In this document: in pieces, positions 1 to 64,000 of the stretch | Numbering within the stretch: the first letter of the stretch is position 1 | Layout of the letters: every line of letters begins with the position of its first letter | Source of the DNA: a virus | IMG/VR virus record: IMGVR_UViG_3300050821_010968 | Span: 1 to 64,000 of that record | Strand: one strand, 5' to 3' | DNA length: 64,000 bases | Program-made: the position numbers and the translations under genes | Notes under the pieces: generated by a model | Database searches by the model: none | Told to the model about the DNA's origin: nothing | The model's input: only the letters and a program-made list of their open reading frames with translations

Positions 1-48
1 TCCTTTTAGAAGCTTGTTCGACCCGGCAAAATCTTTTGGTGATGCCAT
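1..48 (-). CDS. hypothetical protein, N-terminal fragment cut by window edge
   Basis: Only the first 16 codons are inside the window (MASPKDFAGSNKLLKG). Its ATG shares one base with the TAA stop of the gene before it (TAATG), so it is translationally coupled to the small membrane protein at 48-251. Nothing can be said of its function. Confidence 0.5.
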   Translation of the reverse strand, partial: MASPKDFAGSNKLLKG

Positions 49-251
49 TAAGACGCGAACCACCCCAGCCAAAGTCCCCATCCATGAATCATGCCGACAA
101 AGGGAAGAATAACGCCTGCAATTAGGAGGAGATACTCATGATGTTGAATACAGAAAACGATGTGATGGACGAATGCAGCGAAATTCGCAATAGCGAATGC
201 AGCGCATAAGCCAAACCACACGATGATGGCAGAAAGAGACCAGTTTTCCAC
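48..251 (-). CDS. small two-span membrane protein
   Basis: A 67-residue protein with two hydrophobic stretches, about residues 5-28 and 39-60, and little else; an inner-membrane location is likely. I chose the GTG at 251 rather than an upstream ATG at 302, because the GTG lies 14 nt after the previous stop and is preceded by AAAGGAAA at good spacing, whereas the ATG start would run 37 nt into the neighbouring gene. Last complete gene of the rtcB transcript. Function unknown; an accessory membrane or superinfection role is only a guess. Confidence 0.7.
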   Translation of the reverse strand: MENWSLSAIIVWFGLCAAFAIANFAAFVHHIVFCIQHHEYLLLIAGVILPFVGMIHGWGLWLGWFAS

Positions 252-265
252 GGGATTTCCTTTTG

Positions 266-694
266 TTAAACGCTTTCTTTGATCGGAACGTTTTCTCGCC
301 AAACGACTTCTTCCGTCTTGGCGAGATTACGTAATGTTTCTACGGCCTGCGCACGCGAAATATTGTAGGAGCAGCGATAATAGATTGAATTACCACTGTC
401 GCGAAATATGCCATCCGGATAACACAGGTGCTCGGCCTCTATAAATTCAATGCCGAGCTTCTCGGCAAGTAATTCATCGTCCCATGTATAGGTTGGATAT
501 CCCCCTTCAGTGTCCATATTGTCGATACGGATATCAGGCCATAAGACGGCTGCGTGCCCACCAATGCATCCCGCTGTTCCACATTCCGGATTTGGATAGG
601 CCTCATCCATATTGAAATCGAGTGTTGCTTTTTCGATAAAATCGGCAAGTTCGGTAATGGCCGCAACGTTGATCACGCGAGAATCGTCATTCAT
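266..694 (-). CDS. GC(I)xGH-family protein, copy 1
   Basis: A 142-residue soluble protein. Around residues 35-50 it carries CGTAGCIGGHAAVLW, then AEKLGI and a C-terminal stretch rich in charged residues. It is a clear paralogue of the next gene upstream (687-1115), and the GCxxGH core reappears in the tandem pair at 59606-60398. The ATG at 694 overlaps the upstream stop and has GGAGG about 8 nt before it; longer starts would run deep into that gene. Small phage proteins with a CGTxxCIxGHA pattern are widespread but, as far as I know, uncharacterised. The paired Cys and His could bind a metal. Confidence 0.75.
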   Translation of the reverse strand: MNDDSRVINVAAITELADFIEKATLDFNMDEAYPNPECGTAGCIGGHAAVLWPDIRIDNMDTEGGYPTYTWDDELLAEKLGIEFIEAEHLCYPDGIFRDSGNSIYYRCSYNISRAQAVETLRNLAKTEEVVWRENVPIKESV

Positions 695-1115
695 CTTGGA
701 AGCCCTCCGGAATTCCATCTGGAAACTGACGCCACACAACTTCTCCAGTTCGAGCGAAATTGCGCAGCATATCGACGGCACTTTCTCTGGATACTTTTGA
801 ATAATTGATATATGTTCCAGTATCACTGAAACATGATTCTTCTTCGTCATCGCCGGGATAACACATTGCACGATGCGCATGCCAGCTTATGCCGAGCTTC
901 TCTGCAAGCGCCTCGTCTTTCCAGCTATAACCAGAATCGACGCCCCAATTGTTGTCGCGGATATCTTCCCATAAGACTGCTGCGTGTCCGCCAATACATC
1001 CTGCGGTACCGCAGTGAGGTTTCGCTGTCGGTTGCGACATATCGAAACTATATGTTGAACTTGCTATAAAATCAGCAAGCCAGTTAATAAGTGCAACGTC
1101 GCGTTCGTCTTCCAT
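687..1115 (-). CDS. GC(I)xGH-family protein, copy 2
   Basis: A 142-residue paralogue of the downstream gene, sharing CGTAGCIGGHAAVLW, EALAEKLGIS, an MCYPGDD segment and a C-terminal LRNFARTGEVVWR. The two copies are adjacent and in the same direction, as expected from tandem duplication. The ATG at 1115 follows the rtcB stop by one base (TAATATG), so it is cotranscribed with the RNA ligase. Function unknown. Confidence 0.75.
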   Translation of the reverse strand: MEDERDVALINWLADFIASSTYSFDMSQPTAKPHCGTAGCIGGHAAVLWEDIRDNNWGVDSGYSWKDEALAEKLGISWHAHRAMCYPGDDEEESCFSDTGTYINYSKVSRESAVDMLRNFARTGEVVWRQFPDGIPEGFQDE

Positions 1116-1116
1116 A

Positions 1117-2328
1117 TTAGCCTTTGACGCAGAGAACTTGTTTAAGGGTGGCGACGATCTCAACGAGATCGGATTGTGCTGCCATCACGGCATCAATGTC
1201 TTTGTAACATCCCGGAGTCTCGTCGATCACGCCTGCATCCTTGCGGCATTCGACGCCAGCGGTCGCAATCTCGTGATCTTGGAGGGAAAAGGTTTTCTTT
1301 GCAGCGCCCCGCGACATACGGCGACCGGCTCCGTGGCTGCACGAGTTAAAGGATTCGGGATTCCCAAGCCCGCGAACAATGAATGATTTCGCGCCCATCG
1401 AGCCGGGGATGATGCCAAGCTTTCCCTGCGTTGCTTCGACCGCACCCTTACGCGCGACCCATACATCGGCATCGAAATGACGTTCTTTCTGCGCAAAATT
1501 GTGATGGCAGTTGACGGCGTGCTTATCAGTCGTGAAGCCGGGGAAATGCGTACGCATCACATTGAGCGTGCGCTCCATCATGGCTTTACGATTTTCAGCC
1601 GCAAAATCCTGCGCCCAAAGCATGGCCTCGATATAATCGTCGAACTGCTGCTCACCTTCCTCGAACCATGCGAGGTCTTTGTCGGGGACATAATGATGTC
1701 CAATTCGTTTACCAAGCATTTCACGGGCGCTCTCGGTAAACATGCGTCCGATCTTGTTCCCGATGCCGCGAGAGCCAGAATGCAACATGACCCAAACACG
1801 TTGTTCGGTATCGAGGCAGACCTCGACGAAATGATTTCCGCCGCCCAGCGAGCCGAGATGAATGAGGTGATTCTCATTTTCCAATGCCGGATAGCGTTCA
1901 CAGAGATTCTTGAATCTCGGCTCCAGCGTATTCCATCGACTTTTGACGGAGTTCGGAATACCACCCGGTTTGCCGCCCCATCCCGAGGATGGTCCAAGAC
2001 CGCCATGCGGCACCGTACGCTCGATATTGCAACGAAGGTCGTGGAGGCTATCCGGCAGATCGGACGCCGTCAGGGACGTTCTAATCGCGGCCATACCGCA
2101 GCCAATATCGACGCCCACGGCTGCGGGTATGACAGCGCCACGGGTCGCAAAAACCGATCCAACCGTTGCACCGATTCCCGCATGGCAATCCGGCATGATC
2201 GCGACATGCTTATGAATGAACGGCATCGCGGCGAGATTATGGACCTGTCGTTGAGCCGATTCCTCAAACTCAACTCCGTCTACCCATGCCTTGATAAGGC
2301 CCCCGTGGTGGCCTTGGATCGTCTGCAT
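1117..2328 (-). CDS. rtcB: RtcB-type RNA ligase
   Basis: RtcB joins RNA 2',3'-cyclic-phosphate or 3'-phosphate ends to 5'-OH ends, using GTP and Mn2+, in tRNA splicing and RNA repair. The family signatures are all visible: MPDCHAGIG (residues 45-53), VGVDIGCGM (71-79) with the metal-binding Asp and Cys, GGGNHFVE (162-169), HSGSRG (183-188), NCHHNF, and near the C-terminus SHGAGRRMSRG, whose His is the guanylylated residue in the family. At 403 residues it is a normal bacterial-type RtcB without an intein. It is the first gene after a class I promoter with a palindromic operator. No RtcA or archease gene is next to it. A phage ligase of this kind would fit repair of tRNA or mRNA cut by host anticodon nucleases or toxins (inference). 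Confidence 0.97.
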   Translation of the reverse strand: MQTIQGHHGGLIKAWVDGVEFEESAQRQVHNLAAMPFIHKHVAIMPDCHAGIGATVGSVFATRGAVIPAAVGVDIGCGMAAIRTSLTASDLPDSLHDLRCNIERTVPHGGLGPSSGWGGKPGGIPNSVKSRWNTLEPRFKNLCERYPALENENHLIHLGSLGGGNHFVEVCLDTEQRVWVMLHSGSRGIGNKIGRMFTESAREMLGKRIGHHYVPDKDLAWFEEGEQQFDDYIEAMLWAQDFAAENRKAMMERTLNVMRTHFPGFTTDKHAVNCHHNFAQKERHFDADVWVARKGAVEATQGKLGIIPGSMGAKSFIVRGLGNPESFNSCSHGAGRRMSRGAAKKTFSLQDHEIATAGVECRKDAGVIDETPGCYKDIDAVMAAQSDLVEIVATLKQVLCVKG

Positions 2329-2332
2329 CGCC

Positions 2333-2387
2333 GAATCTATCTGTCGAATTCCCCGACAGGTAAACCATTTTCATTCTGGACTGTCAA
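2333..2387 (-). promoter_or_regulatory. class I promoter of rtcB with palindromic operator
   Basis: On the minus strand a perfect -35 TTGACA (2387-2382) is followed by 17 nt and a -10 TTTACC (2364-2359). Immediately after it lies the palindrome TGTCG-N7-CGACA (2358-2342), and 4 nt further a GANTC site (GATTC, 2337-2333). The start codon follows at 2328. The palindrome covers the expected start of transcription, so a bound protein should block or modulate initiation. Confidence 0.8.
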
Positions 2388-2390
2388 CCT

Positions 2391-2669
2391 TCAGGGACGC
2401 CCGGCGCTTTCCAGCCGACTTTTGATGCGGGAAGCTTGCCCTTCCATTGCCTTGAAGAGAGTCTGGAACTCCGCCCGGAGCGCTGGGTTGAGGACATCGA
2501 GAGATGCAAGAGCGCCAACCTCCTCGGTCAGCGATTGCGTCCGCTCAAGCGCAGCCCGCGCAAGAACGAGAGCTTCTTCACGGGCCTCATTGAGGAGAGC
2601 ATTCACATCGGCGACGGATTTTCGGGAAGTGACGAGCGTTGGTGCAGGCATGGCTGACTCTATTTGCAT
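2391..2669 (-). CDS. small alanine-rich helical protein
   Basis: A 92-residue protein rich in Ala, Glu and Leu, predicted by eye to be almost all helix with heptad-like spacing (ALLNEAREEALVLARAALE), so possibly a coiled coil. The ATG at 2669 lies 2 nt after the previous stop and has AGGGGA upstream. Last gene of the operon that begins at 6548; the rtcB promoter starts just beyond it. Function unknown. Confidence 0.75.
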   Translation of the reverse strand: MQIESAMPAPTLVTSRKSVADVNALLNEAREEALVLARAALERTQSLTEEVGALASLDVLNPALRAEFQTLFKAMEGQASRIKSRLESAGRP

Positions 2670-2671
2670 GG

Positions 2672-3328
2672 TTATCCCCTTCTCTTCTTCGTGGTATATA
2701 TCTCGATGGCTCGCTGGATCGCGACCTGTTCGAGGTTGGTGAGTTGCGAAAAATATTTGTCCTTGATCGACGTGAGCCCATCAAGGGTCTCGCAACGGTA
2801 TTCTTCTGCCTGACGGTCTTCTTCGTCACGTTTCTTGACGTGCGCAATCCAGTCGATTTCTTCCTGCTGCTTTTCTTGAAGCCTGCGCGCTTCATCGGCA
2901 GCGATTTGCGCATCTACTTCCAACTGAGAGGGAAGAAAGCCTTTCTTGAAGGCTGGAATAATATTTTCGATCAGATGCGCGCGAGATTCCCACTGCGTTC
3001 CAAACTGTAACCCCGGAATTACGCAAGGTGCAGTTACGACATGATAGACTCCCGATGTCCCAAAAACGCCATCGACACTGTCGCTTGGGTAAGACTTTTC
3101 ACGCAAGGTGTACAGATGCCACGACTGTCCCCACCCTTGTGGAAACACGAGCCAGCCGCGTAATTCTCCATTGATCAGTACTTCATATTTTGAACGTTCG
3201 GGCGATGCAACTTCGCCGTCGCCGTAAGGTCGGTACTGCGCAACCTGAGTTCGCTTGATCGTGATAACATCGTCGCCGACCTGATAGGTCTCGATCTTTT
3301 CTTTCTTCTCGGCTGCTTTCTTTCCCAT
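2672..3328 (-). CDS. hypothetical protein with charged coiled-coil C-terminus
   Basis: A 218-residue protein. The first two thirds look like a mixed alpha/beta domain, with GELRGWLVFPQGWGQSW around residues 54-69. The last third (about 135-200) is strongly charged and helical (EARRLQEKQQEEIDW...), probably a coiled coil. The start shares one base with the stop of the gene upstream (TGATG). No family recognised. Confidence 0.75.
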   Translation of the reverse strand: MGKKAAEKKEKIETYQVGDDVITIKRTQVAQYRPYGDGEVASPERSKYEVLINGELRGWLVFPQGWGQSWHLYTLREKSYPSDSVDGVFGTSGVYHVVTAPCVIPGLQFGTQWESRAHLIENIIPAFKKGFLPSQLEVDAQIAADEARRLQEKQQEEIDWIAHVKKRDEEDRQAEEYRCETLDGLTSIKDKYFSQLTNLEQVAIQRAIEIYTTKKRRG

Positions 3329-3516
3329 CAGACAACGAGGTCGTTAGGAACATCAATCTTGTCGCGGGCAATGCGGCGCACGCGTTTAAGATTGGCGAGG
3401 ACATTGACGGCAGTCGTTTCGCTCATGCCCGTAAACATGCGCGCCAGATGGATAGGATTGCCTTCAGCCGCGTTGATGGCAAAATTGGCGCTCGATGTGC
3501 AGCTTTGAAAAATCAT
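3328..3516 (-). CDS. small hypothetical protein
   Basis: A 62-residue protein beginning MIFQSCTSSANFAINAAEG. I chose the ATG at 3516 because it overlaps the upstream stop by 4 nt (ATGA) and is preceded by AAGGAAA; the longer frame from 3561 would add 15 residues inside the neighbouring gene. Function unknown. Confidence 0.6.
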   Translation of the reverse strand: MIFQSCTSSANFAINAAEGNPIHLARMFTGMSETTAVNVLANLKRVRRIARDKIDVPNDLVV

Positions 3517-3743
3517 ATGGTTTCCTTCTTTAAACGTGCGTCGTCTCGCCCGGCAGCCCATGCTGCGTAGGAAAGAGAATTTCTAGGGTAACGATTTTCG
3601 GCAATTCCTTTATGTCCGTTTATGTACGCTTCGTGTGCAGTGCCATACATGGCTTCCGCTTTGTGAAACGTACCAGATGCACCTAGACGCCGAAACGTCT
3701 TGTAGGCATTATTCATCAGTTCGTTCTTAAATCGTGCCCCCAT
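3513..3743 (-). CDS. small protein with RMF-like repeat pattern
   Basis: A 76-residue basic protein. Its C-terminal half (AYINGHKGIAENRYPRNSLSYAAWAAGRDDA) has the Ayx-GhxxG...P...xxxWxxGxxxA spacing seen in ribosome-modulation-factor-like proteins, which are common as small phage and plasmid genes. The likeness is at the pattern level only. The start at 3743 follows the upstream stop by a few bases; an alternative is the ATG at 3716. Confidence 0.6.
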   Translation of the reverse strand: MGARFKNELMNNAYKTFRRLGASGTFHKAEAMYGTAHEAYINGHKGIAENRYPRNSLSYAAWAAGRDDARLKKETI

Positions 3744-3750
3744 CCGATTA

Positions 3751-4167
3751 TCAGGCGCTGCCGATAAATTCGAGATCGGCTGCGATCTGGCGCTCGATAC
3801 CTCGCGCAGTCTGCACCGCAAAGCCCAACGCATCTTCAGGCGTTTTGGCATCGGTTACGACCTGCTTGGCGCTGTTGAGGTAGCAACTGTAGCCGTCTAT
3901 CTTGTAGACGCCACTGATCGTGCTACCCCGAACGCTTGGAACGATTCTGGCGACGCCTTTGTTGATCGCGTGGTGCCAGCCACCATTTTCCCAAATTTCC
4001 GGTTCCCATCCCGCGCCCATTCGTTTTGTTAGGATATCGGCTTCCTTAACAGCGCGCTCATAGGCAGCCCGCGTACAGCCATAGCCGCAACGCGGCGAAC
4101 AATAAACGCCGCCTCGCGCTACGGGGGTCCACTTCTCGTCGGCGATGATATTCAATTTGGCTTTCAT
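3751..4167 (-). CDS. hypothetical Cys-cluster protein
   Basis: A 138-residue protein with a compact cysteine cluster, YCSPRCGYGCT (residues 22-32), then helix and aromatic-rich WENGGWHH. The three Cys plus His suggest a metal site. Its ATG overlaps the preceding stop by 4 nt. The arrangement resembles small conserved phage proteins with CSPRCGxGC, for which I know no function. Confidence 0.7.
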   Translation of the reverse strand: MKAKLNIIADEKWTPVARGGVYCSPRCGYGCTRAAYERAVKEADILTKRMGAGWEPEIWENGGWHHAINKGVARIVPSVRGSTISGVYKIDGYSCYLNSAKQVVTDAKTPEDALGFAVQTARGIERQIAADLEFIGSA

Positions 4168-4520
4168 GCTGCACCTATCTCGTTGAGGAAAGCCTCGGCA
4201 GCTTCGATGCGTTCATGACGAACGCTGTAGCCACTCGTGCCGGGGAAATTCTTGTTGATGTAGGAAAGCGAATCGATGAGATCGCGGATGATCCGAAGCG
4301 CGCGCTTCGGCGGCATCGGATGCACCTCGGCGCTCCCATGCCAGAACTGGCATTCGCCGCTCATCAGATTCACGACGGCAACGGTGTCCTTACCGCCAGA
4401 CCGGCGACCGCCGCTCTGAATCATACCGACCGCGAGGGCCAGTATCATGATCGGGGTGCCACAGCCCATGCGAAGTTTCGTGCCGGGTTTGTCGCGATAG
4501 TCTTCGAGTGTCGCTTTCAT
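4164..4520 (-). CDS. hypothetical protein
   Basis: A 118-residue soluble protein beginning MKATLEDYRDKPGTKL, with a Gly-rich stretch SGGRRSGGKD near residue 40. The ATG at 4520 overlaps the upstream stop (ATGA) and is preceded by GGAAGGAAG; starting at 4604 would overlap the neighbour by 88 nt. No family recognised. Confidence 0.7.
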   Translation of the reverse strand: MKATLEDYRDKPGTKLRMGCGTPIMILALAVGMIQSGGRRSGGKDTVAVVNLMSGECQFWHGSAEVHPMPPKRALRIIRDLIDSLSYINKNFPGTSGYSVRHERIEAAEAFLNEIGAA

Positions 4521-4801
4521 TGCACTTCCTTCCATCCATCCGCAAATGCTTTTTCCGTATAAGCGTCGAAAATCTGATCTGCAATTTCGACGCTTTTCGT
4601 CCATTCGAATTCTTCAGGCCAGACTTTCGGCGTGTCGCCGGGCGCACATTCGATCTCTCCGGGCAAAAATGTGCCAACCTTGAATGTTGGGTTGGAAGGA
4701 TTGCCATAAGCTTGGATACGAATCGACCCCACTTCGGCGTCTTTGCGAACATCCAAAATTCTAACGGTATCGCCGGGGTATTGAGGAGTACGCCATGTCA
4801 T
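4517..4801 (-). CDS. hypothetical protein
   Basis: A 94-residue protein starting MTWRTPQYPGDTVRILD, with a beta-rich N-terminal half and an acidic, aromatic C-terminus (EEFEWTKSVEIADQIFDAY). The ATG at 4801 forms an ATGA overlap with the stop of the upstream gene. Function unknown. Confidence 0.7.
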   Translation of the reverse strand: MTWRTPQYPGDTVRILDVRKDAEVGSIRIQAYGNPSNPTFKVGTFLPGEIECAPGDTPKVWPEEFEWTKSVEIADQIFDAYTEKAFADGWKEVQ

Positions 4802-5295
4802 TGGAATGGCTCCTCGCAATCTTCCGCGTACCAGTCGGCGTCTTCGGGGATCGTCCAGCCGGATTGAATACCGGCTCCGGAATCTCCCTGATCGTAAACA
4901 ATCTGACGAACTTTGCCTGTCTGATCCGAGAAGCTGATTTTCGACGGGCCGGGATCGGTGATGAGTTGCAAATATTCTTTGCCGATCTCAGCGACGGCTT
5001 CCGGCGTCACTGCCATCTCTTCCTGAAAATGTGGAAATGCTTTTTCGACAGCGCGGGCGATATCATTGTCCGCATAGTAGTCAGTATTCAGATCACGCAT
5101 TTTTCCATTAAGGAAATTGGCAATGATTTGGCATTCTTCCTGAACGCGCTCACGTTCTTCTGGTGTAGCATAAAAGCCGTCTTTCGCCGCGATCACATGA
5201 ATTACTTCACGCTGATTGAAACGATAACGATAAACATGACTACCGGTATAATGACCGGAGATTTCGAATTGCTGAACAAGCCACGGTTTCATCAT
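4798..5295 (-). CDS. hypothetical protein
   Basis: A 165-residue acidic protein; the N-terminal 40 residues look like beta strands (GSHVYRYRFNQREVIHVIA) and the middle is helical. Two ATGs in a row start the gene, overlapping the stop of the upstream zinc/OB protein, with AAGGAGC ahead of them. No family recognised. Confidence 0.75.
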   Translation of the reverse strand: MMKPWLVQQFEISGHYTGSHVYRYRFNQREVIHVIAAKDGFYATPEERERVQEECQIIANFLNGKMRDLNTDYYADNDIARAVEKAFPHFQEEMAVTPEAVAEIGKEYLQLITDPGPSKISFSDQTGKVRQIVYDQGDSGAGIQSGWTIPEDADWYAEDCEEPFQ

Positions 5296-6548
5296 AGCAA
5301 CGCTCCTTGTGCAGGCACGTCCTTATAAGATGCGCGGCTAACGATGGTTTGCGGCTCGTGCGAGCGCTTGTCTTCGGTATGCTTCTTCACCGTGGCGCGG
5401 ATTTTGTACCGGCGTCCAGCTTCGGGAGACTCGGCATTACCCGAATAGAAGTGGACCATGTTCTCGCCGTGATCACCACGAATGGCAATCACCAGACCGC
5501 CCCCGAAATCGTTGGTGTAGGGCGTCGTGCGCAGTACCGTGCCGATCAACTCGACGCGTGCAGCAACCGGTGCATCGACGAGCTTTGCAGCAGGCAGCGC
5601 GGCTTTGGCGTCCGCCTCGGTCGATTGACGCATGGCCTTCCCGACGAACAGGCCAACACCAGCGAGGACGAGGCCCATGCGGCGCGCATCGACGTATTCC
5701 TGATTGAAAGCCAGACGCAGGTTTGAACCGAAATCACCGGTCGCGTTTTCCACATAATCCACGAGCGCATAGAGATTGAGCGGCTCCGGGCACTGAAAAT
5801 CATTCAATTCGCGCAGACGGCGCGAATCGGAATCATTATAAGCTCTCTGTGAACGGAACAGCGCGAGATCACCTTTGATCTGTTCGCGACATTCACGCGA
5901 ATAGCCGCCATTGAATTTGGCGACATGATAGCAAGCCTGCACAAGTTCATCGAGGTTAAAGAGCATGCTCGAAGAACGCATTTTCTCTTCGGCGTCTTCA
6001 CTCGGACTGTCAGCGAAACGCACGAAATTCAGCATCTCGACTGCAAAGAACGGATCGATACCGAGAAAATCGTGAAGGCAATTGGAGCCAACGATCTTGA
6101 CGCCTTCACTGGTCTCGCAGACGAACACGTCTTTGCGCCAACGCTTGGTACGACAATGATCACACTCACCGAGGCGCGGCGTGAAGGATTCAGCTTCGGC
6201 TCGGCGCGCTTCATCAAAGACATGGGCGTAGAATGTCTTGCCGTCCTCGGAACGTTCAAAATGAGCGAGGATGGCACCTTTCTCGCCAACCATCGGCGGC
6301 ATCTGGATTCCGAGACGTACATAAGGAACGAGAACTACGCGATCCCAAATAAGCGGATGACGCCTTTCGACCATGAAGCGATGCGTGTTGATGATGCCGA
6401 ACGCCTGCTTGTGTCTAGAGGCGATCTTGGCGAATTTCTTGATACCTTCGCGCACGAGGCCGAGATAATCCTCTTTGACCGTGACGAGGACGGCGACATC
6501 GCCTTCACGAACGGGACGGCTCCAGCCTGTTTCGATCTCGTCGGTCAT
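5292..6548 (-). CDS. zinc-ribbon plus OB-fold-like protein, possibly nucleic-acid binding
   Basis: A 418-residue protein and the largest in this operon. Around residues 130-165 a CDHCRTKRWRKDVFVC segment is followed by GSNCLHDFLG, giving four Cys in treble-clef spacing. The last 90 residues (VELIGTVLRTTPYTND...GENMVHFYSG) have the strand pattern of an OB fold. Proteins with RxxxVFVC...GxxCLxDFLG occur on large plasmids and phages of Proteobacteria and are unannotated to my knowledge. A role in binding nucleic acid is an inference from the domains. It is the first long gene after a class II promoter, with GGGAGG ahead of its ATG. Confidence 0.8.
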   Translation of the reverse strand: MTDEIETGWSRPVREGDVAVLVTVKEDYLGLVREGIKKFAKIASRHKQAFGIINTHRFMVERRHPLIWDRVVLVPYVRLGIQMPPMVGEKGAILAHFERSEDGKTFYAHVFDEARRAEAESFTPRLGECDHCRTKRWRKDVFVCETSEGVKIVGSNCLHDFLGIDPFFAVEMLNFVRFADSPSEDAEEKMRSSSMLFNLDELVQACYHVAKFNGGYSRECREQIKGDLALFRSQRAYNDSDSRRLRELNDFQCPEPLNLYALVDYVENATGDFGSNLRLAFNQEYVDARRMGLVLAGVGLFVGKAMRQSTEADAKAALPAAKLVDAPVAARVELIGTVLRTTPYTNDFGGGLVIAIRGDHGENMVHFYSGNAESPEAGRRYKIRATVKKHTEDKRSHEPQTIVSRASYKDVPAQGALL

Positions 6549-6747
6549 GTGCGCCTCCCTTGTTCAATATACGGACCCTAACCCGGCGCTTTTTGATTGT
6601 CAACCCACGAAAGCCAAGAAAAGCGGCGGGCCAACCACATTTTTCAACGAGCTTACGACGCTCTCCGATGTGGAAGGTAACGCGTCCCCCTTCACGGCAC
6701 GTTCCAGTAGCGAGGCCTTTTTTATGGGTGTCATCCCACTTCTTCAT
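6505..6747 (-). CDS. doubtful small basic protein spanning a promoter
   Basis: An 80-residue basic open frame beginning MKKWDDTHKKGLATGT, with GAGGA about 10 nt upstream of its ATG. Its second half runs through the class II promoter at 6575-6617 and into the next gene. The first 40 residues look protein-like, but the overlap with a promoter makes the gene uncertain; it may end up untranslated or be a short regulatory peptide. Confidence 0.3.
   Translation of the reverse strand: MKKWDDTHKKGLATGTCREGGRVTFHIGERRKLVEKCGWPAAFLGFRGLTIKKRRVRVRILNKGGAHDRRDRNRLEPSRS
6575..6617 (-). promoter_or_regulatory. class II promoter
   Basis: Minus strand: TTGGCTTTCGTGGG directly precedes the -35 TTGACA (6603-6598); 17 nt later comes the -10 TAGGGT (6580-6575), and the 5292-6548 gene starts 27 nt after it. 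The upstream block is almost identical to that at 8977-9019. No GANTC lies between the promoter and the start codon. Confidence 0.75.
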
Positions 6748-6787
6748 GAGGTTGTGGTCCTCATTAGCCGGTGACTACCGGCGCGTT

Positions 6788-7018
6788 CTATTTCCTGTCG
6801 TATTGATTGAGCGCACGAACGATCAGACGCGCGATCTTTTCATCGCCACATTGGCAGATCAGCGTGTGCCCACAATTGTCTTTGCCGTATTCGACGTATA
6901 GATATACATCGAGCGGAAACTCTTTAATACGGCAGTAGCGATAGGCGGTCGTCTTTCGTTTATTGACGAGACGATGCGGGATAATATTGGCCTTTTTCAA
7001 CGATACAGCAGCGCTCAT
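6788..7018 (-). CDS. small hypothetical protein
   Basis: A 76-residue basic protein starting MSAAVSLKKANIIPHRL, with CGHTLICQCGDEKIARL near the C-terminus (three Cys). The ATG at 7018 overlaps the upstream stop by 4 nt; the longer frame from 7084 would lie within the neighbour. Function unknown. Confidence 0.7.
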   Translation of the reverse strand: MSAAVSLKKANIIPHRLVNKRKTTAYRYCRIKEFPLDVYLYVEYGKDNCGHTLICQCGDEKIARLIVRALNQYDRK

Positions 7019-7320
7019 GCTGCCCCCGACGCTGTCACGATGCTGCCGTCGCGGCTGTAGCGCCATGTCTGCACGCGCTTCCACCAGCGATTGCTGATGA
7101 GAACATCTTCCTTTGTATCGGGGACATTCGGATCGGCTGGGACATAGTGAATCACATCAACCGGATCGCTTTTGTCCACTGAGCGCTTCATCTGCTCTAC
7201 CGTTATAAGCCGGGCCGCGAATGCAAATGCAGGACCTTTCAAAACGAAAGACCGGATATAGCGCTCGCCGCTCATCGTATGCTCAACGTGAAACAGATTC
7301 TCGGCCTTCTTTTTCTTCAT
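7015..7320 (-). CDS. hypothetical protein
   Basis: A 101-residue protein starting MKKKKAENLFHVEHTMSGER, basic and beta-rich. It begins 28 nt after a class II promoter -10 box and has AGGTGG before the ATG. Coupled to the downstream 76-residue gene. No family recognised. Confidence 0.75.
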   Translation of the reverse strand: MKKKKAENLFHVEHTMSGERYIRSFVLKGPAFAFAARLITVEQMKRSVDKSDPVDVIHYVPADPNVPDTKEDVLISNRWWKRVQTWRYSRDGSIVTASGAA

Positions 7321-7348
7321 CGATCCACCACCTTTTCTATTGTCTGGC

Positions 7349-7391
7349 TGTCTATCCTACTTTTTCTCCATTGTCAACCGGATGCAGCCAA
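7349..7391 (-). promoter_or_regulatory. class II promoter
   Basis: Minus strand: TTGGCTGCATCC leads into the -35 TTGACA (7377-7372), a 17-nt spacer and the -10 TAGACA (7354-7349). The block before the -35 is more divergent than in the other class II promoters. It serves the two genes 7320-6788. Confidence 0.7.
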
Positions 7392-7394
7392 AAA

Positions 7395-7694
7395 TTAATG
7401 CCGGATCAAAATGCCGTGTCGTCGAATATGGTCGGTTTTCCCGCAATCGCAAAGGAATTCGAAGAGTTTAGCCCGATAAACCATAATGGTCTCGCCACCG
7501 CCTTTGCGTGCTTTTGGCACGATCAAATCGGGCGGAAGTTCCCCGTTACGAAAATCTTTGATCGCATTTTCAAGTGCGAGCTTTTCGACGCGAATCGTTT
7601 CAGTCTGATGCCCGTGAAAGTCTTTCCAAAGGGAATGCCACTGATCGTCAGTCAGGGCAGCATCCGGCCTCGAAGGCTTAATCTTTTTTGGCAT
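7395..7694 (-). CDS. hypothetical protein
   Basis: A 99-residue protein (MPKKIKPSRPDAALTDDQW...) with a C-terminal FLCDCGKTDHIRRHG that could bind a metal. Its ATG lies 17 nt inside the end of the upstream gene, and there is no convincing ribosome binding site, so translation is probably coupled. Function unknown. Confidence 0.65.
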   Translation of the reverse strand: MPKKIKPSRPDAALTDDQWHSLWKDFHGHQTETIRVEKLALENAIKDFRNGELPPDLIVPKARKGGGETIMVYRAKLFEFLCDCGKTDHIRRHGILIRH

Positions 7695-8238
7695 CGATAC
7701 CGTAACTGAGAAGTGCCTGTATATGCAGCCTCAAGCTTTCATAGCCGTAGCAATGAATGTAGCCCGGCCCCTTGGTAACATCTTCGGTAAAAAGTTTGAC
7801 GGCGTCTTGTGGAATATCGGACTGATCCCATTCCACATTGATGACGCGTTTGCGCCACCCGAGCTTGATCATCCCTCGCGTCGTCGTGACGAGAAACCAT
7901 GGATGCATCTGGCCGTATATTTCATCGGACGAAAAGTATTCATTCGGAACGGCTTTCGCGTAGATGAGATGGCCTTCGAATGCCGCGAGGAGTTGGGCTT
8001 TCTCCTCGGCGCACGCTGCGATCACCTTCGGGTCTTCGCGGTAAGTGCGTCCTCGGATAATATTTTCGATGGCTTCGACATGCGATCTGATCGCCCAGCG
8101 ATCTTCGTTATCGAGTTCGCGTTGCGTGTACGCAATCTCGATGTTGATTCCGTACCCACCTCCGCCAAGTCCGCCCCAGCTTTCGCCCCATATGAAGTCT
8201 TTGTAGACGAGGCCGTTCAAATTCCTACTTTCATCCAT
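7678..8238 (-). CDS. hypothetical protein
   Basis: A 186-residue acidic protein with a glycine-rich segment WGGLGGGGYG near residue 22, then a helical middle and a C-terminal mixed domain. I chose the ATG at 8238 (MDESRNLNGL) because AAGGGGAAG stands 5 nt upstream and it clears the previous gene; the frame from 8319 would overlap that gene. No family recognised. Confidence 0.75.
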   Translation of the reverse strand: MDESRNLNGLVYKDFIWGESWGGLGGGGYGINIEIAYTQRELDNEDRWAIRSHVEAIENIIRGRTYREDPKVIAACAEEKAQLLAAFEGHLIYAKAVPNEYFSSDEIYGQMHPWFLVTTTRGMIKLGWRKRVINVEWDQSDIPQDAVKLFTEDVTKGPGYIHCYGYESLRLHIQALLSYGIDAKKD

Positions 8239-8252
8239 GTCGATTCTTCCCC

Positions 8253-8951
8253 TTATACTTTTGCCCACCGGCCAAGTTGTTTGCCTTTCGGCTCGATCCA
8301 GTGCAGCGTCTGTTTCCATTTTGCCAGACGGCCTTCCTGCCAGTTGATATAATACTGCGTACTCTTGATACTATGATCCCTATTGGCGAGTTCGCGTTCT
8401 TTCAGATTGTCGAAACTGGGCATCGAATAGTACCGAAAGAAATCCTTGTTCGCTTCTCTCAGTTCGTCGAAATTCTGACGATTGATAATGAAGCTTTTCA
8501 TCTTTCCACGTTCCTGCAAATTTTCAGATTCTTTCATCACGTGGATTGCAATTTCTTCCGCAGCGATCTTGGCGCGTCCCTTGATCATATTTGCAACACG
8601 TTCTTTGCTGCCAGCGATTTCTTTGACGAGATCGACACACGACTCCTCAAAAGGCGCTTTGCGTGCGCCCCAGCATGAGGCCGTTTGAAAGCCATCACCG
8701 GGACGTTCATATCCGTGATGGGCAATCGTGCCTGTATTGGCAAGAATCGGTCGCGCACAGATTTGGCACGTCAGCGCTTTTGCGTCGCGTTCCGCTTTGA
8801 GGAGCGCCAATTCTTTCGCGCGCGCTTCTTTCTTGGCTGCGCGTTCGGCTCCGGCTTGTTTGCGTGCGGCTGCATCGTCGATGCCCTGCGCCTTAAGTTC
8901 GGTGACGCGTTCTCTGAATTCTTTCCAATTGTCGCGCCTGTATCCGAACAT
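8253..8951 (-). CDS. treble-clef zinc-finger protein with helical tail
   Basis: A 232-residue protein. Residues 1-60 are a charged Ala/Lys/Glu helix. Then come CQICARPI, IAHHGYERPGDG and SCWGARKAPFE, a Cys-His-Cys pattern (C-x2-C...HHGYxRPG...C) also seen in unannotated proteins of large plasmids and phages. The rest is helical. It begins 26 nt after a class II -10 box, with GGGAGG before the ATG. A nucleic-acid-linked role is plausible but not shown. Confidence 0.75.
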   Translation of the reverse strand: MFGYRRDNWKEFRERVTELKAQGIDDAAARKQAGAERAAKKEARAKELALLKAERDAKALTCQICARPILANTGTIAHHGYERPGDGFQTASCWGARKAPFEESCVDLVKEIAGSKERVANMIKGRAKIAAEEIAIHVMKESENLQERGKMKSFIINRQNFDELREANKDFFRYYSMPSFDNLKERELANRDHSIKSTQYYINWQEGRLAKWKQTLHWIEPKGKQLGRWAKV

Positions 8952-8976
8952 CGGCACCTCCCTCGTTGATGAGGAG

Positions 8977-9019
8977 CTTATAAGAAAATCTCACGGCATT
9001 GTCAACCCATGAAAGCCAA
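8977..9019 (-). promoter_or_regulatory. class II promoter at the divergent switch
   Basis: Minus strand: TTGGCTTTCATGGG, then the -35 TTGACA (9005-9000), 17 nt, and a near-consensus -10 TATAAG (8982-8977). It drives 8951-7395 leftwards, while the gcrA promoter 50 nt away drives rightwards. This is the best -10 of the class. Confidence 0.8.
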
Positions 9020-9069
9020 TGCGGAAAAATCGAGACTTTGGCTGGAAATTTACCCGTAAAAATAGGGGC

Positions 9070-9114
9070 TTGACCGAATCTCCGGACCTGCTATGAATCC
9101 CGACAGGTCGAGTC
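9070..9114 (+). promoter_or_regulatory. class I promoter of gcrA
   Basis: The -35 TTGACC (9070-9075) is followed by 16 nt and the -10 TATGAA (9092-9097). Only the right half-site of the palindrome is good (CGACA, 9101-9105). Three GANTC sites are nearby: GAATC at 9076 in the spacer, GAATC at 9095 overlapping the -10, and GAGTC at 9110. GANTC over core promoter elements is how GcrA/CcrM-dependent promoters look in Caulobacter, so autoregulation is likely (inference). Confidence 0.75.
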
Positions 9115-9125
9115 GGAGAATAAAT

Positions 9126-9647
9126 GTGACTGCCACGAATTGGACGGACGCACAGGTTGCAATCTTGCGCGAGCTATGGCCCACGAGCACATCGGCGACC
9201 GATATCGGAACCATGTGCGGGAAAACCAAACGGGCGGTCATAGGTAAAGCAGACCGCCTCAACCTCGGAGAAAAACTCCAGCGCAATCTTCACAAGCAAC
9301 GCCCAAACGCGCGAAAGAAAATCGTACCTACTGTCGAGGCTCAGATTTCCGTAGAGCCCGCCGAAGAAAAAGAAGAGGACGAGGATGATTACGGGTTGCC
9401 AAAATTTTCTGTTGACGTGTCAACGGACGCCGATCCTGATTTCCCAGTGACGCTGGAACAGCTTGAGCATGGGATGTGTCGTTGGCCGATTGGAGATTCG
9501 CAAACCGAGGATATTCGCTTTTGTGGGCAGTCGAGTAGAGGAAAGCCTTTCTGCGACTCACATGATGCAAAAGCCTATACGCCGCATCGTGGAAAATCGG
9601 CAGCATATTCTCCTCCACGGCAGCGACGTTTCGGAGGTTACCGGTGA
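9126..9647 (+). CDS. gcrA: GcrA-family cell-cycle/methylation-dependent regulator
   Basis: GcrA proteins bind sigma70-RNA polymerase and stimulate promoters carrying CcrM-methylated GANTC sites in Alphaproteobacteria. Residues 4-40 (TNWTDAQVAILRELWPTSTSATDIG...AVIGKADRLNLG) match the N-terminal helix-turn-helix domain. Near the end, MCRWPIGD and FCGQSSRGKPFCDSHDAKAY match the conserved C-terminal domain that contacts sigma. The middle is a Lys-rich then acidic linker. At 173 residues it has normal length. I placed the start at the GTG 9126: it follows GGAGA and begins with the family's usual WTD stretch, whereas the ATG at 9093 lies inside the -10 box. Its stop overlaps the next start (GTGA). 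Confidence 0.93.
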   Translation: MTATNWTDAQVAILRELWPTSTSATDIGTMCGKTKRAVIGKADRLNLGEKLQRNLHKQRPNARKKIVPTVEAQISVEPAEEKEEDEDDYGLPKFSVDVSTDADPDFPVTLEQLEHGMCRWPIGDSQTEDIRFCGQSSRGKPFCDSHDAKAYTPHRGKSAAYSPPRQRRFGGYR

Positions 9648-10276
9648 GAGATTTGGCGATCTATCTTGATCTCGATGGCGTGATGGCAAATTACGATGAA
9701 GGAATTCGCGATCTCGGCTTCAATCCTGATCCTGCAAAAAAGAACGAACTGAATCGGTCAGGATCGAAAGACCCCTTCAAAAGGGTAATGTACGAGGCGA
9801 TTCGCGGCACAGAGTTTTATCGCGACTTGCCGTTGATGCCCGGAGCGGTCGAACTTTATCGGACCATAAAAGATGCCGATCCCATCATTGTAACGGCGGC
9901 TCCGAAATTCGGCAGTACTGAGGATGACTACTATTTGAATCCTTACTGGCTGGGGGCTGCATACCATAAGCGGTACTGGACCGAATATACGCTTCTACCG
10001 CAAGCTCTCTCATATGAAGTCCTGCACGCTGGCGAGACGGTTCCAGTTCTAAAAGACGAACGCATTCCTATTCCGGATACGCGTTTTATATGCACGACTT
10101 CGGCGCGCAAACAGGAATTCATGCATCGCAAGCATAGTCCTCATCAACTGCTCATCGATGATCGCAAAGCCAATTGTGAGAACTGGATCGCAGCCGGTGG
10201 CTACGCAATTCTCCACGTAGATGCCGAGACCACAATCGCCCAACTCAAAGCTTATAGGATGGCCCATGCAAGCTGA
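9644..10276 (+). CDS. HAD-superfamily phosphatase, 5'(3')-deoxyribonucleotidase-like
   Basis: A 210-residue protein. Residues 6-12 hold the nucleophile motif LDLDGVM; IIVTAAPK near residue 85 fits HAD motif II (Thr); and LLIDDRKANCENW near residue 168 fits the acidic motif IV. The size and the NxD-type cap resemble NT5C-type nucleotidases, which dephosphorylate dNMPs, so a role in nucleotide pool control is likely, though the substrate cannot be read from sequence. GTG start overlapping the gcrA stop. Confidence 0.8.
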   Translation: MRDLAIYLDLDGVMANYDEGIRDLGFNPDPAKKNELNRSGSKDPFKRVMYEAIRGTEFYRDLPLMPGAVELYRTIKDADPIIVTAAPKFGSTEDDYYLNPYWLGAAYHKRYWTEYTLLPQALSYEVLHAGETVPVLKDERIPIPDTRFICTTSARKQEFMHRKHSPHQLLIDDRKANCENWIAAGGYAILHVDAETTIAQLKAYRMAHAS

Positions 10277-10697
10277 AATGATAGAAGTTTCCGCCACCGA
10301 CCCTGATAGTGAAGTCATCGTCCGATTTCCAAAGGATCAGTGCGTTTCTTTTCCGAATATGCAGGCGCTGATCGGTGCTTCCGATACACTTGCCAGTCTT
10401 TCGAACTGCTGGCGAGCCGATCTCGACCATGGTAAAGCCGAGGGGATTCGCAAAGAGATCGCAAATGCTATCGTCGATAGGGTTCGCGAAAAGCTGGCTC
10501 AAGAGAGCCCACAGGCTGCCGCACAGTTTCCCGATGTCTATATGGGCACCCAATGGACCATCATAGCCCATGAAACACCAGACGGCATCAAAGCCGGAAT
10601 CGAAGTCCATGTTGGTCATCTCATCAATACGATTGCCGAGCTTCTAGGCCCTTTGGATGGCGGACTCCTGCCCAAGTCTTCTGAAAAACGTCATTGA
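10266..10697 (+). CDS. hypothetical protein
   Basis: A 143-residue acidic soluble protein (MQAEMIEVSATDPDSEVIVRF...). The chosen ATG lies 11 nt inside the previous gene, with AGGA 6 nt upstream; the ATG at 10278 is the alternative. The C-terminal half contains IKAGIEVHVGHLINTIAELLG. No family recognised. Confidence 0.7.
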   Translation: MQAEMIEVSATDPDSEVIVRFPKDQCVSFPNMQALIGASDTLASLSNCWRADLDHGKAEGIRKEIANAIVDRVREKLAQESPQAAAQFPDVYMGTQWTIIAHETPDGIKAGIEVHVGHLINTIAELLGPLDGGLLPKSSEKRH

Positions 10698-10700
10698 CGA

Positions 10701-10895
10701 ATGGGTAATATCGCGGACGACTTCGCGTTAATCGCGAAGAACTTAAAGCGCCTACAAAATCCGGAGGAAGAACGATTAGCGGATTATTGCGCGCGTTGTG
10801 ACAACGGAGGATGGGTCCAGATATGGAGCCCGCGTCCGCCAGCATTTGGGATATGCCCAGATTGTTACAACCCAATGGAATACCCTTCGCCATGA
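10701..10895 (+). CDS. small zinc-ribbon protein
   Basis: A 64-residue protein: a helical N-terminus, then CARCDNGGWVQ and ICPDCYNP. The two CxxC pairs about 20 residues apart form a likely zinc ribbon. It starts 3 nt after the previous stop and its own stop overlaps the next start. Confidence 0.7.
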   Translation: MGNIADDFALIAKNLKRLQNPEEERLADYCARCDNGGWVQIWSPRPPAFGICPDCYNPMEYPSP

Positions 10896-11272
10896 AGGAT
10901 TTCATGACATTCGTCGCAAAAGAATTTGATGGCACACACTTGCGGCATATACATTTCGTTCGTTGCCCACGAAGTCATGCTCCCGGAGGCTATCGCTCCA
11001 TTTTAAGTTTAGAGGCGTTTCGCGGGAGAGAACGAGATAGATTAAACGTTCGACATCGTCGTCGGGATAAATTGGGACGCTGGTTCTATGTAATTCAATT
11101 CTACGATTACATGACTGAGAAAATCGGAGTTCGACAAACCTTTGCAGACCTAGGCATTCCGCGTCAGCCTTCGGCTCCTTATACCAAACATTCTTCAATA
11201 TGGGATTTTTACATAGCAATTGGGTATGACTACAAGAAGAAGCGTTACGGAAAACTCAGAATTCCCGATTGA
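10892..11272 (+). CDS. basic hypothetical protein
   Basis: A 126-residue, strongly basic protein (MKDFMTFVAKEFDGTHLRHIHFVRC...) with runs such as RHRRRDKLGRWFY and a C-terminal YDYKKKRYGK. The charge suggests nucleic-acid contact, but no fold is recognised. The ATG at 10892 overlaps the previous stop (ATGA); upstream ATGs in frame lie within that gene. A class I promoter overlaps its last codon. Confidence 0.65.
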   Translation: MKDFMTFVAKEFDGTHLRHIHFVRCPRSHAPGGYRSILSLEAFRGRERDRLNVRHRRRDKLGRWFYVIQFYDYMTEKIGVRQTFADLGIPRQPSAPYTKHSSIWDFYIAIGYDYKKKRYGKLRIPD

Positions 11273-11303
11273 CATCCGACAGAAACTGTCCTTAACTATG
11301 ACA
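11269..11303 (+). promoter_or_regulatory. class I promoter, the one copy without GANTC
   Basis: -35 TTGACA (11269-11274), spacer 17-18 nt, -10 TTAACT/TAACTA (11292-11298) inside the palindrome TGTCC-N7-TGACA (11287-11303). No GANTC lies between the operator and the ATG at 11318. A second GACAG...CTGTC pair sits in the spacer. Confidence 0.75.
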
Positions 11304-11317
11304 TCAGGGAGGCTGCT

Positions 11318-11557
11318 ATGTTTGGGCTACTCGTCGGTGCACACCAGATCATGTCATTAAATCCGGATGGCGGAAGAGCCCTCAGCGATTATGAAATCTG
11401 GTGCCGCGAGAAGGGTTGCCAGCATGCGCACTGTCCCTGCTATTGTGACCATCCGCAGCCTTTCCTTCACGATGGGAAGCTTGTATGTGGGGAGTGTGCC
11501 ATCGTGGACGGCAACTTCTGTGAAATGATTCCCTGTTATCCGGAGACCTGCGAGTGA
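11318..11557 (+). CDS. cysteine-rich small protein
   Basis: A 79-residue protein with eleven Cys, arranged in part as CQHAHCPCYC, VCGECAI and FCEMIPCYPETC, so probably one or two zinc sites. GGGAGG precedes the ATG and it is the first gene after a class I promoter. Function unknown. Confidence 0.7.
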   Translation: MFGLLVGAHQIMSLNPDGGRALSDYEIWCREKGCQHAHCPCYCDHPQPFLHDGKLVCGECAIVDGNFCEMIPCYPETCE

Positions 11558-11760
11558 TAGAATATAGAAAGCCAAGCGAAACGCCGACCAAAGATGGCTG
11601 CTACTACGCCAGATTCGACGAGGAAGAAGATGGAAACATCGAAATCGTCGAGGTCGCTTTTCATCGGGATGCACATGTTTGGCGCTTCGGCGTGACCTTC
11701 CCGGCAAGACTTGACCAATTTACGTGGTTCGGTAGTGTGCGTGAAATTCAGGAGGGGTAG
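11554..11760 (+). CDS. small acidic protein
   Basis: A 68-residue protein (MIEYRKPSETPTKDGCYYARF...) starting at a GTG that overlaps the previous stop. Short beta-like segments around an EEEDG turn, ending FTWFGSVREI. Small phage proteins with this TPxxxGxYxARxxE...FTWFG appearance are common and unassigned. A class II promoter begins at the base after its stop. Confidence 0.65.
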   Translation: MIEYRKPSETPTKDGCYYARFDEEEDGNIEIVEVAFHRDAHVWRFGVTFPARLDQFTWFGSVREIQEG

Positions 11761-11790
11761 TTGACAACCCACGCCAGCCAATGGTAGGGA
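11761..11790 (+). promoter_or_regulatory. class II promoter with the conserved block inverted in the spacer
   Basis: -35 TTGACA (11761-11766), 18 nt, -10 TAGGGA (11785-11790). Here the class II block sits in the spacer and reads on the opposite strand (CCATTGGCTGGCGTGGGTTG, 11784-11765). Because TTGACAA and TTGTCAA are mutual complements, the same block can supply the -35 in either orientation. Confidence 0.7.
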
Positions 11791-11812
11791 TCGTTAACCT
11801 CGAAGGTCTGCC

Positions 11813-12079
11813 ATGAAAGTCACGTGGGAAATCTCAGATATAAAGTGCGGACGCCGCGCCCGAAAACCGGGAACGAGCGAGACACTAATCATTGGATATG
11901 ACGCTTCGATTGAGCCGCGAACCATACATGACGCTCCAGCAAATCGAACGATCACGTCGTTATCCGATGGATCGCTGATCGCGCAACGTCTCAACAATCA
12001 AGAGGTGGCCGAATTCCTGAATAAGTCCGAGCTATTACCTCTCGAACTTCTTCCAGAGATCACAATTCAGGTCGGATGA
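11813..12079 (+). CDS. hypothetical protein
   Basis: An 88-residue, beta-rich protein beginning MKVTWEISDIKCGRRARKPG and ending ELLPEITIQVG. It starts 23 nt after a -10 box, with GAAGG upstream. Function unknown. Confidence 0.7.
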   Translation: MKVTWEISDIKCGRRARKPGTSETLIIGYDASIEPRTIHDAPANRTITSLSDGSLIAQRLNNQEVAEFLNKSELLPLELLPEITIQVG

Positions 12080-12080
12080 G

Positions 12081-12383
12081 ATGCTCGTCGGAATTCTAGG
12101 GGGAATTTGCGTTATTGAGGCTTTCGTCCTCATAATGAATTATTTCCAACTCCGGTCATGTGTGCAAGCTTTTATCGAGATAGAGCAGTCCGTCCGCAAA
12201 GTCATGGCGTTGGCCTTAGAAGAAGAAAATTTATACCTTGCAAACATTACACACCATAAAGAACAGAATAGTTTTTTAAAGAACGACATGCTCGTCGAAC
12301 AGAAAAAACGTCTTGCGGCTGAGAAACGTCTCGCCGAACTACTCAAAGAATCACAACCCAAACAAGAGAAGAAAGCACCATGA
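12081..12383 (+). CDS. membrane-anchored coiled-coil protein
   Basis: A 100-residue protein with one N-terminal hydrophobic span (about residues 3-21, LVGILGGICVIEAFVLIMN), followed by a long charged helix to the end that is likely to form a coiled coil. The overall shape resembles an inner-membrane spanin-like or scaffold protein, but it lies far from the lysis genes, so no role is assigned. Starts one base after the previous stop. Confidence 0.7.
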   Translation: MLVGILGGICVIEAFVLIMNYFQLRSCVQAFIEIEQSVRKVMALALEEENLYLANITHHKEQNSFLKNDMLVEQKKRLAAEKRLAELLKESQPKQEKKAP

Positions 12384-13072
12384 GCGAACAAGCTTGGGGG
12401 CATGGAGGCTTGCGTGGTTGGGGGCCATACGAACTCATGTTGCGAGAACACGCGCAGGAGAGATTTGTCTCTGCGATCCGTTCCACTCTGCTCCAACTGA
12501 ATAGTGCATGGAATTTCGACCGGGTTGAAGGTCCGATACTCATGCCGCGCTCTTTTATCAGCCCGTCCTATGACGGCGATGATGTATGGCTGCTTCAGGC
12601 GAAGCTGGGAGAAGACGAGGCTGTTCTGCGTCCCGAGACTACAGCGTACAGCTACGAAGCCGCAAAGACGTTGCTGATGCGTGGTGATCGCAAAATGCCT
12701 CTGTGTGTCTGGCAAGTCGGCAAGTCATTTCGGCGCGAACAGAGCGATGGGGCGACCGCTGCGAAATTGCGCTTTTACGAATTCACACAATTGGAATTCC
12801 AGTGTCTCTATTCACCAAGAACACTCGCCGATTATCGTTCAGCGGTCGTCGAGCAGATGTACAATACGATTGCCAGTCTCACACATCTCTCAACGCGGTT
12901 CGTGACAAGCGACCGTCTTCCATCCTATTCGACGAAAACGGAAGACGTTGAAGTGGAATGGAATGGACGGTGGACAGAGATGTGCAGTATCTCCGACCGT
13001 ACAGACTATCCGGATGCCAAGGTTTTAGAGGTCGCCATCGGGCTAGACCGGATCGTGAGTTGTCACGGATGA
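12380..13072 (+). CDS. class II aminoacyl-tRNA synthetase core, glycyl-tRNA synthetase-like
   Basis: A 230-residue stand-alone catalytic core. It shows LRPETTAYSYEAAKTLL (83-99), like the LRPETAQG segment of dimeric GlyRS; WQVGKSFRREQ (111-121), which is class II motif 2 with the ATP-binding Arg; RFYEFTQLEF (131-140), like REFTQAEIE of GlyRS; and AIGLDRI (219-225), motif 3. There is no anticodon-binding domain, and GlyRS is normally about twice as long. Such paralogues (HisZ, AsnA, PoxA types) often lose aminoacylation or act on other substrates, so the product may charge, edit or modify something other than tRNA-Gly. ATGA overlaps link it on both sides. Confidence 0.88.
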   Translation: MSEQAWGHGGLRGWGPYELMLREHAQERFVSAIRSTLLQLNSAWNFDRVEGPILMPRSFISPSYDGDDVWLLQAKLGEDEAVLRPETTAYSYEAAKTLLMRGDRKMPLCVWQVGKSFRREQSDGATAAKLRFYEFTQLEFQCLYSPRTLADYRSAVVEQMYNTIASLTHLSTRFVTSDRLPSYSTKTEDVEVEWNGRWTEMCSISDRTDYPDAKVLEVAIGLDRIVSCHG

Positions 13073-13533
13073 ACCGCGACGAAACTTTGGTCGATCTCAT
13101 CGAGAGATTGGCGAAGACCAAGACTCAGAAATTTCATCGCTATTGGCATCCCGATAGTGAACTATGCGCCGACATCGCTCGCTGCGCCGGAACCTATCGT
13201 GATTATGATCGTCGGCAAACCTATCCGAATTATCTCGATAATCTCAGCGAAGCGTGGGGATTGATTCCGGATAACTATCTGGTTTCGGAAGTCAGTGACG
13301 TGCAAATGAAACGAACTGAAACTATCGAAGCCACTGAGTTTATCGTCACGAAGTCAGATCACTGGTACATCAGCCTGATTCCAGAAAATTCTACGCTTCC
13401 TCAATTCATTAAGAAGGGGGAAGAGTTAATCTGGCCGAGCGCCTCTCATATCAATCTATGTTATGCGGTATGTCTTGTCGCGCTAAAAGCACGACTCGCA
13501 AATGTCCGCGCAGGAGTGGAGATACAAACATGA
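13069..13533 (+). CDS. hypothetical protein
   Basis: A 154-residue protein (MNRDETLVDLIERLAKTKTQ...) starting within the stop of the synthetase-like gene. The middle is rich in aromatic and acidic residues (HPDSELCADIARCAGTYRDYD). The tight coupling suggests it works with the synthetase-like core, but there is no recognised domain. Confidence 0.7.
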   Translation: MNRDETLVDLIERLAKTKTQKFHRYWHPDSELCADIARCAGTYRDYDRRQTYPNYLDNLSEAWGLIPDNYLVSEVSDVQMKRTETIEATEFIVTKSDHWYISLIPENSTLPQFIKKGEELIWPSASHINLCYAVCLVALKARLANVRAGVEIQT

Positions 13534-14069
13534 TCAAGACCGCACGCTACAACGGCAAGGAAGGCTTCGAGGCCATATGTCACGTCTGTACAAAGCGTTC
13601 GTTCTTTCCAAGCCGAAAACGATTACCGGATCAGGTCGTCTCGAAAAAGTTTCGACAGGGCGGCTGGGAAGTCAACCAGAACGGCAAAGATGTTTGCCCA
13701 AAGTGCATCAAAGAACGCTCCGAAAGAGTGACTCCGGAAAACCGTGTATACGCAGCGGCTCCAGAAGAATTACCGCTCAATGCGTCGAATGTCACTCGCG
13801 TGATTTCTACATGCGGCGTCCCCGCTCCTCAAGTCGTCGAGCTTGAGCATAAGTCATGCCGGAAATTCGAAATCAAATTTCTCGGACATGCCGAAGTCCA
13901 GTTTGGGCAACTTCTTCATGCCGAAGGCGAAGTTCTTCGCATCTTCAATACAAAACGAAAATCCAGTTACATACGTGCAAAGCTGGAACATACCGAAGAT
14001 ACGAGCAGCATGAAGCTCAATACCGGCCTGTCATGGTTCCTGACGCTTGAACCGAATCTGCCCGCATGA
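13530..14069 (+). CDS. zinc-ribbon hypothetical protein
   Basis: A 179-residue protein. The first 60 residues hold ICHVCTKRSFF and VCPKCIKER, two CxxC pairs about 30 apart, forming a zinc ribbon. The C-terminal part is a beta-rich domain (KFEIKFLGHAEVQFG). The ATG at 13530 overlaps the preceding stop. Function unknown. Confidence 0.7.
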   Translation: MIKTARYNGKEGFEAICHVCTKRSFFPSRKRLPDQVVSKKFRQGGWEVNQNGKDVCPKCIKERSERVTPENRVYAAAPEELPLNASNVTRVISTCGVPAPQVVELEHKSCRKFEIKFLGHAEVQFGQLLHAEGEVLRIFNTKRKSSYIRAKLEHTEDTSSMKLNTGLSWFLTLEPNLPA

Positions 14070-14356
14070 GACGCCCTCGCGATAATCACGGGCACTTTAT
14101 TCCGCTGGAGTGTCCTTTCGCCGATTGCGGCGCTGGCATTCTCGTCGAGGATAGCGACGGCGTTTGGCGCTGTAACGGGCTCATCGATCCCGGCAACAAT
14201 GAACCGCTTGAAGCATGCCCTTTCAATCATACCGATGGCGAGCCGTATATTGCCGGATCGACTGTGAAGGAATGGATGGCGTGGTTTGCGGAATGGTATC
14301 GCAGAGAACGTGAACGTGGGGACGAAAAACTCGCCGCAAAAGGTCTTGCTTACTAG
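14066..14356 (+). CDS. small zinc-binding protein
   Basis: A 96-residue protein with ECPFADCGAGI, WRCNG and ACPFNHTDG, four Cys plus His that could form one zinc site, then a helical tail (EWMAWFAEWYRRERERGDEK). ATGA overlap with the previous gene. Function unknown. Confidence 0.65.
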   Translation: MRRPRDNHGHFIPLECPFADCGAGILVEDSDGVWRCNGLIDPGNNEPLEACPFNHTDGEPYIAGSTVKEWMAWFAEWYRRERERGDEKLAAKGLAY

Positions 14357-14365
14357 GAGGACGCG

Positions 14366-14575
14366 ATGTTGTCGAAGAAATTTGTGACTCATCGAGGATG
14401 GAACAACGGTGAGCTTATGCGCGATTTTGAAATTGACATAAAAGAAAAAGAAGAAGCTGGATACCGGCTGCATTCATGGAATTATCTGCCATTTATGTCT
14501 TCTTCTCCGTGCCTGACAATCATGGCAATCTACGAGCGTGAAGAAGCCCAGATTGGGCCTGCGCTACCCGAGTAG
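14366..14575 (+). CDS. small hypothetical protein
   Basis: A 69-residue protein (MLSKKFVTHRGWNNGELMRDF...) with a strong AGGAGG ribosome binding site. The layout, helix then GYRLHSWNYLPF then a strand, faintly resembles DUF4177-like small proteins; I would not assign it. Last gene of the operon; the next promoter begins at 14610. Confidence 0.65.
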   Translation: MLSKKFVTHRGWNNGELMRDFEIDIKEKEEAGYRLHSWNYLPFMSSSPCLTIMAIYEREEAQIGPALPE

Positions 14576-14609
14576 GCCGAAAAATTCTCAAACCCGCGTT
14601 AACCAATAT

Positions 14610-14660
14610 TTGACACCCTGATTTAGGACAGGTAGTGTCGCGAACCCTGACATAGGATTC
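14610..14660 (+). promoter_or_regulatory. class I promoter of the DHH/dCMP/HNH operon
   Basis: -35 TTGACA (14610-14615), 17 nt, -10 TAGTGT (14633-14638). The palindrome TGTCG-N7-TGACA (14636-14652) overlaps the -10 and the start point, and GATTC follows at 14656-14660. Confidence 0.8.
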
Positions 14661-14663
14661 GCA

Positions 14664-14855
14664 GTGCCTCCGCTTCCCCATTCGATACCCGACCTAAAAC
14701 GCGCTTTCGCCAAGTTCAACCGCGAAAATGATATTTGTGTCATGTGCATGGGGACTGGGTGCCGTCCGGAAGCCTTTGGCGTCGGTAATCCCATCAAAGA
14801 CAAAACGTGTCTCAAATGTAAGGGCCGTGGCTTTATCAAGAAGCAGGGTGCCTAA
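14664..14855 (+). CDS. DnaJ-type zinc-finger small protein
   Basis: A 63-residue protein starting at GTG, with CVMCMGTGCRP and CLKCKGRGF, the CxxCxGxG repeat of the DnaJ cysteine-rich domain. Stand-alone copies of this finger are usually thought to bind unfolded protein or partner proteins. First gene after a class I promoter; its ribosome binding site is weak. Related fingers occur at 19711 and 26335. Confidence 0.7.
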   Translation: MPPLPHSIPDLKRAFAKFNRENDICVMCMGTGCRPEAFGVGNPIKDKTCLKCKGRGFIKKQGA

Positions 14856-15325
14856 TGGAAACGATTGATAATGTTATCATAAACGGCACGGCTTCGAAAA
14901 ATGAGGCTGCCCATCCGGGCTGGAAAATCGAAGCGACCAATCTCTTTCTCGATTTCCAGAAAACTGCGATCAATCCTTTTACGGTTGAAGACATCCGTGC
15001 CGCTCATCCTTACTTTGACAAGCTGACAGCGGTAATTTCCGGATGGGGGTCGATTCCTTTAAATCTCCAGCGGCAAAACTTCACCGTTAAAGTCGGACAT
15101 CGTACGCATGACGACGAAGGAAGGCCACTTCGCCATCATCTCGGTTTGTGGTGGAGACCAAACGAACTTTTCGACAGGGAGTATGTCGAATCAATTGGTT
15201 TTGTTCTTCTGAGCGGTGACGAGCTTGTCGCGACGACTCTTCAGATGATGCGTCAAATGACGAGCGAACAAAAAGATATTTTTCTCAACGGATGGGCAGA
15301 AATGGAAAGTAGTGCAAACCCCTGA
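14855..15325 (+). CDS. hypothetical protein
   Basis: A 156-residue protein (METIDNVIINGTASKNEAAHPGWKIEATNL...) with a Gly/Trp-rich centre (AVISGWGSIPLNL) and a beta-rich end. The ATG shares a base with the previous stop (TAATG). No family recognised. Confidence 0.7.
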   Translation: METIDNVIINGTASKNEAAHPGWKIEATNLFLDFQKTAINPFTVEDIRAAHPYFDKLTAVISGWGSIPLNLQRQNFTVKVGHRTHDDEGRPLRHHLGLWWRPNELFDREYVESIGFVLLSGDELVATTLQMMRQMTSEQKDIFLNGWAEMESSANP

Positions 15326-16151
15326 TATTTGCGTGTTTCATGGATTTTGCCCAGATGGTTTTACATCGGCATGGGCTGTCTGGAAAAAATTCGGCGATGC
15401 AGTCGAATATCGTCACGGATCGTATGGATCACCACCGCCAACTGTAGATGGTAAGCATGTCCTGCTTGTCGATTTCAGTTACAAACGTCCGGTTCTCGAT
15501 GAGATGCTATTAAAAGCAGCGTCGATCACCATATTTGATCATCACGTAACTTCGCAGGCCGATCTACAGCCTCTTCTCGACAGCGGCAAAGTCGGAGGCC
15601 TGTTCGATATGAATCGCTCGGGATGCGGACTGACGTGGGATATTCTGCATCCGAATATCCTTCGGCCTCGTATCATTGATTTCGTCGAAGATCGTGACCT
15701 GTGGCGTTGGAAGTTTGGCGACCTCACCAAATTCGCTTGTCTTTGGCTGGACTCATTCGAGATGAAATTCGATCAGTGGGATGCGGCCTCTGCACAGTTA
15801 GAATCCGATCCGACTGAAGCGTACAAGATCGGGTCTTATCTCTATAAACGCCACATGAAGAACTGCGAGTCCATGATCGCGGCGACGCTTCAACGCGTCA
15901 ATATCGCTGGATTTGACGTTCCTTGCTGCAACGTTTCACATCTTTATTGCTCTGAGGTCGGCAACATTCTCGCCAAACGTGACGATGCACCATTCAGTGC
16001 AACATTCTTCATCAACAAGGATGGAGACACTGTTTATTCTTTGCGCTCTATCGATAGCAAAGAAGATGTCAGCGCCATTGCATTGAAGTGGGGTGGCGGC
16101 GGACATCGAAATGCTGCTGGATTTCGTCTTAAACCGGGAGAAACGCTTTGA
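15312..16151 (+). CDS. DHH/DHHA1-family phosphoesterase, NrnA/RecJ-like
   Basis: A 279-residue protein. It shows HGFCPDGFTSAW (10-21), VDFSY (53-57), DHH (76-78), an Asp in VEDRDLW, and GGGGHRNAAGF (261-271), the DHHA1 substrate-binding loop. Families of this size include nanoRNases that turn 2-5-mer RNA into nucleotides and cyclic-dinucleotide phosphodiesterases, with Mn2+ cofactor. In a phage, plausible roles are RNA turnover for nucleotide recycling or removal of defence signals (inference). The GTG start lies 14 nt inside the previous gene. The next gene, dCMP deaminase, fits nucleotide recycling. Confidence 0.9.
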   Translation: MQTPDICVFHGFCPDGFTSAWAVWKKFGDAVEYRHGSYGSPPPTVDGKHVLLVDFSYKRPVLDEMLLKAASITIFDHHVTSQADLQPLLDSGKVGGLFDMNRSGCGLTWDILHPNILRPRIIDFVEDRDLWRWKFGDLTKFACLWLDSFEMKFDQWDAASAQLESDPTEAYKIGSYLYKRHMKNCESMIAATLQRVNIAGFDVPCCNVSHLYCSEVGNILAKRDDAPFSATFFINKDGDTVYSLRSIDSKEDVSAIALKWGGGGHRNAAGFRLKPGETL

Positions 16152-16672
16152 CAATTGATTCGACGAAAGAATGGGATCGACATTTACCAGAGGTGCAACA
16201 GACACTCATTAATTTGAAGTCTGAGAAAACGATGCATACAGAGAAGTGGGATCGCCGTTTTCTCGAACTAGCTAAACTGGTTGCAAACTGGAGTCACGAC
16301 CCATCAACAAAATGTGGCGCTGTTATTGTCCGCGCTGATCGAACAATCGCATCATTGGGTTATAATGGACTCTCTCGAAAAACTCCAGATAACCTAGAAT
16401 TCTACCAGAATCGGGAAGAAAAATATTCCCGCATCATCCACGCAGAAATGAATGCGGTGCTTGCACTACAGGAGCGTGCGGTCGATTATACTTTATATAC
16501 GTGGCCTCTTCTCTGCTGCGAACGTTGCGCTGTCCATATGATTCAGGCAGGCATTACGCGTGTGGTCGCACCGGAAGCCTCTGAAGATGCTTTGAAACGC
16601 TGGCAAACATCTCTCTTGAATTCTCTCAAATATTTTCGCGAAGCTGGAGTCGCAACTACGATTATAAAATGA
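16148..16672 (+). CDS. deoxycytidylate (dCMP) deaminase-type zinc deaminase
   Basis: Deaminates dCMP to dUMP for dTMP synthesis. HAEMNAVL holds the zinc-binding His and catalytic Glu, and CCERCAVHMIQAGI holds the zinc-binding CxxC; the usual Pro before the first Cys is replaced by Cys. CGAVIVRADRTIASLGYNG is the typical N-terminal strand. The TTG at 16148 overlaps the previous stop, like other coupled starts here; the ATG at 16232 (MHTEKWDRRFLELA) fits the family's usual N-terminus and is a real alternative, giving 146 residues. Confidence 0.9.
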   Translation: MTIDSTKEWDRHLPEVQQTLINLKSEKTMHTEKWDRRFLELAKLVANWSHDPSTKCGAVIVRADRTIASLGYNGLSRKTPDNLEFYQNREEKYSRIIHAEMNAVLALQERAVDYTLYTWPLLCCERCAVHMIQAGITRVVAPEASEDALKRWQTSLLNSLKYFREAGVATTIIK

Positions 16673-17217
16673 TCTCGCTTGCTAACATTCAAAGTCACGG
16701 ACTTGTAGGACATTACGAACGCAAAGGCATCTATGCGGTCGATGAGATACTTCCGTTTGTCCGGCATGATGATGAATGGGTGTTATTCGACGGCGACGAG
16801 GTCAAGATGAGTTCGGCGCGCTACCATCTTTTCACGCGGCAAACGGCTTGCCAGAAGTGTGGAATCATCGGACTTTTCTTTGCGAAGGAAAGATCGGTGT
16901 TTCGCGATAAACGTACACCGGGAAAATTCTATCCAAGCAGCCACAGATTTCATTTTAATCTGTACGGAATAAACGCTCGCGGACATCAGGTGATGCTCAC
17001 CAAGGACCACATCATGCCCCGTGCGCATGGTGGATCAGATGAACAAAGTAATTTCCAAACTCTATGTGCACCTTGCAATAGTCGCAAACGTGATCGTCTT
17101 CCGAATGAGACAGATCATGAGTATGCAGAGCGCAGGAAATTAGAACTTAAAATTGAGAAAGAGCGGAACGCAAAACCGTCTATGCACAAAGGTGTCAATA
17201 GTTCTCACTATCCTTGA
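16669..17217 (+). CDS. HNH endonuclease
   Basis: A 182-residue protein. LTKDHIMPRAHGG, then SNFQTLCAPCNSRKRD, is a clear HNH nuclease core: DH, the N of SNFQ, CxxCN. An additional CQKCGIIG near residue 57 may complete zinc binding. It may be a homing-type enzyme or a phage DNA-processing nuclease. ATGA overlap with the deaminase gene; last gene of the operon. Confidence 0.88.
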   Translation: MISLANIQSHGLVGHYERKGIYAVDEILPFVRHDDEWVLFDGDEVKMSSARYHLFTRQTACQKCGIIGLFFAKERSVFRDKRTPGKFYPSSHRFHFNLYGINARGHQVMLTKDHIMPRAHGGSDEQSNFQTLCAPCNSRKRDRLPNETDHEYAERRKLELKIEKERNAKPSMHKGVNSSHYP

Positions 17218-17224
17218 GAAAATT

Positions 17225-17257
17225 TTTAAATCCCGACACTTGCGGTCAGATAGAATC
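17225..17257 (+). promoter_or_regulatory. weak class I-like promoter
   Basis: A -10-like TTTAAA (17225-17230), followed by the right half-site CGACA (17234-17238) and GAATC (17253-17257), mirrors the order seen at gcrA and at 57067. The -35 (TTCTCA, 17 nt upstream) is poor and no left half-site is visible, so this is tentative. Confidence 0.4.
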
Positions 17258-17299
17258 CATCATAGCCTTCCCTCTCCAATTCACTTGAAGGGGTTCAAT

Positions 17300-17836
17300 A
17301 TGGCTGCCAAATCCAAACCGCTGGTTCTGGGCTGCGACGCAATCGACACAGCAACCGGCTGCAAAGGTCGGCTGACAATTCGCTATGATCAGTTCAATGG
17401 GAACATCATGTGGGCTCTCCAGCCCATGGTTCCCAAAGGCAAAAACGAAATCCCGGAAGCCTACTTCATCGATCACTTTACTCTCCGACGCACGGGCGAC
17501 GGCGTTTCAGGGTCTGTTCCGCCCATCGACGACACTGTTACGATCCAGATCGGCGATAAAGTCGAGGATATACTCACTCACTATCAAGGCGTTGTGATGG
17601 AAAAATGTACCTATCTCAATGGGTGCGTACGCTTTTCCGTCCATGGGGAAATTCCCAAAGACAGCGAAAATGGTCTTCCGCCAAAGGGAATTGCGTTCGA
17701 ACACCAGCGCCTCAAACGTATCGGAGAGGGTATTCCACGGCCTGAAGGCGCGGAGCCGGAAAAAGCCGGACAGAAATCTGACAAAAGACCCACTGGTGGT
17801 CCAAGCTTCAAAGTGAGTTCTCTGGAACGGCGCTGA
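17300..17836 (+). CDS. hypothetical protein
   Basis: A 178-residue protein (MAAKSKPLVLGCDAIDTATG...), with a beta-rich first 120 residues and a Lys/Gly/Pro-rich, probably disordered, tail. The ATG at 17300 has AAGGGG upstream; the frame continues further up but without a site. It stands as a single-gene unit between a weak promoter and two hairpins. Some beta-rich phage proteins of this length are carbohydrate- or nucleic-acid-binding, but no match is claimed. Confidence 0.75.
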   Translation: MAAKSKPLVLGCDAIDTATGCKGRLTIRYDQFNGNIMWALQPMVPKGKNEIPEAYFIDHFTLRRTGDGVSGSVPPIDDTVTIQIGDKVEDILTHYQGVVMEKCTYLNGCVRFSVHGEIPKDSENGLPPKGIAFEHQRLKRIGEGIPRPEGAEPEKAGQKSDKRPTGGPSFKVSSLERR

Positions 17837-17842
17837 CCTCTT

Positions 17843-17909
17843 GCCATCGTCAAAAACCCCTCGGGCGATGGTCAAGTCGATGCTGAGGGACGTGACTCCT
17901 GCGTCCCTC
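17843..17909 (+). terminator. two hairpins, likely transcription terminator
   Basis: Hairpin 1 pairs 17843-17849 with 17866-17872 (7 bp, 16-nt loop). Hairpin 2 is stronger: GAGGGACG (17885-17892) pairs perfectly with CGTCCCTC (17902-17909) around a 9-nt loop. The following CATTGACTTTT gives only a short T run, and the next promoter begins 3 nt later, so termination may be partial. Confidence 0.55.
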
Positions 17910-17911
17910 CA

Positions 17912-17956
17912 TTGACTTTTCCGACTGGTCCGGTCATAAAGATCGACAGAGGATTC
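17912..17956 (+). promoter_or_regulatory. class I promoter with imperfect palindrome
   Basis: -35 TTGACT (17912-17917), 17 nt, -10 CATAAA (17935-17940). The operator is GGTCA-N7-CGACA (17932-17948), with one changed left-arm base, followed by GATTC at 17952-17956. It starts immediately after a terminator-like hairpin. Confidence 0.7.
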
Positions 17957-17957
17957 G

Positions 17958-18668
17958 ATGTCATCCGAACGCGCACCAGTTATTCAGCCTGACGACAATC
18001 TCCCGACTCTCACACTTCCTCATAGTGTGATCGAAGAGGGCTATCGTGAAGTCGTACGTGTGTGGGTCAAAGAGACACCCGGGACACGCAAGAAATCGAT
18101 TGCGTGTACGGTTCGCACCGTCTTCCAGAATTTCGATGGTTGGGCCGATACGCTGGTGACTTTGGCGCGCAACATCGTCCAAGACTTTCGTGATCCGAAT
18201 GGAACCGAGACAAAAGACGATCTTGACGCAATGGCTTTCGGCCTTCTCATGCAGGCAGCGGAAACCATTCCTGCGAATGCACAGATCGAAGAATTGCGTG
18301 ACGAGATGGAAGGGCCAATTCAGCCTATCCATGAAGTCGAAGTAAATACAGGCGCAGCAAATCATCCCGGCTTGATCGAAATTCCACTTTCCGTGCTGCA
18401 AGACTCGGAATGGAGGCAATTGATTTCCGTCTGGTATCTCGCTGAGGTGCAGGATTGCGAGGGATGCGGAAACGATCATGATGAGCAAACAATCATTTCC
18501 GGAAGCGAAGCCCCACTTTCAGCCGAGAAGTTCGGAGAGCTTTTAGCGACGCTGGCAAAGGCGCATGCGGAAGGCACAACGAAAAGCGAAACGGAGCGCT
18601 TGAAGTTTCGAGGCGTCGTCGAGAAATCCTTTTACGAATCCATGTCAAGAGGATTGTCGAAAGCATGA
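17958..18668 (+). CDS. hypothetical protein, paralogue of 31905-32570
   Basis: A 236-residue acidic protein. The second half shares with the protein at 31905 the series NHPGxIExP, ISVWY/ASLWI, CEGCGNDH/CPDCHNHH, then AEKFGELLA/AKKFGEMLA and a closing ESFYESMS/ESAFHEAMS. The CxxC plus His suggests a metal site. The pair marks an old duplication 14 kb apart. First gene after a class I promoter. Function unknown. Confidence 0.8.
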   Translation: MSSERAPVIQPDDNLPTLTLPHSVIEEGYREVVRVWVKETPGTRKKSIACTVRTVFQNFDGWADTLVTLARNIVQDFRDPNGTETKDDLDAMAFGLLMQAAETIPANAQIEELRDEMEGPIQPIHEVEVNTGAANHPGLIEIPLSVLQDSEWRQLISVWYLAEVQDCEGCGNDHDEQTIISGSEAPLSAEKFGELLATLAKAHAEGTTKSETERLKFRGVVEKSFYESMSRGLSKA

Positions 18669-18937
18669 GCCGTACGCCACAGCATCAGAGATGTCCGTTC
18701 TGCTTATCCAGACTTGATGGGAGCACTGAAGTCACTGGTGAAGATGCGCAGCCGAAAGAGGGCGATATTGGAATCTGCTGTTACTGCGGCGGTTACGTCT
18801 GTTACGACAAGTTCGATATGATCCGTGCTTTGTCGAACGATGAACTGGAAGGTCTGACGGAAATAGAACGGACTCAGATGATTCAGGCATCCGCACGGAT
18901 TGCGGAATTCAACCAACTATATCCGAGGCAAATATGA
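18665..18937 (+). CDS. zinc-ribbon small protein
   Basis: A 90-residue protein with RCPFCLSRL and GICCYCGGYVC, a clear zinc ribbon, followed by a helical, acidic tail. ATGA overlap with the previous gene. Function unknown. Confidence 0.7.
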   Translation: MSRTPQHQRCPFCLSRLDGSTEVTGEDAQPKEGDIGICCYCGGYVCYDKFDMIRALSNDELEGLTEIERTQMIQASARIAEFNQLYPRQI

Positions 18938-19200
18938 CGAATAAAATTCTGACGCCACGCGAAATCCTCGACTTGCCGATGGACGATAATGATGCACGTG
19001 CTTCGACAATCCGCGATTATTTCATCAAGATCGCTCAAACGGTCTGGATCGAAGGTGAGGGATTTAGCGGCAAACGTCCGTTCGGTAATAGCGGATGGCA
19101 TCATGAGCCTTTTGCTGCCTTGATCAAAGCTGGATTGCTCGAAGAAGGTGATTACGAGACCGGCATCCATCTAGTCAAAGAAGCTTTGTTGGAATTATAG
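18934..19200 (+). CDS. small conserved phage-type protein
   Basis: An 88-residue protein with KRPFGNSGWHHEPFAALIKAG, a segment (RPFGxSxW...L.KAG) shared by many small phage proteins of unknown role. The C-terminus is acidic and helical. ATGA overlap with the zinc-ribbon gene. Last gene before a class II promoter. Confidence 0.7.
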   Translation: MTNKILTPREILDLPMDDNDARASTIRDYFIKIAQTVWIEGEGFSGKRPFGNSGWHHEPFAALIKAGLLEEGDYETGIHLVKEALLEL

Positions 19201-19211
19201 GCGTCGGAGGG

Positions 19212-19239
19212 TTGACAATGGAGCGGTGACCACTAAAGA
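19212..19239 (+). promoter_or_regulatory. class II promoter (shortened block)
   Basis: -35 TTGACA (19212-19217), 16 nt, -10 TAAAGA (19234-19239). Upstream GGCGTCGGAGGG resembles only the right half of the class II block. No GANTC before the ATG at 19267. Confidence 0.65.
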
Positions 19240-19266
19240 TCGGTTCACCAATTAGAGGGAATTCCA

Positions 19267-19707
19267 ATGTCCGATACGCCTGCACCCGCTCCCACCACCG
19301 ACGCCACTTCTTTTCTCGATACCGTCAAAAACGCAATCGATCAGGCACATGCCAACGGCACCATCATGAATGGCGCTCGCGACGTGATCGCCGGACGTGA
19401 AAACACACGGCGCACGCAATTGCTTGTCTCTGCATTCGACAAACTCGTCCAACTCGACAAGGATTACAACGCGATCAACAAGGCCGACAACTCGGTCTTT
19501 ACGACCACCGATCCTGCCGAAAAACCGACCGAGACGTTCACTCCGAAACGCCGTCAGGAAATCCAGAAGGCGAAAAAGAATCGCGACGATCTCGTTCAGG
19601 CGATCAACAATGCCCTCACCAGCGCAAATTACGATGCGCTCGAAAAGGCGATGAAAAAAGGCGGCGATCAAAAAGGTGCGCCTGCCGGAACTGATTCCGG
19701 AGACTGA
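19267..19707 (+). CDS. hypothetical helical protein
   Basis: A 146-residue protein with a Pro/Ala/Thr-rich first 15 residues, then predicted helices with Lys/Asp-rich surfaces (FTPKRRQEIQKAKKNRDDL) and a Gly-rich end. AGAGGGA precedes the ATG. Codons are strongly C-ending, which often marks a highly expressed gene. Function unknown. Confidence 0.75.
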   Translation: MSDTPAPAPTTDATSFLDTVKNAIDQAHANGTIMNGARDVIAGRENTRRTQLLVSAFDKLVQLDKDYNAINKADNSVFTTTDPAEKPTETFTPKRRQEIQKAKKNRDDLVQAINNALTSANYDALEKAMKKGGDQKGAPAGTDSGD

Positions 19708-19710
19708 TCT

Positions 19711-19911
19711 GTGTTCGACGCTTTGAAACGTTGGAAATGTCGCCAGTGCTTCGGCACTGGCGAACAGATCGTCGGCGGCAAGATCATTCGCTGCCTGACA
19801 TGCGACGGCACCGGCAACGCCATGGTCGATGGGGCCGAAGAACGCCATAAGCGCGAACTGGCCCGAATCAAAAAAGGCAAGCAGGCGTCGTGGTTGGATC
19901 ACTTCCGCTAA
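19711..19911 (+). CDS. DnaJ-type zinc-finger small protein
   Basis: A 66-residue protein starting at GTG, with CRQCFGTGEQI and CLTCDGTGNAM, the CxxCxGxG pair of the DnaJ zinc domain, then a basic helix. It lies 3 nt after the previous gene and shares its stop with the next ATG (TAATG). Confidence 0.72.
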   Translation: MFDALKRWKCRQCFGTGEQIVGGKIIRCLTCDGTGNAMVDGAEERHKRELARIKKGKQASWLDHFR

Positions 19912-20489
19912 TGCAAGCGCTCGCCGATTTCGCTGCAAGTGTCGAACGACACGTTCGAGAAACGCATCTTGATGTCATCATAGGTCTTCTCGACGAACTC
20001 GAACGGCGCATCGACCGAGCCGAAGAAATTGCAAAGCGCTGTTCTTATCGCGCCGCACTTAGCGATTACACTTATATGAAAATATTTGCGCATCATATGC
20101 GCAAGCATCTTCACGATTCCAGCGGCGACACCGCCATCCGCTTTAGCGATAGACTTGCCGATGCCGAGAGAAATATTCGTGGCATGCGGATCGGCATGTA
20201 CGATAATGTTTGCTTGAAGTGTGCAGCCTGCCAATCTCGCGTGAAACCGTGGCCCGATCATACAGTTTTCAATCACGCACCGATTATCGAACCCGTTGTA
20301 GACATTTTTGGCAAACCTTATCAGAGGCATAGAACCTTCTCGTTGAATGAGGTTGCAAAACTAGGTGGTCGTACACTTGTTTATGGTCACAGGCATTCCG
20401 AATTCCTTCCGGCGTCTCATGATAGTATCCGGATACATGAATTGCCAAATGGCAAGTACGCCGTCGATATCGAGACAATGCCCCCTTAA
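19911..20489 (+). CDS. hypothetical protein
   Basis: A 192-residue protein. The first 110 residues are helical (ADFAASVERHVRETHLDVIIG...); CLKCAACQ near residue 104 could bind zinc; and the rest is beta-rich. Start fixed by the TAATG overlap. No family recognised. Confidence 0.72.
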   Translation: MQALADFAASVERHVRETHLDVIIGLLDELERRIDRAEEIAKRCSYRAALSDYTYMKIFAHHMRKHLHDSSGDTAIRFSDRLADAERNIRGMRIGMYDNVCLKCAACQSRVKPWPDHTVFNHAPIIEPVVDIFGKPYQRHRTFSLNEVAKLGGRTLVYGHRHSEFLPASHDSIRIHELPNGKYAVDIETMPP

Positions 20490-20495
20490 AAATAA

Positions 20496-20538
20496 TTGGC
20501 TCTCGCTAGTTGACAATGAAATCCTAGTTCGGTATACC
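20496..20538 (+). promoter_or_regulatory. class II promoter of the ardC operon
   Basis: TTGGCTCTCGCTAG runs into the -35 TTGACA (20510-20515), followed by 17 nt and the -10 TATACC (20533-20538). The ArdC start codon is 33 nt after the -10. No GANTC in the leader. Confidence 0.75.
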
Positions 20539-20571
20539 CCCATCCAACGAATTCAAGAAGGGGTCGCAGAC

Positions 20572-21564
20572 ATGGCAAAGAAGAGCTTCAAAAAGTCCTC
20601 AAAAACCGAGGCCGAGACCCCGAAAATCGACCTTTACGAGAAGGTCACGCAATCCATCATCAATGCCCTCGAAGCCGGTGTGCGCCCGTGGATGCGCCCA
20701 TGGAACGGCCCGGAGGGTTGTGGTGGGCTGCCGATCCGCGCCAATGGGCAATTTTACAGCGGCATCAACGTGGTGCTTCTGTGGACGGCTGCCGAGGTCA
20801 AAGGCTTCTCGAATGCCCGCTGGATGACCTTCAATCAGGCCAAGGAGCTTGGCGGCATGGTTCGCAAGGGCGAAAAGGCAACCATGATCGTCTATGCCAG
20901 CCGATTCGTGCCCAAAGACGAGAAGGCGCGCGCCGAGCGCGACGGTGACAAGGCCCGCGAAATCTCCATGCTCAAGCAATATTTCGTCTTCAACGTCGAG
21001 CAGGTCGAAGGGCTGCCGGAAAACTATTACGGTAAGCCTTCCAAGACGCCAGAGACGACCAAGGCGAAACTGGAACGCCTCGATCACATCGAAGCGTACT
21101 TCGCCGCTACGAAGGCTGATGTTCGCCATGGCGGCAATCAGGCCTTCTGGTCGCCGGGCGAAGACTTCATCAAACTGCCCGAACTCGATACCTTCAAGGA
21201 TGTCGAATCCTATTACGCCACGAAGGGTCACGAGTTTGTCCATTGGACAGGCGGCAAAAGCCGTCTCAATCGCGACTACTCAACCCGTTTCGGGTCCGAG
21301 GCGTACGCGGCGGAAGAACTCGTCGCCGAAATGGGATCGGCATTTCTCTGCGCCGTCCTCGGCATCACGCCGGAGGTTCGCGAGGACCATGCGCAATATC
21401 TCGGTCACTGGCTGAAAGTCCTGCGCGACGACAAACGCTTCATCTTCACGGCTGCGGGTGCAGCACAGAAAGCCGTTACGTTCCTCAACGGATTCAGCGG
21501 CACTAAGGATGTCATACCGGAGAACGATGAGCCGAGCGAAACCGAAGCGCAGGAGGCCGCATGA
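20572..21564 (+). CDS. ArdC-like antirestriction protein (ssDNA-binding domain plus metallopeptidase)
   Basis: A 330-residue protein. Residues 20-150 match the ArdC N-terminal domain (YEKVTQSIINALEAG...PWMRPWN, GINVVLLW, W-MTFNQAKELG, VRKGEKATMIVY), which binds single-stranded DNA. The C-terminal domain is a zinc peptidase with GHEFVHW (HExxH at 220-224) and AEELVAEMGSAFL giving the third ligand. The family protects incoming DNA from restriction. AAGGGG sits 8 nt before the ATG; upstream in-frame ATGs lie before the promoter and are not used. Confidence 0.93.
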   Translation: MAKKSFKKSSKTEAETPKIDLYEKVTQSIINALEAGVRPWMRPWNGPEGCGGLPIRANGQFYSGINVVLLWTAAEVKGFSNARWMTFNQAKELGGMVRKGEKATMIVYASRFVPKDEKARAERDGDKAREISMLKQYFVFNVEQVEGLPENYYGKPSKTPETTKAKLERLDHIEAYFAATKADVRHGGNQAFWSPGEDFIKLPELDTFKDVESYYATKGHEFVHWTGGKSRLNRDYSTRFGSEAYAAEELVAEMGSAFLCAVLGITPEVREDHAQYLGHWLKVLRDDKRFIFTAAGAAQKAVTFLNGFSGTKDVIPENDEPSETEAQEAA

Positions 21565-21893
21565 TGAAGGATGATACGCTCGAAGCTGCTCTCGTGCTCG
21601 CAACAAATCTCACAGACAAACGTCGTGAGATAGACTCCATTATGATGGTGGCAGTCAACAAAATCGAAGGACTGGTCATGGAGGTTGAATCTCTTCGCCG
21701 TCTCCTCATCCGCGCCGATTCCATCATCAATAGAATGTCTCCATACCTTGGCAAAATGGCTATCGATGCAGACGGTCTTCGCGATCTGAATGACCATGGA
21801 ATCGAGATGCACAATCGTGGGATCGGAGGTCCAATCCCCAAGAAAAAGCGACTAGCCTCCAATCGGCGCTCCACAAACCGGGGCAGTTTCTGA
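21561..21893 (+). CDS. hypothetical protein
   Basis: A 110-residue protein. The first 70 residues are helical with a heptad look (IEGLVMEVESLRRLLIRADSI), probably a coiled coil; the C-terminus is basic (PKKKRLASNRRSTNR). Two ATGs overlap the ardC stop. Function unknown. Confidence 0.7.
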   Translation: MMKDDTLEAALVLATNLTDKRREIDSIMMVAVNKIEGLVMEVESLRRLLIRADSIINRMSPYLGKMAIDADGLRDLNDHGIEMHNRGIGGPIPKKKRLASNRRSTNRGSF

Positions 21894-21894
21894 G

Positions 21895-22170
21895 ATGCCA
21901 CGTGATCCTCTTCCAGATATTGGCGAATGGAAATTGTTCGACCGGGACAGGATCGGTACGCAATTCCAATATCGCAATCCGCGCTATGAAGCGTACATCT
22001 GTGAGTCCAGATACTGGACATGGGAAGATGAACGTCAAGTAAAGAAATCTCGCTGGACCATTTGTGTTCGCGGATTCTTCACAATTGGAAAAAACGGACA
22101 TGTGCGTTATTTCAAGACGCCGGAAGGTGCGATACGGGCGCTTGAAGCTGAGCATGAGGCAATGGGATGA
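21895..22170 (+). CDS. hypothetical protein
   Basis: A 91-residue beta-rich protein with many aromatic residues (YEAYICESRYWTWEDE; RWTICVRGFFTIG), ending in a short helix. Starts one base after the preceding stop. Function unknown. Confidence 0.68.
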   Translation: MPRDPLPDIGEWKLFDRDRIGTQFQYRNPRYEAYICESRYWTWEDERQVKKSRWTICVRGFFTIGKNGHVRYFKTPEGAIRALEAEHEAMG

Positions 22171-22388
22171 ACAATTCTCGCCCTGCATTTCAACTTTACG
22201 CGATAGGAGAAAGTCGAAACGGTTGGAAATTCCGTATGATGAGCAAAACGATCTTTACAGATCGTTCGGTTGCTGAACGATACATTCCAGAGTTCGAAGA
22301 GAAGTGCTGTGACGAGGAGCAATTAGAATCTGCGGTGCCGGGCACTTTGCAAACTTCAATTACCGAATTGGAGCTTTTCGATGACTGA
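22167..22388 (+). CDS. small hypothetical protein
   Basis: A 73-residue acidic protein (MNNSRPAFQLYAIGESRNG...), with KCCDEEQLES in the middle. ATGA overlap with the gene before. Function unknown. Confidence 0.65.
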   Translation: MNNSRPAFQLYAIGESRNGWKFRMMSKTIFTDRSVAERYIPEFEEKCCDEEQLESAVPGTLQTSITELELFDD

Positions 22389-22875
22389 TAATAATCGTCT
22401 CAAACGGACACTCGAATTCGATTTGACGGATGCACCAATCATCGCGCATGCATTTGCGATTGCCGCAACGACGGCGATGATGTGCGGCGCTCCGAACGCG
22501 AAACAGAAAATGATTCGCTATATGGAAATTATCAAACAAGTGATGCCTGTCGAAGCAACATGGTTCGATGACCAACATTGGTGTGAAATTGGTGTTGCAC
22601 TAGGAACAGCGACAGGATTTCTTGTGACGATCTTGCCTCCGAAGTGGGATAAGGATTTTCCAAATCCTTCTAAGATCAATATGTACAAAGGCGGCATTAT
22701 ATCGGTCGTTATCGGTCAGAAAGTTTGGCAGGACAATCGTCTCTGCAAACATACATTGCCGGGCTCGTCCGATGTGAAAGCTCTCCATGATGTCTTGAAG
22801 GAGATCGCGCCGATGAGTTGTGATGCTGCTTATTACGATCTCAACGAATACGTTAGAAAAGGGTGGGCAGCGTGA
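22381..22875 (+). CDS. hypothetical protein
   Basis: A 164-residue protein with a hydrophobic helical segment APIIAHAFAIAATTAMMCG (residues 18-36) and later GVALGTATGFLVTILPP. These may be buried helices or weak membrane contacts. Its ATG lies 8 nt inside the previous gene. No family recognised. Confidence 0.7.
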   Translation: MTDNNRLKRTLEFDLTDAPIIAHAFAIAATTAMMCGAPNAKQKMIRYMEIIKQVMPVEATWFDDQHWCEIGVALGTATGFLVTILPPKWDKDFPNPSKINMYKGGIISVVIGQKVWQDNRLCKHTLPGSSDVKALHDVLKEIAPMSCDAAYYDLNEYVRKGWAA

Positions 22876-23072
22876 ATCTACGAATTTCTCATATTATCGA
22901 GACGATCTTTGTCTGCACTATCTGCTGGCTTCTGATCCTGCTCGGCAAGCATTATCTCACCCCGTGGTATCCATGGAGTGTGGTGATCGAAATCGTGCAA
23001 ACACAGTGGATCGTACCAATTGCCATTGCATTGCCCATTTCGCTGGTTTTTCTTTTCCGCGAGGAGACTTAG
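22872..23072 (+). CDS. small two-span membrane protein
   Basis: A 66-residue protein, nearly all hydrophobic, with spans at about residues 8-25 and 43-61. The GTG at 22872 overlaps the previous stop (GTGA) and is preferred to the upstream ATG at 22863, which would lengthen the overlap. Function unknown. Confidence 0.65.
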   Translation: MNLRISHIIETIFVCTICWLLILLGKHYLTPWYPWSVVIEIVQTQWIVPIAIALPISLVFLFREET

Positions 23073-23077
23073 TGGGG

Positions 23078-23121
23078 GCTGGCGTGCGCGGGTTGACAAT
23101 GCCTTCCGGCTTTGCTAGGTA
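23078..23121 (+). promoter_or_regulatory. class II promoter of the GHKL-protease operon
   Basis: GGCTGGCGTGCGCGGG leads into the -35 TTGACA (23093-23098), 17 nt, -10 TAGGTA (23116-23121). The block is close to that of 28980-29022. No GANTC in the leader. Confidence 0.78.
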
Positions 23122-23146
23122 GAGAAACACTGACGAGGAGACGCTG

Positions 23147-23557
23147 ATGCCATTCAAACTGACCCGAGACGAAATCAAGGCGCGCGACATGATCCTTGTC
23201 GCGCTCAAAGCGGCTCACACAAAGCTCGAAGACGAGATCATCGCCTATAATGAAAAGCTCGCCGATATGGTGGAAGCTGTCGTCGATGCAAAAGACAAAT
23301 ACAACGAGGTTCTCGATGATGCCCGTTCATTCGCGCAGGACGTGGCGGCGCAGGCTGACAGCGACCTTTCGGAAAGGTCCGAACGCTGGCTCGAAGGCGA
23401 CCGAGGGCAGGCTGCCAATTCTTGGAAAGATCATTGGGAAGAACTCGGATTCGGACTCGATGAGATCGATATCGAGTTTCCCGAAGAAATCGAACTGCTC
23501 GATACCGATCATATCGAGAATCTCGAAGAAGCTCCACAATCCGCCGACGAGGCTTGA
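23147..23557 (+). CDS. acidic helical protein
   Basis: A 136-residue protein, very acidic at its end (FPEEIELLDTDHIENLEEAPQSADEA), with helical heptads before it. Its position directly upstream of the GHKL-peptidase, ending 2 nt before that start, suggests a partner or adaptor (inference). GAGGAG upstream of the ATG. Confidence 0.72.
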   Translation: MPFKLTRDEIKARDMILVALKAAHTKLEDEIIAYNEKLADMVEAVVDAKDKYNEVLDDARSFAQDVAAQADSDLSERSERWLEGDRGQAANSWKDHWEELGFGLDEIDIEFPEEIELLDTDHIENLEEAPQSADEA

Positions 23558-23559
23558 AC

Positions 23560-25032
23560 ATGCAGTGGTTCGATGTCGATAAGGCTGGTCTGGCGAAGCT
23601 CCTCGAACGAAAGGGCAAACAATTCATCGTTCATGAACTCATCCAGAATGCGTGGGACGAAAAGACCAAACGTGTTGATGTCCGTATCAAGCGTATTCCC
23701 GGATCACCTTACGTTTCGTTGACAGTTTCGGACGACAATCCAGACGGCTTTGCCGATCTCTCTCACGCTTTCACCTTATTTGCCGAATCGAATAAGAAGG
23801 GAAATGCCGAGAAGCGTGGGCGTTTCAATCTCGGCGAAAAACTCGTTCTGGCTCTCTGCCGAAAGGCTTCAATACGTTCCACAACAGGCGCAGTGTATTT
23901 CGACGAAGATGGGCGTCGTCGGGGACGAGATACCACAGAAACCGGTTCCATCTTTTATGGCGAACTCAAAATGACAGATGAGGAGATGCACGATTGTCGT
24001 AAGGCGATGTCGCTTCTCATTCCTCCCGTGGGCGTTCAGACGAGTTTCTGGATCGATGGCAGCACAACGGAAATTCTGAACGATTTTCCAATCGAAGCAC
24101 AGTTCGAAGAATCTCTTCCAACCGAAATTGCGGACGCGGAAGGAAATATGCGCCGGACACAGCGCAAAACCGTCGTCACGCTTCACTCCACTTATGGGCG
24201 GCAGGCCTGTCTTTACGAAATGGGCATTCCGGTCGTAGAGATTGATGGACCATTTCATGTCAATGTGCATCAAAAAGTGCCATTGACTTTCGAGCGGGAC
24301 AACGTGACGCCATCCTATCTGGCGCGAATTCACGCCCTTACGGTCGAACATATGAAATATCGACTTACCGCAGAGGAGGTGAATGAACATTGGGTCAAGA
24401 TCGCCATTCAAGAGCAGGGCGACGATCTCAGTGATGAAACAATTTTACGAATTGCCGATCTTCGCTTCGGTAAGAACCGTGTCTCCTTTGATCCAAGCGA
24501 TCAGGAAGCCAACAATATCGCAGTGACGAAGGGCTATCAGGTTATCCACGGCGGATCGATGTCGAAAGCCGAATGGGATGTCATGCGCCGGGCTGGAGCT
24601 ATCCTGCCTGCTGGTAAAGTGACGCCATCGCGACCTGATACGACGATTCCGCGTATAACGATTCCGGAGAGTGAGTGGAAGTTTGGGGAGCGTCTGGTAG
24701 CTCAACTTTGTCGGCGTCTCGCGCCGTACCTCATCGGCATTAACGACCTCAAAGTACAAATCTTCAATAATCCTACAGTCTCCGCAATCGCGACGTATGG
24801 ATCGCGCACGATCAGCTTCAATGTAGGACGGCTCGGCGAGGAATGGTTCGAAGGCCCGTTGGAAGTGATCAACACGCTGATCATCCATGAATTCGCACAT
24901 GAGAAATCCGGAAATCATCTCAGCGAGGCATACTACGACGCCTTAACGGAGATCGGCGCGAAAATGACGACAGTGGCATTGGAGAGGCCTGAAATATTCC
25001 ATCCGTTCATTAAAAGGCGACCTAATGTCTGA
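23560..25032 (+). CDS. GHKL (Bergerat-fold) ATPase fused to an HExxH metalloprotease-like domain
   Basis: A 490-residue protein. The N-terminal 280 residues hold the ATP-binding boxes of Hsp90/MutL/histidine-kinase-like ATPases: HELIQNAWDE (25-34, N box with Glu26, Asn30, Asp33), VSDDNPDGF (G1), and GRFNLGEKLVLAL (G2). The C-terminal 120 residues contain IIHEFAHEKSGNHLSEAYYDAL: HExxH at 443-447, a further His at 453 and an acidic residue at 456, as in zinc proteases. I know no characterised protein with this pairing, so an ATP-gated protease or a chaperone with a structural zinc site are the obvious hypotheses. Start at ATG 23560; an in-frame TTG 6 nt upstream is less likely. Confidence 0.88.
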   Translation: MQWFDVDKAGLAKLLERKGKQFIVHELIQNAWDEKTKRVDVRIKRIPGSPYVSLTVSDDNPDGFADLSHAFTLFAESNKKGNAEKRGRFNLGEKLVLALCRKASIRSTTGAVYFDEDGRRRGRDTTETGSIFYGELKMTDEEMHDCRKAMSLLIPPVGVQTSFWIDGSTTEILNDFPIEAQFEESLPTEIADAEGNMRRTQRKTVVTLHSTYGRQACLYEMGIPVVEIDGPFHVNVHQKVPLTFERDNVTPSYLARIHALTVEHMKYRLTAEEVNEHWVKIAIQEQGDDLSDETILRIADLRFGKNRVSFDPSDQEANNIAVTKGYQVIHGGSMSKAEWDVMRRAGAILPAGKVTPSRPDTTIPRITIPESEWKFGERLVAQLCRRLAPYLIGINDLKVQIFNNPTVSAIATYGSRTISFNVGRLGEEWFEGPLEVINTLIIHEFAHEKSGNHLSEAYYDALTEIGAKMTTVALERPEIFHPFIKRRPNV

Positions 25033-25189
25033 ATTTCATGACTTCTTGGACCCCTCCATCCAATTCATCCCTGTCCTCGATAAGGACGGAGGTGTCATCT
25101 TGTATGACATGTACAAGGATGATATATGGCACGGATCGCGCCGCACGCTGGAGGCGGCAATGGCGTACATGCACTGGCGCTACCCGTGA
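25025..25189 (+). CDS. small hypothetical protein (54 residues)
   Basis: A 54-codon frame starting MSEFHDFLDPSIQF, overlapping the GHKL-protease stop by 8 nt and ending in a GTGA overlap with the next gene. It has acidic and aromatic content. The start and stop linkages on both sides argue that it is translated. Confidence 0.65.
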   Translation: MSEFHDFLDPSIQFIPVLDKDGGVILYDMYKDDIWHGSRRTLEAAMAYMHWRYP

Positions 25190-25467
25190 CTCGAAAGTGG
25201 AAAGACCCGAAGCGAGGAGAGCGTGCTCCATCGAGCCGACGCAAGATTATTGCTCGCTACAAAATCGTCTTTCCCGACTATTCCGAAACGATCAAGGTCA
25301 GCTACACCGTCGATATCGAGGACGGCCTCGCATCCTGTTATCTTTTCAAAGGAAAATGGGAATGCGCTGGAATCTTCCATCACGACGACGTACCGAGTTG
25401 GGCACAACCGCATCCTCATACATCCCGTGTCCTTGTCAAAGCAGAAAAACTCCATGACATTTCTTAG
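25186..25467 (+). CDS. small basic hypothetical protein
   Basis: A 93-residue protein with a basic N-terminus (MTRKWKDPKRGERAPSSRRK), then beta strands and an HHDD segment. GTG start overlapping the previous stop; the longer ATG frame from 25126 would cover most of the 54-residue gene. Function unknown. Confidence 0.65.
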   Translation: MTRKWKDPKRGERAPSSRRKIIARYKIVFPDYSETIKVSYTVDIEDGLASCYLFKGKWECAGIFHHDDVPSWAQPHPHTSRVLVKAEKLHDIS

Positions 25468-25657
25468 CAAGCATCAAACGAGACTCTGCATGATCGTCTT
25501 TATAGGCGCTCTTCTCATGCTCGTGGCTTATGACGTTGGAAGTCTTCTCGTGGTTTGCCCGGACAAGACACGCACACTGACCGATTGCGCTTTGGCGGCG
25601 ATCTTCGGCTATGCGATTTCCGAACAAATTCTCGGCATCATGAGAGATTCGAGATGA
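25454..25657 (+). CDS. small membrane protein
   Basis: A 67-residue protein with one strong span at residues 13-32 (MIVFIGALLMLVAYDVGSLL) and a weaker hydrophobic segment near the end. The ATG lies 14 nt inside the previous gene. Function unknown. Confidence 0.65.
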   Translation: MTFLSKHQTRLCMIVFIGALLMLVAYDVGSLLVVCPDKTRTLTDCALAAIFGYAISEQILGIMRDSR

Positions 25658-25887
25658 GCAAAATTCCGCTCGAAGAATTCATTATGTACTGCACCATGAA
25701 GTTGAGCGGCATCGATCATCCACATCCGCTCGATGCACGGATGGAGGAAGTTTTCAAACGTCTCGATGTCGCGAGGGAACTAGACGGAAGTACGGAAGAA
25801 AAATCAGGTCCATTATTCACGCTGACGTTGATCGAGGGTATTCTCGATATCGTCGATATCGAAGGAGAACCAGAACATGCCACATGA
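25654..25887 (+). CDS. small hypothetical protein
   Basis: A 77-residue acidic protein (MSKIPLEEFIMYCTMKLSG...) with a C-terminal LTLIEGILDIVDIEGE. ATGA overlap with the membrane protein gene. Function unknown. Confidence 0.65.
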   Translation: MSKIPLEEFIMYCTMKLSGIDHPHPLDARMEEVFKRLDVARELDGSTEEKSGPLFTLTLIEGILDIVDIEGEPEHAT

Positions 25888-26086
25888 CGACACGGTTTAT
25901 CTTACATCGGATGAATTCACAGCGCTGATAAAAGAGGCAACACGCGATCATACACTTGATTGCGGCTTTGGCGGCGGACGAATTTGGTTGAAGCGTCGCC
26001 CGGACGGCAGGATCGCATCGGCATGGGCGCTTCCTTTTCTAGCTGTGATGCGCGGAGTGAAGGAGACGGAAAGTGTCCCTGCTTGA
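25877..26086 (+). CDS. small hypothetical protein
   Basis: A 69-residue protein with a Gly-rich turn (DCGFGGGRIW) and a hydrophobic C-terminal segment. It overlaps its predecessor by 11 nt and has AGGAGA upstream. Function unknown. Confidence 0.6.
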   Translation: MPHDDTVYLTSDEFTALIKEATRDHTLDCGFGGGRIWLKRRPDGRIASAWALPFLAVMRGVKETESVPA

Positions 26087-26255
26087 ACGCATTGTGGCTC
26101 GTCTGCGAGCACGTCATGCCAGAAATCCCGGTAGTCATGAAACAATTCGGGCGCTCTGCATCGAAGAAATCAATCGCATGTCGAATGTGGAGTTAATCGA
26201 ATATATCGACTACGCCATTCTGGAACGCGAAGATTTTAGACAGGAAAATTCATGA
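26073..26255 (+). CDS. small helical protein
   Basis: A 60-residue helical protein starting at GTG (MSLLERIVARLRARHARNPG...), basic at the front and acidic at the end. It overlaps the previous gene by 14 nt, with GGAGACGG ahead of the start. Function unknown. Confidence 0.6.
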   Translation: MSLLERIVARLRARHARNPGSHETIRALCIEEINRMSNVELIEYIDYAILEREDFRQENS

Positions 26256-26338
26256 CCAAATTTGTGCGCCATAATGGCGTCACCAGCCGGAAAAGTCGGT
26301 TGACAACCCGCGCCAGCCAGTTTAGGAAGGCCTCATGA
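26252..26338 (+). CDS. possible 28-residue basic peptide overlapping a promoter
   Basis: An open frame of 28 codons (MTKFVRHNGVTSRKSRL...) whose start overlaps the previous stop (ATGA) and whose stop overlaps the next start (ATGA). Its second half contains the class II promoter at 26300-26328. The exact junctions at both ends suggest it keeps ribosomes moving through the promoter region. The peptide itself may have no function. Confidence 0.4.
   Translation: MTKFVRHNGVTSRKSRLTTRASQFRKAS
26300..26328 (+). promoter_or_regulatory. class II promoter, inverted block, near-leaderless
   Basis: -35 TTGACA (26300-26305), 17 nt, -10 TAGGAA (26323-26328). The block reads on the opposite strand in the spacer (AACTGGCTGGCGCGGGTTG). 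The expected start of transcription is close to 26335, the A of the next ATG, so transcripts from this promoter would be leaderless or nearly so. Confidence 0.7.
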
Positions 26339-26598
26339 GCGAACCTTGCGAACATTGTGACGGCACCGGACAGGAGCATCCTGACTGCACGGCTTGCAAT
26401 GGCACCGGCTGGATCATTGATCCAAAAAGCAAGCGCATGATCTGCACCAAATGCGAGGATCGAGCTTGCTCTGTCTGTGACGGTGAAGGTGAGGTGCTGG
26501 ACGAAGATGATGTCAGGATGTCTGACGAAGAGCTTCATGAAGCCGGGTGTTGCGATCTCGATTGTGAATACTGCGCGGAAGAGGAAGAGGGCGAATGA
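26335..26598 (+). CDS. DnaJ-type zinc-finger protein with four CxxC pairs
   Basis: An 87-residue protein with CEHCDGTG, CTACNGTGW, CTKCEDRACSVCDGEGE and a C-terminal CCDLDCEYC, close to the full cysteine-rich domain of DnaJ (CxxCxGxG repeats) but without the J domain. The end is strongly acidic. It could act as a holdase or an adaptor to host DnaK (inference). Located directly at a class II promoter. Confidence 0.75.
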   Translation: MSEPCEHCDGTGQEHPDCTACNGTGWIIDPKSKRMICTKCEDRACSVCDGEGEVLDEDDVRMSDEELHEAGCCDLDCEYCAEEEEGE

Positions 26599-26900
26599 AG
26601 GAATGGACCCCAAAAGTCGGCGAAGAGGTCAAACTCAAAGCTTTCTCCAATGGCTGCCGCAAGCGTCTCGTCAATATTCGCCTCGCCAAGGTCAAACACG
26701 TCACAAGGAGCGGCGCTCTTTCCGTAACACTTAGCGCCCATGTCTTTCAGCGTATCGGCGCTAAGAAATTTATGGTGCATGTTCCGAAGAAATATCAGGC
26801 TGTTTTATTTTCGCAGTATATCGAGCGCGCCACAAAAGCCGATCTTGCGAAACTTCCTCGCACCATTGGTGGTGGCCGCGCCTTTGCGAGGACAATGTGA
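26595..26900 (+). CDS. basic hypothetical protein
   Basis: A 101-residue basic protein; the first 60 residues look like a small beta-barrel (KVGEEVKLKAFSNG...VNIRLAKVKHVTRSG), an SH3/KOW-like layout that often contacts nucleic acid. ATGA overlap with the zinc-finger gene. No firm assignment. Confidence 0.65.
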   Translation: MKEWTPKVGEEVKLKAFSNGCRKRLVNIRLAKVKHVTRSGALSVTLSAHVFQRIGAKKFMVHVPKKYQAVLFSQYIERATKADLAKLPRTIGGGRAFARTM

Positions 26901-27100
26901 TGGGTATTCGCGTTGATCTCAAAAACAACCAATCCGGTTATCCTCACTTCGGTGGCATCAGTGGTCTGCAAGGCTTTACCGGATGGAAACGTTTGGAAGA
27001 GATTCTGCTACACTCGGGAGAACTGAAAGAAGGTGAGACTGTGGAATCCTTTTATGCCAGTAACGATGGAATCGCATTCTCCATCGAGAAGAAGAAATAA
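26900..27100 (+). CDS. small hypothetical protein
   Basis: A 66-residue protein (MGIRVDLKNNQSGYPHFGG...). The start is either the ATG at 26900 (TGATG) or the GTG one codon earlier. Its stop shares a base with the next start (TAATG). Function unknown. Confidence 0.65.
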   Translation: MGIRVDLKNNQSGYPHFGGISGLQGFTGWKRLEEILLHSGELKEGETVESFYASNDGIAFSIEKKK

Positions 27101-27540
27101 TGGCTATCCAGATCGCCGATGCCCTCAGTGATTTCCCCGGCCTCATGCGAGAAGCCGAGCGGCGGGATGCCATCTTCACGCCTATCATCTTGCGCGCACT
27201 TCACCCGCGCTGTGTTATCGTCGGATCGTGGCCTTATATCCATGAAGAGGCCAAGGATGTCGATCTCGTCGTGCCGGAACGACCGACACACGCAACGCGT
27301 CATCCAATGTTCGAATGGCTCAAGGAGAATTTCGAAGGCTATTACGAAAGCAGCGCCATTGGACACCTCTGGCTCAACGCTTATCCAAAGCCAGTCGAAA
27401 TCTTTGAAAGCGATTGCTCTGGCTTTGCCCTACCGTCCGGCAAAGTCGCTATCGCATACCCGAAATGTATTCGCCGGGCACGCTTGATTACATGTTACGG
27501 CGTAACCATACGCGCCGTATGCGAGGAAACGCAGCCGTGA
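27100..27540 (+). CDS. minimal nucleotidyltransferase-fold protein
   Basis: A 146-residue protein. VIVGSWPYIHEEAKDVDLVV (about residues 39-58) fits the nucleotidyltransferase signature hG[GS]x(9-13)DhDh exactly. No other domain is present, so it resembles MNT-type minimal transferases, which add nucleotides to RNA, proteins or small molecules. No HEPN toxin partner is seen nearby. The substrate cannot be told from sequence. Confidence 0.65.
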   Translation: MAIQIADALSDFPGLMREAERRDAIFTPIILRALHPRCVIVGSWPYIHEEAKDVDLVVPERPTHATRHPMFEWLKENFEGYYESSAIGHLWLNAYPKPVEIFESDCSGFALPSGKVAIAYPKCIRRARLITCYGVTIRAVCEETQP

Positions 27541-27962
27541 TCCTTCCCCGCGTTATCATATCGGCGCTCGCCGTCGTCGATCTGCTGCATGCCGAGGGTT
27601 GGAAGCATACCAAAAATGTTCGTGACAAAGGCGTGCGTGATCTCAAAATACCGGCACCATCCGTGACACATGTCTATCGACGCCCACTGACTTGGGTTCG
27701 AGAATTAAGGACATTTGCGTCTTATCATGTGATGCACTTGCCCGGAACACTCTGGCGCGTCAGAATAGGCCGAACTCGAACCAGTTTCTACCGGGTCATA
27801 AGGAAGGATACGGTAGATTATCACGGCTTCCTCACACGCGATATCGAAGCCATCGCAGCACACATAGGAGTACTACAGCATGATGAAATCAGCAGCCGAA
27901 CTCATCGCAACGGTCCTGTCTCGGGATTTGCACGAGGTGAAGACCTCCCGGCACAAGCCTGA
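27537..27962 (+). CDS. basic hypothetical protein
   Basis: A 141-residue basic protein starting at a GTG that overlaps the previous stop; residues 1-18 are mildly hydrophobic (MILPRVIISALAVVDLLH), then Arg-rich (RRPLTWVRELRTF; RVRIGRTRTSFYRV). Its last 83 nt overlap the next gene, an unusually long overlap for this region. Function unknown. Confidence 0.6.
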   Translation: MILPRVIISALAVVDLLHAEGWKHTKNVRDKGVRDLKIPAPSVTHVYRRPLTWVRELRTFASYHVMHLPGTLWRVRIGRTRTSFYRVIRKDTVDYHGFLTRDIEAIAAHIGVLQHDEISSRTHRNGPVSGFARGEDLPAQA

Positions 27963-28122
27963 AATCTATTCTCAGGTCGCGCTTTACTCTATCGAAGGCA
28001 ACCTCTATTGCGCGCCCCGACAAGGGCACCGTCCGCCACGTGGCTTCTCATGGAGCCAGTGGAAGGTTGTCGAAGGGCGTCAGCTTTTCATGGCACCCTA
28101 TTCCGAACAAAAGGTCGCCTAA
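27880..28122 (+). CDS. small basic hypothetical protein
   Basis: An 80-residue protein (MMKSAAELIATVLSRDLHEVK...), basic and Pro/Gly-rich in the centre (PRQGHRPPRGFSW). TAGGAG lies 9 nt upstream, supporting the start despite the long overlap with the previous gene. Followed by a terminator hairpin. Confidence 0.65.
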   Translation: MMKSAAELIATVLSRDLHEVKTSRHKPEIYSQVALYSIEGNLYCAPRQGHRPPRGFSWSQWKVVEGRQLFMAPYSEQKVA

Positions 28123-28130
28123 CCGTATAA

Positions 28131-28166
28131 ATCGGTGGCTCGCTTTGATGAAGGCGAGTCACCGAT
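28131..28166 (+). terminator. strong hairpin, likely terminator
   Basis: ATCGGTGGCTCGC (28131-28143) pairs with GCGAGTCACCGAT (28154-28166) over 13 positions, one of them G-U, around a 10-nt loop. No T run follows; the -35 box of the next promoter begins 2 nt later. The G-U pair favours function on the plus strand. Confidence 0.6.
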
Positions 28167-28167
28167 A

Positions 28168-28219
28168 TTGACAGTTACTCAGGGTCAGTGTCTTATCCAC
28201 CGACACTCCTAATTGAGTC
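28168..28219 (+). promoter_or_regulatory. class I promoter of the SET gene
   Basis: -35 TTGACA (28168-28173); the -10 is TCTTAT (17-nt spacer) or TTATCC (19-nt). The palindrome TGTCT-N7-CGACA lies at 28189-28205 and GAGTC at 28215-28219. Confidence 0.75.
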
Positions 28220-28223
28220 TCCA

Positions 28224-28598
28224 ATGCCGAAGAAACTTGCATGGGCAGCGATTCCTAAGAAGGGACGTGGAGTCATTGCAGCAGCCGCTATTACCGACCG
28301 TGAATTGATCGAGGTATCTCCCGTCATTCCGATCCCGCATGAAGTCGCTGTTGGAGGCGCACTGGATGATTATAGCTTTTCATGGGAAGCCGAACTTGAG
28401 GATGGCGACCCTGCGAAGGCATTTGCAATCGGACTTGGATATCTCTCGCTGTACAATCATTCGAAAAACTCGAATGTTAGATTGCAGCGAAATTTCTCTT
28501 CCCATCTGATTCTCGTGTTCGCCAAACGGGACATTAAGATCGGCGAAGAACTGACGATCAATTACGACATACCGCTTTGGTTCGAGGAGGTAGAATAA
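28224..28598 (+). CDS. SET-domain protein
   Basis: A 124-residue protein made up of a compact SET domain: AAIPKKGRGVIAAAAI (N-terminal GxG), DDYSFSWE, LYNHSKNSNV (the NHS pseudoknot motif), and IKIGEELTINYD (GEELT-x-Y). SET proteins transfer methyl groups from S-adenosylmethionine to protein lysines. Phage and viral SET proteins of this size are known, mostly without known targets. I chose the ATG at 28224, because the earlier GTG frame starts inside the promoter. First gene after a class I promoter. Confidence 0.85.
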   Translation: MPKKLAWAAIPKKGRGVIAAAAITDRELIEVSPVIPIPHEVAVGGALDDYSFSWEAELEDGDPAKAFAIGLGYLSLYNHSKNSNVRLQRNFSSHLILVFAKRDIKIGEELTINYDIPLWFEEVE

Positions 28599-28969
28599 TG
28601 ACTCGTAGTATCGCGGAGTGTATTTCCGATGCAATGACCGTGTGGAATCTCGGTCGTACAGGCGTCATGGCAGCCAACCCAAAGATTGTCGCCGATCTTT
28701 GCGAGAAGATGTGGACGAACCCAGAATATGCCGATCATCGCGAAATGTGCCGGTACGCCGAACGAATGGTCGTGGCACTTCTAACCGCCCAAGGCGCTCC
28801 CGAAGGTTTAATTCCAAAAGTCCTGAACGAACTCAAGTACGCCTCAAGCGGCACCAAGATGGAAACCCATGGACGAGACGTTGTTTCGCGTCGATTGCTG
28901 AATGAAGCCCATGATGTCATTCAAGGGCTACTGGTAGAGCTTGCAATCCATGAGACCGAAAAGGATTAA
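28598..28969 (+). CDS. hypothetical helical protein
   Basis: A 123-residue helical protein (MTRSIAECISDAMTVWNLGR...), with HREMCRYAERMVVALL in the centre. Its ATG shares a base with the SET stop (TAATG), so it may work with or be modified by that enzyme (inference). Confidence 0.7.
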   Translation: MTRSIAECISDAMTVWNLGRTGVMAANPKIVADLCEKMWTNPEYADHREMCRYAERMVVALLTAQGAPEGLIPKVLNELKYASSGTKMETHGRDVVSRRLLNEAHDVIQGLLVELAIHETEKD

Positions 28970-28979
28970 CGCTTCCTTA

Positions 28980-29022
28980 CTGGCGTGCGCGAGTTGACAA
29001 TCACTTCGGCATAGGCTAATAC
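28980..29022 (+). promoter_or_regulatory. class II promoter
   Basis: CTGGCGTGCGCGAG leads into the -35 TTGACA (28994-28999), 17 nt, -10 TAATAC (29017-29022). It drives 29050 onwards. No GANTC in the leader. Confidence 0.75.
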
Positions 29023-29049
29023 CCATCCACACGAACACGGGAGGCCACC

Positions 29050-29601
29050 ATGACGACAGCAGCGGAACTCGATATCTTCACACCCCGCGAACGTTTTCGG
29101 CATTTTCACCGGCTTCTCCGCATAATTCGAAAGACCAAAGACGGTTCCATTCTTCAAGGCAGCATCGAGAAGCGTCACACAGACACATTCCGGAGCGCTT
29201 TACATGCCCTGTTCTATACAGGCCGCGCGGCGCTGGGATGGACAGAAGGCGCTCTGAAAGCCCCTGATCGCAAAGTCGCGATCCGCCTTCTCATCAATGC
29301 ATTCGACCATCGCCGTCGTCATCAGGTTTATCCCTTCACGAAATTTCCATACTGGAAGCCCCATCTGGCGATCCTGACCCGCGAATTGAATGGCGAGATC
29401 AAGCACGATCCGGAGTTGCTGGATCGAATGTTGCCCGATCTTTCCGTTCCTTCGCAAGTCGTGCGCATGCCACAAGACTTGAAGGACCGCATTGCGCGCG
29501 AACTGGATGCGAGCGGCGCACGCGAAGAGGAATTCGACGCGCCCGATCACGAGTTCGCCGATTATCAGGATGAAGGTTTTTATATGGACGCCAGCGAATG
29601 A
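29050..29601 (+). CDS. hypothetical protein
   Basis: A 183-residue protein with a basic, helical first two thirds (RERFRHFHRLLRIIRKTK) and an acidic tail (EEEFDAPDHEFADYQDE). GGGAGG precedes the ATG. No family recognised. Confidence 0.75.
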   Translation: MTTAAELDIFTPRERFRHFHRLLRIIRKTKDGSILQGSIEKRHTDTFRSALHALFYTGRAALGWTEGALKAPDRKVAIRLLINAFDHRRRHQVYPFTKFPYWKPHLAILTRELNGEIKHDPELLDRMLPDLSVPSQVVRMPQDLKDRIARELDASGAREEEFDAPDHEFADYQDEGFYMDASE

Positions 29602-29987
29602 ATGACGACACACTGAAGACACAGCGCGAAGCTGCGTACAATCTCCGGCGCAAGTTGCTCAAGGAGCTTCAAGTCGCATTGGCGAAATGTCGGGCTGCCG
29701 GTGACGGCGATTACCTCCGGCACGTCGTCTATCAGATGGTGCGCGACGCATACGAATGTTCGACTTACGACCGTGAATATCGCATGGAGTATGTCGGGCG
29801 TCTCGAAGGCGCGCGAATCATTCTCGGTGCAGGCAGCCTGCCAAAGCTGGAGAAGATATCTGCTCTCTTCAAGGAGGTTTTGACTGAGGCGCACGACATT
29901 CTCGAAACGGATGGATTAGGAACGCTTCAAACCAGTGATCGTCGGGTTCCGGTTCTCGTGAAGGCGCTTGAGGAGTTCATAGCCTGA
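29598..29987 (+). CDS. hypothetical helical protein
   Basis: A 129-residue, all-helical protein (MNDDTLKTQREAAYNLRRKLL...). ATGA overlap with the gene before it, TGATG with the gene after. Function unknown. Confidence 0.7.
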   Translation: MNDDTLKTQREAAYNLRRKLLKELQVALAKCRAAGDGDYLRHVVYQMVRDAYECSTYDREYRMEYVGRLEGARIILGAGSLPKLEKISALFKEVLTEAHDILETDGLGTLQTSDRRVPVLVKALEEFIA

Positions 29988-31183
29988 TGCCTAAACCTGA
30001 CGTTCTTCTTTATGATGACGTACATCGGTGGACATATAGTCGTGCTGTTTCCGCCGAATCTGCGCTTATTGAAAATTCAAAAGAGGCTGAGCATATTCTA
30101 TTTCAATATCGCCAACAGCTACGGCAGTCGCAACGTTTTTATCTCGATGACGATTTTGTCAAGAAATCGACTGAAGCTTCTATGGATTTCGATCAAGTCA
30201 AAAAGTGGGCCAATATCGCTAGGCTACCTTATAGAAAAATGTGGATAGAATTCGATGGACGCGCTAAAATCGCCACATGCCGCGATCTTGGTACTCTTCT
30301 GCATCAATGCGATCCACAAGAAGCATGCCTCAGAATTGGGATGCTATGCGAAACACTGGACGAAGAGACCGGCGTCTGGGCGATGACTGAGTTCTACGAC
30401 TTAGGCGATGACGACCCGAATTTCCCGGAACCTGTTGCGGTCGGAGGAAATTCTTATTTCTTTGCTCCCGAAGGTCCAAGCTATAAAGTTCTTCATCCGG
30501 GGCCACCATGGGAGTCAAAAGAAGGCTCTTGGTATGGTTTTGGCAACGAGGATCATATAAAAAAATTGGCGCATATTAGTCTGGGTTTTAGACTTCCCGA
30601 TGAATCACTAACGGTCCATCCGGAATTTGAAAATCGTCTAACTTTCATGCTTTCTCAAATGAAGCGTGAAATTCTACGACAACATACAATTCGTACTCCT
30701 CGATCCGAGCATCCTAATCTTGCTATAGAGGTTTCGAATCAAACACGCATCGAGCTTGAGGAGAATGCAGGAAATATGCGCTGGCTCATCACTATTCTTG
30801 CAATGATGAATCAGGTACCAACAATCAAGCACTACTTTCCAGCAAACGGTCATCGAATCAAGCGCGGGAAATCTGTCCCTTATCTCGATCACAACGTCAT
30901 CACTCTCAAACTACCGAAAGAAAATTATCTCGCAATCATCAACAGACGTTTGAATAAAGCCGCTGCGGATCGTCGGAAAAATCGCGCACATCTGGTGCGC
31001 GGGCACTTCCGCACGATGGAACACGGAAAAGGTATTCAATGTCGCCACGCTCCCACACTGGTCGAGAATGGCGTCGGGTATTGTTTACGCTGTGAGCAAA
31101 AAATTCGGTGGATTGCCGAGGCGCAACGCGGTGACGCAAGTTTAGGTTGGGTCAATCACGATTATGTAGTGGAGGCAAACTGA
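29987..31183 (+). CDS. conserved large hypothetical protein with C-terminal Cys motif
   Basis: A 398-residue protein. The C-terminal 130 residues contain a patch I have seen in phage and plasmid proteins of Alphaproteobacteria: PYLDHNVITLKLPK, then RRKNRAHLVRGHFR, CRHAP...CLRCEQKIRW and QRGDASLGWVNHDY. The Cys and His there suggest a zinc site. The N-terminal 250 residues are mixed and unassigned. Compared with the flanking genes it uses more A/T-ending codons. No function known. Confidence 0.78.
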   Translation: MPKPDVLLYDDVHRWTYSRAVSAESALIENSKEAEHILFQYRQQLRQSQRFYLDDDFVKKSTEASMDFDQVKKWANIARLPYRKMWIEFDGRAKIATCRDLGTLLHQCDPQEACLRIGMLCETLDEETGVWAMTEFYDLGDDDPNFPEPVAVGGNSYFFAPEGPSYKVLHPGPPWESKEGSWYGFGNEDHIKKLAHISLGFRLPDESLTVHPEFENRLTFMLSQMKREILRQHTIRTPRSEHPNLAIEVSNQTRIELEENAGNMRWLITILAMMNQVPTIKHYFPANGHRIKRGKSVPYLDHNVITLKLPKENYLAIINRRLNKAAADRRKNRAHLVRGHFRTMEHGKGIQCRHAPTLVENGVGYCLRCEQKIRWIAEAQRGDASLGWVNHDYVVEAN

Positions 31184-31332
31184 TGTGGACGCATCACGAA
31201 ATTTACGAAGACGAGAACAAGAAAATGCGGGACTCCAGCAACGATCCATACTGTCCGGTCTGCCATTGTCATAACTGGCATGGCGTGCGCTGTTACGAGC
31301 GCAAGGGCGAACCTATCGAGGAGTCTCGATAA
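31183..31332 (+). CDS. small zinc-binding peptide (49 residues)
   Basis: A 49-codon frame (MWTHHEIYEDENKKM...) with CPVCHCHNWHGVRC, Cys/His-rich and probably zinc-binding. Start linked to the previous stop (TGATG). Confidence 0.65.
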   Translation: MWTHHEIYEDENKKMRDSSNDPYCPVCHCHNWHGVRCYERKGEPIEESR

Positions 31333-31333
31333 T

Positions 31334-31933
31334 ATGCAATTCTCGACAGTTTATTTTCTTCCGGCGCGCTACGAGACGACGCTGTATGCGCGCGATCTCG
31401 CTCATGCCCACGAACTCATTGGCGAACGTGGAATGCGTGAAATGATCTTGCGGGAATATCCGCATCCGGTTCTGCTCCCCTCAGATCACATCTATCAATG
31501 GAACTTCGCCTCGGCCATCCATTCTTCATGCTGGCTTGGAATGATCGCGTGCAAATCGCGGAGCGTCTCCGGCTTCGATATGATGCACGATCAGGGACTG
31601 CTTCATCTCGTGGCGCATCTCGGTACGCAGCGCAAGGAAGATTTGACAGTCAATTTGACCGACAAGCGCTGCTGGATGATCCTAAGCGCCTATTGGACAG
31701 CATGCGAGCTTGAGCAAATCACGCCCGGCTTTTCCCGCTGTCCGGGAGACGAGATCGTCCTTGAGGAAACTGCACCCGTAGGCATGATCGATCTGGCAAA
31801 ACGGGTGCAAAAATATGTTCCGGATTGGTATGCAACCAATTGCCCTTTCAATACGGAATATGCCACACTGATTCCTGCACAAACTGGTTCTAAGAGGGGC
31901 AGCCATGACGAAACAAATTCCACAAAAAGCTGA
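31334..31933 (+). CDS. hypothetical protein, paralogue of 33388-34029
   Basis: A 199-residue protein. It shares with the protein at 33388 the order TTLYARDL/TTLFARDI, then AIHSSCWLGMIACKS/AMHAACWLGMIATKC, DQGLLHLVAHL/DLGIVHQLAHC and PGFSRCPGDE/PGMWPCDEED. The pair flank four small genes, so a block duplication is likely. Start at 31334, two bases after the preceding stop. Function unknown. Confidence 0.75.
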   Translation: MQFSTVYFLPARYETTLYARDLAHAHELIGERGMREMILREYPHPVLLPSDHIYQWNFASAIHSSCWLGMIACKSRSVSGFDMMHDQGLLHLVAHLGTQRKEDLTVNLTDKRCWMILSAYWTACELEQITPGFSRCPGDEIVLEETAPVGMIDLAKRVQKYVPDWYATNCPFNTEYATLIPAQTGSKRGSHDETNSTKS

Positions 31934-32570
31934 ACAGGCAACAGTCGAAGGTTTCAACGAGACCGTACGTATTTCAAGAAAACGTACTGACACACAGGAA
32001 ATGTTTTCTGTGACTCTCGATGCCACAGAAATGCCTTTGATGCGTAGCTGGGTTACGACACTGGCGTCGTTAGCATGCGAGATCGTGAAAGTTTATTTTT
32101 CTTCGATGGAGCCTCCTCCGCCTTTTGTAACAGGCGAACAAGCAATCCAGCTACAAGCTGCTCTTCTCATGAAGAATGCTGCCGGAATTCTTTCCGGTAT
32201 CGACATCATCGACCGGATGTTGATCGACTTTGCCGAACACGGTGCCAATCATCCCGGCAGCATCGAGTTGCCAAACGAAGTCGAAGAATGTGAGGACGCA
32301 AGACAGGTCGCTTCGCTATGGATCGTGCCGACAGAAGGCGAGTGTCCAGACTGCCATAACCATCACGAGCGCATTGAAGGCTTTGTCGGAACCTCGGCGA
32401 TCATCCCTGCCAAGAAATTCGGCGAAATGCTCGCGCAAGCCGCGAGCGGTTATGCAATGGAAAAGGCGAGCCAGCCCGGCGAAAGCCTGTCTTTGCGTAT
32501 GGAAATCGAGTCTGCGTTTCACGAAGCGATGTCCCACTATTTTAAAGATTCCTCTACGAAAGAACACTGA
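31905..32570 (+). CDS. hypothetical protein, paralogue of 17958-18668
   Basis: A 221-residue protein; its second half aligns by eye with the 17958 protein (NHPGSIELP, CPDCHNHHE, AKKFGEMLA). The N-terminal halves differ in length and sequence. It overlaps the previous gene by 29 nt and has GAGGGG before its ATG. Confidence 0.75.
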   Translation: MTKQIPQKAEQATVEGFNETVRISRKRTDTQEMFSVTLDATEMPLMRSWVTTLASLACEIVKVYFSSMEPPPPFVTGEQAIQLQAALLMKNAAGILSGIDIIDRMLIDFAEHGANHPGSIELPNEVEECEDARQVASLWIVPTEGECPDCHNHHERIEGFVGTSAIIPAKKFGEMLAQAASGYAMEKASQPGESLSLRMEIESAFHEAMSHYFKDSSTKEH

Positions 32571-32571
32571 T

Positions 32572-32964
32572 ATGGATTCCGCTGTCGCTGTCGCTATCAC
32601 GCGACTTGAGACATTGTTGGATCGTCCGTGGCCGGATTATCACGCGCTTCTTCTGGAACGGGCAGCAGGCATGCGCTCACTCTCACGTGATCTCATCAAT
32701 GAGATCAGAAGAAAAGATTGGGAAGATTTTCTTTCCCAAAAGGTCGCGCCTGTGCGGCCCTTTGTTACTGTTCCGAACGACTCCGTCGTTGCAGAAATCG
32801 CTCTCATCGTGATCAACTGGTCGCTTGAGACCGAGGTCGTCGATGAAGTGAGATACGTCAAGTGTCGCTACTGCCGGGCGCGCGCGAAATGGTACGACAC
32901 TCTCGATAACTTCAATCATGCTGATGCCTGCATTGTCTATGCGGCAGCGGAGATGCTGAGATGA
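32572..32964 (+). CDS. hypothetical protein with CxxC
   Basis: A 130-residue helical protein; VKCRYCRARAKWYDTLDNFNHADAC near the end offers Cys and His in zinc-finger spacing (CxxC...H...C). Starts one base after the preceding stop. Function unknown. Confidence 0.7.
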   Translation: MDSAVAVAITRLETLLDRPWPDYHALLLERAAGMRSLSRDLINEIRRKDWEDFLSQKVAPVRPFVTVPNDSVVAEIALIVINWSLETEVVDEVRYVKCRYCRARAKWYDTLDNFNHADACIVYAAAEMLR

Positions 32965-33158
32965 GCAAGCGCGTAAAAGCTCCTATCACCGCTATTCTTC
33001 GTGCTCTCGATAACAGCACCGAGATCATCCTGAGCAGTGACGGCGTCTTCATTGGTGATATTACGATCAGCAGTCACGGTGCTGGCGATCATTATGGTAT
33101 CGCGATCTTCGTGCGCAATCAAATCAACGAAAAGAACATCGAGATCAAGGAAGATTGA
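32961..33158 (+). CDS. small hypothetical protein
   Basis: A 65-residue, beta-rich protein (MSKRVKAPITAILRALDNSTE...), coupled to its predecessor by an ATGA overlap. Function unknown. Confidence 0.65.
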   Translation: MSKRVKAPITAILRALDNSTEIILSSDGVFIGDITISSHGAGDHYGIAIFVRNQINEKNIEIKED

Positions 33159-33159
33159 T

Positions 33160-33384
33160 ATGCTCGCGCTTTGCCGCTGGAACCGCAACCATTCCGATGC
33201 AATACGTGGCTATGCTAACTTGGACAGCGGTTATCTCATCTGGACGACACCAGAACACGCGACGTTCATGGAAAGCCCCGTTGCGCTTTTGTGGTTGCAT
33301 GAATTGCGCGCCGACAAAGCCGAAGAATTCAATGCTCTCGCGCTCGTTGATGAGGATAATATCATTGTGCGAATTCTGGGGTAA
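33160..33384 (+). CDS. small hypothetical protein
   Basis: A 74-residue protein (MLALCRWNRNHSDAIRGYANL...), starting one base after the previous stop. Its aromatic-rich centre resembles no known family. Confidence 0.65.
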   Translation: MLALCRWNRNHSDAIRGYANLDSGYLIWTTPEHATFMESPVALLWLHELRADKAEEFNALALVDEDNIIVRILG

Positions 33385-33387
33385 CAC

Positions 33388-34029
33388 ATGCTCTTCATGA
33401 CTCAATATCGCGTTACTCCGCTGAGTGAGTACACGCCTAGTATAACCGGCACGACGACATTATTCGCACGAGATATCTTTGAAGCCGAGCAGTTCGTGAA
33501 GCAGCGCAATCTTGGCGAGGCGCTCTGCACTCGGCTAACCGACCATTCCATGCGTCCTTTTCTGTGTTCTGAACTTATTCGTCGATTCGAAGTCGAGAAG
33601 GCCATGCATGCCGCGTGCTGGCTCGGCATGATCGCGACGAAGTGTGGACTTTCCGAATCTCGGTCGTTGCTAGACGACCTCGGCATCGTTCATCAACTGG
33701 CGCACTGTATCGAAGAAAAATATCTCGGTCGTTATTACTTTCCAGCCTTGAATGCGCTTTATCCCAATGTCGCCAAACTCGAACAACGTGTTCCGGGAAT
33801 GTGGCCTTGCGATGAAGAAGATTTTCTTCTGGAAGACCGCCAGCGCGCGATGCTTCAAAGCATTACTGAGAGTGTCTTCAAAATTTCTCCTTCTGATACG
33901 GTGATAGCAGAAGATATGCAGGCGACAGACAGGATGGTGCGCAAGATCAGAACGCTGGTCGGAAAGACCAGCACCGAGGCTATTATCGATTCCGTTGACG
34001 AGGAACTGGTGGCAGCCTTAAAGGCTTGA
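33388..34029 (+). CDS. hypothetical protein, paralogue of 31334-31933
   Basis: A 213-residue protein sharing the AACWLGMIATK core and flanks with the 31334 protein. An in-frame ATG three codons later is an equally possible start. The last codons overlap a class I promoter. Function unknown. Confidence 0.72.
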   Translation: MLFMTQYRVTPLSEYTPSITGTTTLFARDIFEAEQFVKQRNLGEALCTRLTDHSMRPFLCSELIRRFEVEKAMHAACWLGMIATKCGLSESRSLLDDLGIVHQLAHCIEEKYLGRYYFPALNALYPNVAKLEQRVPGMWPCDEEDFLLEDRQRAMLQSITESVFKISPSDTVIAEDMQATDRMVRKIRTLVGKTSTEAIIDSVDEELVAALKA

Positions 34030-34080
34030 CCTCTCGATTCGAATCCCATATGTCGGTTTTCTGGACATGTGGAAGGATTC
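34026..34080 (+). promoter_or_regulatory. class I promoter of the DUF7025-like AAA gene
   Basis: -35 TTGACC (34026-34031), 17 nt, -10 TATGTC (34049-34054), palindrome TGTCG-N7-GGACA (34051-34067), GATTC at 34076-34080. Two more GANTC sites (GATTC 34036, GAATC 34041) lie in the spacer, a layout like that of the gcrA promoter. Confidence 0.8.
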
Positions 34081-34083
34081 GGT

Positions 34084-35811
34084 GTGAACCTCGTATATGC
34101 CCCACCTGTGTGGGATAAAGTAAAGCTTTTTCATAGGCTTGAGCGCAGCGGCACCCGATACCTGTGCTTTGACTACGAGGACCCGGAATACGATAAGAAA
34201 TGGGGCAGCACACGCGATAACATCCTATCCAGTGTCGGAAATGCCATCGGAGCCGCAAAGGCACGGCGCTATGGGCACGTCTATCCGCTTACCGTCCTGA
34301 CGCGCTGCTTCGACGATATCAAGGAGAGGCTTTCCTACGATCTTAACTTATCTTCTACAGAGCAGGCCATCTTACTTTTGACGGCTCCGATTGAGGCCTT
34401 TCATCTCGAACAGACCGAACGGATGGAGTTGGCGCAGAAACGTGGCGTGATCGAATTCGACGACATTCAGTATTTTTTCAAAGAAGGCGACGAAGTCATC
34501 GTCGATTTTCAAGGAACGACTGTCGGCGGCGTCTATGAATCGATGTCATTTGTCACGTCCATGTTTGGAGCATATTACGAGGTCAAACTTAAAGTTATTC
34601 ACAATTTATCATTGATTCTTCAATTCGCTTCCTTGATTACGATAATCGGGAGTTTTGACGGCTTTCATAAGATCGACGAGCTTCCAATTCGTCATATCTC
34701 AAAAGCTGAAAAAGAAAGTCTCCACAAACGGGGATTAAAGTATCGCGAATACACCACCGGTCCATCTTACCTTCATTACACAGGAACGCTCGTTCGTTCA
34801 AACTGGTGGACCTCAAAGTCATTCCGCGCAACCGGGCGCATCATGATCGATGCTCACTCGTACAGTCAAATCGATTCAAATAGCTGGCGAGATGAGACAT
34901 ATGCGTCTTCTCTCGATCTCCAGAATCAAGAACGCCGCAGTATAGCGTCGCAAAAACTCGTTCTTTCCGACGACGACCTTTGGCGCACATATCCATTCCT
35001 GTATGGCTTTAGCTTTGCAGCAAAGACATGGGGGCGCATGGACGTTTCCAAAATGGAGCCCATCCAATGGCGCACACAGGCATGGGATCAACTGGTTCTC
35101 GAACCGGAGCATAAGGACCTTGTAAAAGCCCTCGTCGAGTACAGCGGCGATTCTTTCGAGGACTTGGTTGCCGGTAAGGGCGGTGGAACGATCTTCCTGC
35201 TTGAAGGACCTCCGGGTCAAGGCAAGACATTAAGCGCTGAGACGGTCGCCGAAGTGCTCAAGCGTCCGCTTTATAGCATCTCGGTCGGGGAGCTTGGAAC
35301 CGATCCTGATGTTTTGGAGAAGCGTCTGCGCGAGATTCTCGATGTCGCGATGATCTGGAATGCTGTGCTGCTTCTCGACGAAGCAGACATCTTTCTCGAA
35401 CAGCGTACATCGGACGACATCGTCCGCAATGCGATGGTTGGCGTATTTCTCCGACTGCTGGAATATCATTCCGGCATTCTATTTCTAACATCGAACAGAA
35501 TGGATTCTATCGACAAGGCATTCCTTTCGCGTATCTCCGTTCATCTTCATTTCGACGAGGCCAGTGAAGAGAAGCGCGCGCAAATTTGGAGGAATCTTCT
35601 GCAAGCTGCAAAGATACCGATCAGCGCCAGTCGGGACGAGCATCGGCTTGCCGGGCTTATGAACATCAACGGACGCCAGATCAAGAATATCATTCGTCTG
35701 GCGCAGACCTTGGCAAAATCGAAAAACCAAAAAGCCAATTATGACTGGCTCGTCAAAGTCATGAAACTCTGTTATGGCTTGAAGGAGAAATATAAAAATG
35801 AGCATAGCTGA
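34084..35811 (+). CDS. AAA ATPase with DUF7025-like N-terminal region
   Basis: A 575-residue protein. The C-terminal AAA module shows GPPGQGKT (Walker A, 375-382), LLLDEAD (Walker B, D432-E433), FLTSNRMDS (sensor) and FLSRISVHLHF (arginine finger). The surroundings (YPFLYGFSF, KGGGTIFLLEGPPG, SVGELGTDPDVLE, FLEQRTSDDIVRNAMVGVFLRLLEY) closely resemble the large fungal AAA family with an N-terminal DUF7025 domain. The N-terminal 300 residues also fit that family in order (FKEGDEVIVDF, ...SFDGFHKIDELPIRHI, KRGLKYREY, GRIMIDAHSY). I placed the start at the GTG 34084, because it follows AAGGA and clears the promoter; the GTG at 34069 would be at the transcription start. Function of the family is unknown. 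Confidence 0.88.
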   Translation: MNLVYAPPVWDKVKLFHRLERSGTRYLCFDYEDPEYDKKWGSTRDNILSSVGNAIGAAKARRYGHVYPLTVLTRCFDDIKERLSYDLNLSSTEQAILLLTAPIEAFHLEQTERMELAQKRGVIEFDDIQYFFKEGDEVIVDFQGTTVGGVYESMSFVTSMFGAYYEVKLKVIHNLSLILQFASLITIIGSFDGFHKIDELPIRHISKAEKESLHKRGLKYREYTTGPSYLHYTGTLVRSNWWTSKSFRATGRIMIDAHSYSQIDSNSWRDETYASSLDLQNQERRSIASQKLVLSDDDLWRTYPFLYGFSFAAKTWGRMDVSKMEPIQWRTQAWDQLVLEPEHKDLVKALVEYSGDSFEDLVAGKGGGTIFLLEGPPGQGKTLSAETVAEVLKRPLYSISVGELGTDPDVLEKRLREILDVAMIWNAVLLLDEADIFLEQRTSDDIVRNAMVGVFLRLLEYHSGILFLTSNRMDSIDKAFLSRISVHLHFDEASEEKRAQIWRNLLQAAKIPISASRDEHRLAGLMNINGRQIKNIIRLAQTLAKSKNQKANYDWLVKVMKLCYGLKEKYKNEHS

Positions 35812-35890
35812 CGCGGTCTTCATCGGGGCATGCGGAAACGCAATTCTGTTTCTTTTCATGTATCTCATCAAAGTCTGGAAAAAGCCATGA
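35798..35890 (+). CDS. 30-residue single-span membrane peptide
   Basis: MSIADAVFIGACGNAILFLF... ending KVWKKP: one hydrophobic helix with a positive end. AAGGAGA stands before the ATG; it overlaps the AAA gene by 14 nt and joins the lipoprotein gene by ATGA. Size and shape fit a small membrane regulator or holin-like peptide. Confidence 0.65.
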   Translation: MSIADAVFIGACGNAILFLFMYLIKVWKKP

Positions 35891-36201
35891 AGATATTGAC
35901 AACCATCACGATTGCTTTGGTGACGCTTGCTTGTATTGCATTGCTCGCAGGATGTGAAGAACCCATCGTCACGAAGACGACCGACATGGGGACACGACAG
36001 GCGGTAGCACGATGCTATAAATTCGGCTTTTGCTACACATGCCGATATCACTGCGGCTTTCACCTGTCGTCGAACTGTCCGGGCTATCAGAATGTGACCG
36101 TGCATGTGAAGCAACTTATCTATCATTATAAAAGCGAACCGAATCAAGACTACACGAAGGAAGAAACACAGATAGTGTCTATTGATTCCGTCTGCCAATA
36201 A
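35887..36201 (+). CDS. small lipoprotein
   Basis: A 104-residue protein with a lipoprotein signal: basic start, hydrophobic helix and lipobox LLAGC with Cys at about residue 23. The mature part is Cys-rich (CYKFGFCYTCRYHCGFHLSSNC), suggesting disulfides in the periplasm. Phage lipoproteins can block receptors or serve as spanins; no choice is possible here. Confidence 0.75.
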   Translation: MKILTTITIALVTLACIALLAGCEEPIVTKTTDMGTRQAVARCYKFGFCYTCRYHCGFHLSSNCPGYQNVTVHVKQLIYHYKSEPNQDYTKEETQIVSIDSVCQ

Positions 36202-36213
36202 AAGGGAATAACC

Positions 36214-36525
36214 ATGAAAACTCTTCGCTTCATGTACGCAACAGAGCCGCGTTATCCGATTGATGTCGCTCACATCGTCGAGGCATTCCGTCAGTTCGGT
36301 TTGTGTCTGCATACGCAAGACGCAGAGCTTGCGTGGAACGAATACAGCGATTCCATGTGCGCCGGATGGATGCAATTGCCGCGTACACAGCGCGAGATCG
36401 TCGAGGTTTGCTTGAATTATCTCATCGATGATAACGGCGAATATCCGGTGTTCAATGAATGGGGCAACATCGAGTTCGTCAAGGAGTCCGTGATCGAAAT
36501 TGAATTCGAGTCCGAGGACGATTGA
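36214..36525 (+). CDS. acidic hypothetical protein
   Basis: A 103-residue acidic protein (MKTLRFMYATEPRYPIDVAH...), helical with an aromatic centre, ending IEIEFESEDD. AAGGGAA before the ATG. Function unknown. Confidence 0.7.
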   Translation: MKTLRFMYATEPRYPIDVAHIVEAFRQFGLCLHTQDAELAWNEYSDSMCAGWMQLPRTQREIVEVCLNYLIDDNGEYPVFNEWGNIEFVKESVIEIEFESEDD

Positions 36526-36899
36526 TGGCGACGCTGCTTCTCCTCTTTGTCTTCCAAGTCAAGCACTTCGTTTTAGATTTTCTCTATCAGCCTCCCTATC
36601 AATGGAAGAATAAAGGAACATTCGGACATCCGGGTGGAATTCTGCATGCCGGACAGCATGCCGTGATGACATTTTGCCTGCTGCTGGGATTTACCGGTGG
36701 CAGTCTCATTGCGCTTTGGCTGGCGCTTGCCGAGTTCGTGGCACACTATCTCATCGATTGGGGTAAGATGAATCTCAACAAGAAGATGGGATGGGGTCCG
36801 ACGACGCACGAGCAGTTCTGGCAGTTGCTGGGATTCGATCAATTGCTCCACCAGCTTATCTACCTTGGAATCGTTCTAATCTTGAGCACCCAGAAATAG
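36525..36899 (+). CDS. DUF3307-family membrane protein
   Basis: A 124-residue protein with three or four membrane spans. KHFVLDFLYQPPYQWKNK, HAGQHAVMTF, FVAHYLIDWGKMN and FDQLLHQLIY follow the D-x3-Q...K...H...HxxxDxxK...DQxxH order of DUF3307 proteins, which have no known function. Starts in the TGATG overlap with the gene before. Confidence 0.8.
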   Translation: MATLLLLFVFQVKHFVLDFLYQPPYQWKNKGTFGHPGGILHAGQHAVMTFCLLLGFTGGSLIALWLALAEFVAHYLIDWGKMNLNKKMGWGPTTHEQFWQLLGFDQLLHQLIYLGIVLILSTQK

Positions 36900-36903
36900 C
36901 CTC

Positions 36904-36951
36904 TTGACAGAGCCTGTCATAAAATCCGACACTCGCGCTTCTCAAGGATTC
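36904..36951 (+). promoter_or_regulatory. class I promoter of the BCS1-like gene
   Basis: The palindrome TGTCA-N7-CGACA (36915-36931) encloses a -10-like TAAAAT (36920-36925), and GATTC follows at 36947-36951. A TTGACA at 36904 is only 10 nt from that -10, so either the -35 is the weak TAGCCT 17 nt upstream or another -10 is used. An overlapping GACAG...CTGTC inverted repeat (36906-36918) adds a second possible binding site. Confidence 0.7.
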
Positions 36952-36953
36952 GC

Positions 36954-38168
36954 ATGTTCGCCACATTCAACACCTTCATTCAGCATAATCCTTTCGTCGC
37001 AGGGGGTATTGGCGTTGCGGCTGCCGGATGGATCATGGGGAACATTAAAGAAGCTCCAAAAAATCTCTGGCGGCATATCAAAGGACAATTGACAGTCAAA
37101 CTGACCGTCTTCTCGGAAGACAATTTCTTTTCTTATTTGAACCAGTATCTCGCGGAAGACCCGTGCGCATATAAAGCTCGTAAACTTGCCATCTCAGAAT
37201 TCTGGGACGAAGAGAATGAAAAACGTCGTTCGGTCGTCTCGCCGGGTCCCGGAACACACCTGATCTGGCGCGGATGGCGTCCGTTTCTTGTCGCCCGCGA
37301 TCTCGATGACAAAGAAGGAAAAGGCGGCGATGGATACAGTCGCCGCAAGCAGACAATTTATATCACGACCCTAGGTCGAAAGCAGGACGCAATTCGAGAA
37401 CTTATTTCCAACGTCTACCAGCACGTGCAGCAATGTGATGACATTCCAATATACATGTGGAATGGGATGGAATATTACCTCATGGATCGCCGTCCGAAAC
37501 GGAGCTTTGAAACGGTTTATTGCGCGCCGGGCGTGAAAGAATCTCTTCTCAAGGATGTCCAGAAGTTTCATAATAACCGCGATTGGTATTCCGTACGTGG
37601 AGTTCCGTATCGAAGAGGTTACCTTCTCGAAGGCCCTCCCGGAACCGGTAAGACAACACTCATATATGCCATTGCTAGCGCTACCGAGAAGCCTATCTTT
37701 CTCGTCAATCCGGCTACCATGGACAATGACAACCAGCTACAGCATGCTTTCAGCGCTGCGAAAGACGGCTACCTCGTGATCGAGGACATCGACAGCATCG
37801 GCGTCACAGAAGACCGTGCGACACGTGAAAAACCCCTGACGGTCGGCAGTGCCGCGAAGAGTGGCATTACACTCTCGGGGCTTCTGAATGCTATAGACGG
37901 CATTGCAAGCCGCGAAGGCCGCGTCTTGTTCATCACCTCGAATACGCCTGACAAGCTCGATAAAGCGCTTCTGCGGGATGGTCGTATCGATAAGACAGTC
38001 CATTTGGGACCGGCTGACGCGTGTGTCGCAGTGCAGATGTTCGAACGTTTCCATCCGATGAAGGATCAGGAGAAGTTCTTGTCAGAATTGCAGGCCTATA
38101 AAGCACTCCCGATGCCGCAGGCTGAAATCCAGAATTATTTACTTTCGCGAGAGGACTTGGTGGCATGA
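36954..38168 (+). CDS. BCS1-like AAA ATPase, membrane anchored
   Basis: A 404-residue protein. One N-terminal membrane span (about residues 11-29, NPFVAGGIGVAAAGWIMG) precedes a BCS1_N-like region ending VRGVPYRRGYLLEGPPGTGKTT (Walker A at 227-234). Walker B is VIEDIDSI (E277-D280); SNTPDKLDKALLRDGRIDKTVHLG is the BCS1 sensor and arginine finger. Mitochondrial BCS1 moves folded Rieske protein across a membrane; bacterial relatives are little studied. Here it may act on folded proteins at the inner membrane. AAGG precedes the ATG. Confidence 0.92.
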   Translation: MFATFNTFIQHNPFVAGGIGVAAAGWIMGNIKEAPKNLWRHIKGQLTVKLTVFSEDNFFSYLNQYLAEDPCAYKARKLAISEFWDEENEKRRSVVSPGPGTHLIWRGWRPFLVARDLDDKEGKGGDGYSRRKQTIYITTLGRKQDAIRELISNVYQHVQQCDDIPIYMWNGMEYYLMDRRPKRSFETVYCAPGVKESLLKDVQKFHNNRDWYSVRGVPYRRGYLLEGPPGTGKTTLIYAIASATEKPIFLVNPATMDNDNQLQHAFSAAKDGYLVIEDIDSIGVTEDRATREKPLTVGSAAKSGITLSGLLNAIDGIASREGRVLFITSNTPDKLDKALLRDGRIDKTVHLGPADACVAVQMFERFHPMKDQEKFLSELQAYKALPMPQAEIQNYLLSREDLVA

Positions 38169-38443
38169 GACTTCACGTTTACACGACACAACCGGAAGAC
38201 GTTGCTTCCTTACTAGCGCAAGCGAAAGAATTAGGAATCAAATACACTGTTTACGAGAGTGATTTTGAACAATTTCATTTTGGTGAATGGGACGGCTTGG
38301 TTGACATATGGGGATTAGATCATCTTCCCGGTGTTCTTCGTGGTTTGGAGATCGCAGTAGATGAACAATTTAACTTTTCTCAATTACCAAAACGTTTTGA
38401 TGTATACGGTCGCCGTTTATCGGAAGACGAGGAGAAAAAATGA
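38165..38443 (+). CDS. small acidic protein
   Basis: A 92-residue acidic protein (MRLHVYTTQPEDVASLLAQAK...), alpha/beta in appearance, coupled to the BCS1-like gene by ATGA. Possibly a partner of it; no family recognised. Confidence 0.7.
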   Translation: MRLHVYTTQPEDVASLLAQAKELGIKYTVYESDFEQFHFGEWDGLVDIWGLDHLPGVLRGLEIAVDEQFNFSQLPKRFDVYGRRLSEDEEKK

Positions 38444-38622
38444 ACGGAATCGGCATCTCCATCATTCCACGATCATGGGCGATTGGGCGCAAGCGTAAGT
38501 CCGTTCTCAAGCACTATCGTGGTAATGAACCGTCGATCTGGAAAACTCGGACGACATGGGCATTCGGTCCTCTACGCCTCCATTTCTATACCAATCTCTC
38601 CAAGTGGGAAATCATAAGATGA
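38440..38622 (+). CDS. small basic protein
   Basis: A 60-residue basic protein (MNGIGISIIPRSWAIGRKRKS...), coupled on both sides by ATGA overlaps. Function unknown. Confidence 0.62.
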   Translation: MNGIGISIIPRSWAIGRKRKSVLKHYRGNEPSIWKTRTTWAFGPLRLHFYTNLSKWEIIR

Positions 38623-38813
38623 AGGACTGGCAAACCCATTGCGTCGAACTCGGCTTCGTATTGATGATGATCAGCGTTGCGGCTTTCATCGTCGATTTCG
38701 GCTGGGAGGGTCTCGTACTGCGTCATGCGCTTGGAGCGATTGCTGCTTGCTGTATGACGACGGGAGCATTGGGCGGAACATCAATCATCATTGGTCTTTA
38801 TTTTGAGGACTAA
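38619..38813 (+). CDS. small two-span membrane protein
   Basis: A 64-residue protein with spans at about residues 9-27 and 37-60. The ATG at 38619 overlaps the previous stop. Function unknown. Confidence 0.68.
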   Translation: MKDWQTHCVELGFVLMMISVAAFIVDFGWEGLVLRHALGAIAACCMTTGALGGTSIIIGLYFED

Positions 38814-38815
38814 AA

Positions 38816-39226
38816 ATGAATGATGATTATCGCATCTACATTGTCTTCCGGGCCGATCTGCCTGAGATGACGCGTGCAAAGGGTGAAGTCCAAGCTGCGC
38901 ACGCAGCGGCCTCGTTGATCTATCAGTGTGCGCAGCATTCTGCCGGTATGGATGTTTTGCACGACTATATGAACTACGAGGAGGGTGGTCTTTCCGAAAC
39001 GGGGCTCGTGCATAAAGGCCAGACCAAGATCAACATGGAAGTCGATGATCTTCCAGCGCTCAAAAAGATTTGCGAACGCGCTATCAATCGCAATGTCGAT
39101 TTCGTGATGATTCAGGATGCGGCTCACACGGTCTTCGATGCGCCTACCATTACATGCGTTGGGATTGGGCCTTGTTCTAAAACGAATGGAAATGCAATCA
39201 CACGCGGAGCGAGGATGCGGATATGA
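38816..39226 (+). CDS. peptidyl-tRNA hydrolase 2 (Pth2)-family protein
   Basis: A 136-residue protein. FRADLPEMTRAKGEVQAAHAA (residues 11-31) matches the RxDLxMxxGKxxAQxxHA catalytic region of Pth2, and GQTKINMEV, then TITCVGIGPCSK, match the later GxxKI and TxxAIGP strands. Pth2 releases tRNA from stalled peptidyl-tRNA. It is usual in archaea and eukaryotes and rarer in bacteria, whose own enzyme is the unrelated Pth1. The usual Lys of GK is kept (AKGE), with one spacing change. Phage Pth2 would recycle tRNA during fast translation (inference). Confidence 0.85.
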   Translation: MNDDYRIYIVFRADLPEMTRAKGEVQAAHAAASLIYQCAQHSAGMDVLHDYMNYEEGGLSETGLVHKGQTKINMEVDDLPALKKICERAINRNVDFVMIQDAAHTVFDAPTITCVGIGPCSKTNGNAITRGARMRI

Positions 39227-39426
39227 CGGAAAAACGCACACCGCAACAACTGCGCAAACTCTTCGAACTCTACGTCGAGCAAAGCGATGAATATGATCGG
39301 CTCGACAAGATAGAACAAGATTTGATCGTCATACTCGACGGCTTAAAAACGAAATGTCTCAATCGGCGCTCGTCCATCCGGAAAGAACTGGAAGACAACG
39401 GTATATCCGTGGTGAAAAAATCATGA
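39223..39426 (+). CDS. small helical protein
   Basis: A 67-residue, strongly helical charged protein (MTEKRTPQQLRKLFELYVEQ...), likely a coiled coil, coupled to pth2 by ATGA. Function unknown. Confidence 0.68.
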   Translation: MTEKRTPQQLRKLFELYVEQSDEYDRLDKIEQDLIVILDGLKTKCLNRRSSIRKELEDNGISVVKKS

Positions 39427-39878
39427 TTATCAAGCCACCTTCCCCTGTAAGCTATCTCCTCGAACAATCCGTCTTCCTTGCGGGCTCAATAGAAATGGGC
39501 ACGGCGGTCGATTGGCAGACTTCAACAGCAGATAAACTCGTGCAGCGTGGTTTCGCTGTTTTCAATCCACGGCGAGACGACTGGGATTCATCGTGGGAGC
39601 AATCCATCGAAAATCCCAAATTCGTCGAGCAGGTCGAATGGGAATTGAGTGCGATAGAACTCGCCGATATAATTCTCTTCTATTTCCATCCTGATACATT
39701 GAGTCCGATTTCCTTGATGGAATTGGGAATCGCACTCTCTAGACCGTTTTGCGATATTTTCGTTGTTTGTCCAGACGGTTTCTGGCGCAAGGGGAATATC
39801 GACGTTCTTTGCAAGTGGTACGGAATTCCTCAATTTCCGACAATTGATGATGCAATCGACAAGATGGCTGTGCAATGA
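39423..39878 (+). CDS. nucleoside 2-deoxyribosyltransferase-like protein
   Basis: A 151-residue protein. VFLAGSIEMGTAVDWQ, NPRRDDWDSSWEQS, QVEWEL, ADIILFYF and SPISLMELG follow the order of the Nuc_deoxyrib_tr_2 family, whose members exchange bases between deoxynucleosides or hydrolyse (deoxy)nucleotides. The MELG Glu is the expected nucleophile. It would serve nucleotide salvage or base modification in infected cells. ATGA-coupled on both sides. Confidence 0.85.
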   Translation: MIIKPPSPVSYLLEQSVFLAGSIEMGTAVDWQTSTADKLVQRGFAVFNPRRDDWDSSWEQSIENPKFVEQVEWELSAIELADIILFYFHPDTLSPISLMELGIALSRPFCDIFVVCPDGFWRKGNIDVLCKWYGIPQFPTIDDAIDKMAVQ

Positions 39879-40099
39879 GTTTAAGCGATTTGATATGCTT
39901 GGTCATGTCGATGATTGCATTCGGTTTGGGGCTGCATGTTTTCTTCGACCGTCCAGTCCGCAAGACACTTATAGCGTATGACCGCTGTCCGCATGCGATT
40001 CTTCACAGAGTTGCTTCTGATTTTTCATTTGATTCGGACCTCTACAGTTGTGGTGCCTGCGATGCCACATTCAGGTTACCGATGGTCGAGGAACTATGA
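39875..40099 (+). CDS. small membrane protein with zinc-ribbon-like tail
   Basis: A 74-residue protein: one N-terminal span (SDLICLVMSMIAFGLGLHVFF) and a C-terminal CPHAI...CGACDATF that may bind zinc. Coupled to its neighbours by ATGA overlaps. Function unknown. Confidence 0.66.
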   Translation: MSLSDLICLVMSMIAFGLGLHVFFDRPVRKTLIAYDRCPHAILHRVASDFSFDSDLYSCGACDATFRLPMVEEL

Positions 40100-40431
40100 C
40101 CTATACTTATGCGACGCTGGCGATTTCCAAGAAGGCCTATGACGAAATTCGTCTAAAGCTCAAGGAGGCTTCATATGACCGTCAGATCGATGAAACCGAG
40201 CATATCATCGACATGCACGGGATTGCCGTCACTCCCGAGTGGCTGAAAGAGGAAGAATTTATCGAATTCACGACATTTCTAGAAGCATTGCACGCTTTTT
40301 CGAAAGCTCCGACATATTTAGACATTGACGACGACACCATAATTATGGCTGATTACCCCAACCATTTTTATCTCACAGCCGGTGAGATACGGGCGCTGAA
40401 AAAGTATGCTGCGAAGGAGCTAAAGTCGTGA
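40096..40431 (+). CDS. small conserved phage-type protein
   Basis: A 111-residue protein. TYTYATLAISKKAYDEIRLKL...IDMHGIAV has the appearance of a small phage family whose members contain YxxIxxxLxxAxY and IDxHGIA. No role known. The ATG at 40096 overlaps the preceding stop. Confidence 0.7.
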   Translation: MTYTYATLAISKKAYDEIRLKLKEASYDRQIDETEHIIDMHGIAVTPEWLKEEEFIEFTTFLEALHAFSKAPTYLDIDDDTIIMADYPNHFYLTAGEIRALKKYAAKELKS

Positions 40432-41012
40432 AAATCTTGAAATATTCCGTGGTGGCCGTGGGGATGCTCCTGACAACACCTGTCTTTGCTGACGATCCTG
40501 CGCCCGCGAATAATCCGGGGACCGTCACTATCGATCTGACGAAACTCGACCAGACTTCACGTAATGCCATTCTTGATGAACTGGCATCCGAACGCGCAAA
40601 GACGGCGATGCCTGCCATCACCGTTGACAAGGCAAAGGAATGGGCGATCACCGGCAAAGGGATTGGGGACGCAATTGCGGCATCTGCCAAGGCCATGTCG
40701 GTCGGCGTCAATGATTTCATCAAGACGCCAGCCGGTACGCTGACCGTCGTGACGATCTTCCTGTACCTGTTCGGACACGCATTCTGGGCGGCGGTCGGCG
40801 GCTCTATTGTTTGGATCGTGCTCGGCTGTGTGATCTGGAGATCGTTCATGAAATTTCACGGGCAGAAGATCATAGCCGATAAGGACGGTCGCATGACAAC
40901 CATCGAATACGATTGGCATAGTCATGATGCGAAAGTCTGGTCGGCGATTGCACATGCTGCTGTCTTCATTTTCGTGAGTGTTTCTATGACGGCAATCATC
41001 TTCAGCGCATAG
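40428..41012 (+). CDS. exported membrane protein
   Basis: A 194-residue protein with a Sec signal peptide (MKILKYSVVAVGMLLTTPVFA, cleavage after Ala21), an Ala/Asp-rich periplasmic part, and later spans at about 103-138 and 172-192. GTG start overlapping the previous stop. The topology suggests an envelope protein; no family recognised. Confidence 0.75.
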   Translation: MKILKYSVVAVGMLLTTPVFADDPAPANNPGTVTIDLTKLDQTSRNAILDELASERAKTAMPAITVDKAKEWAITGKGIGDAIAASAKAMSVGVNDFIKTPAGTLTVVTIFLYLFGHAFWAAVGGSIVWIVLGCVIWRSFMKFHGQKIIADKDGRMTTIEYDWHSHDAKVWSAIAHAAVFIFVSVSMTAIIFSA

Positions 41013-41019
41013 GTCTGTC

Positions 41020-41223
41020 ATGGCGAAATTTATTGAAGTCACGCGTTCGGTCAACAACAGCGAGACGGAGAAGGTCTTCGTCAATTTCGATCACATCTTC
41101 GCTTATGTCTCGACCGATAATTGGACACGCTTGCTGGGCCTGACTCCTGACGGCAGCATTTCCAACATCATGGTCGTGCGCGAGACGGTGGCTGAAATCA
41201 GAAAGAGACTGAGAAAAGACTAA
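41020..41223 (+). CDS. small hypothetical protein
   Basis: A 67-residue, beta-rich protein (MAKFIEVTRSVNNSETEKVF...) with a basic C-terminus. Its stop shares a base with the next start (TAATG). Function unknown. Confidence 0.68.
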   Translation: MAKFIEVTRSVNNSETEKVFVNFDHIFAYVSTDNWTRLLGLTPDGSISNIMVVRETVAEIRKRLRKD

Positions 41224-41387
41224 TGAATGAGAATTCCATCCGACAACTCAGTATGCTGAGAGCGTCGATGGAAAAACATGTAGGAAATTTGTCAACCTCT
41301 ATTGCGGACCCAGACCGAATCGGTGAGATTAGACGCTGGATAGTCACTGTGGAAGAAGTAATTCGGTCATTGAAGGTGAAGAAGTGA
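41223..41387 (+). CDS. small helical protein (54 residues)
   Basis: A 54-codon frame (MNENSIRQLSMLRASMEKHVG...) of helical, charged character. It is linked to its neighbours by TAATG at the start and GTGA at the end, which supports translation. Confidence 0.65.
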   Translation: MNENSIRQLSMLRASMEKHVGNLSTSIADPDRIGEIRRWIVTVEEVIRSLKVKK

Positions 41388-42247
41388 GTTTCAACGCCCC
41401 CGAACTCCCACGTGAAGTCTACGGCGAAGCTAACATCCGCCTCGGCCAGATCGAAGCCGAACATAACGTCACGGTAGTCTTCGCCGTCGAATCCGGCAGC
41501 CGGGCATGGGGATTTCCTTCGCCGGACAGCGACAACGATGTGCGATTCTTCTTTGTGCGCCCGCTTTCCAGATATCTCGCGCTCGACGAGCCAGAGGACG
41601 TGATCGAACAGCCTATCACAGGCGTCTGGGATATCAACGGCTGGGATTTGCGTAAGGCGCTCCAACTGCTCGTCAAGGGGAATGCTACGGTCGCTGAATG
41701 GCTGTCATCGCCGCTGATCTATCGTGAGCATGGGCCGCTACCATATCGTCTGCGCGATCTCATCAAACGGTATGCGTCGCCGGAGGCGTCGGCGCGACAT
41801 TACTGGGGACTGACGAATACTTGTTATCAAAAAGAATTCGCCAATCGTCCAACCGCTGCATACATGGAAGAGTTGCGTCAGTCAGGCAACACCATCAAAG
41901 GACTGACGACCGTCAACCAGAAGAAATATCTTTACGCGATTCGCGGATCGCTTTCTATCCAGTGGATCAAGCGTTACGGCGAAGTCCCTCCGATGACACT
42001 TCCAGCGCTCATGTCGCATGACATCATGGCGCTTGAAGTGCGTGATGAGATCAATGCGCTTTTGAGGCGTAAAGCGATCACGGGTGAAATCGGGGAAGGG
42101 TCGCGTATTGCGGTCCTCGACGACTTCATCGAGGAATCTATTACGTGGGTCAAGGATAACGGTATGGACAAGCTGCCGGTCAATCCGAAATTCAAGATAG
42201 AAGCAAATCAATTGCTTCTCGATGCGATGGGAGTCGGTGGTGGCTAA
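41384..42247 (+). CDS. YcgL-type nucleotidyltransferase (COG3541)
   Basis: A 287-residue protein. AVESGSRAWGFPSPDSDNDVRFFFV (34-58) carries the polymerase-beta signature GSxxxG...DxDVR. PITGVWDINGWDLRKALQLL and NATVAEWLSSPLIY are typical of COG3541 proteins. The substrate of the family is not known; genomic links to RNA repair have been suggested for some nucleotidyltransferases of this type. GTG start in a GTGA overlap; its stop is overlapped by the first of five tandem paralogues. Confidence 0.88.
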   Translation: MSFNAPELPREVYGEANIRLGQIEAEHNVTVVFAVESGSRAWGFPSPDSDNDVRFFFVRPLSRYLALDEPEDVIEQPITGVWDINGWDLRKALQLLVKGNATVAEWLSSPLIYREHGPLPYRLRDLIKRYASPEASARHYWGLTNTCYQKEFANRPTAAYMEELRQSGNTIKGLTTVNQKKYLYAIRGSLSIQWIKRYGEVPPMTLPALMSHDIMALEVRDEINALLRRKAITGEIGEGSRIAVLDDFIEESITWVKDNGMDKLPVNPKFKIEANQLLLDAMGVGGG

Positions 42248-42536
42248 GCTCACAAAGAAGGCATTTCAGGAGTGGCTACGCGATCATCCCGACGATGAAT
42301 TCGAAGGCCGCAATGGATGTAATTGTCCCGTAGCAAAATATTTGCGGGATACGACGCGAAAAGAGTATTTCGTCGGTATCGACGAGTTTTATCTGGATGA
42401 TGTCGAAGAGCGTAAAAAGCGCCACGACCTGCCTATTTGGGCCATGCGCTTCATCGAGAAAGTCGATAAATTCCATGACATGGTAAGGAAGATTTCCGGT
42501 GAGAAATGTCTCATCCTTCTTGAGGAATGCAAATGA
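42240..42536 (+). CDS. tandem paralogue family, member 1
   Basis: A 98-residue protein: KKAFQEWLRDHPDDEFE, CNCPVAKYL, LPIWAMRFIEKVD, then CLILLEEC. It shares the family plan FxxWL...F...CPLAxFL...LPxWAxxFVxKID...CLxILE with the next four genes. The GTG at 42240 overlaps the nucleotidyltransferase stop. Function unknown. Confidence 0.75.
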   Translation: MAKLTKKAFQEWLRDHPDDEFEGRNGCNCPVAKYLRDTTRKEYFVGIDEFYLDDVEERKKRHDLPIWAMRFIEKVDKFHDMVRKISGEKCLILLEECK

Positions 42537-42826
42537 TCAAAATCAACAAAAGCAGCTTTCGTAGCTGGCTGAAGAACAATCAGAAGTTGAAATTCAGGCC
42601 CAGTAATTACTGTTACTGTCCGCTCGCCACGTTTCTTACGATTAAAAGTGGTAAAGTGTACAAGGTAGGGAAAACTATCTGTTGGACGGAAAACATGACA
42701 TTGGGAGTGCACTTGATGCCGGACGAGCTTCCTCAATGGGCGATAGACTTTGTCGAAAAGATCGATAAAAGCGAGGCTGAATACGTGACATCTACGCGCT
42801 GCTTGAAAATCCTCGAACAGGTTTAA
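42533..42826 (+). CDS. tandem paralogue family, member 2
   Basis: A 97-residue basic protein: SFRSWLKNNQKLKFR, YCYCPLATFL, LPQWAIDFVEKIDK, RCLKILEQV. ATGA overlap with member 1. Its CYCPLATFL core is closest to members 3 and 5. Confidence 0.78.
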   Translation: MIKINKSSFRSWLKNNQKLKFRPSNYCYCPLATFLTIKSGKVYKVGKTICWTENMTLGVHLMPDELPQWAIDFVEKIDKSEAEYVTSTRCLKILEQV

Positions 42827-42830
42827 GTCA

Positions 42831-43133
42831 ATGAAATACGCGAAGCTTTTAGGTCCTATCAGCAAACGTGCTTTTAAAAAATGGTTGCAAGAGCATAGCA
42901 CGCTGAAATTCCAAATTTACAATGCATGCAACTGTCCGCTGGCGCAGTTTTTGTCAGATACCCGGCAGGAGAATTATTTTGTTGGAAACCGCACTTTTTA
43001 CCCGAAACAGATGGGTGCATTCAATATACAGCCCCTTCCGAAATGGGCGCGAGATTTTGTCGAGAAAATCGACAGCAGTATAACTCCTACCTTTGGAACA
43101 CGACGCTGCTTGAATGTTTTGGAAAAGCTATGA
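42831..43133 (+). CDS. tandem paralogue family, member 3
   Basis: A 100-residue basic protein: AFKKWLQEHSTLKFQ, CNCPLAQFL, LPKWARDFVEKIDS, RCLNVLEKL. It starts 4 nt after member 2, with AGGTTTAAG upstream; this is the only pair in the array without overlap. Confidence 0.78.
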   Translation: MKYAKLLGPISKRAFKKWLQEHSTLKFQIYNACNCPLAQFLSDTRQENYFVGNRTFYPKQMGAFNIQPLPKWARDFVEKIDSSITPTFGTRRCLNVLEKL

Positions 43134-43438
43134 CGGAGCCACAAGAGCTTGCACCGATCTCCTATGACGCTTTTCGCACGTTCCTCAGTATCGACTCAGG
43201 ACGCAAATTCCCGATGCGTCAGTGCTCGAAGTGCGCCATTGCGTCTTTCCTGAAGGAAGTACATTCCATCGAATGCGCGGTCGGTAATACAGCAATCTGG
43301 ATCAAAAGCGAACTTGGCGCAGCGCTACCCGATTGGGCACAAAAATTCGTACGCGCCGTGGATACAAAGTTCTTCAGTGCGGCCCATGCGACGGGGGCAG
43401 AGTGTCTTGCAATTCTGGAGGAAATCGATGGCACGTAG
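43130..43438 (+). CDS. tandem paralogue family, member 4
   Basis: A 102-residue protein: AFRTFLSIDSGRKFP, CSKCAIASFL, LPDWAQKFVRAVD, ECLAILEEI. Most divergent member: the CPLA core is CAIA and an extra CxxC is formed. ATGA overlap with member 3. Confidence 0.75.
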   Translation: MTEPQELAPISYDAFRTFLSIDSGRKFPMRQCSKCAIASFLKEVHSIECAVGNTAIWIKSELGAALPDWAQKFVRAVDTKFFSAAHATGAECLAILEEIDGT

Positions 43439-43724
43439 ATTGACACTAAAGAAATTTAGGGAATATCTCGAAGATCGTCCGGGTCTAGAATTTGACATGA
43501 GAGGTTCTCATGCGAGGTCCTCGTGGTGCCCACTTGCGACGTTTTTAACGACTACGACTGGACAACCTCATTCCGTAGACGGATACATATATTGGGACTG
43601 GCATGCCGACAAATCAGGAAATCTGCCGCCTTGGGCAAATAAATTCATAGCAAAATTCGACGCGTTAGGGGCCGGAAAATTTACAGCCAGCAAATGTCTG
43701 AAAATTTTAAAGGAAGTCGCATGA
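43428..43724 (+). CDS. tandem paralogue family, member 5
   Basis: A 98-residue protein: KFREYLEDRPGLEFD, WCPLATFL, LPPWANKFIAKFD, KCLKILKEV. It overlaps member 4 by 11 nt, with GGAGGAAATC upstream. A longer frame from 43314 lies wholly inside member 4 and is rejected. Confidence 0.78.
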   Translation: MARRLTLKKFREYLEDRPGLEFDMRGSHARSSWCPLATFLTTTTGQPHSVDGYIYWDWHADKSGNLPPWANKFIAKFDALGAGKFTASKCLKILKEVA

Positions 43725-44059
43725 CACGCTACTTCACAAGCTTTACCAACGAATACACAAATCACGTCATCATGCATGGTGTCTCCGACGAACGCGCGAT
43801 GCACTTCGAGATCGGAGGCGACGGTATCACATATACAGTCGATATCACGCGGAGGGAAGCGGTCGAACTCAGTCGCCTCATACAATATCTGCTCGATGAT
43901 CCTGATCCAGCCGTGATGGCGGTAGGAAGCATCAGGTCTCCAGAGACCGAAGACGACGCCGTGATGATGGCACTTGTCGCGACAAACTGGCTTCGCGATC
44001 ATGCACCGCATCGGCTGACCGAAGAAGGTCAGAAACTCCTGTTTAAAACATCGGAATAG
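43721..44059 (+). CDS. hypothetical protein
   Basis: A 112-residue protein (MTRYFTSFTNEYTNHVIMHG...) with a beta-rich first half and a helical second half. ATGA overlap with member 5 of the array. Function unknown. Confidence 0.72.
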   Translation: MTRYFTSFTNEYTNHVIMHGVSDERAMHFEIGGDGITYTVDITRREAVELSRLIQYLLDDPDPAVMAVGSIRSPETEDDAVMMALVATNWLRDHAPHRLTEEGQKLLFKTSE

Positions 44060-44062
44060 AAA

Positions 44063-44416
44063 ATGAACTCTCTCCCAATCAAAGAAACTCTGCAAAAAGC
44101 TCTCGCCATTCTGGATGACGAGAGTCATTGGACAAAACGTGCAAGCGCACGCGATGCGGCAGGGAGAAGTGTAGATGTACTTTCAGGAGAAGCTGTCAGC
44201 TTCTGCCTGATTGGCGCGGTATCCAAAGCACTAGATACCTATCCCGGAGTTACGCAACTGAGCACTGAGTATCAGATATGGAATGTGCTTCTCGAAGCCG
44301 TCCGCAGTAAATATCCTAACCACAGTGCCAGTAGTTTCAATGATAATCCCCGCACAACGCTTCAAGATGTCCACACTATCTTGAAGGTAGCTATTGCCTC
44401 TAAGGAAGCTGCATGA
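44063..44416 (+). CDS. DUF6197-like protein
   Basis: A 117-residue protein. It has an N-terminal helix with LQKALAILDDESHWTK, AVSFCLIGAVSKAL in the centre and a closing TLQDVHTILKVAI. The W...A.g...fC.iGA...A...D...l..A order resembles DUF6197 proteins of phages and actinobacteria, of unknown role. Confidence 0.72.
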   Translation: MNSLPIKETLQKALAILDDESHWTKRASARDAAGRSVDVLSGEAVSFCLIGAVSKALDTYPGVTQLSTEYQIWNVLLEAVRSKYPNHSASSFNDNPRTTLQDVHTILKVAIASKEAA

Positions 44417-44598
44417 ATCGCGAACTCGAAATCGCTGCTGCTGAACTCTGCGATGTTGCAGCCGGATCGGTCGAATATAGCGACTGGCCTGAACTTCAAG
44501 ATGCCATTGAAAGAGTCCGAAAAGCTCTTCCTCCTATGGAGATTGACTCACAGGCACATCAGCAGGTTTGCGCATCGGAAGATCATCAATCGAGTTGA
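44413..44598 (+). CDS. small acidic protein at a convergent end
   Basis: A 61-residue acidic helical protein (MNRELEIAAAELCDVAAGSV...). ATGA overlap with the gene before. Its last 65 nt are antisense to the end of the cell wall hydrolase gene. Confidence 0.62.
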   Translation: MNRELEIAAAELCDVAAGSVEYSDWPELQDAIERVRKALPPMEIDSQAHQQVCASEDHQSS

Positions 44599-45316
44599 TC
44601 ACCGATTTATCCTTCTTCACTTTGCGATGCTTGTGTCCGAGACCATGCGTTAGCCCGGGATCGGCACGATAGAATAGATGTGCCCCGATCTTGATGGTTT
44701 GCTTCAGCCGCGACCAATCGGGATGGACATAATCTGCGTGATAATACGTTGCACCACCGGTAAGGTCAGGCATCGCACGCTGATATAGAAACAGATTGTA
44801 AGCCACCTCATTTGCCATCCTCCATCGCACGTTATCCGTGACACGCTTCTGCTTGCCGTCGCAGTACCAAGAGAATTGGCAATGGTTGTGTTCGACCGTG
44901 CGTTCGCCGGTCTTGGGATCGATCACGATCTTTCCCTGATAGATCACTTGGCAGATGCCGTCCGGAAACAAGCCGGAGTGCATGCGGTTGTAGACGACAT
45001 CGCCGACCGCTTTCATGCCTGCTTCACCCTGAGTCGCTGCTTCCCAATACATATTCCGCGCTAGACAATCGATCTGGCGAAAATCTTCCTTTGTCAGACG
45101 AAGTGAAGGATCGAGAATTTGCCGTGACGGATCGGTATGAATCACAAGCGTATGTTCTTTCCAGTCGGTGATCTGCGTCGGCGCACCACTCATCATGAAG
45201 ATGATGGCACCGAGCATTCCCATACTGAGAAGCCAGTTGAGCAAAGAAAAGAAACGGCCTGTGTTGCGTTTGACACGTGCAATACGGCCCGGTGCTGCTG
45301 ATACGCTTGCGTTCAT
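44534..45316 (-). CDS. SleB-family cell wall hydrolase, membrane-anchored endolysin
   Basis: A 260-residue protein. Residues 25-45 form one membrane span or signal-anchor. The hydrolase domain shows DCLARNMYWEAATQGEAGMKAVGDVVYNRM, with the catalytic Glu in YWEA, GICQVIYQ and CQFSWYCDG, all typical of SleB hydrolases that cut peptidoglycan. Alphaproteobacterial phages often use this family for lysis. The basic C-terminal tail (GHKHRKVKKDK) may aid binding. TAGGAG precedes the ATG. The upstream small membrane genes make it the last gene of a lysis-like cassette. Confidence 0.9.
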   Translation of the reverse strand: MNASVSAAPGRIARVKRNTGRFFSLLNWLLSMGMLGAIIFMMSGAPTQITDWKEHTLVIHTDPSRQILDPSLRLTKEDFRQIDCLARNMYWEAATQGEAGMKAVGDVVYNRMHSGLFPDGICQVIYQGKIVIDPKTGERTVEHNHCQFSWYCDGKQKRVTDNVRWRMANEVAYNLFLYQRAMPDLTGGATYYHADYVHPDWSRLKQTIKIGAHLFYRADPGLTHGLGHKHRKVKKDKSVINSIDDLPMRKPADVPVSQSP

Positions 45317-45353
45317 GGCGATCTCCTATTTAAGCTACGTTATAATGGGGTTA

Positions 45354-45545
45354 TTACTGGCGGCTTTTTCTCCAGTGACGCCATTCCTCGATCTCGGAGC
45401 GCCATATGATAAATTCGTCAACGTCACCCTCCAGTTTGTCGTACGCTTTCTTCAGCGCACGATTTACGCGTCTGATGTGATGGGTATAGATCGCGAGCGC
45501 GATCCATCCCACGAAGACGAGAATAACGATGATACCTTGGTTCAT
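45354..45545 (-). CDS. small membrane protein, spanin-like shape
   Basis: A 63-residue protein with one N-terminal span (GIIVILVFVGWIALAIYTHH) and a charged helical tail (NRALKKAYDKLEGDVDEFIIW), the plan of an inner-membrane spanin. The ATG at 45545 overlaps the previous stop by 4 nt. Role inferred only from shape and position beside the hydrolase. Confidence 0.65.
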   Translation of the reverse strand: MNQGIIVILVFVGWIALAIYTHHIRRVNRALKKAYDKLEGDVDEFIIWRSEIEEWRHWRKSRQ

Positions 45546-45703
45546 ATGAACACCCATATGCAGAAACTGAAGAAGACGAACACCCATAAGAAGGTCTTCA
45601 CGCCATCTTCAATATATTGACGCCAATCGATTGCCGTCGAGAATTTCCATCGCTTCAGCAATTGGCGCGTGGACGATAGATTGGATTTTGTTAAATTTGT
45701 CAT
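45542..45703 (-). CDS. small membrane protein of the lysis cassette (53 residues)
   Basis: A 53-residue protein: a basic helical first half, then a C-terminal span (GVKTFLWVFVFFSFCIWVFI). ATGA overlaps join it to both neighbours. A holin- or antiholin-like role is plausible from position. Confidence 0.62.
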   Translation of the reverse strand: MTNLTKSNLSSTRQLLKRWKFSTAIDWRQYIEDGVKTFLWVFVFFSFCIWVFI

Positions 45704-45924
45704 AATGGCACCGAAAATTTTTCCGTCTTGTAACCGACAGGTGCGATTTCGGTGCGCACACAGTTTTGAAACCAGAGTTTCTGACCGACGCCGAAGTAGA
45801 TGATCGTATCGCGCGGAAGGCTGCACATATACGTGGCGTCACGCGGAGTCATTTCGAATGCGACCTTATCGCAATCCTTGTTTGCGTTTAGGGCGCAAGC
45901 GAGAGCAAGTGCATAAATCATCAT
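45700..45924 (-). CDS. small exported Cys-containing protein
   Basis: A 74-residue protein with a short hydrophobic start (MMIYALALACALNA) that reads as a signal peptide; the mature part has three Cys (CDKVAFE, YMCSL, FQNC). GGGAG lies 6 nt before the ATG at 45924. It could be an outer spanin or another periplasmic part of the cassette. Confidence 0.62.
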   Translation of the reverse strand: MMIYALALACALNANKDCDKVAFEMTPRDATYMCSLPRDTIIYFGVGQKLWFQNCVRTEIAPVGYKTEKFSVPL

Positions 45925-45935
45925 GGGCATCTCCC

Positions 45936-46016
45936 TCAAAGGTTGAGAAACATTATAAAAAGCATATAACCTGCGCCGAGGGTGCCAAGAACGAGAAACG
46001 ATAGCGATTTGGTCAT
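45936..46016 (-). CDS. 26-residue membrane peptide, first gene of the lysis-like cassette
   Basis: MTKSLSFLVLGTLGAGYMLF... ending MFLNL: a single hydrophobic helix. A strong GAGGGAGG stands before the ATG, and the stop lies 11 nt before the next start. Such peptides act as holins or pinholins in some phages, so this is a holin candidate. Confidence 0.6.
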   Translation of the reverse strand: MTKSLSFLVLGTLGAGYMLFIMFLNL

Positions 46017-46107
46017 TTGGCCCTCCCTCGGTTCAGATCGGCTCGACGAAAAGCACTCTACGGGTTAACTATTAAAATGATCTTAAAATTCGAATCTTTT
46101 TCTCCCC

Positions 46108-46141
46108 GGGCGCTAACCATACCCCTTGCACGGGGCGCTAA
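46108..46141 (+). repeat. direct repeat GGGCGCTAA x2 in the divergent control region
   Basis: GGGCGCTAA occurs at 46108-46116 and again at 46133-46141, 25 nt apart, on either side of the class I -35 box. The region 46017-46163 separates the leftward lysis-like genes from the rightward operon. The repeat could bind a regulator that acts on both directions. I could not identify a convincing leftward promoter; a GANTC site (GAATC) lies at 46092. Confidence 0.5.
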
Positions 46142-46174
46142 ATGTCGGTAACTTCGACAGGAAATGAGGGATTC
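46126..46174 (+). promoter_or_regulatory. class I promoter, near-leaderless
   Basis: -35 TTGCAC (46126-46131), 17 nt, -10 TAACTT (46149-46154) inside the palindrome TGTCG-N7-CGACA (46143-46159). Transcription should begin near 46161, 3 nt before the ATG. GATTC is at 46170-46174, within the first codons. Confidence 0.78.
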
Positions 46175-46445
46175 GGTCGCCGAAGAAGAATTTTACGCCG
46201 ATCTAGGGGAGATGCTCGGAACTGGGCACGACTATGTGGTAACGCCGGGACGCTGGAAGAAGCGCTGGGGACCACGGACGCCCGGTAACGGACGATTTTC
46301 CGGACACGGGATAGTCAGGTGTTTCGGGGAAACGGTCCATGTGGCGCTCTATAAGCCTCACATCCACGGGATTTACGGCTCCAAGGATGAGGCTTTACGG
46401 ATGGTTCAAGGGGCGTTGGTAAGGGATTGGTTGAATGGTGAATAA
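46164..46445 (+). CDS. hypothetical protein
   Basis: A 93-residue protein (MRDSVAEEEFYADLGEMLGT...) with a basic centre (PGRWKKRWGPRTPG). It begins almost at the start of transcription. It precedes two winged-helix proteins. Function unknown. Confidence 0.7.
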   Translation: MRDSVAEEEFYADLGEMLGTGHDYVVTPGRWKKRWGPRTPGNGRFSGHGIVRCFGETVHVALYKPHIHGIYGSKDEALRMVQGALVRDWLNGE

Positions 46446-46656
46446 AGCTGCATTAAGAGACCCGATGCCTGATCCGAAATTTCCCCAAGCCGTTCCGTCT
46501 TCAACCATGACGTTGGTCCCGACACACGGCCTGCGCTGGAATGGTGATGTTCTGGAACAACGATTCACATCCACAAGCGGCAATACGGAATATTGGATTC
46601 CCGTTCCGAAAATCAATCAGCCGAAAGGCATTCCACGCGCATATGGGGAATTTTGA
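46435..46656 (+). CDS. small hypothetical protein
   Basis: A 73-residue protein (MVNKAALRDPMPDPKFPQAV...), Pro-rich, with TSTSGNTEYWIPVP in the second half. It overlaps the previous gene by 11 nt. Function unknown. Confidence 0.65.
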   Translation: MVNKAALRDPMPDPKFPQAVPSSTMTLVPTHGLRWNGDVLEQRFTSTSGNTEYWIPVPKINQPKGIPRAYGEF

Positions 46657-46686
46657 ACAAAAGCGTTTCAAGTGGAACCTTAAGAC

Positions 46687-46944
46687 ATGTCACCCGTCTT
46701 CCAAGCCTACAAAGTCAACGGTCAATCCCTCTCCTACAATGAATTCACGAAAGAAGTTCTTCGGACGATCAAGCGCGCCGATAAAGCTTCTCCATCCTAT
46801 ATTCGAAAGACACTTCGCATGCGTCCGAGCGATAAAAACCGTCTGCAACGAGTTCTGGAAGAACTTGCTTTTCACGGATTTTTGCGGCAGCCGTGCGCTG
46901 GTGTCTATCAGGTCCATCCCATGCTTTTGATTGAAGGTGCTTAA
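46687..46944 (+). CDS. small winged-helix-like DNA-binding protein
   Basis: An 85-residue protein in which SPSYIRKTLRMRPSDKNRLQRVLEELAFHGFLRQ...GVYQ has the helix-turn-helix and wing order of a winged helix. The next protein contains the same plan twice, so the two are probably related. Likely a transcription factor; its target is unknown. Confidence 0.68.
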   Translation: MSPVFQAYKVNGQSLSYNEFTKEVLRTIKRADKASPSYIRKTLRMRPSDKNRLQRVLEELAFHGFLRQPCAGVYQVHPMLLIEGA

Positions 46945-48093
46945 ATGACTCGTGGAAAAGAACGTCCGTGGATGATCGAAGATCGCGAGGTTTCGAAACG
47001 GGAGTTTAAACTCGCACTCCTCAAGATTATTCAGATACTCGGTGAAGCATCTCCAACAGAAGTCGCCGATCACTTGAATATTGACATGACGGTCGATACT
47101 GAAAAACGCCGCATATGGAATATTTTCGAAGGTCTTCAAAAGAGTCAACGAATTTTCAAGGTCGCCAGAGGGAAATATAAAGTAAGCCCTCAAATCGAAC
47201 GGCTCGGTATCAACAAAACTCATCAACTCGAAAACGAGATTGTCAAGCTGCTGCGCGAAAATGGTGGTATTTTGCGACAACGCGATATCCTTGAAGCCTT
47301 CGATCTTCGTCCACACGGTGACAATCGTGAGATGATGAAAAACGATTGGCGCTATACGCAGATTCGCACGATGCTCCTTTCTGGTCCGCCGTTTTATACC
47401 CACTTAGGACGCGGTATTTATTGTCTCGGAGGGAATGAACTTCAAAAGTTCGTCCTGCTCGGACGATGGGTAAAGCATTTTTTCTATAGCGATTGGTGGC
47501 ACAACAAGGCACGGTGGTTAGGCTCACCGACGCCTTTCGACAAGTATGAACGCTGCATCGAAGACATCGGTGCCGCATTCAGCGCGGCGCGGCTTCGTTT
47601 TGGAAAAACATACGAGGATGTTGCAACAGATGGCGAAGTCTATCAGACATTGGTGATGTTCGCGGAGGCTGCTGAACGTTGTAAGAATCATTTTATTGGT
47701 ACCTCTGTCTCATATCAAATTCGTGATGAATGGAATAAAAACGAGGAGACAAAAGGTACAGAAATTTCTGAGCTTGACATGCACATTGCGATTCTTCGTC
47801 GGTTCGAAGAGGGCGAGACAATGATCCACGACTGCGCACCTTTGGAATTCTACACCGCATGCGCCGATCTCTATAAGGTGTGTCCGCTCTCTCTTTCGCG
47901 CGGTGCGGTTATTCCTGTTCTTCCTAATCTTTCGGAAGCTGACTGGGACAACATGCCAGCCGAGATGCGGGAGTTCCTAGAGACCGAAGAAGCACTCTAT
48001 GAAGAGCGAATGAACGCAAGGGATGCGGAAAGAGCGCTTCAAGGATTGGAAGAAGAAGTTACCACCCTTGTCGAACAAGACGATGCAGCCTGA
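46945..48093 (+). CDS. protein with tandem winged-helix domains
   Basis: A 382-residue protein. Residues 20-90 (ASPTEVADHLNID...RRIWNIFEGLQKSQRIFKVARGKYKV) and 95-170 (GGILRQRDILEAFDL...GPPFYTHLGRGIYCLG) look like two winged helices. The rest is a helical, acidic domain of unknown type. It is the best candidate in this operon for a regulator, perhaps the palindrome-binding factor of the class I promoters (inference, not tested). Confidence 0.72.
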   Translation: MTRGKERPWMIEDREVSKREFKLALLKIIQILGEASPTEVADHLNIDMTVDTEKRRIWNIFEGLQKSQRIFKVARGKYKVSPQIERLGINKTHQLENEIVKLLRENGGILRQRDILEAFDLRPHGDNREMMKNDWRYTQIRTMLLSGPPFYTHLGRGIYCLGGNELQKFVLLGRWVKHFFYSDWWHNKARWLGSPTPFDKYERCIEDIGAAFSAARLRFGKTYEDVATDGEVYQTLVMFAEAAERCKNHFIGTSVSYQIRDEWNKNEETKGTEISELDMHIAILRRFEEGETMIHDCAPLEFYTACADLYKVCPLSLSRGAVIPVLPNLSEADWDNMPAEMREFLETEEALYEERMNARDAERALQGLEEEVTTLVEQDDAA

Positions 48094-48266
48094 TGGAATT
48101 TGTTACTGCCATCCGTCCACTTGAAATCGACCAATCCGGACAACGTTTCGAAGTCACACTCAAAGGTGGCTTATCGGGCACACGCACCATCATCGTCGGC
48201 GAGAAAGAAATCGCCGACTATTGGTGGGATGGACACCAAAGCTGCTGGCAAACCCTGCTTGAATGA
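48093..48266 (+). CDS. small hypothetical protein (57 residues)
   Basis: A 57-codon frame (MEFVTAIRPLEIDQSGQRFE...) with beta character and an aromatic end (YWWDGHQSCW). Its ATG shares bases with the previous stop (TGATG). Between its stop and 48326 there is no gene. Confidence 0.65.
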   Translation: MEFVTAIRPLEIDQSGQRFEVTLKGGLSGTRTIIVGEKEIADYWWDGHQSCWQTLLE

Positions 48267-48325
48267 GTTACCACCAATTCAATCCCTAATCCCAAAATTA
48301 TTCCCTTTTTGACCCTTACACCCTC

Positions 48326-48372
48326 TTGACAGGGCATGACATGTCGATAAGCTCGACAGGTCGAAGGGATTC
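48326..48372 (+). promoter_or_regulatory. class I promoter of the CCA-type nucleotidyltransferase gene
   Basis: -35 TTGACA (48326-48331), 16 nt, -10 TAAGCT (48348-48353) inside the palindrome TGTCG-N7-CGACA (48342-48358); GATTC is at 48368-48372. One of the best matches to the class consensus. Confidence 0.82.
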
Positions 48373-48375
48373 ATC

Positions 48376-49614
48376 ATGACGCGCTACATCGATTTCAGGC
48401 ATTGCGACTGGATGTTCAAGCCTGACATCTCCAAGATCATGGATACATTGGAGAATGCCAGATTTGTGGGTGGCGCTGTGCGTGATTCGGTGCTCGGGCT
48501 TCCGATCAGGGATATCGATCTGGCGACGCCTATGACACCTGATATCGTTTCGCTCAAGCTTCAGGCAGCCGGGATCAAGGTGATTCCTACCGGCCTCCAG
48601 CATGGCACGGTGACCGCCATCTGCGGAAACACATCCGTCGAGATCACGACATTGCGCCGCGATACGGCAACAGACGGGCGACACGCGACCATCGAATTCA
48701 CGGAAGACTGGGAAGAAGATGCGGCCCGGCGTGACTTCACGATGAATGCTCTTTATGCCGATAGAGATTGTCGTCTTTACGACTATTTCGATGGGTATGT
48801 CGATGCACGGGGTGGCATCGTTCGGTTCGTTGGTGATCCCACAAAACGCATTCAGGAAGACTATTTGCGCATCTTGAGGCTGTTCCGTTTTCACGCCTCT
48901 TATGGATACGGGGCGATGGACCCGGACGCGCTCCGGGCTGTCGTGCGCGAACGGGATGGCCTCGTGAAAATCTCGGGCGAACGAATTCAGGCAGAACTTT
49001 TCAAGACACTTGCAGTTGCCGATCCGATCCATGCGATTCGCCTCATGCGTATCAGCGGAGTTCTCGGACAATTTGTGCCGGGCGACATCCAAATGGACAA
49101 TTTTGAGCGCCTCGTCGATAACGGCGAGACCGATGTTATTCTGCGGCTGGCATCACTGATCGGGTCCATTGAGGACGCTCAGTATGTTACCAGCCGGTTG
49201 CGATTTTCCAAGAAAGACCGCGAACGTCTGGAAGGATTGCTTGGTGCGTTTCCGCTGATCAACGTCTGGCAGTCCATCGAGAAAACCAAGCGTCAAATCT
49301 GCAAGATGGGCAATCAACGCTTCCGCGATCATTGCGCACTTTTCCGTGCCGCCGATCCCGTCGAAGACAATGATGCGAACTGGCATATTCTGATTCGTTT
49401 CGCAGAGACGTGGACACCTCCGGATTTTCCGATCAACGGCGATATGATTATCGCGGGCGGTATCAAGCCGGGTAAAATTGTTGGCGCTATTCTCAACGAT
49501 ATCAAAGAATGGTGGATGAACAACAATTTTCCCGTAGATTCTTCTCTTGTTGCCTACATGCAATCGCGGATTAAGTTCGCAGCGAAGACACTGGCGATGG
49601 AGGATTCCGTATGA
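48376..49614 (+). CDS. tRNA nucleotidyltransferase / poly(A) polymerase family (CCA-adding type)
   Basis: A 412-residue protein. RFVGGAVRDSVL (29-40) and IRDIDLAT (44-51) hold the active-site GG and DxD; TTLRRD and ARRDFTMNALY are motif B and C regions; and RILRLFRFHASYG is the conserved helix of class II enzymes. These enzymes add CCA, or only A, to tRNA 3' ends without a template. Sequence alone cannot tell CCA- from A-adding or poly(A) activity. With RtcB and Pth2 it forms a tRNA-maintenance set. GAAGGG precedes the ATG. Confidence 0.93.
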   Translation: MTRYIDFRHCDWMFKPDISKIMDTLENARFVGGAVRDSVLGLPIRDIDLATPMTPDIVSLKLQAAGIKVIPTGLQHGTVTAICGNTSVEITTLRRDTATDGRHATIEFTEDWEEDAARRDFTMNALYADRDCRLYDYFDGYVDARGGIVRFVGDPTKRIQEDYLRILRLFRFHASYGYGAMDPDALRAVVRERDGLVKISGERIQAELFKTLAVADPIHAIRLMRISGVLGQFVPGDIQMDNFERLVDNGETDVILRLASLIGSIEDAQYVTSRLRFSKKDRERLEGLLGAFPLINVWQSIEKTKRQICKMGNQRFRDHCALFRAADPVEDNDANWHILIRFAETWTPPDFPINGDMIIAGGIKPGKIVGAILNDIKEWWMNNNFPVDSSLVAYMQSRIKFAAKTLAMEDSV

Positions 49615-49844
49615 GTATCTGGCAACTGGGCATTGGCGATGTCGTTGCGATGCTGAAAGCGCGTGTGGTACACGGCAACAGCAAAGAAGATGTCATCAAA
49701 CTTGACTTTAAAGCCAAGCCGAAGCGGCGCATGCTTTTCCTTTATCTTGGTGATGAACCAGTCGATGGAAGCGCACCGCTGGATTGCAAGCAACGCTTGC
49801 GCGATCTTGGGTGGGTTGAGAAAAACTCTGAGGTCGCGGATTAA
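49611..49844 (+). CDS. small basic protein
   Basis: A 77-residue protein (MSIWQLGIGDVVAMLKARVV...) with KLDFKAKPKRRMLFLYLG in the centre. ATGA overlap with the nucleotidyltransferase gene. A further 12-codon frame (MSDNSQHEKVYK) with GGAAGG upstream lies at 49866-49904 and could be a leader peptide for the next gene. Confidence 0.66.
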   Translation: MSIWQLGIGDVVAMLKARVVHGNSKEDVIKLDFKAKPKRRMLFLYLGDEPVDGSAPLDCKQRLRDLGWVEKNSEVAD

Positions 49845-49900
49845 GTTCTGGAAGGACGTGTGATTATGTCTGACAATTCTCAGCATGAAAAAGTCTACAA

Positions 49901-50131
49901 ATGAGCGATCTGCATTGCGCTTTCATCGGGGCTGTCATCGTCATCGCTGCGTTCACGCTTGGCGCGTGGAAAATCTCCGGGCAGATCGGATACGAACGTG
50001 GTGCCAGCTTCGAAAATTACGAAGCGGCTGCCGATTTCCAGAACAATCGTGGGACGATGGCACAGCTTGGCGTTTGCCGGTGGGCTCAAGTATATGCGGA
50101 TTGTTCTTTGAAGGATGGTCCGAAGCAATGA
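49901..50131 (+). CDS. single-span membrane protein
   Basis: A 76-residue protein with one N-terminal span (FIGAVIVIAAFTLGAWKI) and a C-terminal, probably periplasmic, part with two Cys. First of a run of small membrane genes to 51217. Function unknown. Confidence 0.66.
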   Translation: MSDLHCAFIGAVIVIAAFTLGAWKISGQIGYERGASFENYEAAADFQNNRGTMAQLGVCRWAQVYADCSLKDGPKQ

Positions 50132-50349
50132 CATGGTGGCAAATCGCGCTGATGATCTGGGCTGCATGTGGAATCATTCCATCTCTCGCCTTCCAACTCA
50201 TCTTTGGCGGCTACATGTATAGCGCTAAGAGTCCGTGGTATATGCGTCTCGATATCTACGCATTTATCTGGATTATTTTCTGGTGCGGCTGCATGGGGCC
50301 GCTCGCAGGAATCGTTACGATCATTCACTTTCAGGAGGAAATGAGATGA
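50128..50349 (+). CDS. two-span membrane protein
   Basis: A 73-residue protein with hydrophobic segments at about 4-27 and 40-66. The ATG at 50128 overlaps the previous stop. Function unknown. Confidence 0.66.
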   Translation: MTWWQIALMIWAACGIIPSLAFQLIFGGYMYSAKSPWYMRLDIYAFIWIIFWCGCMGPLAGIVTIIHFQEEMR

Positions 50350-50543
50350 TCACGTCTCTTATCGTTGCGTTGCTCGTCTCGTTCTTCGCTTTGTGGATGC
50401 GCTGGCTCTTTGTCGCGATTGTCTGCTGGGTTGTTATCGCGTGGATCGTGATGGGCTGGTTGCTGGCATTGTTTTTCACGACGTTGTTCTGGATGGTCTT
50501 AATCGCCATCTTCATGGGACTGATGGTTTGGCTTCTTTACTAG
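50346..50543 (+). CDS. highly hydrophobic membrane protein
   Basis: A 65-residue protein, almost wholly hydrophobic (three close spans, rich in Trp, Phe and Leu). ATGA overlap with the gene before and AGGAGG upstream. Function unknown. Confidence 0.65.
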   Translation: MITSLIVALLVSFFALWMRWLFVAIVCWVVIAWIVMGWLLALFFTTLFWMVLIAIFMGLMVWLLY

Positions 50544-50554
50544 TCGGTGATCAC

Positions 50555-50656
50555 ATGACGTTCTGGATTATCATGATACCCGTCGTTGTCTGCTTGGCGC
50601 TTCGCAGCATGCCGATCAATCATCCACGCGGATTTGGGCGCGGACCACGGCGATGA
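50555..50656 (+). CDS. 33-residue membrane peptide
   Basis: MTFWIIMIPVVVCLALRS... ending GFGRGPRR: a single hydrophobic helix then a basic tail. It lies 11 nt after the previous gene and joins the next by ATGA. Confidence 0.58.
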   Translation: MTFWIIMIPVVVCLALRSMPINHPRGFGRGPRR

Positions 50657-50862
50657 CTCGGTCTTCTACACCTGCTCGCGATTTCCTTGACGAATGGCTG
50701 ACGAAGCAGCGGACAGCCGGAACATATCAACTGGTCAATTTGACCACTGGAAGAATCATATTCTCACGCTGCACACAATTATATGCGGAGGGTTTTATCG
50801 AAACGATAAGAAATTGTGAGCCGAATAATAAAGATGAATATGAGATCAGGAGCATTCAATGA
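50653..50862 (+). CDS. small hypothetical protein
   Basis: A 69-residue soluble protein (MTRSSTPARDFLDEWLTKQR...), the only non-membrane product in this run. Coupled on both sides by ATGA. Function unknown. Confidence 0.65.
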   Translation: MTRSSTPARDFLDEWLTKQRTAGTYQLVNLTTGRIIFSRCTQLYAEGFIETIRNCEPNNKDEYEIRSIQ

Positions 50863-50990
50863 TCTGGTCCATGCGCGATCCTACGCCCGGCGTGGGTGAT
50901 GAAACTCCGTTGTGGTTCATCTTGATCATGCTCGGCTGCGCAGCTATCTTCGCATTCATATTTTGGACAGCGCTCGTGGTGTGGTCGTGA
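50859..50990 (+). CDS. 43-residue membrane peptide
   Basis: MIWSMRDPTPGVGDETPLWF... with one C-terminal span (FILIMLGCAAIFAFIFWTAL). Joined to both neighbours by ATGA/GTGA overlaps. Function unknown. Confidence 0.6.
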   Translation: MIWSMRDPTPGVGDETPLWFILIMLGCAAIFAFIFWTALVVWS

Positions 50991-51217
50991 AGGATATATG
51001 GATTTTCCTATTCTCTGTGTTCGGCGTGTGCATCATCATGGGATGTGCATTCATGTTCAGCAGCGCTGATCGTTGGAATACCGATAATCAGGGCTTAACC
51101 GTCGAGGAAACAGTCAGAAGAGCAACGATTTGTCGAAGCGGAGGAATGCAGCCGCAGACAATGGTGAATGTCTTCACAAGTCAGGTCATTGACGTACGTT
51201 GTATCACGTACCACTAA
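50987..51217 (+). CDS. single-span membrane or lipoprotein-like protein
   Basis: A 76-residue protein starting at GTG; hydrophobic residues 4-24 end in IIMGC, which could serve as a lipobox, then a soluble part with two Cys. Last of the small membrane gene run. Confidence 0.62.
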   Translation: MKDIWIFLFSVFGVCIIMGCAFMFSSADRWNTDNQGLTVEETVRRATICRSGGMQPQTMVNVFTSQVIDVRCITYH

Positions 51218-51259
51218 GGATAAAGACGTGAATATCGGATATTCCGTGAGTGATGCCTG

Positions 51260-51550
51260 ATGCGGGTCGTCGGCTCTCACAACCCAAGTGATTGTGGAGT
51301 GTGCGCCGTCGCGTGCGCTCTCGATGTAAGTTACGAACAGGCATTCGGCTTCTTCGATTTTCAGAGACGGACAAAATTTGGTACGACGACGAAAGATGTT
51401 GTGAAGGCGTTGCATCGGTCGCATCTGGTCTTGGCGACCTCGCGCAAGCTTTTGCGCGTGCCGATGACATCATGGGAAGGACTCAAAACTGTCATACCTG
51501 CCGGAGCGCGTGTCATTCTTAAACTCCATCATCAGCGAATGGGGTGGTGA
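51260..51550 (+). CDS. papain-like (C39-type) cysteine peptidase-like protein, truncated
   Basis: A 96-residue protein. HNPSDCGVCAVACALDVSYEQAF is the DCG(V)xxxAxAxxxxYexA start of C39-like papain-fold proteins, including the catalytic Cys. The family normally continues to an HWV-type motif with the catalytic His near residue 100. Here the frame stops at GWW just where that motif is due, so the protein is probably truncated and inactive. The stop coincides with the left edge of a region of different style. Confidence 0.65.
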   Translation: MRVVGSHNPSDCGVCAVACALDVSYEQAFGFFDFQRRTKFGTTTKDVVKALHRSHLVLATSRKLLRVPMTSWEGLKTVIPAGARVILKLHHQRMGW

Positions 51551-51556
51551 GTCAGT

Positions 51557-51997
51557 TTGAAAAACCTAACTTCCCAGACGAAGAGCGACCCTAAGCCGCA
51601 TCAGTCCGAAGAATTGAGTTTGAATTCAACAAATGCGAATCCTAAAAACTCGATCCAACCTCGAAGTTGCCCGCTTGTGCTGGTTGAGTGGGAAGATAGC
51701 AGGCAACCCGCCGCAGAATGGCTTCGTATTTCTGATCTCGGCGCGTGGTCAATTGTTCAGTGCATGTCAGTTGGTTGGCTTCTTCATAAAGACAAAGAAG
51801 TAGTCGTTATTGCGCCCAATATGGGCGACATCAATGATGAAGATGCTTTGCAGGCCTCAGGCGTGATGCAAATAGCAGCGCGCGCCGTCACAAAGATCAC
51901 AGGCATTATAGAAGGTGAGGTCATTTTTTCTTTGGTGCAGCCTTCTTTGGCGATTTCCCCCGTGCATGAGGCAGTGCAACAGCGGCAATCTTCTTAA
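51557..51997 (+). CDS. hypothetical protein of chromosomal or plasmid type
   Basis: A 146-residue protein. A low-complexity first 40 residues precede a small domain, LVEWEDSRQPAAEWLRISDLG...MSVGWLLHKDKEVVVIAPNMGD...GVMQIAARAV. Proteins with VxWxDS...SVGxLxxD...xxPxxxd...xxIP.xAVxxI are common in rhizobia and their phages, with no known function. The start codon (TTG 51557) is uncertain. First gene of the island; its end is antisense to the next gene. Confidence 0.6.
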   Translation: MKNLTSQTKSDPKPHQSEELSLNSTNANPKNSIQPRSCPLVLVEWEDSRQPAAEWLRISDLGAWSIVQCMSVGWLLHKDKEVVVIAPNMGDINDEDALQASGVMQIAARAVTKITGIIEGEVIFSLVQPSLAISPVHEAVQQRQSS

Positions 51998-52088
51998 GTT
52001 GAGCAGGTGTTACAGTCTTTTTAGTGCCATCCAATATCTTAGCTAGGAGCGCTGCAAGCTCTGGTCCTATTGTTTCATTTGTAGCCAT
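51921..52088 (-). CDS. small Lys/Ala-rich protein (55 residues)
   Basis: A 55-codon frame on the minus strand (MATNETIGPELAALLAKILDG...) with a strong TTGGAGGAACAG before its ATG. The end is KSPKKAAPKKK, like the tails of histone-H1-like or HU-type proteins, so DNA or RNA contact is possible. It is convergent with the end of the 51557 gene (77 nt shared). Confidence 0.65.
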   Translation of the reverse strand: MATNETIGPELAALLAKILDGTKKTVTPAQLKKIAAVALPHARGKSPKKAAPKKK

Positions 52089-52169
52089 CTGTTCCTCCAA
52101 TATGCGTTGCGAGCCATCTCTCGCAAATCACTATTTCTTATGTCATAATTTCCCTAGATCGGCCAAGCC

Positions 52170-52327
52170 GATTCGGGGCGTGAGAACCCCACACCTAACG
52201 GCTTTTGTGCAGCCGTGATCCAGCACTCCTCGACCGTATGGTCGGGGAGGCCGTCGCGCATGTTCAGGGCGAAAGCCTAAAGGCGGCGGCGAACCCGCTT
52301 AGGTGTGGTTTTCTCAACTCCCCGATC
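52170..52327 (+). other.  Confidence 0.
52170..52327 (+). ncRNA. structured RNA of unknown class, about 158 nt
   Basis: A long closing helix pairs 170-178, 181-186 and 189-198 (all +52000) with 320-327, 311-316 and 299-308, about 24 pairs broken by one internal loop and one 2x2 mismatch. Inside are three hairpins: CGGCT/AGCCG (52199-52215); CGACC-GTAT-GGTCG (52231-52244); and an 8-bp helix 52250-52257/52283-52290 topped by GGC-GAAA-GCC (52268-52277). This is a four-way-junction layout. Two U-G wobbles (52254/52286, 52230/52245) would be A-C mismatches on the other strand, so it is probably made from the plus strand. It ends 24 nt before the ATG of an exported protein, so it may be a leader element or a separate RNA. 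I do not recognise the class. Confidence 0.7.
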
Positions 52328-52350
52328 ACCAGTCGGAGGGCGGAGGGCCT

Positions 52351-52812
52351 ATGAAGGGTTGGATATTTGCGACGCTTGCATTTCTGATAACTCCAGCGAT
52401 TGGCGCAGAATTTACAGATGCAGACGGTGGGCAAGCGATAATCGCTGCATTTCGTGCGCACAGCGCGTTTGATAGTCAACTCATTGACTATCCAAGCGCG
52501 AGATTCCGTAACACCGTCGCGCACTATTTCATACGCTCTGATAATAAGAAGGCCTATTTCCTGTGTGGTGAGGTGAATTCGAAAAATGGGTTGGGTGGAT
52601 ACAGTGGGTGGGTGCCATTTCTCGTATCGGGAGATGGAACTGTAGAGCTTCCGGTAAACGGCATTGCTCCTTTTGTATCTGAAATCTGCGCGCCAGACGC
52701 AATTAATCCCACAGTCATCGACCATGTGCGTCCCGATTACAGCCAACTTCTGTATCAAAGCATGACGCCAGAAAAATTCGCCGAACAATTGGGATTGGTA
52801 AGCAAAAAATAG
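52351..52812 (+). CDS. exported protein, paralogue of 52943-53392
   Basis: A 153-residue protein with a signal peptide (MKGWIFATLAFLITPAIGA). The core SARFRNTVAHYF...AYFLCGEVNSKNGLGGYSGWVPFL is shared with the next protein (SARFRNVMA...FLFCGEVNAKNQLGGYVGFQPFL). Small periplasmic or outer-membrane proteins with this FCGEVNxKNxxGGY motif are common in Proteobacteria. GGAGGGCGGAGGG precedes the ATG, directly after the structured RNA. Confidence 0.75.
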   Translation: MKGWIFATLAFLITPAIGAEFTDADGGQAIIAAFRAHSAFDSQLIDYPSARFRNTVAHYFIRSDNKKAYFLCGEVNSKNGLGGYSGWVPFLVSGDGTVELPVNGIAPFVSEICAPDAINPTVIDHVRPDYSQLLYQSMTPEKFAEQLGLVSKK

Positions 52813-52942
52813 TTTCTATGACCGACGCGTCCCTGCTCAGTTCAGCGAGGACAGATCAAAGGATTATTCCGCACAAATGACCTACGCGGGAAAGTAGCGT
52901 TGACGTGTGCCAGATCAACCATTCGAGTTATGTGAGGGTTAA

Positions 52943-53392
52943 ATGCGCATTCTCCTCTGGGTAGCCATCATTATGATACCCGTTTTTGCTGGTGTTCTAT
53001 TTTTAGCGAGTAACACGAAGCAGTCGTTGCTCACGCCTGCGTCCGTACCAACAGCGGCCACAATTCCCGAGCCCCGTGATGATGCCGATCTAGCGAAGGA
53101 AGTTGCAAAAGAAACTCCCTCTACCGAAGAATTAATAAAATCCAAGCTCACCGATCCCGACAGCGCACGCTTCCGAAATGTTATGGCAGTGCGGCCCAAA
53201 TCATTTTCGTCAGGTTTTCTGTTCTGCGGTGAAGTGAACGCGAAGAATCAACTTGGAGGCTATGTGGGATTTCAGCCGTTTTTGGCAGTGGGGGAGACTG
53301 CGTATATCGTAACAGACGGTTCAATAGCAGAAAATCTGTTCAACAGTTTTTGTCTTCAGGGAAAACCGTTGATGAGAGTGTCGTTTAACTAG
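52943..53392 (+). CDS. membrane-anchored periplasmic protein, paralogue of 52351-52812
   Basis: A 149-residue protein: an N-terminal anchor (LLWVAIIMIPVFAGVLFLA), a Pro/Ala/Glu-rich linker, then KLTDPDSARFRN...FCGEVNAKNQLGGYVGF. It shares only the C-terminal domain with its neighbour. GAGGG precedes the ATG. Possibly an immunity or envelope protein; no evidence for either. Confidence 0.73.
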   Translation: MRILLWVAIIMIPVFAGVLFLASNTKQSLLTPASVPTAATIPEPRDDADLAKEVAKETPSTEELIKSKLTDPDSARFRNVMAVRPKSFSSGFLFCGEVNAKNQLGGYVGFQPFLAVGETAYIVTDGSIAENLFNSFCLQGKPLMRVSFN

Positions 53393-53522
53393 CGAAGCTG
53401 TCTGGAACTGGTGCAGATAGAAATTTGTGATATTTATCATGAATAGGTCTCAAAGCAGCGCTGGCAGGGTTTATTAGCCCTCTACTAATCTAAACTCGGT
53501 CACTACCAAGACGCTGTATTTT

Positions 53523-53551
53523 TTGACATGTACTTATCAATGTAGTAAAAT
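53523..53551 (+). promoter_or_regulatory. consensus-like sigma70 promoter in the island
   Basis: TTGACA (53523-53528), 17 nt, TAAAAT (53546-53551), followed by a perfect palindrome at 53562-53578. It has neither the class I operator nor the class II block, so it belongs to a different regulatory style from the rest of the window. It points at the tailspike remnant. Confidence 0.7.
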
Positions 53552-53561
53552 GTTCTTCTAG

Positions 53562-53578
53562 GCTAAAAAGTTTTTAGC
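53562..53578. repeat. perfect palindrome downstream of a promoter
   Basis: GCTAAAAAGTTTTTAGC: two 8-base arms around one base, 10 nt after the -10 box and across the region just downstream of the start point. A repressor site is the simplest reading. Confidence 0.5.
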
Positions 53579-53624
53579 GACGCGACGAAAACGCGCAATT
53601 CGTCAATCGAGAAAGATTATTGAG

Positions 53625-53816
53625 ATGGATAGGGTAAGACCGCGCAAGCGATCTGACTTCGCGGATAGGTGTCGGCCCGACGACAAGCAGGTCCCTGCGC
53701 TGGGTGAATTGAAGGTCTATGACCCGATGGACTATGGTGCAAAGGGGGATGGCGAAACCGATGACAGCAAGGCGTTTCGTGCGATTATGGATTTAGTGGC
53801 ACTTCGAAGTGAATAA
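53625..53816 (+). pseudogene. remnant of a tailspike-like protein (pectate-lyase-type N-terminal segment)
   Basis: A 63-residue frame in which LKVYDPMDYGAKGDGETDDSKAFRAIMDL matches the start of the pectate-lyase-3 type beta-helix of phage tailspikes and depolymerases (V.DFGAkGDGvtDDt.A...A). These proteins are normally several hundred residues; here the frame ends after 63, so the beta-helix is missing. It may be a decayed tailspike gene, or less likely a short adaptor. It follows its own good promoter. Confidence 0.65.
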
Positions 53817-54087
53817 TTGTATGCGCCTTATAAGCATCAGCTTGTCCACAGTGTGGACAAGCTAGCACCCAAGCGCCGTCACCACAAAAGCTGACGCTTT
53901 TCGACTTCAGAGTATCCTCCATCACCGCGATATTTTTACTACAGTAAGCGCACCCTACTCCGTAGTACCAATTTCCCGGTAATTCACCGGGCAAATCGGT
54001 TATTCTATAAAGACGGCCAAGTGGACCCATATCGACGGTATGTAAAATCATTTCATCCTCGGTCGAATATGTATCCGACTCTAACAT
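53785..54087 (-). CDS. zinc-ribbon protein in the island
   Basis: A 100-residue protein (MLESDTYSTEDEMILHTVDM...) with CAYCSKNIAV and ACPHCGQADAY, two CxxC pairs about 32 apart. The start is uncertain (ATG 54087 or GTG 54093) and no ribosome binding site is evident. Convergent with the tailspike remnant (32 nt overlap). Confidence 0.55.
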   Translation of the reverse strand: MLESDTYSTEDEMILHTVDMGPLGRLYRITDLPGELPGNWYYGVGCAYCSKNIAVMEDTLKSKSVSFCGDGAWVLACPHCGQADAYKAHTIIHFEVPLNP

Positions 54088-54203
54088 GACCACACAGTCC
54101 CTACGACATTAAACTATTTTTGTCGCGACCGTTTGGAAATTATGTTGGCTTGCGATTCTTTAGTTTTGGTTCCTTTTGCCGGGTAGTGTTTACTCTTCGC
54201 TCG

Positions 54204-55439
54204 CTATTTCCGTGTTGCTCGGAGAAGCTCTTTCATACGGGACTGACGCCCAACCTTGGCAGGCTGCTGTCGAGTGCGATACTTGCCCACCAGACAGATC
54301 GCGCATTCTGAGTAGTCGAATCGTGCAAGCGTGCGCGCGCACTCCAGCGCTTCTTCCTTAGTGTCGAACGCATACCAGACCGTGCGCTTCTGCACGCCGG
54401 GACGGCGTCCGCGCCCACGCTGGCAATTCCGACACGTGCTCAAGTGAAGCTTGGCTTCGGGCTTCACCGGGTCGAACATGACGAAGTGGGGCTTGTTCGA
54501 TTCTTCGCCCTCGCTAAGTGGCGTATAGGCTTGCGTGGACGTGATTTGTTTTACCTTTGGCTCGGCGCGTCCGAGCCAGTAGGTTTCGATCTCGTCCAAC
54601 AGATCATCATACGTCCAGACTCGATTTGTCACGCCTGCTTTCATGGCTGGAGTAAGAGAACACTCAGCCTTCCCCAAACCGGCATGCGCCTTCACAAAGT
54701 TGTAGTACGCGACGTAGATCGCCTGCGCGTGGCAATGGTTTTCGAACTTCTTGGAAAACCTGTATGTCCTTCGGTTGAAGCGGCTGATGTAATTGCGGAT
54801 CGTTCCGTTGTGCCTCTCAACGTAGCTCGTGGATGCTTTCAGAATCTCATCAGCATCGGCCTTGAGCGAGTATTTCTTGATGCCATATACGGTCACGAAG
54901 CTGTCACCGGTTTCTCGGTCCCACCCGCCTTTCATCTGTTTCTTAAGAATGACGTGCTTGGCGTTTGAGCCAAAAGCATCGTCGATTATGCGTGGATAAA
55001 CACTAAATGAATCTGTCGCGATAACCACGGGACCGGGAATGCGATTTCGTAAATCGCGAAAGAATTCTCGTCCAGTTGTGACATCACGTGTGCCAATGCG
55101 GACACTGACAAGGAGTTTGCTGTCAGGATCGATTGCGACCCATGACCACGCGTCCCCCACATGCTTGGGCTTGAAATTTTTCGGAAATTTGCACTGCCCG
55201 GCCATATATTGCTTGGCGTAGCAATATGACCAAATCTCGTCGGCTTCGATTCGTTTCGTGAGGTTGAGGCCGCGTACCTCCCTGTCATGGACATAGGCGA
55301 GTGCTTCGCCATTCATAGCAAGATGTCGCCGGACTGTGTTCATTGAACAGCCGGTAATTTCCGCGATGCCCCTGATGCCGTTATTGTTGCAGATCAGAAT
55401 GAGTATTTCGCGCCGCTTGGCTCTTGAAAGTTTTTTCAA
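54204..55439 (-). mobile_element. IS1-like DDE transposase with a C-terminal Cys extension
   Basis: A 411-residue protein. Residues 5-40 are a helix-turn-helix (RREILILICNNNGIRGIAEITGCSMNTVRRHL). The catalytic core has EADEIWSY (first Asp), ATDSFSVYPRII (second Asp) and SYVERHNGTIRNYISRFNRRTYRFSKKFENH, the VERxN...RRxxxxxxFSKKxENH signature of IS1-family transposases with the last Glu. About 95 extra C-terminal residues contain CRNCQRGRGRRPG and CAICLVGKY, which standard IS1 transposases lack. TTG start with GAGGG upstream. I could not find matching terminal inverted repeats, so this may be a domesticated or immobile copy. Confidence 0.85.
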
Positions 55440-55937
55440 TCGTGTCGCCCTCTTGAATGGCGACGCCCGATATTACCGCGTTAACCTAGGAATTCCGTTA
55501 AGCTCGCAAAGTTTTGCGCCTCTTTGATTTCCTTTTGCGCTTTGTACGGCCTTTTGATTCTTCGCACTCACCTAGCGCGAGGCGAATCACCATGATTCCC
55601 GACTTGATCGGGTCGCGGGGGCGGCTAGGATGCGCTGGCCGTTTGGGCATGGTGATCGATGTACGTCAGTCTAGGCGGTGGGGCAACGCGTATGCGGCTC
55701 TCACAAGTCGTCCTACGGCGGTCCGCTTATTGGACGCCACGATGCAAGGTACATTATTGATGGACCCTTGATAGACCCGTCGGCGACCGCGACGCATTGC
55801 GGATACGGACAGCGTCAACTTGGATAGCCGGAAGCGGAAAAGTTCGGTGGATTTTTTCACGGGGCACCTCTAGTCGAGGTGCCAAAAATGCAGGCGAAAG
55901 GCCGGGAAACAAGGAAACAGAGTTAGAGTCGGCCAAA
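55440..55937. other. about 500 bases without a convincing gene, right part of the island
   Basis: Short open frames on both strands here are Arg/Ser-rich, lack ribosome binding sites and overlap each other, so I call none. The stretch 55440-55560 is the upstream region of the transposase. The rest may be decayed sequence, and the regular phage gene style resumes at about 55938-56138. Confidence 0.5.
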
Positions 55938-56051
55938 ATGAGTCACCACCGCGAATGGGAAAGAATTGGCATTGGGCTGCGTATGGTGATAGTCATATTT
56001 ATGATTCTACCCTCCCAAAGCCTTTTCATATCTCGAATCACAAAAAGGTAA
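55938..56051 (+). CDS. possible 37-residue membrane peptide
   Basis: MSHHREWERIGIGLRMVIVI... with one hydrophobic segment (MVIVIFMILPSQSLFI) and a basic end. No clear ribosome binding site. It could be the first gene after the island or a remnant at its edge. Confidence 0.35.
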   Translation: MSHHREWERIGIGLRMVIVIFMILPSQSLFISRITKR

Positions 56052-56137
56052 CAGACCTGCGACCGATGAGCTATATCCACATTGAGAGGAAATATCCCGA
56101 TGTCAGCCAATAGCTCAAGCGTGTTGTGGACCGAGTA

Positions 56138-56206
56138 ATGATCTGGCGCGGTTTCTTCATCGTCTTGTCCGTCGTCGCTGTTTGCACGGCGATGCAGCTT
56201 TTGTGA
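56138..56206 (+). CDS. 22-residue membrane peptide
   Basis: MIWRGFFIVLSVVAVCTAMQ and two Leu: one hydrophobic helix. It lies 7 nt before the next membrane gene. Similar to the small peptides at 50555 and 50859, which suggests that the same kind of gene run continues after the island. Confidence 0.45.
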   Translation: MIWRGFFIVLSVVAVCTAMQLL

Positions 56207-56213
56207 GGCACAG

Positions 56214-56396
56214 ATGCTTTTCATCGTCGCATGGATTGTGACTGCGGCAGGTAGCTTCTATGCGTTCGACATTGGCGTGACGAGCCCGCGTCCGCTTGTC
56301 TATCGTAAGTGGGGTGCTCGTGGGTTTCTGACCGGCGTGCTACTACTCGCTTTGGCGTTCGTATTGATGTGTGTTCAAAACGGAGATTTCCAATGA
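56214..56396 (+). CDS. two-span membrane protein
   Basis: A 60-residue protein with spans at about residues 1-20 and 36-54 and a short basic loop between (RPLVYRKWGARG). The stop overlaps the next ATG. Function unknown. Confidence 0.64.
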   Translation: MLFIVAWIVTAAGSFYAFDIGVTSPRPLVYRKWGARGFLTGVLLLALAFVLMCVQNGDFQ

Positions 56397-56794
56397 CGAT
56401 GGAACACAAAATCGAACCGGTCCATTGCACCACGCTCGACATGGCTGCGCCGAAAGCAAACGCGACGCCGGAATTCCTCGCGGCATGCGATAAGTATTTC
56501 TACAATTTCGCAAAGCCAATCGTGCAGCAGGAAGGTGAGAAGGCATTGCTGTGTTTTCATTGCGGTGAAGCTTTGACCGGCTTGATGTCGATGATACTCG
56601 GCAGCGGTGGTTTTGAATGGGGTATTGTGCATGGTGAGGGTCGCTGCGCCGGATGTCATTGGCCTGCTCGGGCAAATCACTATGCCAAGAAGGAAGATGG
56701 GACCGAACTTTTTACGTTGACAGGATTCGTCTTGTGCTACCATCCGGATAATGTCGAAATGAAGACGATCAAGAGGAAGGCAAAAGGCGAATGA
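56393..56794 (+). CDS. zinc-binding hypothetical protein
   Basis: A 133-residue protein with LLCFHCGEALTG and RCAGCHWPARANHY, a Cys-Cys...Cys-Cys site with adjacent His residues, typical of a zinc ribbon. ATGA overlap before and after. Function unknown. Confidence 0.72.
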   Translation: MTMEHKIEPVHCTTLDMAAPKANATPEFLAACDKYFYNFAKPIVQQEGEKALLCFHCGEALTGLMSMILGSGGFEWGIVHGEGRCAGCHWPARANHYAKKEDGTELFTLTGFVLCYHPDNVEMKTIKRKAKGE

Positions 56795-57039
56795 AGTTCC
56801 GGAACATCTATGTTGCTGCGCGCAGCGACAATCTTTCATGGCTAACTGTTGCCATGAACGATGTCGAAGATACATTGCTCATCAGCACCAAGATCAACGA
56901 AAAGGACTCCAATACCGTCGAAAGTTATACGTGTTTCAAGATGATGCCGGAAGAGGCACAGAGGCTGTTTGCGGCTTTGGGCGAATATCTTTACGGCAAG
57001 GAATCGATGGCGAAAGTCAACGAGATCGTCGGTCAATGA
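56791..57039 (+). CDS. small hypothetical protein
   Basis: An 82-residue alpha/beta protein (MKFRNIYVAARSDNLSWLTV...), last gene before a class I-like promoter. Function unknown. Confidence 0.68.
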   Translation: MKFRNIYVAARSDNLSWLTVAMNDVEDTLLISTKINEKDSNTVESYTCFKMMPEEAQRLFAALGEYLYGKESMAKVNEIVGQ

Positions 57040-57066
57040 TTCCTTAACTATTTTCCTGCTACACCC

Positions 57067-57119
57067 TTGCGCGTCGCTCGGAACTGGTATCTATTCCCGA
57101 CAGGTCGCGCCTCGGACTC
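57067..57119 (+). promoter_or_regulatory. class I-like promoter with right half-site
   Basis: -35 TTGCGC (57067-57072), 15 nt, -10 TATCTA (57088-57093), half-site CGACA (57098-57102), GACTC at 57115-57119. TATCTATTCCCGACAGGTCG is nearly the same as the gcrA promoter core (TATGAATCCCGACAGGTCG), so the two may answer to the same factor. Confidence 0.62.
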
Positions 57120-57140
57120 ACTCAGGGGCGGAGTAGCCAG

Positions 57141-57491
57141 ATGGCAAACCACCCCAACCGCTCCAAAAAAGAAAAGCATCCGCTCGATATTCAGCGCGAT
57201 GCCGATATGGCCCTTATCCGCGCCATTGCCTCCCGCGCCGTCACTGAATATTCGAATTTCAATGTGCGCATCGACCGACTCGATACGCTGATGGATGTGA
57301 TGTGCGTACACTTTTCCGTTCAGCGCCTCCGGCTCGCCGATCTGTTGGCAGCCGATACTGGCAACTTCATGCACGACATCACCAAAATCAATCGGCATCT
57401 GGATCGAGAGAACACGGTTTTTCTTGAAGGTTTCTCACCGCGCTATTGCGACCGGAATTACGATGGTGTGGTGCTGAAGGTGCCAGCATGA
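57141..57491 (+). CDS. hypothetical helical protein
   Basis: A 116-residue protein (MANHPNRSKKEKHPLDIQRD...), helical with a basic start. GGAG before the ATG. First gene after the class I-like promoter. Function unknown. Confidence 0.72.
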   Translation: MANHPNRSKKEKHPLDIQRDADMALIRAIASRAVTEYSNFNVRIDRLDTLMDVMCVHFSVQRLRLADLLAADTGNFMHDITKINRHLDRENTVFLEGFSPRYCDRNYDGVVLKVPA

Positions 57492-57733
57492 TGTCCGAGA
57501 ATGCGAAATTCGTCGCCGCGCTGGCAAGTCAAGACACGTTCTTGGCTCCCAGTCCCGCGCTTCTCGTCAAGCTCGGTTCCATCATCGTGCATGCCGATGA
57601 GTTCACGTCAGGTGACGGGCATGAGTTCGATCTGGGAGCCATGAAGGTGCTTCTCGCCGATCCGGCTGTCAAGGCGTGGATTGCGGATGGGACGAAGCGT
57701 GCGTTGCTTCCTCTGAAGCGGAAGAAGATTTGA
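57488..57733 (+). CDS. small hypothetical protein
   Basis: An 81-residue protein (MMSENAKFVAALASQDTFLA...) resembling the many small phage proteins that begin with helix-APSPALLVKLGSIIVH and contain a DGHEFD segment; no role known. Starts in the ATGATG overlap. Confidence 0.66.
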   Translation: MMSENAKFVAALASQDTFLAPSPALLVKLGSIIVHADEFTSGDGHEFDLGAMKVLLADPAVKAWIADGTKRALLPLKRKKI

Positions 57734-58197
57734 TGCGCTACTATCTCGATACGGAATTCAATGGACATGACGGCGATCTCTTGAGCATCGGCCTTGTCAG
57801 CGAAGACCTGCAAAAACATTTCTACGGAATCAGGGAATACAGGCGGATCGCGGTTCACCCATGGGTAAAAGAGAACGTCTATCCCGTTCTTAAATCCGTT
57901 CCATCTTTCGTCGATACTGCATATTTTGCGGATTCTCCATCGCTCGGGAAAGCGATTGCGAAATTTCTTGAAAATGATTCCGATCCAGTGATCATCACCG
58001 ACTGGCCCGAGGATATCGCCTATTTCTGCAAGGCGTTGATCACGTCACCGGGATGGATGGTCGATATCCGTGCTCTGAAGTTCGAAATGTACTGCGTCAA
58101 TGCGTATCCGACCGCACTCGCTGATGCGGTTCAGCACAATGCATGGTGGGATGCAATGGCGTTGCGGCATGTTCTTTATGCGGTGCTGAACACATGA
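57733..58197 (+). CDS. DEDD-type 3'-5' exonuclease-like protein
   Basis: A 154-residue protein. RYYLDTEFNGHDGDLLSIGLV (2-22) is the DxE motif I; IITDWPEDIAYF (approximately 96-107) supplies the motif II Asp; and HNAWWDAMALRHVLY (approximately 135-149) is the HxxxxDAxA motif III. It is close in size and layout to small exoribonucleases of the RNase AS type found in phages and actinobacteria. An RNA trimming role would fit the other RNA genes. Start in the TGATG overlap. Confidence 0.82.
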   Translation: MRYYLDTEFNGHDGDLLSIGLVSEDLQKHFYGIREYRRIAVHPWVKENVYPVLKSVPSFVDTAYFADSPSLGKAIAKFLENDSDPVIITDWPEDIAYFCKALITSPGWMVDIRALKFEMYCVNAYPTALADAVQHNAWWDAMALRHVLYAVLNT

Positions 58198-58631
58198 CGC
58201 GCAAGATCACTGTCGCCATGCTCGACAAAGCCAAAGCATGTAAACCACAGCGCGACATCTTCCAAGTTCTCGACATCGAAAACCTCCAATTTACCGAGAA
58301 ACTTTGTCGGGAGTTTTCGCATGTGTTCGATTTTCTCTGGGCTGCCAACAATCTTCTGACCGCCGAAGCACACTGCGTACTTCGCGAACACTATGAAGAA
58401 ATTCTCATAAAATACAAACGTGAACCTATCGAACTGATAGGGGTAGATTATTTGCTGGCATTCGCGCGTCGCATTGAAGCTGATGGAGAACGGCGACTTG
58501 CGATGAGTGCCGATTATGCGAGTGCGTTCTATCACGCGTGGGTTTCAAAGGAGAATGAGATCGGAGAGCCTCTTTATACGCTTCGGCGCAAATGGATTGA
58601 AGAACTCATGTCTGCGCCGGGTTCGCCATGA
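58194..58631 (+). CDS. hypothetical helical protein
   Basis: A 145-residue helical protein (MTRKITVAMLDKAKACKPQR...), ATGA-coupled to the exonuclease-like gene and to the next. Small phage proteins with the CxPQxxxF start are common; function unknown. Confidence 0.7.
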   Translation: MTRKITVAMLDKAKACKPQRDIFQVLDIENLQFTEKLCREFSHVFDFLWAANNLLTAEAHCVLREHYEEILIKYKREPIELIGVDYLLAFARRIEADGERRLAMSADYASAFYHAWVSKENEIGEPLYTLRRKWIEELMSAPGSP

Positions 58632-59041
58632 TGCCAATGGACAATTTTCATTTCGACATCACAGCCCGTCCGGCTCACAAGTTGCGGGCTGACGACGATA
58701 CGCCCGACACGCTGGAACTCGCAATGCGGATCGCGTTTCTCCACCAGCGGGTCGCGACGCACTATTGCATTCATCCGGAAAAAGGACTCGTTTTCTTTTG
58801 GGCACAATCTACACGCTCTTTGATATTGAAATCGATTCCACTTCCTTTTGAACTCGATTATCTAGGCGCAGCCGATTGGGCACGTCGTTGGCTTCGAGAA
58901 CAGGATTACGGTCCTGAACCGAATCATGATGGCTCGAATGTGCGCGGCTGGCGTGTCTACAATGAAGATTGGGGTCACGTCGCCGACGACTGGGCAGCAT
59001 TCGTAGCCATACGCCCGGAATGGGCGATGCTGGGCAAATAA
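58628..59041 (+). CDS. conserved phage protein
   Basis: A 137-residue protein. ADWARRWLREQDYGPEPNHDGSN and RGWRVYNEDWGHV...AFVAIRPEWAMLGK form a pattern (YGxEPDHDGSNxxGWRVYNExWGHV) that recurs in proteins of phages infecting many Proteobacteria. The role is unknown. Start in an ATGATG overlap. Confidence 0.76.
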   Translation: MMPMDNFHFDITARPAHKLRADDDTPDTLELAMRIAFLHQRVATHYCIHPEKGLVFFWAQSTRSLILKSIPLPFELDYLGAADWARRWLREQDYGPEPNHDGSNVRGWRVYNEDWGHVADDWAAFVAIRPEWAMLGK

Positions 59042-59042
59042 C

Positions 59043-59270
59043 ATGATCACAATCAAACTCCGCTGCCCGCGCTGCTATTCTCGCTCGTTTCAACTCGTCG
59101 AAACGGTTGAGATTTTACAGGTGTACAGCGTCATCGGTGGAACCATCGAACCAAACGAACGCGATGAAGAATATCTCGGCTGTCAAAAGGTCGAAGGCAG
59201 TTGCGTGTGCGGGCATAAGTGGCGTCTGCGCGGTGTTGTTAGTATCGATGGGATTAAGGAGGTCGCATGA
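59043..59270 (+). CDS. zinc-ribbon small protein
   Basis: A 75-residue protein with LRCPRCYSRSF and SCVCGHKWR, a zinc ribbon spanning most of the chain. It starts one base after the previous stop. Function unknown. Confidence 0.7.
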   Translation: MITIKLRCPRCYSRSFQLVETVEILQVYSVIGGTIEPNERDEEYLGCQKVEGSCVCGHKWRLRGVVSIDGIKEVA

Positions 59271-59371
59271 TCGACGGTTGGCTGCGTGCGCATCCGCGTG
59301 TTGAATATTGGGGCGCGCTCGTGCTGTCGATGTTCATCATCGCATCGCTTCTCTATGTGGGAACGAAATGA
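59267..59371 (+). CDS. 34-residue membrane peptide
   Basis: MIDGWLRAHPRVEYWGALVL... with one span (WGALVLSMFIIASLLYVG). ATGA overlaps on both sides and AAGGAGG upstream support it. Confidence 0.62.
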   Translation: MIDGWLRAHPRVEYWGALVLSMFIIASLLYVGTK

Positions 59372-59613
59372 CCGCGAAGCAGAAAATCCCGGTCGATCAC
59401 GTTGACGGCGTCACGGAATACGAACTCGTGACGCCTCCGTATTACGACTTCAATTTCGAACGCTTCATGGCGTCCGTCAGCACGGAGCGCGGACTTCGCT
59501 TTGTTACGTGCTCGATGATCGAGGACAGCGGTAAAGCTGTTTGGGTGTTCTTGGTGCATATCGAGACCGGATTTCCACCGGGACCGGCAAAAGAGGAAAT
59601 GCAATATGTATAA
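59368..59613 (+). CDS. small protein, paralogue of 61544-61801
   Basis: An 81-residue protein. The core YELVTPPYYDFNFERF...FVTCSMIEDSGKAVWVF matches YEVATAPYYCAEHNRF...IVCSMIDPSGKCVWAF in the 61544 protein. Function unknown. Confidence 0.7.
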   Translation: MTAKQKIPVDHVDGVTEYELVTPPYYDFNFERFMASVSTERGLRFVTCSMIEDSGKAVWVFLVHIETGFPPGPAKEEMQYV

Positions 59614-60019
59614 AGCCCGTTTGCGCAAAGCCATCGCATTTATTAGGACTCTCGATTATGAAAACATCAATATGGTGATTTTTTCGCCTACTCTTGTGTC
59701 GCAAAAATGCAAATTTATCGGTTGTGCTGTCGGACATATGGCACACAAGAAAGTTTTCGAGGGTCTTAAATTAGACAACAACACGGTTACCTATAAACGC
59801 GCGCGCAATATGGAGGCGGTTGAGAAGTTGTTCGGACTCAAGCACCACGAAGCTATTTATCTCTTCGGGCCGTTTTGGGGCAGCTACGAAAAAGGTACGC
59901 AAGAACCTACTCCGAAAAATATTGCCAGACGTATTGAACGCTTTCTGGTAAATCCGGAGCAACCGGGTGTTGCAAAACTCATTCGCCGCGCTGATTTGAT
60001 GGGAGAATATCATGTATAA
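59606..60019 (+). CDS. GC(I)xGH-family protein, copy 3
   Basis: A 137-residue basic protein: MYKARLRKAIAFIRTLD, FIGCAVGHMAHKKVF, AVEKLFGLKHHEAIYLFGPFWG, TPKNIARRIERFL. The core matches its neighbour (60012) closely, and the GCxxGH plus the later LGL...LF segment link it to the pair at 266-1115. It overlaps the previous gene by 8 nt. Confidence 0.74.
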   Translation: MYKARLRKAIAFIRTLDYENINMVIFSPTLVSQKCKFIGCAVGHMAHKKVFEGLKLDNNTVTYKRARNMEAVEKLFGLKHHEAIYLFGPFWGSYEKGTQEPTPKNIARRIERFLVNPEQPGVAKLIRRADLMGEYHV

Positions 60020-60398
60020 AGTCCGTTTGCGCAAAGCTGCTGCTTTCACCAAGACCATCGATCCGAACTCATTCATCATGACGGTCTTCAGCGGAAGCTG
60101 GGCATGTGGTTTTGTCGGATGTGCGATGGGCCACATGGCGCATGCAAAAGTCTTTCGCGGATTGGTTATGCGTAACGCTATAATCGCTTACAAAGGGCAA
60201 TTCGGTATGGATGCTGTCCGGGAATTGTTCGGCCTCAAGAGAAGCGAAACTTATTATCTGTTTGGGCCTTCATGGGAAATCTATGATCGTGCTTTGCCTG
60301 ATGTAACTCCGAAAAATGTTGCGCGTCGTATAGAGCGGTTCATTGCCAATCCTGAAATTGCCCGTGTTGATCAACTCTTGCATTTGGATGAGTACTGA
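60012..60398 (+). CDS. GC(I)xGH-family protein, copy 4
   Basis: A 128-residue basic protein, tandem copy of the gene before: MYKVRLRKAAAFTKTID, FVGCAMGHMAHAKVF, AVRELFGLKRSETYYLFGPSWE, TPKNVARRIERFI. It overlaps copy 3 by 8 nt. Function unknown. Confidence 0.74.
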   Translation: MYKVRLRKAAAFTKTIDPNSFIMTVFSGSWACGFVGCAMGHMAHAKVFRGLVMRNAIIAYKGQFGMDAVRELFGLKRSETYYLFGPSWEIYDRALPDVTPKNVARRIERFIANPEIARVDQLLHLDEY

Positions 60399-60682
60399 TG
60401 AAATGTCCAAAATGCGGTTCGGAAGAGTGCTATCGCGATAGCGTGGATATCGGCGTCGGCATCATACACGGCCCGTACGGTTGTCCTGAATGCGGATGGT
60501 CCGAGGACCCGCAATACGATCTTTCCGAAGGCCGCGATCCGGTCGATGAAAGAGGTGGTGCAATCGATCAGTATGGCGGCTATCATCCGCCCGGCTCGAC
60601 GATGGCGTTGAGTTATCAGTATGCACGCGAAGCTGAGAATATGGCTTCTGAACCCATTGACAACCAACTAGAGCCAGAGTAA
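60398..60682 (+). CDS. zinc-ribbon protein
   Basis: A 94-residue acidic protein with KCPKCGSEEC and GCPECGWSED, a standard zinc ribbon, and a disordered Gly-rich second half. Start in the TGATG overlap. Function unknown. Confidence 0.72.
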   Translation: MKCPKCGSEECYRDSVDIGVGIIHGPYGCPECGWSEDPQYDLSEGRDPVDERGGAIDQYGGYHPPGSTMALSYQYAREAENMASEPIDNQLEPE

Positions 60683-60712
60683 GGCTTGGAAAGTCAAAAA
60701 GGACTCTTTCTG

Positions 60713-61186
60713 ATGGGAACGCGCGCTGACTTCTACGTTGGAAAAGGTAAAGATGCCGAATGGATCGGCTCGATTGCAATGGACGGCTATCGGGATGGTA
60801 TTGCAGGATACATTCTAAAGGCCAAGAACGAAACGGTCTATCGTAAAGCAGTCGAAACTTTTCTCAAGAGCCGTGACGATGCACGCTTTCCCGATCAGGG
60901 CTGGCCGTGGCCTTGGGATGATAGCGGAACGTCAGATTGCTCCTACTGGTTCTTCGATGGACAGTGTTGGGATGCACACGGCGCTTACATGGTCAATGGC
61001 GATTGTGGTGAGCACGACGTGTTTCTTTCTTGCCGGGTTCCTGAACTCGAATCCGGATATCAAGATGAGGATGGCTTTTTCCTACCGGAGAGGATCGGCG
61101 AGCTACAGACAGTTGAGTATCCGTGCATGACGACGAAGCGCGGCAAGCTCTCATACGATGGCATGCTACTGCTGAGGACACGATGA
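60713..61186 (+). CDS. conserved phage/bacterial protein with MGTRADFYVG start
   Basis: A 157-residue protein. The N-terminus MGTRADFYVGKGKDAEWIGSI...DGYRDGI and the centre WPWPWDDSGTSDCSYWFFDG are hallmarks of a family found in phages and their Proteobacteria hosts, without known function. I chose the ATG at 60713 to match that start; AAGGA precedes it. Confidence 0.78.
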   Translation: MGTRADFYVGKGKDAEWIGSIAMDGYRDGIAGYILKAKNETVYRKAVETFLKSRDDARFPDQGWPWPWDDSGTSDCSYWFFDGQCWDAHGAYMVNGDCGEHDVFLSCRVPELESGYQDEDGFFLPERIGELQTVEYPCMTTKRGKLSYDGMLLLRTR

Positions 61187-61362
61187 GACATCAACTCATT
61201 GACGATACGCTCTATGTCGAACGTGATCCCAAGACCGGCGCGACGCTCGGCATTATCGGACGCTGCACATGCGGCTGGACGACGGGTCATCGCTTCTCCA
61301 GTGCGATTGCATCGGTAGCGTTCGCCGATCATCAGGAAGCGCAACGGAAGAGAGAATCATGA
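61183..61362 (+). CDS. small protein with CxC site (59 residues)
   Basis: A 59-residue protein (MRHQLIDDTLYVERDPKTGA...) with GRCTCGWTTGH and a C-terminal HQEAQ; it may be half of a zinc site. ATGA overlap with the gene before. Function unknown. Confidence 0.65.
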   Translation: MRHQLIDDTLYVERDPKTGATLGIIGRCTCGWTTGHRFSSAIASVAFADHQEAQRKRES

Positions 61363-61547
61363 TCATCGTAAAGTTCGCGATCTTTCACAAATATTGGGAT
61401 GACGATTTTCCGTGTTATGGTCCGGAAAAAGCTTTCTTCGCGACATATCCGCTGGCGGAGCGCGCGCTTGCAACTGGGAAGTACGACGATCCCAATTTTC
61501 CTCCGGTGATTATGAATGTCACGGTCGAGAAGGATATGTTGAAATGA
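61359..61547 (+). CDS. small hypothetical protein
   Basis: A 62-residue protein (MIIVKFAIFHKYWDDDFPCY...), aromatic-rich. ATGA overlap on both sides. Function unknown. Confidence 0.65.
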   Translation: MIIVKFAIFHKYWDDDFPCYGPEKAFFATYPLAERALATGKYDDPNFPPVIMNVTVEKDMLK

Positions 61548-61801
61548 CGAAGCCTGTACCCAAGAAGCCGAAAGTCTATATCACACTCGAAAACGCCACG
61601 TCGATGCAGTACGAAGTCGCTACTGCTCCGTACTATTGTGCTGAACACAATCGTTTCTATGGTGCAGTCCTGACCAATGCAGGACGACGCGGCATTGTGT
61701 GCTCCATGATTGATCCGTCAGGTAAATGCGTCTGGGCATTCCAACATTATGTTCAAGGCGAACCATATGAACGCACTCTCCCAAGGGGAATGAAAATATG
61801 A
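61544..61801 (+). CDS. small protein, paralogue of 59368-59613
   Basis: An 85-residue protein sharing the YEVATAPYY and CSMIDPSGKCVWAF core with the 59368 protein; the ends differ. ATGA overlaps join it to its neighbours. Function unknown. Confidence 0.7.
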   Translation: MTKPVPKKPKVYITLENATSMQYEVATAPYYCAEHNRFYGAVLTNAGRRGIVCSMIDPSGKCVWAFQHYVQGEPYERTLPRGMKI

Positions 61802-62139
61802 GTCTCCTGACCGAAACCGCCGACTATGCCGAACCCGGCTCGTGGGGACGTATGAGTAATGGCTGGCCCGGCATCAAAGGTGATCAGGCTTACGACATGT
61901 ACGTGTTCGCGAATTGTTGCGAGACCATTCCCTATGGCAGCTACGTCCTGATGGGACAAAAGGGCCAGTACGGTTGTAAGGAATCCTATCTCCGCGTTCA
62001 CGTCGATCATATCGAGCAATTGAAGGCCGACTTCAAAGCCGCTGGCGAACCCTCCTCGATGGAGAGCGTGGAACGCCGGGAGAAAACAGGCAAGCGCGAT
62101 AAATGGGGCAATCATGGTCATGCCCCGAAATGGTGGTGA
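61798..62139 (+). CDS. hypothetical protein
   Basis: A 113-residue protein (MSLLTETADYAEPGSWGRMS...) with a glycine/aromatic centre and a basic C-terminal tail (RREKTGKRDKWGNHGH). ATGA overlap. Function unknown. Confidence 0.68.
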   Translation: MSLLTETADYAEPGSWGRMSNGWPGIKGDQAYDMYVFANCCETIPYGSYVLMGQKGQYGCKESYLRVHVDHIEQLKADFKAAGEPSSMESVERREKTGKRDKWGNHGHAPKWW

Positions 62140-62140
62140 G

Positions 62141-62401
62141 ATGCCATTCATCAATATCGCCGATATCGTAGACCCAACCGATCCCGAGAAGCGAACGTTT
62201 CGGCAGATCAACGCTGCAACAAAGCATGCGATCCCGATTGGCGCGCTCGTCGAGTTGGAAAGTGGTGTGCGCATGTTCGTGGCTGAACATGATCGCGATT
62301 GCGATATGACGCCGCTTTACGCGTTGGCACCGTCACTGGACACACATAAATATAAGTGGTTCTGTGGATGGCCCGAGGAGAGTTTGAAGATCGTGTCATG
62401 A
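62141..62401 (+). CDS. small acidic protein
   Basis: An 86-residue protein (MPFINIADIVDPTDPEKRTF...) resembling the small phage proteins that contain RxxNxxxxHxIPxGxLVE and HxRDCDxTPLYxL; no role known. Starts one base after the previous stop. Confidence 0.7.
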   Translation: MPFINIADIVDPTDPEKRTFRQINAATKHAIPIGALVELESGVRMFVAEHDRDCDMTPLYALAPSLDTHKYKWFCGWPEESLKIVS

Positions 62402-62612
62402 CCGTTAGATCGCGCATTCCGAAGTCGATAAGCTCGCCGATGAATTGTTCTCAGACATTCAGCGTGCGCAGGGTTACGCGTATGTCAGCGACGGCGAGAC
62501 ATTCAAGACCAAGGCAAAGTTCTTCGAACGCATTCGCGGTCGCCTGCTGTGGCAGAAGAAAGGCGTCGAAATCATGACGGCGTTTCTGGAAAAACACGGG
62601 GAGTTGAAGTGA
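62398..62612 (+). pseudogene. small gene with an apparent frameshift near its start
   Basis: The ATG at 62398 overlaps the previous stop (ATGA), as is usual here, but its frame gives an unlikely Ser/Arg-rich peptide. A different frame from about 62418 reads SEVDKLADELFSDIQRAQGY...ETFKTKAKFFERIRGRLLWQ...FLEKHGELK and ends at 62612 in a GTGA overlap with the next gene, again the usual junction. So the true gene runs between these two junctions with a one-base shift in its first codons: a sequencing error, a mutation or, less likely, programmed frameshifting. Confidence 0.6.
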
Positions 62613-62818
62613 TCCACGAGAGATGCCCGTCCTGCACTTCTGAAGATTTTGTGAGAGGCCCTCTCACAAACAAAGCTACCGGACAAATCGCCGGAGAGTA
62701 TTTCCAATGCAATAGCTGTAAAGCTGGTGGCATGAATCTGGAATTAAATGTCGAAGAGATGGAAACGGAAGTCCCCGTTAAATTTGTGAGCGGACCCTCC
62801 GATACGGTGGCCTCATGA
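62609..62818 (+). CDS. zinc-ribbon small protein
   Basis: A 69-residue protein starting at GTG, with RCPSCTSEDF and QCNSCKAGG about 40 apart, a zinc ribbon with an acidic tail. The GTG overlaps the stop of the frameshifted gene. Function unknown. Confidence 0.7.
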   Translation: MIHERCPSCTSEDFVRGPLTNKATGQIAGEYFQCNSCKAGGMNLELNVEEMETEVPVKFVSGPSDTVAS

Positions 62819-63039
62819 TCACAGCCGCCATCAAGATCACGCTCGCGGGTCCGAACGGCTCGGTCGAACTGGATGTCACGCCGGAGGAATTCGATCTTCT
62901 TCGCGAGTGGTTCAACGTCGCCGAAAGCGCTGCGGAAGATATGAAAAACTATTCATTCAAGCCGGATCGTGCTTTCGCGAAGCGGCTTGGAGATGCCGCC
63001 ATCGAAGCCGGTCTTTATGAGGAGGGAGATCACTGGTGA
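62815..63039 (+). CDS. small hypothetical protein
   Basis: A 74-residue acidic protein: an N-terminal beta pair (AAIKITLAGPNGSVELDV) followed by helices. ATGA overlap with the zinc ribbon gene. Function unknown. Confidence 0.67.
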   Translation: MITAAIKITLAGPNGSVELDVTPEEFDLLREWFNVAESAAEDMKNYSFKPDRAFAKRLGDAAIEAGLYEEGDHW

Positions 63040-63260
63040 ACGAACACATAGAAAAAGAAGATATGGAAGCGATCAAGTATCTCGATACATGCTTCCGCCG
63101 CAATGTCGTGACCATCGACAGTGGGGGGTATCAAAATGAAGTCTATATCCGTGCACTCCATCGCGTCCTGAAGGCGATGGTTTCACGCCAATTCACGGTC
63201 GTTCAACCCGATAATGCCGTGAAGACATTCATCGAAGCCAATTTGTTGATGGCACCATGA
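63036..63260 (+). CDS. small helical protein
   Basis: A 74-residue protein (MNEHIEKEDMEAIKYLDTCF...) starting at a GTG that overlaps the previous stop. Function unknown. Confidence 0.66.
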   Translation: MNEHIEKEDMEAIKYLDTCFRRNVVTIDSGGYQNEVYIRALHRVLKAMVSRQFTVVQPDNAVKTFIEANLLMAP

Positions 63261-63829
63261 CGCTGGACCTTGAGGCCATCGAAACCCGCACCAATGGTGC
63301 ATCCCCAGCGCCGTGGACGTTCCGCGATGTCTCGGGTGCCGGACTCCAAATTTCCGCGATCCTGCCTGCCGGATTCAAATTCGACGCGACCTGCCGGGAT
63401 GCGGACGGCAACCGCGAGTTCATGCATTACACGATGCGGCAGGACATCTGGGTCCAGATCGCGGACGCCCGTTGGGTCCAGTTCGGGACTGGTCCTTGGA
63501 CTGAGTTACAAGAACGCAATGCCGAGTTCATCGCCCATGCACGCGCCGATGTCCCGGCGCTCGTCGAGGAGGTGAAACGCTTGACGGCGCACAATACGGC
63601 TTTGCGCGCGACCGTTCTGACGATGCAGGCCGATATGCGCGACCGGGCGGCGAAAATCGCCAGCGATCACGTGGGACGGGCTGAACGAGATCGGCATAGG
63701 CGTGGCATCACCTTCTCGTCGTTGTCTTACGAGGTACAAGAGGAAATCCGGGCTGAGTCGCGCGGCGAGAACATCGCAGCCGAATCCATCGCCAAAGAAA
63801 TTCTTGCACTTCCGGTCCATTCGATATGA
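63257..63829 (+). CDS. Ea22-like phage protein
   Basis: A 190-residue protein. GASPAPWTFRD at the start and ERNAEFIAHARADVPALVEEVKRL in the middle are typical of phage accessory proteins often labelled Ea22-like or Ead-like; the second half is a helical, charged tail. These are non-essential early-region proteins in other phages. ATGA overlap with the gene before. Confidence 0.76.
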   Translation: MTLDLEAIETRTNGASPAPWTFRDVSGAGLQISAILPAGFKFDATCRDADGNREFMHYTMRQDIWVQIADARWVQFGTGPWTELQERNAEFIAHARADVPALVEEVKRLTAHNTALRATVLTMQADMRDRAAKIASDHVGRAERDRHRRGITFSSLSYEVQEEIRAESRGENIAAESIAKEILALPVHSI

Positions 63830-63990
63830 GACATTACATCATAAGCGCATCGCGCCCGACGCCGATGTACCCGGATCGGCAGTTTCACATCTATGCCGAT
63901 TCGATGGAAGAAGCGCGGTTGATTTTCTTCTCAACGCCTTCAGCATTCCGCTACGGCTTGGGAATTCTCTCGATCACGTGTCTGCCATGA
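63826..63990 (+). CDS. small hypothetical protein (54 residues)
   Basis: A 54-codon frame (MRHYIISASRPTPMYPDRQF...) joined to both neighbours by ATGA overlaps; alpha/beta in appearance. Function unknown. Confidence 0.62.
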   Translation: MRHYIISASRPTPMYPDRQFHIYADSMEEARLIFFSTPSAFRYGLGILSITCLP

Positions 63991-64000
63991 CCAAATGTCA
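63987..64000 (+). CDS. start of a further gene, cut by window edge
   Basis: An ATG in an ATGA overlap with the previous stop begins MTKC; only 14 bases are inside the window, so nothing more can be said. Confidence 0.4.

Follow-up and report, generated by a model that had tools for sequence, protein, structure and literature searches.

A pseudoknotted RNA leader family of mobile elements, with a 3′ half related to sRNA-Xcc1 and a probable cis-acting switch role

The locus in the viral DNA

The DNA analysed, called the window here, is a stretch of 64 000 nt from a 156-kb virus record (IMG/VR, IMGVR_UViG_3300050821_010968). Large open reading frames (ORFs) in the record include those of an ArdC-type anti-restriction protein, a CCA-adding-enzyme-like ORF, two AAA ATPases and an insertion-sequence transposase. 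A structured RNA lies on the plus strand at 52157–52331. A sequence-only reading had placed a stable plus-strand structure at this locus, and folding bore this out: the minimum free energy (MFE) was −101 kcal/mol, compared with −78.2 ± 4.7 kcal/mol for shuffled sequences (z −4.81; 0/200 shuffles as good), and a covariance model of the family (R1, see below) scored 136.3 bits on the plus strand and 17.6 bits on the minus strand. The 5′ boundary is earlier than first noted, at a hairpin named P0. The GAAA tetraloop was found as described (52271–52274), and the element does precede the exported protein, ending 19 nt 5′ of its ATG at 52351. The features of the locus are as follows.

52144–52149, plus strand: −10-like box CATAAT, with a weak −35 (from the family logo)
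52157–52174, plus strand: hairpin P0, GAUCGGC-CAA-GCCGAUU, predicted 5′ end of the RNA; such a stem occurs in 88% of 266 loci and in 15% of shuffled sequences
52175–52190, plus strand: local hairpin P1, GGGG-CGUGAGAA-CCCC (52175–52178 with 52187–52190), 98.2% paired, with changes on both sides
52181–52186, plus strand: P1 loop, which forms the 5′ side of pseudoknot PK1 (94.7% paired; both sides show changes)
52191–52198, plus strand: 5′ strand of pseudoknot PK2, ACACCUAA (from matched and swapped duplex scores)
52199–52215, plus strand: hairpin P3 (from the sequence)
52207–52210 and 52223–52226, plus strand: putative PK3, in which the P3 loop GUGC could pair with GCAC (by eye)
52226–52249, plus strand: hairpin P4, whose 3′ strand (52240–52249, GGUCGGGGAG) is the proposed switch strand (from covariation)
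52250–52290, plus strand: P5, including P5b, with the most conserved internal loop (GCAUGUUCA / UAAAG); 97.0% paired
within 52250–52290, plus strand: P5b, GGGC-GAAA-GCCU
52293–52309, plus strand: mini-hairpin P6, ACC/GGU
52299–52306, plus strand: P6 loop, UUAGGUGU, 3′ strand of PK2 (from the same test as its 5′ strand)
52311–52316, plus strand: 3′ strand of PK1, UUCUCA
52318–52327, plus strand: tail, CUCCCCGAUC, with either 52240–52249 (PK4) or the Shine–Dalgarno (SD) region as predicted partner
52335–52347, plus strand: SD region, GGAGGGCGGAGGG, predicted to pair in part with a free tail (from folding the 3′ segment)
52351–52812, plus strand: ORF of 153 amino acids with a predicted signal peptide, the putative controlled gene (from the ORF list)

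A consensus promoter scan of the window gave no strong promoter. In a logo of 233 family loci aligned on P0, a TTG box and a TANNNT box stood at a fixed distance with the spacing of bacterial promoters, and the +1 G coincided with the first base of P0. The product of the 52351 ORF matches PHROG 2320 (E 4.7e-11), a group of unknown function, and the same RNA precedes homologues of it in two further genomes (loci L098 and L230). The product of a second downstream gene (52943–53392) resembles it, with the motifs SARFRN and CGEVNxKNxLGGY in common; this gene has no RNA copy of its own.

Relatives and conserved fold

The element was compared with known sequences by blastn, which detected unannotated copies on 18 alphaproteobacterial plasmids and no match in phages. 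A spaced pattern derived from the alignment of the plasmid copies had at least 119 matches in species genomes and 21 in viral contigs, and the R1 covariance model was built from 87 pattern-found stretches. At E ≤ 1e-6, R1 had matches in 57/385 alphaproteobacterial genomes, in 27/299 genomes drawn across the phylum and in 3/149 Acidobacteriota. Carriers include plasmids, phages and integrons, and the family comprises several hundred loci, only partly recognised so far. Multiple copies occur in some genomes. That of Agrobacterium vitis CG78 holds ten (among them L185, L189, L191, L193, L194, L196 and L031); several of these stand before genes of small membrane proteins that are paralogues (MADYNVWADLFDTWQS...), and they share an additional hairpin, inserted between P3 and P4. 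On a Shinella sumterensis plasmid (L013, ~1633–2930), the RNA lacks its 5′ end and is immediately preceded by a group II intron reverse transcriptase, which would fit insertion of the intron into the RNA.

Covariation was tested on alignment A2, made of 85 distinct, mostly divergent sequences. The pattern that chose the first loci constrains some of P4 and PK4; matches found by model, without the pattern, are also in the test set, and the alignment was fitted to P4, not to PK4. In the pseudoknotted fold, 89.0% of the cells were paired (68.4% in shuffled alignments) and 740 cells carried changes on both sides (245 in shuffled alignments), values that none of 500 shuffles reached. The pairing signal was lost once the partners were slid by 1–3 columns. 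All eight pairs of the P5 region had changed on both sides, and PK4 was 95.4% paired, also with double changes. The PK2 pairs were aligned poorly by the covariance model (53–75%) because the length of PK2 varies; the evidence for PK2 is a scoring of matched strands against swapped ones, which gave duplex scores of 17.2 and 10.5 ± 0.16, respectively (n = 206, more than 40 standard deviations apart). P4 had 52 double-change cells, compared with 9.5 in shuffled alignments (0/500). P4 and PK4 share the strand 52240–52249, so they exclude each other, and both covary. Their energies in the window are nearly equal, at −17.6 kcal/mol for the P4 hairpin and −18.0 kcal/mol for the PK4 duplex. The conserved RNA was shown by this comparison to be pseudoknotted (P0-P1-P3-P4-P5-P6 with PK1 and PK2), with predicted pairings that covary and are mutually exclusive. 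A mini-ORF of the window inside P5 (AUG-UUC-AGG-GCG-AAA-GCC-UAA) was considered as a leader peptide and rejected, its stop codon being lost in relatives.

This fold departs from the one first proposed, a nested four-way junction closed by a helix of about 24 pairs. The nested helix and the named hairpins do occur in the MFE fold, which speaks for such a layout; the junction and its long closing helix did not withstand the comparison. The outer GGGG:CCCC closing pairs had 4 double-change cells where 2.7 were expected, and slid versions were equally good. The partner with which the GGGG strand covaries is the local 52187–52190, not the distant closing strand, and the middle of the supposed closing helix (52191–52198 with 52299–52306) is a pseudoknot with the loop of the small hairpin P6. 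With no covariation in its outer closing pairs and a covarying pseudoknotted alternative, the four-way junction is very improbable. Homologues that keep the bases and break the pairs had been named as the observation that would count against an RNA structure; when this was checked, structure was favoured, in a form that differs from the proposed one.

Downstream genes and kinship with sRNA-Xcc1

An ORF of at least 80 amino acids begins on the same strand 10–130 nt 3′ of the RNA in 79% of 172 loci, compared with 23% on the opposite (control) side. The downstream proteins are diverse, 186 of them falling into 98 unrelated clusters. They include RovC-type DNA-binding proteins, XRE and sigma-factor regulators, TraM, lipoproteins, small membrane proteins, prepilins, O-acetyl- and glycosyltransferases, a serine recombinase and antirepressors, and no family dominated the alphaproteobacterial set by Pfam or PHROGs. 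With about 100 unrelated gene families downstream, the constant part is the RNA. In several small-genome Alphaproteobacteria (L277, L278, L279, L209, L225, L255 and L266), multiple copies were seen before pilin- or prepilin-like genes. On three plasmids (L017, L019 and L005), short ORFs directly behind the RNA, encoding for example HRxYxxALxxWERxxHxxxC, are absent from the listed annotation; the RNA may help to locate such overlooked small genes.

Two kinds of expression platform were recognised behind the core. In 103 members with divergent tails, the complementarity of the tail to the SD was 13.25 for its own site and 11.75 ± 0.22 for swapped sites (0/500), and a GGGGA-like SD was present in 61/129 loci of the main group, compared with 49/1302 control ORFs. 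At 20 loci, the tail forms an 8–9-bp stem with downstream sequence that is followed by a U tract, i.e. a predicted intrinsic terminator. Alternative pairing is thus coupled to a terminator or a ribosome site at the level of the family, and only weakly so in the window itself. There, the tail hairpin (−13.8 kcal/mol) pairs most of the first GGAGGG and leaves the second only partly paired or largely free; given this partial masking, control should act at initiation and may be modest. In L258 and L259, the tail sequence of the RNA recurs at the ribosome site (GGAGCGCCA), so the intervening GCUCCGG can pair with either copy, which implies the opposite sign of switching there. The ...ACCA end of the tail was considered as a tRNA mimic and rejected, because the final bases are variable and pair, in many members, with a terminator arm.

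The RNA had been called unrecognised. This holds for the window copy: scans of the window and the element with Rfam gave no useful match to any family, and a scan of the window and the whole record gave no match to sRNA-Xcc1 (RF02221) at E up to 10, the gathering score of 53 bits not being reached. It does not hold for the 3′ half of the family. Among 20 divergent members, five matched RF02221 at 28.7–45.4 bits, under the 53-bit cut-off, and six loci fetched with RF02221 (L307, L310 and L314–L317) matched both RF02221 and R1. A second model, R2, was made from 60 genome members with the window left out. It detected the window at 112 bits and the gammaproteobacterial RF02221 phage loci at full length including P1, with a best E of 4.4e-12. 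The RF02221 stem corresponds to PK4 around P5 and P6, and the PK4 stem, the P5 internal loop and P6 were all found. On these model comparisons, the 3′ half is homologous to RF02221 via intermediates, and the window RNA is the alphaproteobacterial branch of a superfamily whose 3′ half is Rfam's sRNA-Xcc1. Both have the PK4 stem, P5 with its internal loop, P6, the tail and a link to mobile elements (integrons, phages and plasmids). However, the RF02221 model has 87 nt and lacks the 5′ half (P0, P1, PK1, PK2 and P4), the window element being about twice as long, and RF02221 is annotated as a trans-acting sRNA whereas the window element looks like a cis leader.

sRNA-Xcc1 of X. campestris is an abundant 88-nt RNA detected by Northern blot and RACE (PMC2996969); the RF02221 structure gained two covarying pairs in Rfam 15 (PMC11701678). 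The RNA precedes symE in Xanthomonas integrons (PMC12444791). Seven copies are known from Xylella, and a single island holds five of them (PMC12189769). Outside bioRxiv and Chen et al. 2011, a literature search gave no report tying sRNA-Xcc1 to antirepressors, riboswitches or leaders.

In Gammaproteobacteria, the RF02221 RNA lies about 30–70 nt 5′ of a same-strand gene in phages Aaphi23, 4316, Pmp3, Mcat15 and Rac-SA53 and in a P. aeruginosa plasmid, and in 5/6 cases this gene is annotated as antirepressor, KilA-N or BRO. A viral pattern scan gave at least 120 RF02221-type stretches; matches in Shiga-toxin-converting phages were left out of the loci examined. When 32 downstream proteins were scanned, the only Pfam families were P22_AR, KilA-N, Rha, AntA, Bro-N and ORF6N/C, each of them characteristic of antirepressors or related phage regulators. 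The earlier suggestion of an antisense or immunity RNA fits these relatives. They carry a 5′ half that is absent from the Rfam model, with P1-like loops whose complementarity to a receiver strand is 7.1 nt (5.8 ± 0.08 nt when swapped). A 5′-half strand of 6–9 nt recurs at the ribosome site, with its complement in the receiver, in 72/75 loci (mean 6.6, compared with 4.4 swapped), and the receiver is complementary to the SD over 7.4 nt (5.4 nt swapped). The receiver must therefore choose between the 5′ half, which would leave the site free, and the ribosome site, which would be masked. In the alphaproteobacterial branch, window included, the SD mostly lacks such a copy of the 5′ strand; in most alphaproteobacterial members, again including the window, the tail plays the part of the receiver at the ribosome site. 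A conserved terminator-like hairpin with a T run separates the 5′ half from the sRNA-Xcc1 half (L322–L409; 87%, compared with 21% in shuffled sequences), suggesting early termination or processing of the antirepressor leaders.

Proposed mechanism and alternatives

A conserved structured 5′ leader lies in cis with the putatively controlled gene, as in riboswitch classes. With transcription predicted to start at the RNA from a family promoter, a same-strand ORF behind it and about 100 unrelated gene families, the element is most likely a cis-acting switch leader, and the earlier idea of a riboswitch-like leader is well supported in this form. In the window it probably controls the 52351 gene, by an exchange of PK4 and P4 predicted from their covariation. 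In the compact pseudoknotted state, PK4 would hold the tail and leave the ribosome site free (ON). When P4 forms, the tail would be released and could pair with the nearby downstream ribosome site, which is rich in purines (OFF); in other members, the released tail would complete the intrinsic terminator instead. Switching in the cell, the identity of the ON state and the action in cis are what we infer. Candidate triggers are a small ligand such as a metabolite, a protein or a trans-acting RNA, which might match PK1/PK2 or be a copy of the 3′ half. The PK1 and PK2 strands, variable yet strictly matched, would fit an address between RNAs as well. Some observations count against the preferred reading: SD masking is partial and the promoter weak in the window, the PK2 pairs were poorly aligned, and a pure cis leader does not require an abundant founder RNA of about 88 nt.

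In riboswitches of the preQ1 and SAM-II type, a pseudoknot and ribosome-site pairing are in competition, and the same core is joined to terminator or translational platforms. The present RNA likewise sets a pseudoknot against ribosome-site pairing; the likeness is one of mechanism only, since this RNA is larger, has several pseudoknots and no Rfam sequence match, and precedes genes without a common pathway. A metabolite riboswitch of a new class, in which the P5 internal loop and the PK1/PK2 core would bind a small molecule and so decide between PK4 and P4, is a narrower form of the switch-leader reading and is possible, if doubtful. The compact core with its nearly invariant internal loop, the joining of one core to two kinds of platform and the wide occurrence in Alphaproteobacteria, with some Acidobacteriota, are consistent with it. 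The downstream genes, however, share no pathway, unlike those of most such riboswitches, and this diversity counts somewhat against a metabolite; there is no hint of a ligand, and the gammaproteobacterial relatives control antirepressors. The antirepressor context recalls the c4 RNA of phages P1/P7 (RF01695) and its a1b1 target (RF03163), where short complementary strands by the ribosome site control antirepressor expression. By analogy, a released 3′ half of about 88 nt might pair in trans with ribosome-site copies in mRNAs of antirepressors or other mobile-element genes, with the 5′ half as antidote. The 88-nt length of sRNA-Xcc1, which is that of the PK4-enclosed 3′ half, the receiver's complementarity to the SD, the SD copy of the 5′ strand and the mid-leader hairpin all speak for such an immunity system. 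It is nevertheless rather unlikely: the C4 covariance model had no match at the sRNA-Xcc1 loci of six phages and a plasmid, so that identity as a C4 RNA was rejected; the fold is another one; and the alphaproteobacterial branch, which precedes many other genes, mostly lacks the SD copy, in the window too. One unrelated C4 was seen elsewhere in the Aaphi23 genome.

The published view of sRNA-Xcc1, a free-standing trans-acting sRNA adjacent to genes by chance, can appeal to the Northern and RACE results already cited and to the title of Chen et al. 2011, which reportedly calls the RNA trans-acting. It would not lead one to expect the fixed spacing of the same-strand ORF, the co-variation of tail and SD or the ribosome-site copies of the 5′ strand, and we regard it as improbable for this family. 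Least probable is a feature acting as DNA, such as a miniature mobile element or a recombination site: occurrence on plasmids, phages and integrons would suit it, but the G-U pairs, the strand asymmetry of 136 to 18 bits, the promoter logo with +1 at P0 and the fixed spacing to the start codon do not.

Returning to the switch leader, the study of one odd phage fold has thus grown to a family that counts several hundred loci and has a mechanism open to testing, and an Rfam family annotated as a trans-acting sRNA may be reread as the 3′ portion of a longer leader. The RNA is tied to antirepressor genes, the deciders of phage induction. Tentatively, and at somewhat under even confidence, it could represent a widespread, hitherto unrecognised class of RNA switches dedicated to mobile elements, in which one pseudoknotted core senses a cue and decides on the expression of phage antirepressors in Gammaproteobacteria and, in Alphaproteobacteria, of about a hundred cargo and regulator genes unrelated to one another; sRNA-Xcc1 would then be a truncated, misannotated part of it. 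A constant fold with a changing gene behind it suggests a signal common to phages, plasmids and conjugative elements, which can now be searched for directly.
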